Assembly (NCBI GenBank): GCA_005791855.1
Contig: SXUH01000041.1
Location: forward strand, 1-11,243
DNA from: Bdellovibrionales bacterium
GTDB lineage: Bacteria > Bdellovibrionota > Bacteriovoracia > Bacteriovoracales > Bacteriovoracaceae
DNA: 11,243 nt
Direction: 5' to 3'
The notes beneath the pieces were generated by a model. It was not told the origin of the DNA and searched no databases. It worked only from the letters and a program-made list of their open reading frames with translations. The translations under genes were made by a program, and so were the position numbers. This document shows positions 1 to 11,243 of the stretch, piece by piece. Each line of letters opens with the position of its first letter. Within the stretch, counting starts at the first letter, position 1.

Positions 1-690
1 GAACTTGGCCGAGGATTTGATGATGGCGTCCAGGGCCGGGATGGTGTTCTCCCCGCCTTCCAGCGAGAACCGCTTCTGGCCCACGTACTTGGTGTGGAGG
101 AAGTTCTCGAAGGCCACGGCCTCGTTGAGCTTGGTGAGGATGCGCTTCTTCTTGTCGATGGTGAAGCTCCGGTCGTGGGCGCCGTTCTCGAAGCGCAGCT
201 GGAACCACTCCCGGATCTCGGAGTCGTTGATGTGCATGTACTCCACGCCGATGGCCCCGCAGTAGATCCCCTTGAGGTGGGCGATGATGTCCTTGAGCTT
301 CGGAGCCTTGAGGCCCAGGGTCTCCCCGATGGCGAAGGTGCTGTCGAGGTCGGCGATGGTCAGGCCGTAGTCGGAGAGGTCGAGCTTCGGGAACCGGTTC
401 ACGCGCTCGCGGATCGGGTTGGTGGTGGCCACCAGGTGCGCGCGGGAGCGGAAGGCTTCGATGTACTTGTAGACCTTGAATTCCTTGCTCAGGTTGCTCG
501 GAGAGACCGCCGTCCCCGGGGCGCCCGGGGCCTCCGCGGGCTCCTTGTTCAGGGCGAACTCCACGCCGAAGAAGAACTGCTTCCAGGAGGCGTCGACGCT
601 GTCGGGATTTTTTTTGAAGTCGTTGTAGAGGCTGTCGATGAAGGAATTATCAGAGGATGAGACGTAGGAAAAATCATGTGAAACAGTCAT
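1..690 (-). CDS. sucA: 2-oxoglutarate dehydrogenase E1 component (SucA), N-terminal part
   Basis: This is the first 230 codons of the thiamine-diphosphate-dependent E1 subunit. It decarboxylates 2-oxoglutarate and passes the succinyl group to the E2 lipoyl domain in the TCA cycle, in the cytoplasm. The 5' end is inside the window and the gene runs off the left edge. Residues 16-40 (NSFIDSLYNDF...SWKQFF) match the short helical E1 N-terminal segment that contacts the rest of the complex. Residues 77-92 (YIEAFRSRAHLVATTNPI) and 136-162 (with YCGAIGVEYMHI) are hallmark stretches. FLHTKY (197-202) followed by KRFSLEGGE (206-214) opens the ThDP-binding catalytic region. Residues 48-68 form an Ala/Pro-rich linker. 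The ATG at 690 is the only start that keeps the N-terminal segment; no strong Shine-Dalgarno precedes it. A near-consensus promoter lies about 45 nt upstream. The first 15 or so codons are AT-richer than the rest. Confidence 0.96.
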   Translation of the reverse strand, partial: MTVSHDFSYVSSSDNSFIDSLYNDFKKNPDSVDASWKQFFFGVEFALNKEPAEAPGAPGTAVSPSNLSKEFKVYKYIEAFRSRAHLVATTNPIRERVNRFPKLDLSDYGLTIADLDSTFAIGETLGLKAPKLKDIIAHLKGIYCGAIGVEYMHINDSEIREWFQLRFENGAHDRSFTIDKKKRILTKLNEAVAFENFLHTKYVGQKRFSLEGGENTIPALDAIIKSSAKF

Positions 691-734
691 AGAAATTGCC
701 CGTTTAGATGAGGTGAATTAACTCTGGTGGAAAT

Positions 735-763
735 ATTATAAGACAAAGGTTTCTGAGTGTTAA
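735..763 (-). promoter_or_regulatory. Sigma70-type promoter for sucA
   Basis: On the minus strand, TTAACA (758-763, five of six matches to the -35 consensus) is followed by exactly 17 bp and then a perfect TATAAT (735-740). A start point near 728 would give a leader of about 38 nt before the sucA ATG. It also lies just past the 3' end of the hydrolase gene (stop at 789), so sucA has its own promoter rather than depending on read-through. Confidence 0.82.
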
Positions 764-788
764 TGCTAAAACCGAAGAAACTTATAAG

Positions 789-1475
789 TTATTTTTGTTG
801 ACTAAATTGATTCAAGAAACTCTTCACTTCCGCGATGACTCCAGAGGGAATTTCATGTCCGCCGTTGAAGGAATGGAGCTTGCCTTGGAAGTTTAACGCA
901 CGAAGCTTATCTTCCATGGCGCGGGCACCATCGATGTGCAGGATCGGGTCGCGGGTTCCATGGGATTGGTAGAACGGGATGGGTCTTGCTTTCTTCGGAA
1001 CCTTCGCGTCGGCGACGAGGTTCCCCGAGAGAAGAACCAGGCCGTCGATCTTAAGCCGGTCGTTCATGGCCAGGTGGAAGGCGCACATGGCCCCTTGCGA
1101 GAACCCACCCACCACCAGGGTTTCGTGTTTTTTAGCGAGCTCGGAGATCAGGGACTCGAGCTTCCCCAGAGTGCTCTGGAACTCCGGCGGCTCGTGGGAC
1201 GCCATGTCCCGGTGCTTACCTTCCTGCAGGGCCTTCTCGAGTCTGGCCATGTCGATGGAGAACCACGCCCGGCCGCTGTAGTAGCCCATGTTCAGATCCA
1301 GCACGCCGTTGGGGAAGTACCAGTTGAACTTGTCCAGGTGCCAGTACTCCCAGAGGGGGAAGAGGTCCTGCATGTTGGCCCCGTAGCCGTGGAGGAAGAC
1401 CACTCCGACGCTGGGGTCGTCCCCGAGGACTTGGAGGCAGTCGATGCCGGAAATGGTGGTGGCCGATGTTCTCAT
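789..1475 (-). CDS. Phospholipase/carboxylesterase-family serine hydrolase
   Basis: A 228-residue alpha/beta hydrolase, the usual size for the cytosolic carboxylesterase/acyl-protein thioesterase-like family (Abhydrolase_2 type). FLHGYGANMQDL (27-38) is the HG-containing oxyanion-hole loop. The nucleophile elbow is GGFSQGAM with Ser126, the acid is Asp176 in SHGTRDPIL, and the base is His207 in NGGHEIP. The triad is therefore complete, and hydrolysis of a carboxylic or lysophospholipid ester is expected; the substrate cannot be read from sequence. There is no signal peptide, so it is probably cytosolic. The start is the ATG at 1475 because AGGAGG sits 4 nt upstream; a further ATG at 1514 would add 13 residues but lacks such a site. 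It is divergent from the pseudo-receiver gene and same-strand with sucA. No clear terminator follows, only a loopless AT palindrome over its stop codon. Confidence 0.92.
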   Translation of the reverse strand: MRTSATTISGIDCLQVLGDDPSVGVVFLHGYGANMQDLFPLWEYWHLDKFNWYFPNGVLDLNMGYYSGRAWFSIDMARLEKALQEGKHRDMASHEPPEFQSTLGKLESLISELAKKHETLVVGGFSQGAMCAFHLAMNDRLKIDGLVLLSGNLVADAKVPKKARPIPFYQSHGTRDPILHIDGARAMEDKLRALNFQGKLHSFNGGHEIPSGVIAEVKSFLNQFSQQK

Positions 1476-1591
1476 ACGCCCTCCTACTCTAAGCCAATGA
1501 AAACACGTGGGCAAGAGAAGTTAGAGTTTAATTCTTAATTTGATTCTGCCGATAGGGAAATTAATGATTTCTTGACCCCTAAGGAGCCCTC

Positions 1592-2167
1592 ATGTCCGTG
1601 ATCGATGAGGATGATAAACCAACCGTCCAGCTGGACCTCAAGGCCCTCCGGAATAAGCAGCTGAAGCAGGAAGAAGAGCTCGCGAGCATCGCCTCGGACC
1701 TGGAGTTCCGGGCCGGGTCCTCGTCGCCGAAGAGGCCGCACCACGCTTCGACCCACAAGAAACCGAACCCCTATCCGGTGAAGAAGAGCAAGCACCCGAT
1801 CGTGGTGCTCTTCGACTTCGAGTCGACCTTCTTCGGCAAGGCGCTCGCGGCGTTCCCGAAGGGATACCACTACGAGGTCTGCAGCTCCCTCGGAGAGCTC
1901 AACAAGCTCCTCAAGCAGAAGCCCGCGCTGGTGGTCTTCAACTACGACGTCAATCCCAAGGCCGTGAACCAGCTCACCACGCAGATCAAGCAGAAGTGCC
2001 CGGACACCCTCACGGTGATCATGGCGACGTCCATCTCGGAGAAGAAGGCCAAGGTCCACGCCGCCACTCCCGCGGGCGCGCACGGGTACTACCAGTTCCC
2101 GCTGATTGCAGAGAAGATCGAGGGAGAGTTCCAGCGGATCCTCATCGTGAAGAGCATCGCCGCCTAG
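1592..2167 (+). CDS. Receiver-like (pseudo-receiver) domain protein
   Basis: A 191-residue protein with a charged, Lys/Pro-rich N-terminal region (about 1-68) and a CheY-like fold from about 69 to 186. The strand beginning PIVVLFDFES resembles the first strand of a receiver. PALVVFNYDVNP (111-122) aligns with the phospho-acceptor strand, TVIMATS (141-147) with the Thr/Ser switch strand, and GAHGYYQFPL (162-171) with the usual GA-x-x-Y-x-x-KP motif. Asn117 occupies the phospho-aspartate position and Phe169 that of the invariant Lys, so canonical phosphorylation is not expected. It has no output domain. It may act as a protein-interaction module, but no partner is evident. The start is supported by AAGGAG 5 nt upstream of the ATG. 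A weak promoter candidate lies at 1540-1568 (TTGATT, 17 bp, AATGAT). A strong terminator follows, so it looks monocistronic. Confidence 0.72.
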   Translation: MSVIDEDDKPTVQLDLKALRNKQLKQEEELASIASDLEFRAGSSSPKRPHHASTHKKPNPYPVKKSKHPIVVLFDFESTFFGKALAAFPKGYHYEVCSSLGELNKLLKQKPALVVFNYDVNPKAVNQLTTQIKQKCPDTLTVIMATSISEKKAKVHAATPAGAHGYYQFPLIAEKIEGEFQRILIVKSIAA

Positions 2168-2186
2168 ACACTTCCCCCAAAAAAAA

Positions 2187-2216
2187 AGCCATCGCGGTCA
2201 AACGATGGCTCTTTTT
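2187..2216 (+). terminator. Intrinsic terminator after the pseudo-receiver gene
   Basis: A perfect 8-bp stem, AGCCATCG (2187-2194) and CGATGGCT (2203-2210), with an 8-nt loop, is followed by C and five T. A run of nine A (2179-2187) precedes the stem, so it could also act on minus-strand transcripts. It begins 20 nt after the stop codon at 2167. Confidence 0.9.
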
Positions 2217-2231
2217 CTGGGAGGTGAAATC

Positions 2232-2363
2232 ATGGCTATGATTTCGAAGACCATCATCAAGAAAATCCCGATTACCGTCAACATAAGGTCCAAAGTTTTT
2301 TCTAACACCAAGACCTATCAAGATGTTAGTAATGGACAGTTGACCTTTACTCTAAAGCTTTAA
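2232..2363 (+). CDS. Small basic protein of unknown function (43 aa)
   Basis: The frame ATG-GCT-ATG-ATT runs for 43 codons to TAA at 2361-2363. GGGAGGTG lies about 5 nt upstream of the ATG and is one of the best ribosome binding sites in the window. The product is basic (seven Lys/Arg against one Asp), has no membrane segment or signal peptide, and its second half (ITVNIRSKVF, then GQLTFTLKL) alternates polar and hydrophobic residues as beta strands do. I do not recognise it. Codon use is AT-rich, unlike the neighbouring genes. It starts only 15 nt after the terminator, leaving little room for its own promoter, so expression would need read-through or an unusual start point. It ends 10 nt before the cytochrome ATG, so it could be a leader or translationally linked peptide. 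It may also be chance. Confidence 0.4.
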   Translation: MAMISKTIIKKIPITVNIRSKVFSNTKTYQDVSNGQLTFTLKL

Positions 2364-2373
2364 AAAATTGATC

Positions 2374-4050
2374 ATGGCTAAGTCATTGATAAAATTATTT
2401 TTATTTAGTTTCACATTCCCCCTTTTTGCTTCTTCCCTTTGGGAAAAAGACCTGGAGATCCTCTCACCCCGAGAGAACGTCTACGGGCTGGCGGAGAGCG
2501 AGCTCAAGGCCCGGGTGGCCGCCGGAAGGAAGGCCGCTCTCTTCTATCCTGTGACGGTCTCCGACCTCCTCCTCCCCTATGATCCCATTAGCGCTTTCTT
2601 CGACTCGGAGGCAGACGATCCGGTGAGGCAGCTCCTCTACTCGCTCGCCCGCGTGGTCTCTCCCTACAAGAACATGGACGAGGTCTACGCGTGGGTCGGG
2701 CTCCACACCTACCCTGCGGCCGCGCAGCCGGAGAACCCCAATCCGCTGCCGGAGCTCACTCCCGAGGAGAGGTCCAGGCCCATGGGAACCACGGTCTTCG
2801 AAACTGAGGACGGCGAGGCCCTCACCTTCGGCTGCGCCGCCTGCCACTCCGGGAACCTCTTCGGCGTGCGCGTGCTGGGCCTCACCAACCGCTTCCCGCG
2901 GGCCAACGAGTTCTTCCGCCAGGGCGCGACCCTCGCCCCCTACGTGAACAGCTTCCTCTTCCAGGGAGCGCTCCACACGACGGCCGGAGAACGACGGATG
3001 TTCGCGCGGGCCAAGGGGGCGCTTCGGTACGTCGGGACGAAGGTGCCGGTCACCCTCGGGCTGGACACGAGCCTGGCACAGGTGGCCCTGTCGCTCGCCA
3101 AGCGCAGGCCCGACGAGTTCGCCACCCGGACCGCCGTCTCCCACCGGTTCCCCCGGAAGAACAAGCTCGCCGAGCTCGTGGCCGACAGCAAGCCCGCCGT
3201 GTGGTGGAACCTCAAGTACAAGAACCGCTGGCTCTCCGACGGCTCCATCGTCTCGGGGAATCCGGTGCACACCAACTTCCTCTGGAACGAGATCGGCCGG
3301 GGCACGGACCTCGTCCGGCTCGACGGCTGGCTGAAGGAGAACACCCGGACCATCGAGGCCATCACCGCCGCCGTCTTCGCGAGCCGGCCTCCGAGGTACG
3401 AGAAGTTCTTCGGGAGCGGGGCCATCGACCTCGCGCGGGCCAAGCTCGGAGAGGCGCACTACAAGGTCTCCTGCCAGCGCTGCCACGGCGGTTACGAGAA
3501 GGGCTGGAGCAGAGAGGACGCCGCGGGCCTCTCGCTCGATGAGCTCCTCCAGAACCACCGGGTGACCTACCACCGGAGGACCCCGGTGAGGAACGTCGGC
3601 ACGGACCCGGGCCGGTACCTGGGGATGTTCGAATTCTCCGCCGACCTCAACCGCCTGGCGATCTCGAAGAACATCGGGACGGTGGTGGTGCCCCAGAAGG
3701 GATACGTGCCGCCGCCGCTTGACGGGATCTGGGCGCGCTGGCCTTACTTCCACAACAACTCCATCCCGAACCTCTGCGCGCTCCTCACCCGGAGCGAGGA
3801 GAGGCCCGCCACGTACCACGCCGGCGAAGCCCGGTCGAAGGAAACCGACTTCGACAGGGAGTGCGTCGGATACCCGCTGGGCGAGAAGACCCCGGGGCAC
3901 TGGAAGAAGGACCCCGACTATTTCTACGATACGACGAAGGAAGGGCTCTCCAACAAGGGCCACGACGAAGGGATCTTCCTGAGCGCTGGCCGGGAGATCT
4001 ACACCCGGGAGCAGAAGCTCGAGCTCATCGAGTTCCTCAAAACCCTGTAA
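2374..4050 (+). CDS. Exported di-heme c-type cytochrome (RoxA / cytochrome c peroxidase-like)
   Basis: A 558-residue protein with a Sec signal peptide (MAKSLIK, then a hydrophobic core to about residue 19, cleavage near 19-21), so it should act in the periplasm or outside the cell. Two CxxCH covalent heme sites are visible: CAACH (154-158) and CQRCH (367-371). KPAVWWNLKYKNRW (273-286) and PPPLDGIWARWPYFHNNSIPNL (from about 446) are typical of the large di-heme oxidoreductase group that includes rubber oxygenase RoxA and the di-heme peroxidase-like proteins. At 558 residues it is longer than classical bacterial di-heme peroxidases (about 330) and shorter than RoxA, as I recall those lengths. 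Peroxidase or oxygenase chemistry is inference from the family. The ATG at 2374 begins the signal peptide; an in-frame TTG lies 6 nt upstream. Codons for the signal peptide are AT-rich, then composition shifts sharply to GC-rich. The stop codon directly abuts the insertion sequence. Confidence 0.85.
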   Translation: MAKSLIKLFLFSFTFPLFASSLWEKDLEILSPRENVYGLAESELKARVAAGRKAALFYPVTVSDLLLPYDPISAFFDSEADDPVRQLLYSLARVVSPYKNMDEVYAWVGLHTYPAAAQPENPNPLPELTPEERSRPMGTTVFETEDGEALTFGCAACHSGNLFGVRVLGLTNRFPRANEFFRQGATLAPYVNSFLFQGALHTTAGERRMFARAKGALRYVGTKVPVTLGLDTSLAQVALSLAKRRPDEFATRTAVSHRFPRKNKLAELVADSKPAVWWNLKYKNRWLSDGSIVSGNPVHTNFLWNEIGRGTDLVRLDGWLKENTRTIEAITAAVFASRPPRYEKFFGSGAIDLARAKLGEAHYKVSCQRCHGGYEKGWSREDAAGLSLDELLQNHRVTYHRRTPVRNVGTDPGRYLGMFEFSADLNRLAISKNIGTVVVPQKGYVPPPLDGIWARWPYFHNNSIPNLCALLTRSEERPATYHAGEARSKETDFDRECVGYPLGEKTPGHWKKDPDYFYDTTKEGLSNKGHDEGIFLSAGREIYTREQKLELIEFLKTL

Positions 4051-4071
4051 ACTGCCCTACTATAGTGGTGT
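4050..4071 (+). repeat. Left terminal inverted repeat of the insertion sequence
   Basis: Begins AACTGCCC, then TACT, and ends TGGTGT. It matches the reverse complement of the right end at 17 of 22 positions, with perfect blocks AACTGCCC, ACT and TGGTGT. The transposase stop codon (4060-4062 on the minus strand) lies inside this repeat. Confidence 0.82.
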
Positions 4072-4944
4072 TGACCTTTTTTTCAGAAGCCGGTGATTGT
4101 AGAAAAATATAAAGATCTCAAGATGATCTTCTAAGCGCTTTGGGTCCTTGGTAGTGCACCAGGTTTTCCGGATGAGCCGGTTGACGTTAGCTCTCAATAT
4201 CGCGCAAGTGTGGTTGACGGCAAAGAGCGGATCGAAGGCGACCTTTTTCAGTTCACCCTGGCCGGCGATGGATCCCCTTTCGCTTTTGAAGGTCAGGTGT
4301 TTTGCGCGGGGGAGGTACGCCGTGACATACCAGGGATAACGTTGGTGTTCATCTGACTTTACGACCACCTCTGGTGAAAGGATCGGAGTGACTTTTTGGA
4401 AGAGCCTGGTTAAGCCATGGAGATGCTCATCCTCTCTATGTCCATACTTCTTCCTGGCTATGGTCGCCAGGGTTCCAAAGGCTGGAATCTGGGAGACCTC
4501 GAGAGCGAGAATCATTCGCCTATCTTCGTCAACTGCGATCGATACGCTGAGTGGTTTTAGCTTGGAATTCTCCTTAGTGATCAGGTCGTCTATCTGGATG
4601 TTGTGGATCCTACCTTTCATTCGCTGCAGATATTTTTGATTTAGCCTTGAAGAGCGCCGAGCAAGGAAAGGTAGCTTCCGCTCAACAGTTTTTCGATGAA
4701 CCCCCAGGAGGATCGCAGACCTTCTCAGCGAAACACCTGAGCACAGAAGCCTCAGGAGTGGCGTGTTCACTCTACGTCTTTTGTGCCGATAAGCTTCAGA
4801 AAAAGTTGCATGAGAGAAACGTCGCCCACAGATTTTACATCGAAATCTCTGGATGGTTTTAGAGTCTTCCTTTCTTCTGAAGCACCCGTCTTTGATGACC
4901 ATTTCCGGGAATGCGCAATTTGTGTCAGGACATTTCCTCTTCAT
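4060..4944 (-). CDS. IS1-like transposase
   Basis: A 294-residue protein that fills the insertion sequence. It starts with a zinc-ribbon-like pair, Cys5/Cys10 and Cys36/Cys39 (FRCKICGRRFS). A helix-turn-helix-like segment follows (about 63-92, GVSLRRSAILLGVHRKTVERK). A DDE-type core begins with IQIDDLITKE (Asp119/Asp120) and continues through SIAVDEDRRMILALEV to KSDEHQRYP (Asp198). The C-terminal stretch LRANVNRLIRKTWCTTK plus FFYNHRLL resembles the end of IS1-type transposases, but the position where IS1 has its catalytic Glu reads as part of FAVNHTC, so the third acidic residue is not evident. Its last codons and stop lie within the left inverted repeat, as in many compact insertion sequences. 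The ATG at 4944 gives the zinc-binding N-terminus; only a poorly spaced GAGG precedes it. A CATAAT -10-like box lies upstream. The family assignment is tentative. Confidence 0.78.
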   Translation of the reverse strand: MKRKCPDTNCAFPEMVIKDGCFRRKEDSKTIQRFRCKICGRRFSHATFSEAYRHKRRRVNTPLLRLLCSGVSLRRSAILLGVHRKTVERKLPFLARRSSRLNQKYLQRMKGRIHNIQIDDLITKENSKLKPLSVSIAVDEDRRMILALEVSQIPAFGTLATIARKKYGHREDEHLHGLTRLFQKVTPILSPEVVVKSDEHQRYPWYVTAYLPRAKHLTFKSERGSIAGQGELKKVAFDPLFAVNHTCAILRANVNRLIRKTWCTTKDPKRLEDHLEIFIFFYNHRLLKKRSTPL

Positions 4945-5022
4945 GCCTCAAAGATCGCAAAATTCATGACATCAAGAAGGCTCCTAACATTATGAATTTT
5001 TTGTTGGATGACACGCGAAGGT

Positions 5023-5046
5023 AAAAAATTTGCATGGAGCAAATTT
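5023..5046 (-). terminator. Hairpin with T-run inside the right end of the insertion sequence
   Basis: On the minus strand, AAATTTGC, a 5-nt loop and GCAAATTT form a perfect 8-bp inverted repeat (5026-5046) that continues into a run of T (complement of 5023-5028). Transcripts leaving the FHA gene (stop at 5084) would meet it before reaching the transposase. It could end the pilin/FHA operon and shield the transposase from outside transcription. The stem is AT-rich, so its strength is doubtful. Confidence 0.5.
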
Positions 5047-5063
5047 GAGGAAAGATCCTACAG

Positions 5064-5085
5064 ACACCAACCAAGTCGGGCAGTT
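5064..5085 (-). repeat. Right terminal inverted repeat of the insertion sequence
   Basis: Read on the minus strand it starts AACTGCCC, then GACT, and ends TGGTGT, mirroring the left end at 17 of 22 positions. Its outermost two bases form part of the TAA stop (5084-5086) of the FHA-domain gene. Confidence 0.82.
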
Positions 5086-6307
5086 AGTAGACGGTGAGGT
5101 AGCTCTTGATCCACCCCAGCGCCCCCGCTCCCTCGTTGGAGATGTCGTGCACCTGCGTGGGCAGGAGGGTCTGCTTGACGTGCTTGAGCCCCTCGGGCTT
5201 GACGGCGATCACCGCCCCCACCACCTTGTGATCGTCGGTGGAGTCGAAGAGGGCGAAGGTGAGCTTGAGGTCCTTCAGGAGCTCGAGGTCGACCGTCGCC
5301 GGGATGGCCTCGTGGATGAAGAAGACCGCGGCCACGAGCTTGATCTCCTCTTCGTACTGGGGCCGCTCCTCCGGGAGGTCCGGCTTCACCAGGAGCTCCC
5401 GGGCCCGGGCGAGGAAGCGCGAGCCGTCGACCAGGACGTTGACCGTCGACCCGACCTGGGACGCGCCCCAGGGACTCAGGTCCGCGCCGGCGATGCTCTG
5501 GCAGAAGTATTTCTCCGTGTCGAGGACGCACTTGATGTCGTCCAGGAGGTTCCACAGGTGCTCCTTGGTCGGGAGCTCCGAGCTCTCGAGGAGGAACTCC
5601 GTGCTCGGAGCTCCCTCGGCCGGTGCGGGTGGGGGGACGGGGGCAGCGACGGGAGCGCTCGCCTTCGGCACCGAGAGGTCCTCTCCCACCTTCCGGATCA
5701 CGGGTTCGGGTTCGGGCTCGCTTAGGATCTGGCCATAGTAGACGGCGCCGACGAAGAGGGCGAAGATCACACCCTTCACCACCCGCATCCGGGTCTTGTC
5801 CGGTTCCGGTTTGGCCGGGGCCCTGCTCCTCGCCTCGGAGCGCTTCTGGACGATCTTCTCGTTCCGCTTCCGCACGAGGTTCTCGGTCCTCGCGGCCTGG
5901 AGTTCCTTCAGGCTGAAGGCCCGGGTGGCCCCTTCCTTGACGTCCGTCTTCGGCGCCACCGGATGTTCGGCCAGCTCTTTCAGGGTTTCCTGGACGAAGT
6001 CGACGGACTCCTGATCGCTCAGGAGGCTAATGAGGACGCTGTCTCCCAGGCGCACGGGGAAGAAGGAGGTGAACTCGACCTTCCGGCCCGGCACCAGGCG
6101 CTCTTCGTTGATGAAGCTCCCGTTGGTCGAGCCCTGGTCGATGACGAAGTAGTTGTCGTCTTCGCTCACGATCACCAGGTGCTTCCGGCTGATGCCGGTG
6201 GCCCTGAGCTCGATCTCGCAGGTGTCCCCGGAGCCGATGGCGATTCGTGGTTTGGAGAGGGGGTAGATCTTCGGATCCTCGTCTCCGACGATGACTTCTA
6301 TGCGCAT
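5084..6307 (-). CDS. FHA-domain inner-membrane protein of the pilin-like operon
   Basis: A 407-residue protein. An FHA phosphothreonine-binding domain spans about 1-95: SRKH (40-43) and STNGSFIN (60-67) are the canonical loops, while the usual IGR is IGS (Ser26 for Arg). A basic, charged region (about 130-178) leads to one membrane helix at about 177-195 (VVKGVIFALFVGAVYYG). A Pro/Ala/Glu-rich linker (196-235) and a C-terminal domain (about 236-407, with Cys260 and Cys269) follow. The basic residues before the helix suggest the FHA domain faces the cytosol and the C-terminus the periplasm. This layout recalls FHA-like ring or platform proteins of secretion systems, but I see no clear homology to one. 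It is the last gene of the operon, 44 nt after the 267-residue pilin-like gene, with no strong ribosome binding site. A role in assembly or phospho-signalling of those pilins is inference from position. Confidence 0.85.
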   Translation of the reverse strand: MRIEVIVGDEDPKIYPLSKPRIAIGSGDTCEIELRATGISRKHLVIVSEDDNYFVIDQGSTNGSFINEERLVPGRKVEFTSFFPVRLGDSVLISLLSDQESVDFVQETLKELAEHPVAPKTDVKEGATRAFSLKELQAARTENLVRKRNEKIVQKRSEARSRAPAKPEPDKTRMRVVKGVIFALFVGAVYYGQILSEPEPEPVIRKVGEDLSVPKASAPVAAPVPPPAPAEGAPSTEFLLESSELPTKEHLWNLLDDIKCVLDTEKYFCQSIAGADLSPWGASQVGSTVNVLVDGSRFLARARELLVKPDLPEERPQYEEEIKLVAAVFFIHEAIPATVDLELLKDLKLTFALFDSTDDHKVVGAVIAVKPEGLKHVKQTLLPTQVHDISNEGAGALGWIKSYLTVY

Positions 6308-6351
6308 ACTACGATGGTAGCGGAAATCGGGAGAGTTTCAAGGAGAGAATT

Positions 6352-7155
6352 CTACGGGCAGATGAGGCGGATCTTCCCACCGGAGACCGCGTCGAGCCGG
6401 ATGTCCCGGCCCGCGCAGTTGATCCCGGCCGCAGAGATGTCGAAGAAGTCGTTCAGGACGACGTTGTTCCGCAGCGGCTTGCACTCGAGGTTCCCGAGCT
6501 CGATCATCTTCTCCGGGATCTGGCCCACCGGGCACTGGATGGTGTTGAGGCGGCAGGCCCCGGTCCCCGGGTCCCAGGTGGCCGCGGCCCCGAGGTTCAG
6601 GCAGATGTTCTGCTTGGCCAGGAGGTTGGCGTCTCCCACGGCCGGGCCGCAGCTCTTGATCTTATTGTTCGCGTCCGCGGAGTAGACGAAGGAGATGGTC
6701 TTCCGCATGGTCACCCAGCGGTTCGAGCTCTGGAAGAAGTTGATCCCCTTGCGCTCGATGGAGAAGGTCACGTCCACGTCCGCGACGTCCTTGCTGATCA
6801 TGGTGGACTGTTTCAGGCCGATGGAGTCCACGCGGAAGTCCTGGTACTGGCTTTCGCCGGCGAGGAGCACCTTCATCTGGGTCTGGGTGATGTAGACGAG
6901 CTGGCTCACGTACTCCGGCGGGTTCACGCCCCGGCCCGCGAACATCATCTGGCAGCGGTCCCGGTCGTTGATCGAGGCCTGGAGGAGGGCCATGGTCTTG
7001 GCGATCTCCCCCTGGCTCCTCGCCATGGCCTCGTTCTGCGCCTGGGTATCGATGAGCTTCATGGTGACCAGGGCCATGATCCCGAGGATCCCCATGGAGA
7101 TCACGATCTCAACCATGCTGAAGCCGCGCTGGGAGGTGGAGGTCCTTAGAAGCAT
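6352..7155 (-). CDS. Type IV prepilin-like protein (minor pilin candidate, 267 aa)
   Basis: The N-terminus is a textbook class III prepilin signal: a short basic leader, then RG followed by FSMVE and a hydrophobic stretch (FSMVEIVISMGILGIMALVT, 12-31). PilD-type prepilin peptidase should cut after Gly11, and Glu16 is the conserved Glu at mature position 5. The rest is a probable periplasmic or extracellular head with eight cysteines beyond the leader (68, 169, 185, 201, 208, 225, 247, 266). Its C-terminal part (about 185-267, ending GKIRLICP) is shared with the two neighbouring pilin-like proteins. GAGG lies 5-6 nt before the ATG, within the end of the upstream gene; the two frames overlap by 10 bp (7146-7155), implying coupled translation. 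Assembly into a pilus or pseudopilus tip is inferred from the family; no pilus motor gene lies in the window. Confidence 0.88.
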   Translation of the reverse strand: MLLRTSTSQRGFSMVEIVISMGILGIMALVTMKLIDTQAQNEAMARSQGEIAKTMALLQASINDRDRCQMMFAGRGVNPPEYVSQLVYITQTQMKVLLAGESQYQDFRVDSIGLKQSTMISKDVADVDVTFSIERKGINFFQSSNRWVTMRKTISFVYSADANNKIKSCGPAVGDANLLAKQNICLNLGAAATWDPGTGACRLNTIQCPVGQIPEKMIELGNLECKPLRNNVVLNDFFDISAAGINCAGRDIRLDAVSGGKIRLICP

Positions 7156-8066
7156 GAGATCCTCAGCTTGCCGGTGCTGTCGAAGACCAGGCGGGCGTTG
7201 CTATTGGTGGTGGAGCAGCCGTTGGAGTTGATCATCAGCGGGGCGTTCAGGGCCTTGGAGATCTTCTCGCACTTCACTACGCCGAGGGAGGTGATCCCCT
7301 CGATGGTGTAGCCCACGCCGCAGGTCTTGACCCCGGTCACGAGCTGGCACTTCTGGGTGTCCTTGTTCCAGGTGAAGATCTGGCCTCCGCCGGCGGAGGG
7401 CACCGGAGGGGTGAGGGTCTCGCACAGGTCGTTCTCGAGGTTCTGGATCGAGTTCTTCCGGGCGTCCATGCAGCCGCGGAAGACGGACCCCGCGCCGGTC
7501 TTCTCGAACCGGAGGGTGAGGTAGACGGACTTGGTTTCCTTCACCCCCGCCTGCGCCGTGCCCATCGAAACTCCGGCGAGGACGTAGTCCACGTCCATGC
7601 GGTAGCGTCGGGCGATGGAGTTGTCCACGTTGTTCACGGTGGCGCCGGAGGTATCCTGCAGCTGCACCATCTCGATGTCCTCGACCCGCCAGGTGTTGCT
7701 CGGATCGCTCCACCCACCGACCTGGAAGATCGGTCCGCCCCGCACGGTGTTCCCCGCGTCCTGGAGGAAGGTCGCGGCGGTGTCACTGGTGTAGAGGGCA
7801 GCGGGGTCTTCTATCGTGGTTTTTCCATACTGGTCATTAAAGGTTGCGTTGCAGTTCCGGGTATCCGTCATGAGCTTGGACACGCTGGCGTGGTTGGTCT
7901 GGAGCTTCTGGATGTGGGAGACGTTCTTCTGGGCCTTCATGTGGTTCCCGAAGATGAGCATGGCGGTGAGGCCCGCGCCCGCGAGGAACGCGCCTCCGAT
8001 CATCAGCTCCACCATGGAGAAACCGCGGCTCCGGAGCACTCCCTTGGTACCTGGGTACAAAACCAT
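7146..8066 (-). CDS. Type IV prepilin-like protein (minor pilin candidate, 306 aa)
   Basis: First gene of the minus-strand operon. The prepilin signal is SRG followed by FSMVELMIGGAFLAGAGLTA (16-35), with cleavage expected after Gly15 and Glu20 as the Glu at mature position 5. An amphipathic helix follows to about residue 70, ending DTRNC. The head has cysteines at 72, 199, 215, 240, 249, 266, 284 and 305, the same number and order as its two neighbours. The tail motif is GKLRISC. GAGG sits about 5 nt before the ATG at 8066. Like GspH/GspJ- or PilW-type minor pilins, it should be processed by a prepilin peptidase and insert in the inner membrane before assembly. Which system it serves cannot be read from the window. 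Confidence 0.88.
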   Translation of the reverse strand: MVLYPGTKGVLRSRGFSMVELMIGGAFLAGAGLTAMLIFGNHMKAQKNVSHIQKLQTNHASVSKLMTDTRNCNATFNDQYGKTTIEDPAALYTSDTAATFLQDAGNTVRGGPIFQVGGWSDPSNTWRVEDIEMVQLQDTSGATVNNVDNSIARRYRMDVDYVLAGVSMGTAQAGVKETKSVYLTLRFEKTGAGSVFRGCMDARKNSIQNLENDLCETLTPPVPSAGGGQIFTWNKDTQKCQLVTGVKTCGVGYTIEGITSLGVVKCEKISKALNAPLMINSNGCSTTNSNARLVFDSTGKLRISCF

Positions 8067-8290
8067 TCGACCTCATTCGTTATCCAGTGATTTTAATACA
8101 CTACCAGAATATTACCAGGGGGTTTTAACTTCCTACAGGTTAGGGGGGGTGGGATTTCTCTCTGTCCGGGGGATCGACGAGGATTGTTGGCAGTCGGAGC
8201 AGCTTATCCCGAAGGATTTGCTTCAGTATTAAGCTTCCCGGCGCTTATGGACTTAATTCCAAAGATCGGCTTTCGAGTTTAAGATGGGAC
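8067..8290. promoter_or_regulatory. Divergent control region between the pilin operon and the third pilin-like gene
   Basis: A 224-bp spacer between divergent starts. For the minus-strand operon, a -10-like TAAAAT (8090-8095) lies 23 nt before the ATG; no good -35 matches it (CTGGTA at 17 bp). For the plus-strand gene I find no convincing sigma70 promoter, so another sigma factor or an activator is possible. The middle holds several G-runs on the plus strand (about 8117-8174, with runs of five, seven, three and five G). No hairpin terminator or conserved RNA is apparent. Confidence 0.4.
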
Positions 8291-9244
8291 ATGCTCAAGT
8301 TCTTTCCAGAGATTCACCGCCGGCGTGAAGCGGGCTTTTCCATCGTACAGGGGATGGTCCTCACGGCCGTCTTCGCGGCCTCGGCCCTGGTGCTGGTCGA
8401 CTACGTCCGGGACCAGAAGCTCATGGTGAAGGGCGCGGAGACCCGGGAGAGCATCGAACAGCTCCACGAGGTGATCTTCGGGATCCTCCAGTACCGGGAC
8501 AGCTGCGAAGCCACCGTCCGAGGCAACAACGTCATCGTGGGGAACGTCGTCCCGAACAACGTGGCCCTCCCGCTCGACACCATCTCCTACGCCTCCGGCG
8601 TGGACGCCGCCGGCAACATCGAGTCCTCGGAGATGTTCCGGGACTTCGACTTCGCCGGGAACCCGAACCTCGAAGGGACCTACATGAACGGCCAGGTTTC
8701 GATCGAAGACATGTCGCTCACGTTCCCCGACACGCCCCCGAACACTCCGCTGAACCCCGCCGTCCTCACCATCAGCTACCAGCGCCTCAACTCCTCGGCG
8801 GCCCGGCGGACCAAGAAGGGCTACGGCGGGAAGGACCTCCGGAAGGTGATCAACATCGTCTTCCAGAAAGACAAGAGTGACAACTTCCTTTCCTGCTACG
8901 CCGTGAACACCTCGGTGAACGCGCTCATCAGTAACCAGGACCTCGCCCAGGAGTTCTGCGAGAGCATGGGCCTTGACAACGCCGACCCGGCCCTCACCGA
9001 CAAGCTCCTCGTGTGGGACCAGGAGCGGAACATCTGCACCTTCCAGGAACGCACCTGCCCGGACGGCTCCCTCTTCGTCGGCATCCGCAACACTGGTGAG
9101 ACCATGTGCGAGCAGCTAGGGAACTGGGGCTTCGGCACCCTCATCGACTCCACCGTGGACTCGAACTGTGCTCCGGCGCAGAGAACTAACGTGCGGTTCG
9201 TCGACACCGGCTCCGGTCAGGTCCGGATCCGGTGCTCCCCGTAG
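8291..9244 (+). CDS. Divergent prepilin-like protein with Gln at mature position 5 (317 aa)
   Basis: The leader MLKFFPEIHRRREAG is followed by FSIVQGMVLTAVFAASAL (16-33). This fits a prepilin peptidase site after Gly15, but mature position 5 is Gln20 rather than Glu, as happens in some tip-type minor pilins (GspK is the known example of a pseudopilin lacking this Glu). The head has cysteines at 72, 202, 223, 249, 256, 273, 293 and 315, in register with the two minus-strand pilin-like proteins, and the tail SGQVRIRC matches theirs. It is therefore a paralogue, transcribed the opposite way from the shared 224-bp spacer. The ribosome binding site is weak (GATGGG close to the ATG). The last 28 bp overlap, tail to tail, the end of the GNAT-C39 gene. 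A role as initiator or tip subunit is inference. Confidence 0.85.
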   Translation: MLKFFPEIHRRREAGFSIVQGMVLTAVFAASALVLVDYVRDQKLMVKGAETRESIEQLHEVIFGILQYRDSCEATVRGNNVIVGNVVPNNVALPLDTISYASGVDAAGNIESSEMFRDFDFAGNPNLEGTYMNGQVSIEDMSLTFPDTPPNTPLNPAVLTISYQRLNSSAARRTKKGYGGKDLRKVINIVFQKDKSDNFLSCYAVNTSVNALISNQDLAQEFCESMGLDNADPALTDKLLVWDQERNICTFQERTCPDGSLFVGIRNTGETMCEQLGNWGFGTLIDSTVDSNCAPAQRTNVRFVDTGSGQVRIRCSP

Positions 9245-10383
9245 ACCACCACCGCCGCCGACACCTTGTCCTTCCCCCAGCGGGAGATCTTCAGGAACTG
9301 GTCTTCGTGGATCGGGATGTGCACCCGGCTGATCACGCCGCCGTGCTGGTCCGGGATGTACTGGTCCGGGTCGTGGATGTAGACGAAGCTCTCGTCGTAG
9401 GCGGTGACCACCACCCAGTGCGGGATCCGGTTCTTGTCGAAGTGGTAGGTGGTGATGAGGACGATGGGGATGCCCCCGCTCTTCAGGATCCGGTCCAGCT
9501 CGTCCAGGGTCAGGCGCTTCCGGTGGACCTTGATCCCGGTCTCGACGATCTTCTTCTCGAAGTCCTTGTGGACCAGTTCGATGATCTGCTTCTTCTCGGG
9601 CCGCCGGACGGTGTCCTTGAAGAGGACACTCGAGTGAGACAGGTAGAGCTCGGGCCTGAAGCCCCGCCGCCAGGCCGAGAGGGCCAGGCCCCGGGGGCCG
9701 CAGCCGCCGTGGCCCGTGGTCATGAAGATGGTGGTAGCTTCCCGCCAGATCTGGAGCTCGTTTGAGAGGGACATCTCCAGGCGCGGGTTGAAGGTGTTCA
9801 TGGCCATCATCAGGCACGACGGGCCACAGGTGAAGTCCGTCCCCTGCGAGTAGTAGGGGATGTTGAGCCGGGGCTTGAGCTTTAGCACCCGGATCCGCTT
9901 CTCGTAGCAGAGCGCGGTCTCGCCGTCGTCGTAGTAGTCTTCCTTCTGCGTGAACTTCCGGTAGCCGAGCTTCTCGTAGAGCTTGATCGCCCCCTTGTTG
10001 CTCGCCTTGACCTCGAGCCGGAGGTAGGCGCAGTCCTCGTCGTCGGCGGCGATGGTCTCGAGCTCGCTGATGAGCTGGGAGGCCAGGCCATAGCCCTGGT
10101 ACTCCGGCAGGGTGCAGATGGAGTAGAGCCGCGCGAGGCTCGTCCCGGCGTTGATGAGCACCAGCCCGTACCCAATGAGTCTGGTCTTATATTCCATCAC
10201 CAGGAACACCGAGTGCGCGTTCTTGATCATCCAGTGGAAGTTCCTCCGACTTAGCTGGTCGTAGGAGAAGCACTGGTTCTCGAGCTCCACCAGCTGCGAG
10301 AGGTCCGCGACCTTCGCCTTCCGGAGCTTCAAGAGGCCCAGGTCGAAGTCTTTCCTTGTCGCGGGGGCTTTCTTTTTTTTCAT
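9217..10383 (-). CDS. GNAT acetyltransferase / C39-like peptidase fusion protein
   Basis: A 388-residue two-domain protein. Residues about 15-165 form a GNAT N-acetyltransferase domain: YSICTLPEYQGYGLASQL (87-104) is motif A, which binds the acetyl-CoA pyrophosphate, and ASNKGAIKLYEKLGYRK (127-143) is motif B. Residues about 172-388 form a papain-like C39-type peptidase domain with Cys186 in TDFTCGPSC, His322 in IPHWVVVTAYD and Asp338 in IHDPD. This fusion is a known family that accompanies RimK-type ATP-grasp ligases, and such a ligase is the divergent neighbour here. The pair is predicted to ligate amino acids to a peptide or protein and to acetylate or cleave the product; the substrate is unknown. 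No signal peptide is seen, so it is probably cytosolic. The ATG at 10383 has AAGGGGGA at suitable distance. A TACAAT -10 box (10419-10424) lies upstream. Confidence 0.9.
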   Translation of the reverse strand: MKKKKAPATRKDFDLGLLKLRKAKVADLSQLVELENQCFSYDQLSRRNFHWMIKNAHSVFLVMEYKTRLIGYGLVLINAGTSLARLYSICTLPEYQGYGLASQLISELETIAADDEDCAYLRLEVKASNKGAIKLYEKLGYRKFTQKEDYYDDGETALCYEKRIRVLKLKPRLNIPYYSQGTDFTCGPSCLMMAMNTFNPRLEMSLSNELQIWREATTIFMTTGHGGCGPRGLALSAWRRGFRPELYLSHSSVLFKDTVRRPEKKQIIELVHKDFEKKIVETGIKVHRKRLTLDELDRILKSGGIPIVLITTYHFDKNRIPHWVVVTAYDESFVYIHDPDQYIPDQHGGVISRVHIPIHEDQFLKISRWGKDKVSAAVVVYGEHRIRT

Positions 10384-10476
10384 GCAAAGTCCCCCTTGAA
10401 GATGGCATCCATTCTGATATTGTACTTAAAGTACGTTCAACTTCACCAGCTAATTGGTGACTATTCCGGAAGGCAC
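10384..10476. promoter_or_regulatory. Divergent promoter region with 13-bp palindrome
   Basis: A 93-bp AT-rich spacer between the GNAT-C39 gene (minus) and the RimK-family gene (plus). On the minus strand TACAAT (10419-10424) is a good -10 for the GNAT-C39 gene, but no good -35 is visible. Overlapping it is a perfect inverted repeat, GTACTT-A-AAGTAC (10422-10434), placed just upstream of the -10 where a repressor or activator could act. No clear plus-strand promoter was found. Confidence 0.45.
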
Positions 10477-11243
10477 GTGGCCAAAATCATCGTCATCGTC
10501 GAGAAACTCAAAGACTGGAACTCCTACTACCCCGTCGAACAACTCATGACCCCGCAGGACTACCTCGTGAACTGGGACGAGAACCTCTACGAATCCAAGG
10601 GTAGCGAACGGATCAAGATCATCAACCTTTGCCGCAACTACAAGTACCTTAGTAACGGGTACTACTGCTCCCTGCTCGCTGAAGCACGTGGTCATTCGGT
10701 TATTCCCACGGTCAAGGGGATCAACGACCTCTCGAAGTCCTTCCTCTATAGTCTCGAAACGGAAGACCTAGATGATGCGATTCAGAAAGCGTTCAAGAAC
10801 CAGACCAACAATGAAGCCTTCTCCATCACCATCTATTTCGGCAAGACGGAGAAGGAGCAGCTCCAGGACGTGGCCCGGCAGATCTTCGACCTCTTCCCCG
10901 CTCCCATCCTCCACGTGGACTTCGAGTGGGACAAGAAGTGGGAGATCAGGTCCATCCGCACCGGGAGCCTGAACGCCCTCTCCTCCACCGACGAAGACAA
11001 GTTCGCCGCATCTCTGGACGACTACTCCGGGCGGATCTGGCGCAAGCCCAAGGCCAAGAAGAAGTACCGCTACGACCTGGCCATCCTCCACAACCCGCAG
11101 GAGGCCATGCCTCCCAGTGACAAGAAGGCCCTGAACAACTTCATCAAGGCCGGGAAGGAGAACGACGTGCTGGTGGAGCTGGTGGAGAAGAAGGACTACG
11201 GGAAGATCGCCGAGTACGACGCGCTCTTCATCCGCGAGACCAC
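10477..11243 (+). CDS. RimK-family ATP-grasp ligase, N-terminal part (RLAN domain)
   Basis: The first 255 codons are present and the frame runs off the right edge. The product begins MAKIIVIVEKLKDWNSYYP and has the features of the RLAN domain found before RimK-like ATP-grasp domains: CRNYKYLSNGYYCSLLAEARGHSVIPT (52-78), a middle region, then YDLAILHNPQEAMPPSDKKAL (199-219) and YDALFIRETT, which usually leads into the ATP-grasp core. The catalytic ATP-grasp part lies outside the window. RimK relatives form amide bonds, classically adding glutamate, using ATP. I chose GTG at 10477 because MAKIIVIV is a natural beta-strand start and GGAAGG lies just upstream, although only 3 nt away. An in-frame ATG at 10402 would add 25 residues encoded by AT-rich spacer-like DNA. 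It is divergent from the GNAT-C39 gene, its usual genomic partner. Confidence 0.88.
   Translation, partial: MAKIIVIVEKLKDWNSYYPVEQLMTPQDYLVNWDENLYESKGSERIKIINLCRNYKYLSNGYYCSLLAEARGHSVIPTVKGINDLSKSFLYSLETEDLDDAIQKAFKNQTNNEAFSITIYFGKTEKEQLQDVARQIFDLFPAPILHVDFEWDKKWEIRSIRTGSLNALSSTDEDKFAASLDDYSGRIWRKPKAKKKYRYDLAILHNPQEAMPPSDKKALNNFIKAGKENDVLVELVEKKDYGKIAEYDALFIRET

Follow-up and report, generated by a model that had tools for sequence, protein, structure and literature searches.

Three pilin-like genes and their neighbors

The window analyzed here, a whole contig of 11,243 bases, comes from a metagenome-type assembly (3.0 Mb, 462 contigs, 60% complete) of an uncultured relative of predatory bacteria. 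It codes for three pilin-like proteins: P1 (267 aa; positions 6352..7155, minus strand), P2 (306 aa; 7146..8066, minus strand), and P3 (317 aa; 8291..9244, plus strand). P1 and P2 overlap by 10 bases, and P3 is transcribed divergently from them across a 224-base intergenic stretch (8067..8290) in which both promoters are expected; a sigma-70 consensus scan of this stretch found no promoter. P1 and P2 carry the motif GFSMVE, with Glu at +5, and P3, the candidate cap subunit, has GFSIVQ, with Gln at +5; the N_methyl match is over the cut-off in P1, below it in P2, and absent in P3. Each protein has eight cysteines in the same order (P1, 68/169/185/201/208/225/247/266; P2, 72/199/215/240/249/266/284/305; P3, 72/202/223/249/256/273/293/315), and the lengths, coordinates, and all 24 cysteine positions given in the initial annotation were confirmed.

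Neighboring genes in the window code for a forkhead-associated (FHA)-domain protein 44 bases downstream of P1 (5084..6307, minus strand), a RoxA-like/di-heme cytochrome c peroxidase-like protein (2368-4050, plus strand; 60-68% conserved), an IS1-like transposase open reading frame (ORF; 4060-4944, minus strand; E 3e-10, below the cut-off), and a GNAT + DUF3335 protein. The kilobase of lowest GC content in the window (0.482) contains the transposase ORF, and no such ORF was seen between the RoxA-like and FHA genes in the relatives' loci that were compared. The RoxA-like gene adjoins the cassette site whether or not the pilins are there, and 80 loci were fetched by means of it. All three pilin genes are present in 11 of these and P1 alone in two more (a fragment in L085, and L103), all 13 records being metagenome-assembled genomes. 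The trio is a three-gene cassette and is co-inherited; the 11 full cassettes have the window's gene order in eight cases, a flipped order in L091 and L098, and a rearranged one in L108. Phase-variable inversion was considered and set aside: 16-nt inverted repeats (88% and 94%) flank the cassette in the window and in L091, whereas L098 lacks them, and nothing shows them to be beyond chance.

The FHA protein is probably a mere neighbor and not part of the cassette, because it is kept in relatives that are cassette free. A role as necessary partner is out, as in 7 of the 80 RoxA-anchored loci (L083, L084, L086-L088, L092, and L100) the FHA gene stands directly before a GNAT-C39 gene with no cassette. 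We note that every cassette-bearing locus among the RoxA-anchored loci does have the FHA gene, and a loose link between the two may exist.

Paralogy and divergence of the trio

The initial annotation proposed a duplicated set, and the three proteins are real paralogues. Alignment of their C-terminal halves, the check that it recommended, gives local scores of 75 to 85 per pair, above all 500 shuffles, also with the cysteines held fixed, and profile-profile comparison extends the homology over nearly the whole length (E values of 3.6e-37 for P3-P2, 2.4e-30 for P3-P1, and 2.7e-31 for P2-P1). In the tree each type is a group of its own with good support (99/95, 100/99, and 100/99), and the triplication therefore predates the spread of these genomes. 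The remark that the sequences otherwise differ widely is correct insofar as they change fast outside the invariant positions, yet they are homologous along their full length. Median identity between genomes is 0.29 for P1, 0.31 for P2, and 0.32 for P3, with 0.66 for the RoxA-like and 0.34 for the FHA neighbor; a mirror-tree/distance covariation test for a complex did not set the trio apart from the neighbor genes. The P1 of L091 (603 aa, with an insertion of the 218-residue class) and the L085 P1 fragment were excluded from some alignments. The P1 of L042 is the same 603-aa protein; it was excluded from one alignment and included in the per-type cysteine and +5 counts and in the identity and mirror-tree comparison.

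Eight invariant cysteines

In an unguided MAFFT alignment of 40 rows (15 P3, 13 P2, and 12 P1), no column is invariant except those of the prepilin glycine and the eight cysteines (C1 to C8), all eight of which are kept in 15/15 P3, 13/13 P2, and 12/12 P1 proteins; in one alignment a single misaligned row leaves C7 just short of invariant. The C5-C6 distance of 17 is indeed shared by all three window proteins, and in the wider families it is 17 in 30 of the 40 rows, 18 in five, 19 in three, 16 in one, and 34 in one. The C2-C3 spacing, overlooked by the initial annotation, is stricter: it is 16 in every P1 (12/12) and P2 (13/13) row, but in just 4 of 15 P3 rows. A tryptophan occurs within eight residues upstream of C4 in 34/40 rows and not in the rest; the D/R motif before C1 is a weak feature (D or R at most four residues upstream in 27/40 rows), and the tail G[KQ][ILV]R[IL]xC is found in its exact form in 5/40. 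The C5-C6 piece reads C-P-x-G-x4-G-x4-G-x3-C and recurs in two to four copies in some cousins (L192, L193, L198, and L205), which makes the 17-residue spacing the signature of a repeat unit.

Among the fetched loci, 158 ORFs match the 40-row profile, and their cysteine patterns were scored; these data are non-independent and taken from local alignments. All eight cysteines are present in 46 ORFs, C1 only in 31, C1-C2 in 28, C1-C6 in 18, and C1-C3 in 12, and C3-C6 or part of it occurs without C1 in six. Co-presence is strongly correlated for C7 and C8 (0.96) and among C4, C5, and C6 (0.89 to 0.95), but just 0.30 for C1 and C2. These sequence patterns suggest three cysteine modules, a stalk pair (C1-C2), C3-C6, and C7-C8, and the predicted disulfides would join C1 to C2 and C7 to C8 and would pair C3, C4, C5, and C6 among themselves. 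The initial annotation held that minor pilins have few cysteines as a rule; this is correct only in part, as the Myxococcus KilLMN tips are described with numerous predicted disulfides (PMC12075869).

A pilin-like module with a small C-terminal head

Structure models of P1 and P3 show a pilin-like module, with an N-terminal helix of about 50 residues, and a small head that follows the last pilin strand, as in modular pilins, an established idea in the literature (PMC8179133). The trio had been described as sharing an eight-cysteine head. In both models, however, C1 (residue 68 in P1 and 72 in P3) sits in a short helix after the long pilin helix, and the unit is therefore better read as a pilin module or stalk, which holds C1 and C2, followed by a C-terminal head holding C3-C8. 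The two models place the cysteines in matching secondary-structure elements, and the heads are not scattered over different known families; the head profile fell in none. A Pfam search with 40 head sequences found no family matching more than one member (best E 0.018), a PDB sequence search with the head gave nothing at an E value of ≤10, and Foldseek searches with the whole P1 and P3 models against the PDB (P3 also against viral models) gave nothing at an E value of ≤0.001. DUF5417 was dropped as a candidate assignment (E 0.14 in P2, below the cut-off; one of 40 heads, E 0.048).

A head-profile search of 368 Bdellovibrionota genomes found the full head in 14, with three copies in 12 and one copy in two (G092 and G096). 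Thirteen of the 14 are of the window's genus, from which 26 genomes were searched, and one is of another genus in the same family; half-heads (approximately C2-C6) occur in further genomes with weaker E values (best 2.5e-8). A first profile scan of named genomes found no relative. Among the best 7,998 protein database candidates scored there is one other relative for P2, three for P3, and eight besides P3 with the 40-row profile, and the database protein closest to P3 (47%) is from a "Bacteriovoracaceae bacterium." A search of the open-access literature, with subscription papers and preprints outside its scope, found no prior description of the cassette.

The wider relatives keep the pilin part and have other C-terminal parts, and the longest additions are in P3 relatives, reaching 1,335 aa and 67 cysteines. 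Hint (hedgehog/intein-like) domains follow the cysteine head of pilin-like proteins at L036:6980-10987 (P3, two copies), L041:8893-10464 (P2), and in P0012, with a PT-HINT E value of 1.6e-30 in L036 and Hom_end_hint over its cut-off in the L041 P2 and P0012; further matches below the cut-off are at L034:1-1608 and L039:7859-9508. By eye, each of these domains begins with Cys and ends in HN, and the next residue is K. Elsewhere a type IV pilin N terminus is joined to an S74 intramolecular chaperone (PF13884, E 2e-14 to 1e-16), as at L050:6251-7705, L051:8683-9783, L205:6529-8637, and L206:6576-7706; these are phage-fiber-like pilins, an architecture already listed (PMC8179133). L204:6038-8653 and L204:8717-10999 code for adjacent, very similar pilin-like proteins made of repeats, with 66 and at least 59 cysteines, respectively, the latter being truncated where the locus stops, and a Pfam search with the former gave no match.

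Prepilin motif and assembly machinery

The invariant glycine (40/40 rows) is that of a class III signal peptide motif, and N_methyl (E ≤ 0.05) and TIGR02532 match 15 and 12 of the 40 members, respectively. Residue +5 is Glu in every P1 (12/12) and P2 (13/13) and Gln in every P3 (15/15). A three-subunit set with one member lacking Glu5 is the make-up of tip complexes of the GspIJK/PilHIJK type, and minor pilins are described as forming a tip complex capped by a Glu5-lacking subunit, at which assembly starts (PMC10191384). Three further pilin sets of the phylum, of three or four genes each (L202, L203, and L204), share the E, E, Q composition; sets that deviate from it are L046, L047, and L049 (Q/N/Q) and L199 (E/E/E). 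The three Q/N/Q sets adjoin TldD/PmbA peptidase genes and are from three genomes of one genus. All 13 genomes tested, nine with the cassette and four without, have the prepilin peptidase, T2SSF, and T2SSE families. PilY1 (PF05567) was found in none of the 368 Bdellovibrionota genomes, but control genomes gave no match either.

A proposed tip complex and its alternatives

At a probability of roughly 60%, we favor the interpretation that P1, P2, and P3 together make up a heteromeric tip complex of modular minor pilins, with P3 as the cap and with disulfide-braced adhesive heads, that works like GspIJK, PilABC, or KilLMN. What the analysis shows is the paralogy, the prepilin motif, the invariant cysteines, the co-inheritance in one cassette, the pilin-like models, and the presence of the assembly machinery families. 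A heterotrimer, the disulfides, a tip position with P3 as the cap, and adhesion to surfaces or prey are what we infer from these. Each protein would begin with a class III signal peptide and a long helix, continue with a pilin-type beta module holding C1 and C2, and end in a small head that is braced by C3-C8. Once cleaved by the prepilin peptidase, P1 and P2, with Glu at +5, would come together with P3, with Gln at +5, by way of their helices and would prime a type IV filament with P3 as its cap, and the pilus would then display three related heads that may bind a surface or a prey cell.

The trio could instead be minor pseudopilins of a type II secretion system, whose heads would choose or push the exported proteins. 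For both models the best structural row is a chain of the Xcp pseudopilus, each of the 13 genomes has several T2SSE and T2SSF copies, and weak GspH and GspI matches occur in 2 and 1 of the 40 members, respectively. However, in a scan with cut-offs none of the window proteins reached that of any Gsp model (P1 matches to Gsp and Pil minor pilin equivalogs are all below theirs, and P2 and P3 have none), the presence of the cassette in 13 of 26 genomes of the genus is odd for a core secretion part, and the large cysteine-rich and Hint additions fit display rather than a piston; we regard this as unlikely.

An elaboration of the tip complex that we view as distinctly doubtful is a pseudo-threefold, disulfide-braced tip of predatory-type bacteria, on which the three homologous heads would dock swappable modules, in some lineages self-processing Hint domains that might release part of the tip or attach it covalently to a touched target. 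It is quite improbable that the three proteins are accessory minor pilins that serve the pilus in some other way, for example in DNA uptake or aggregation, and sit along the filament rather than in one tip unit: the best NCBIfam match of P1 is the competence minor pilin ComGE (E 1.2e-5, 25.3 bits versus a cut-off of 49) and patchy presence suits an accessory part, but a constant set of three genes, one of whose products lacks Glu5, is how a tip complex is composed. Prepilin-like proteins that stay anchored in the membrane for display and are never built into a filament would fit the lack of a pilus gene beside the cassette, but the long conserved N-terminal helix with its processing site and the co-inherited trio suggest assembly and make such proteins very improbable.

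The least probable alternative is the tip of a Tad (Flp) pilus, as a true member of the KilLMN family and not only an analogue, given that the N termini fit the GFxxxE class and that the Pfam (E ≤ 0.05) and NCBIfam (E ≤ 0.01) matches of the 40 members include no Tad family, although predatory relatives have Kil-like Tad systems, a possible Bdellovibrio bacteriovorus tip is described as found by structure, and KilLMN likewise consists of three modular pilins with predicted disulfides (PMC12075869).

Comparison with known systems

As a proposed minor-pilin tip complex, the trio has its nearest working analogue, by description, in KilLMN of Myxococcus, a tip needed for predation and composed of three pilins that bear extra domains and numerous predicted disulfides, with the largest pilin at the extremity (PMC12075869). 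Like the trio, these are pilin-like proteins encoded together, with modular C-terminal domains, and found in predators. They are TadE/F/G homologues of the Tad pilus, whereas the trio has a GFxxxE-type N terminus, and one head module is common to all three trio members, unlike KilLMN as described (PMC12075869). GspI-GspJ-GspK (XcpVWX) are also three minor pilins, one without Glu5 capping the tip (PMC6211770, PMC10191384), but the extra domain is on one member and not on all three, and that of GspK is of another kind from the trio heads, being inserted in the pilin sheet (PMC8179133). PilB and PilC of Streptococcus sanguinis resemble the trio in having a functional module grafted behind the pilin module and likely exposed at the tip; these are a vWA and a lectin-type module, respectively, whereas the trio head has no Pfam or PDB sequence match and is on three paralogues (PMC8179133). 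The MAT fibers of Bdellovibrio bacteriovorus are likewise predator surface proteins with exchangeable tips, but they are described as having first a signal peptide and then a beta-rich domain of about 130 aa, with no pilin motif mentioned in that account (PMC10769870).

If the trio is indeed such a complex, it would give predators a second kind of pilus tip in addition to the Tad-based KilLMN tips, one with a single head module in triplicate on three minor pilins and with further domains grafted behind it. The eight cysteines and the Glu/Glu/Gln trio would then serve as sequence marks for tip complexes in genomes without similarity to known tips, and these proteins would be candidates for the still poorly known prey recognition step in Bdellovibrio-like organisms.
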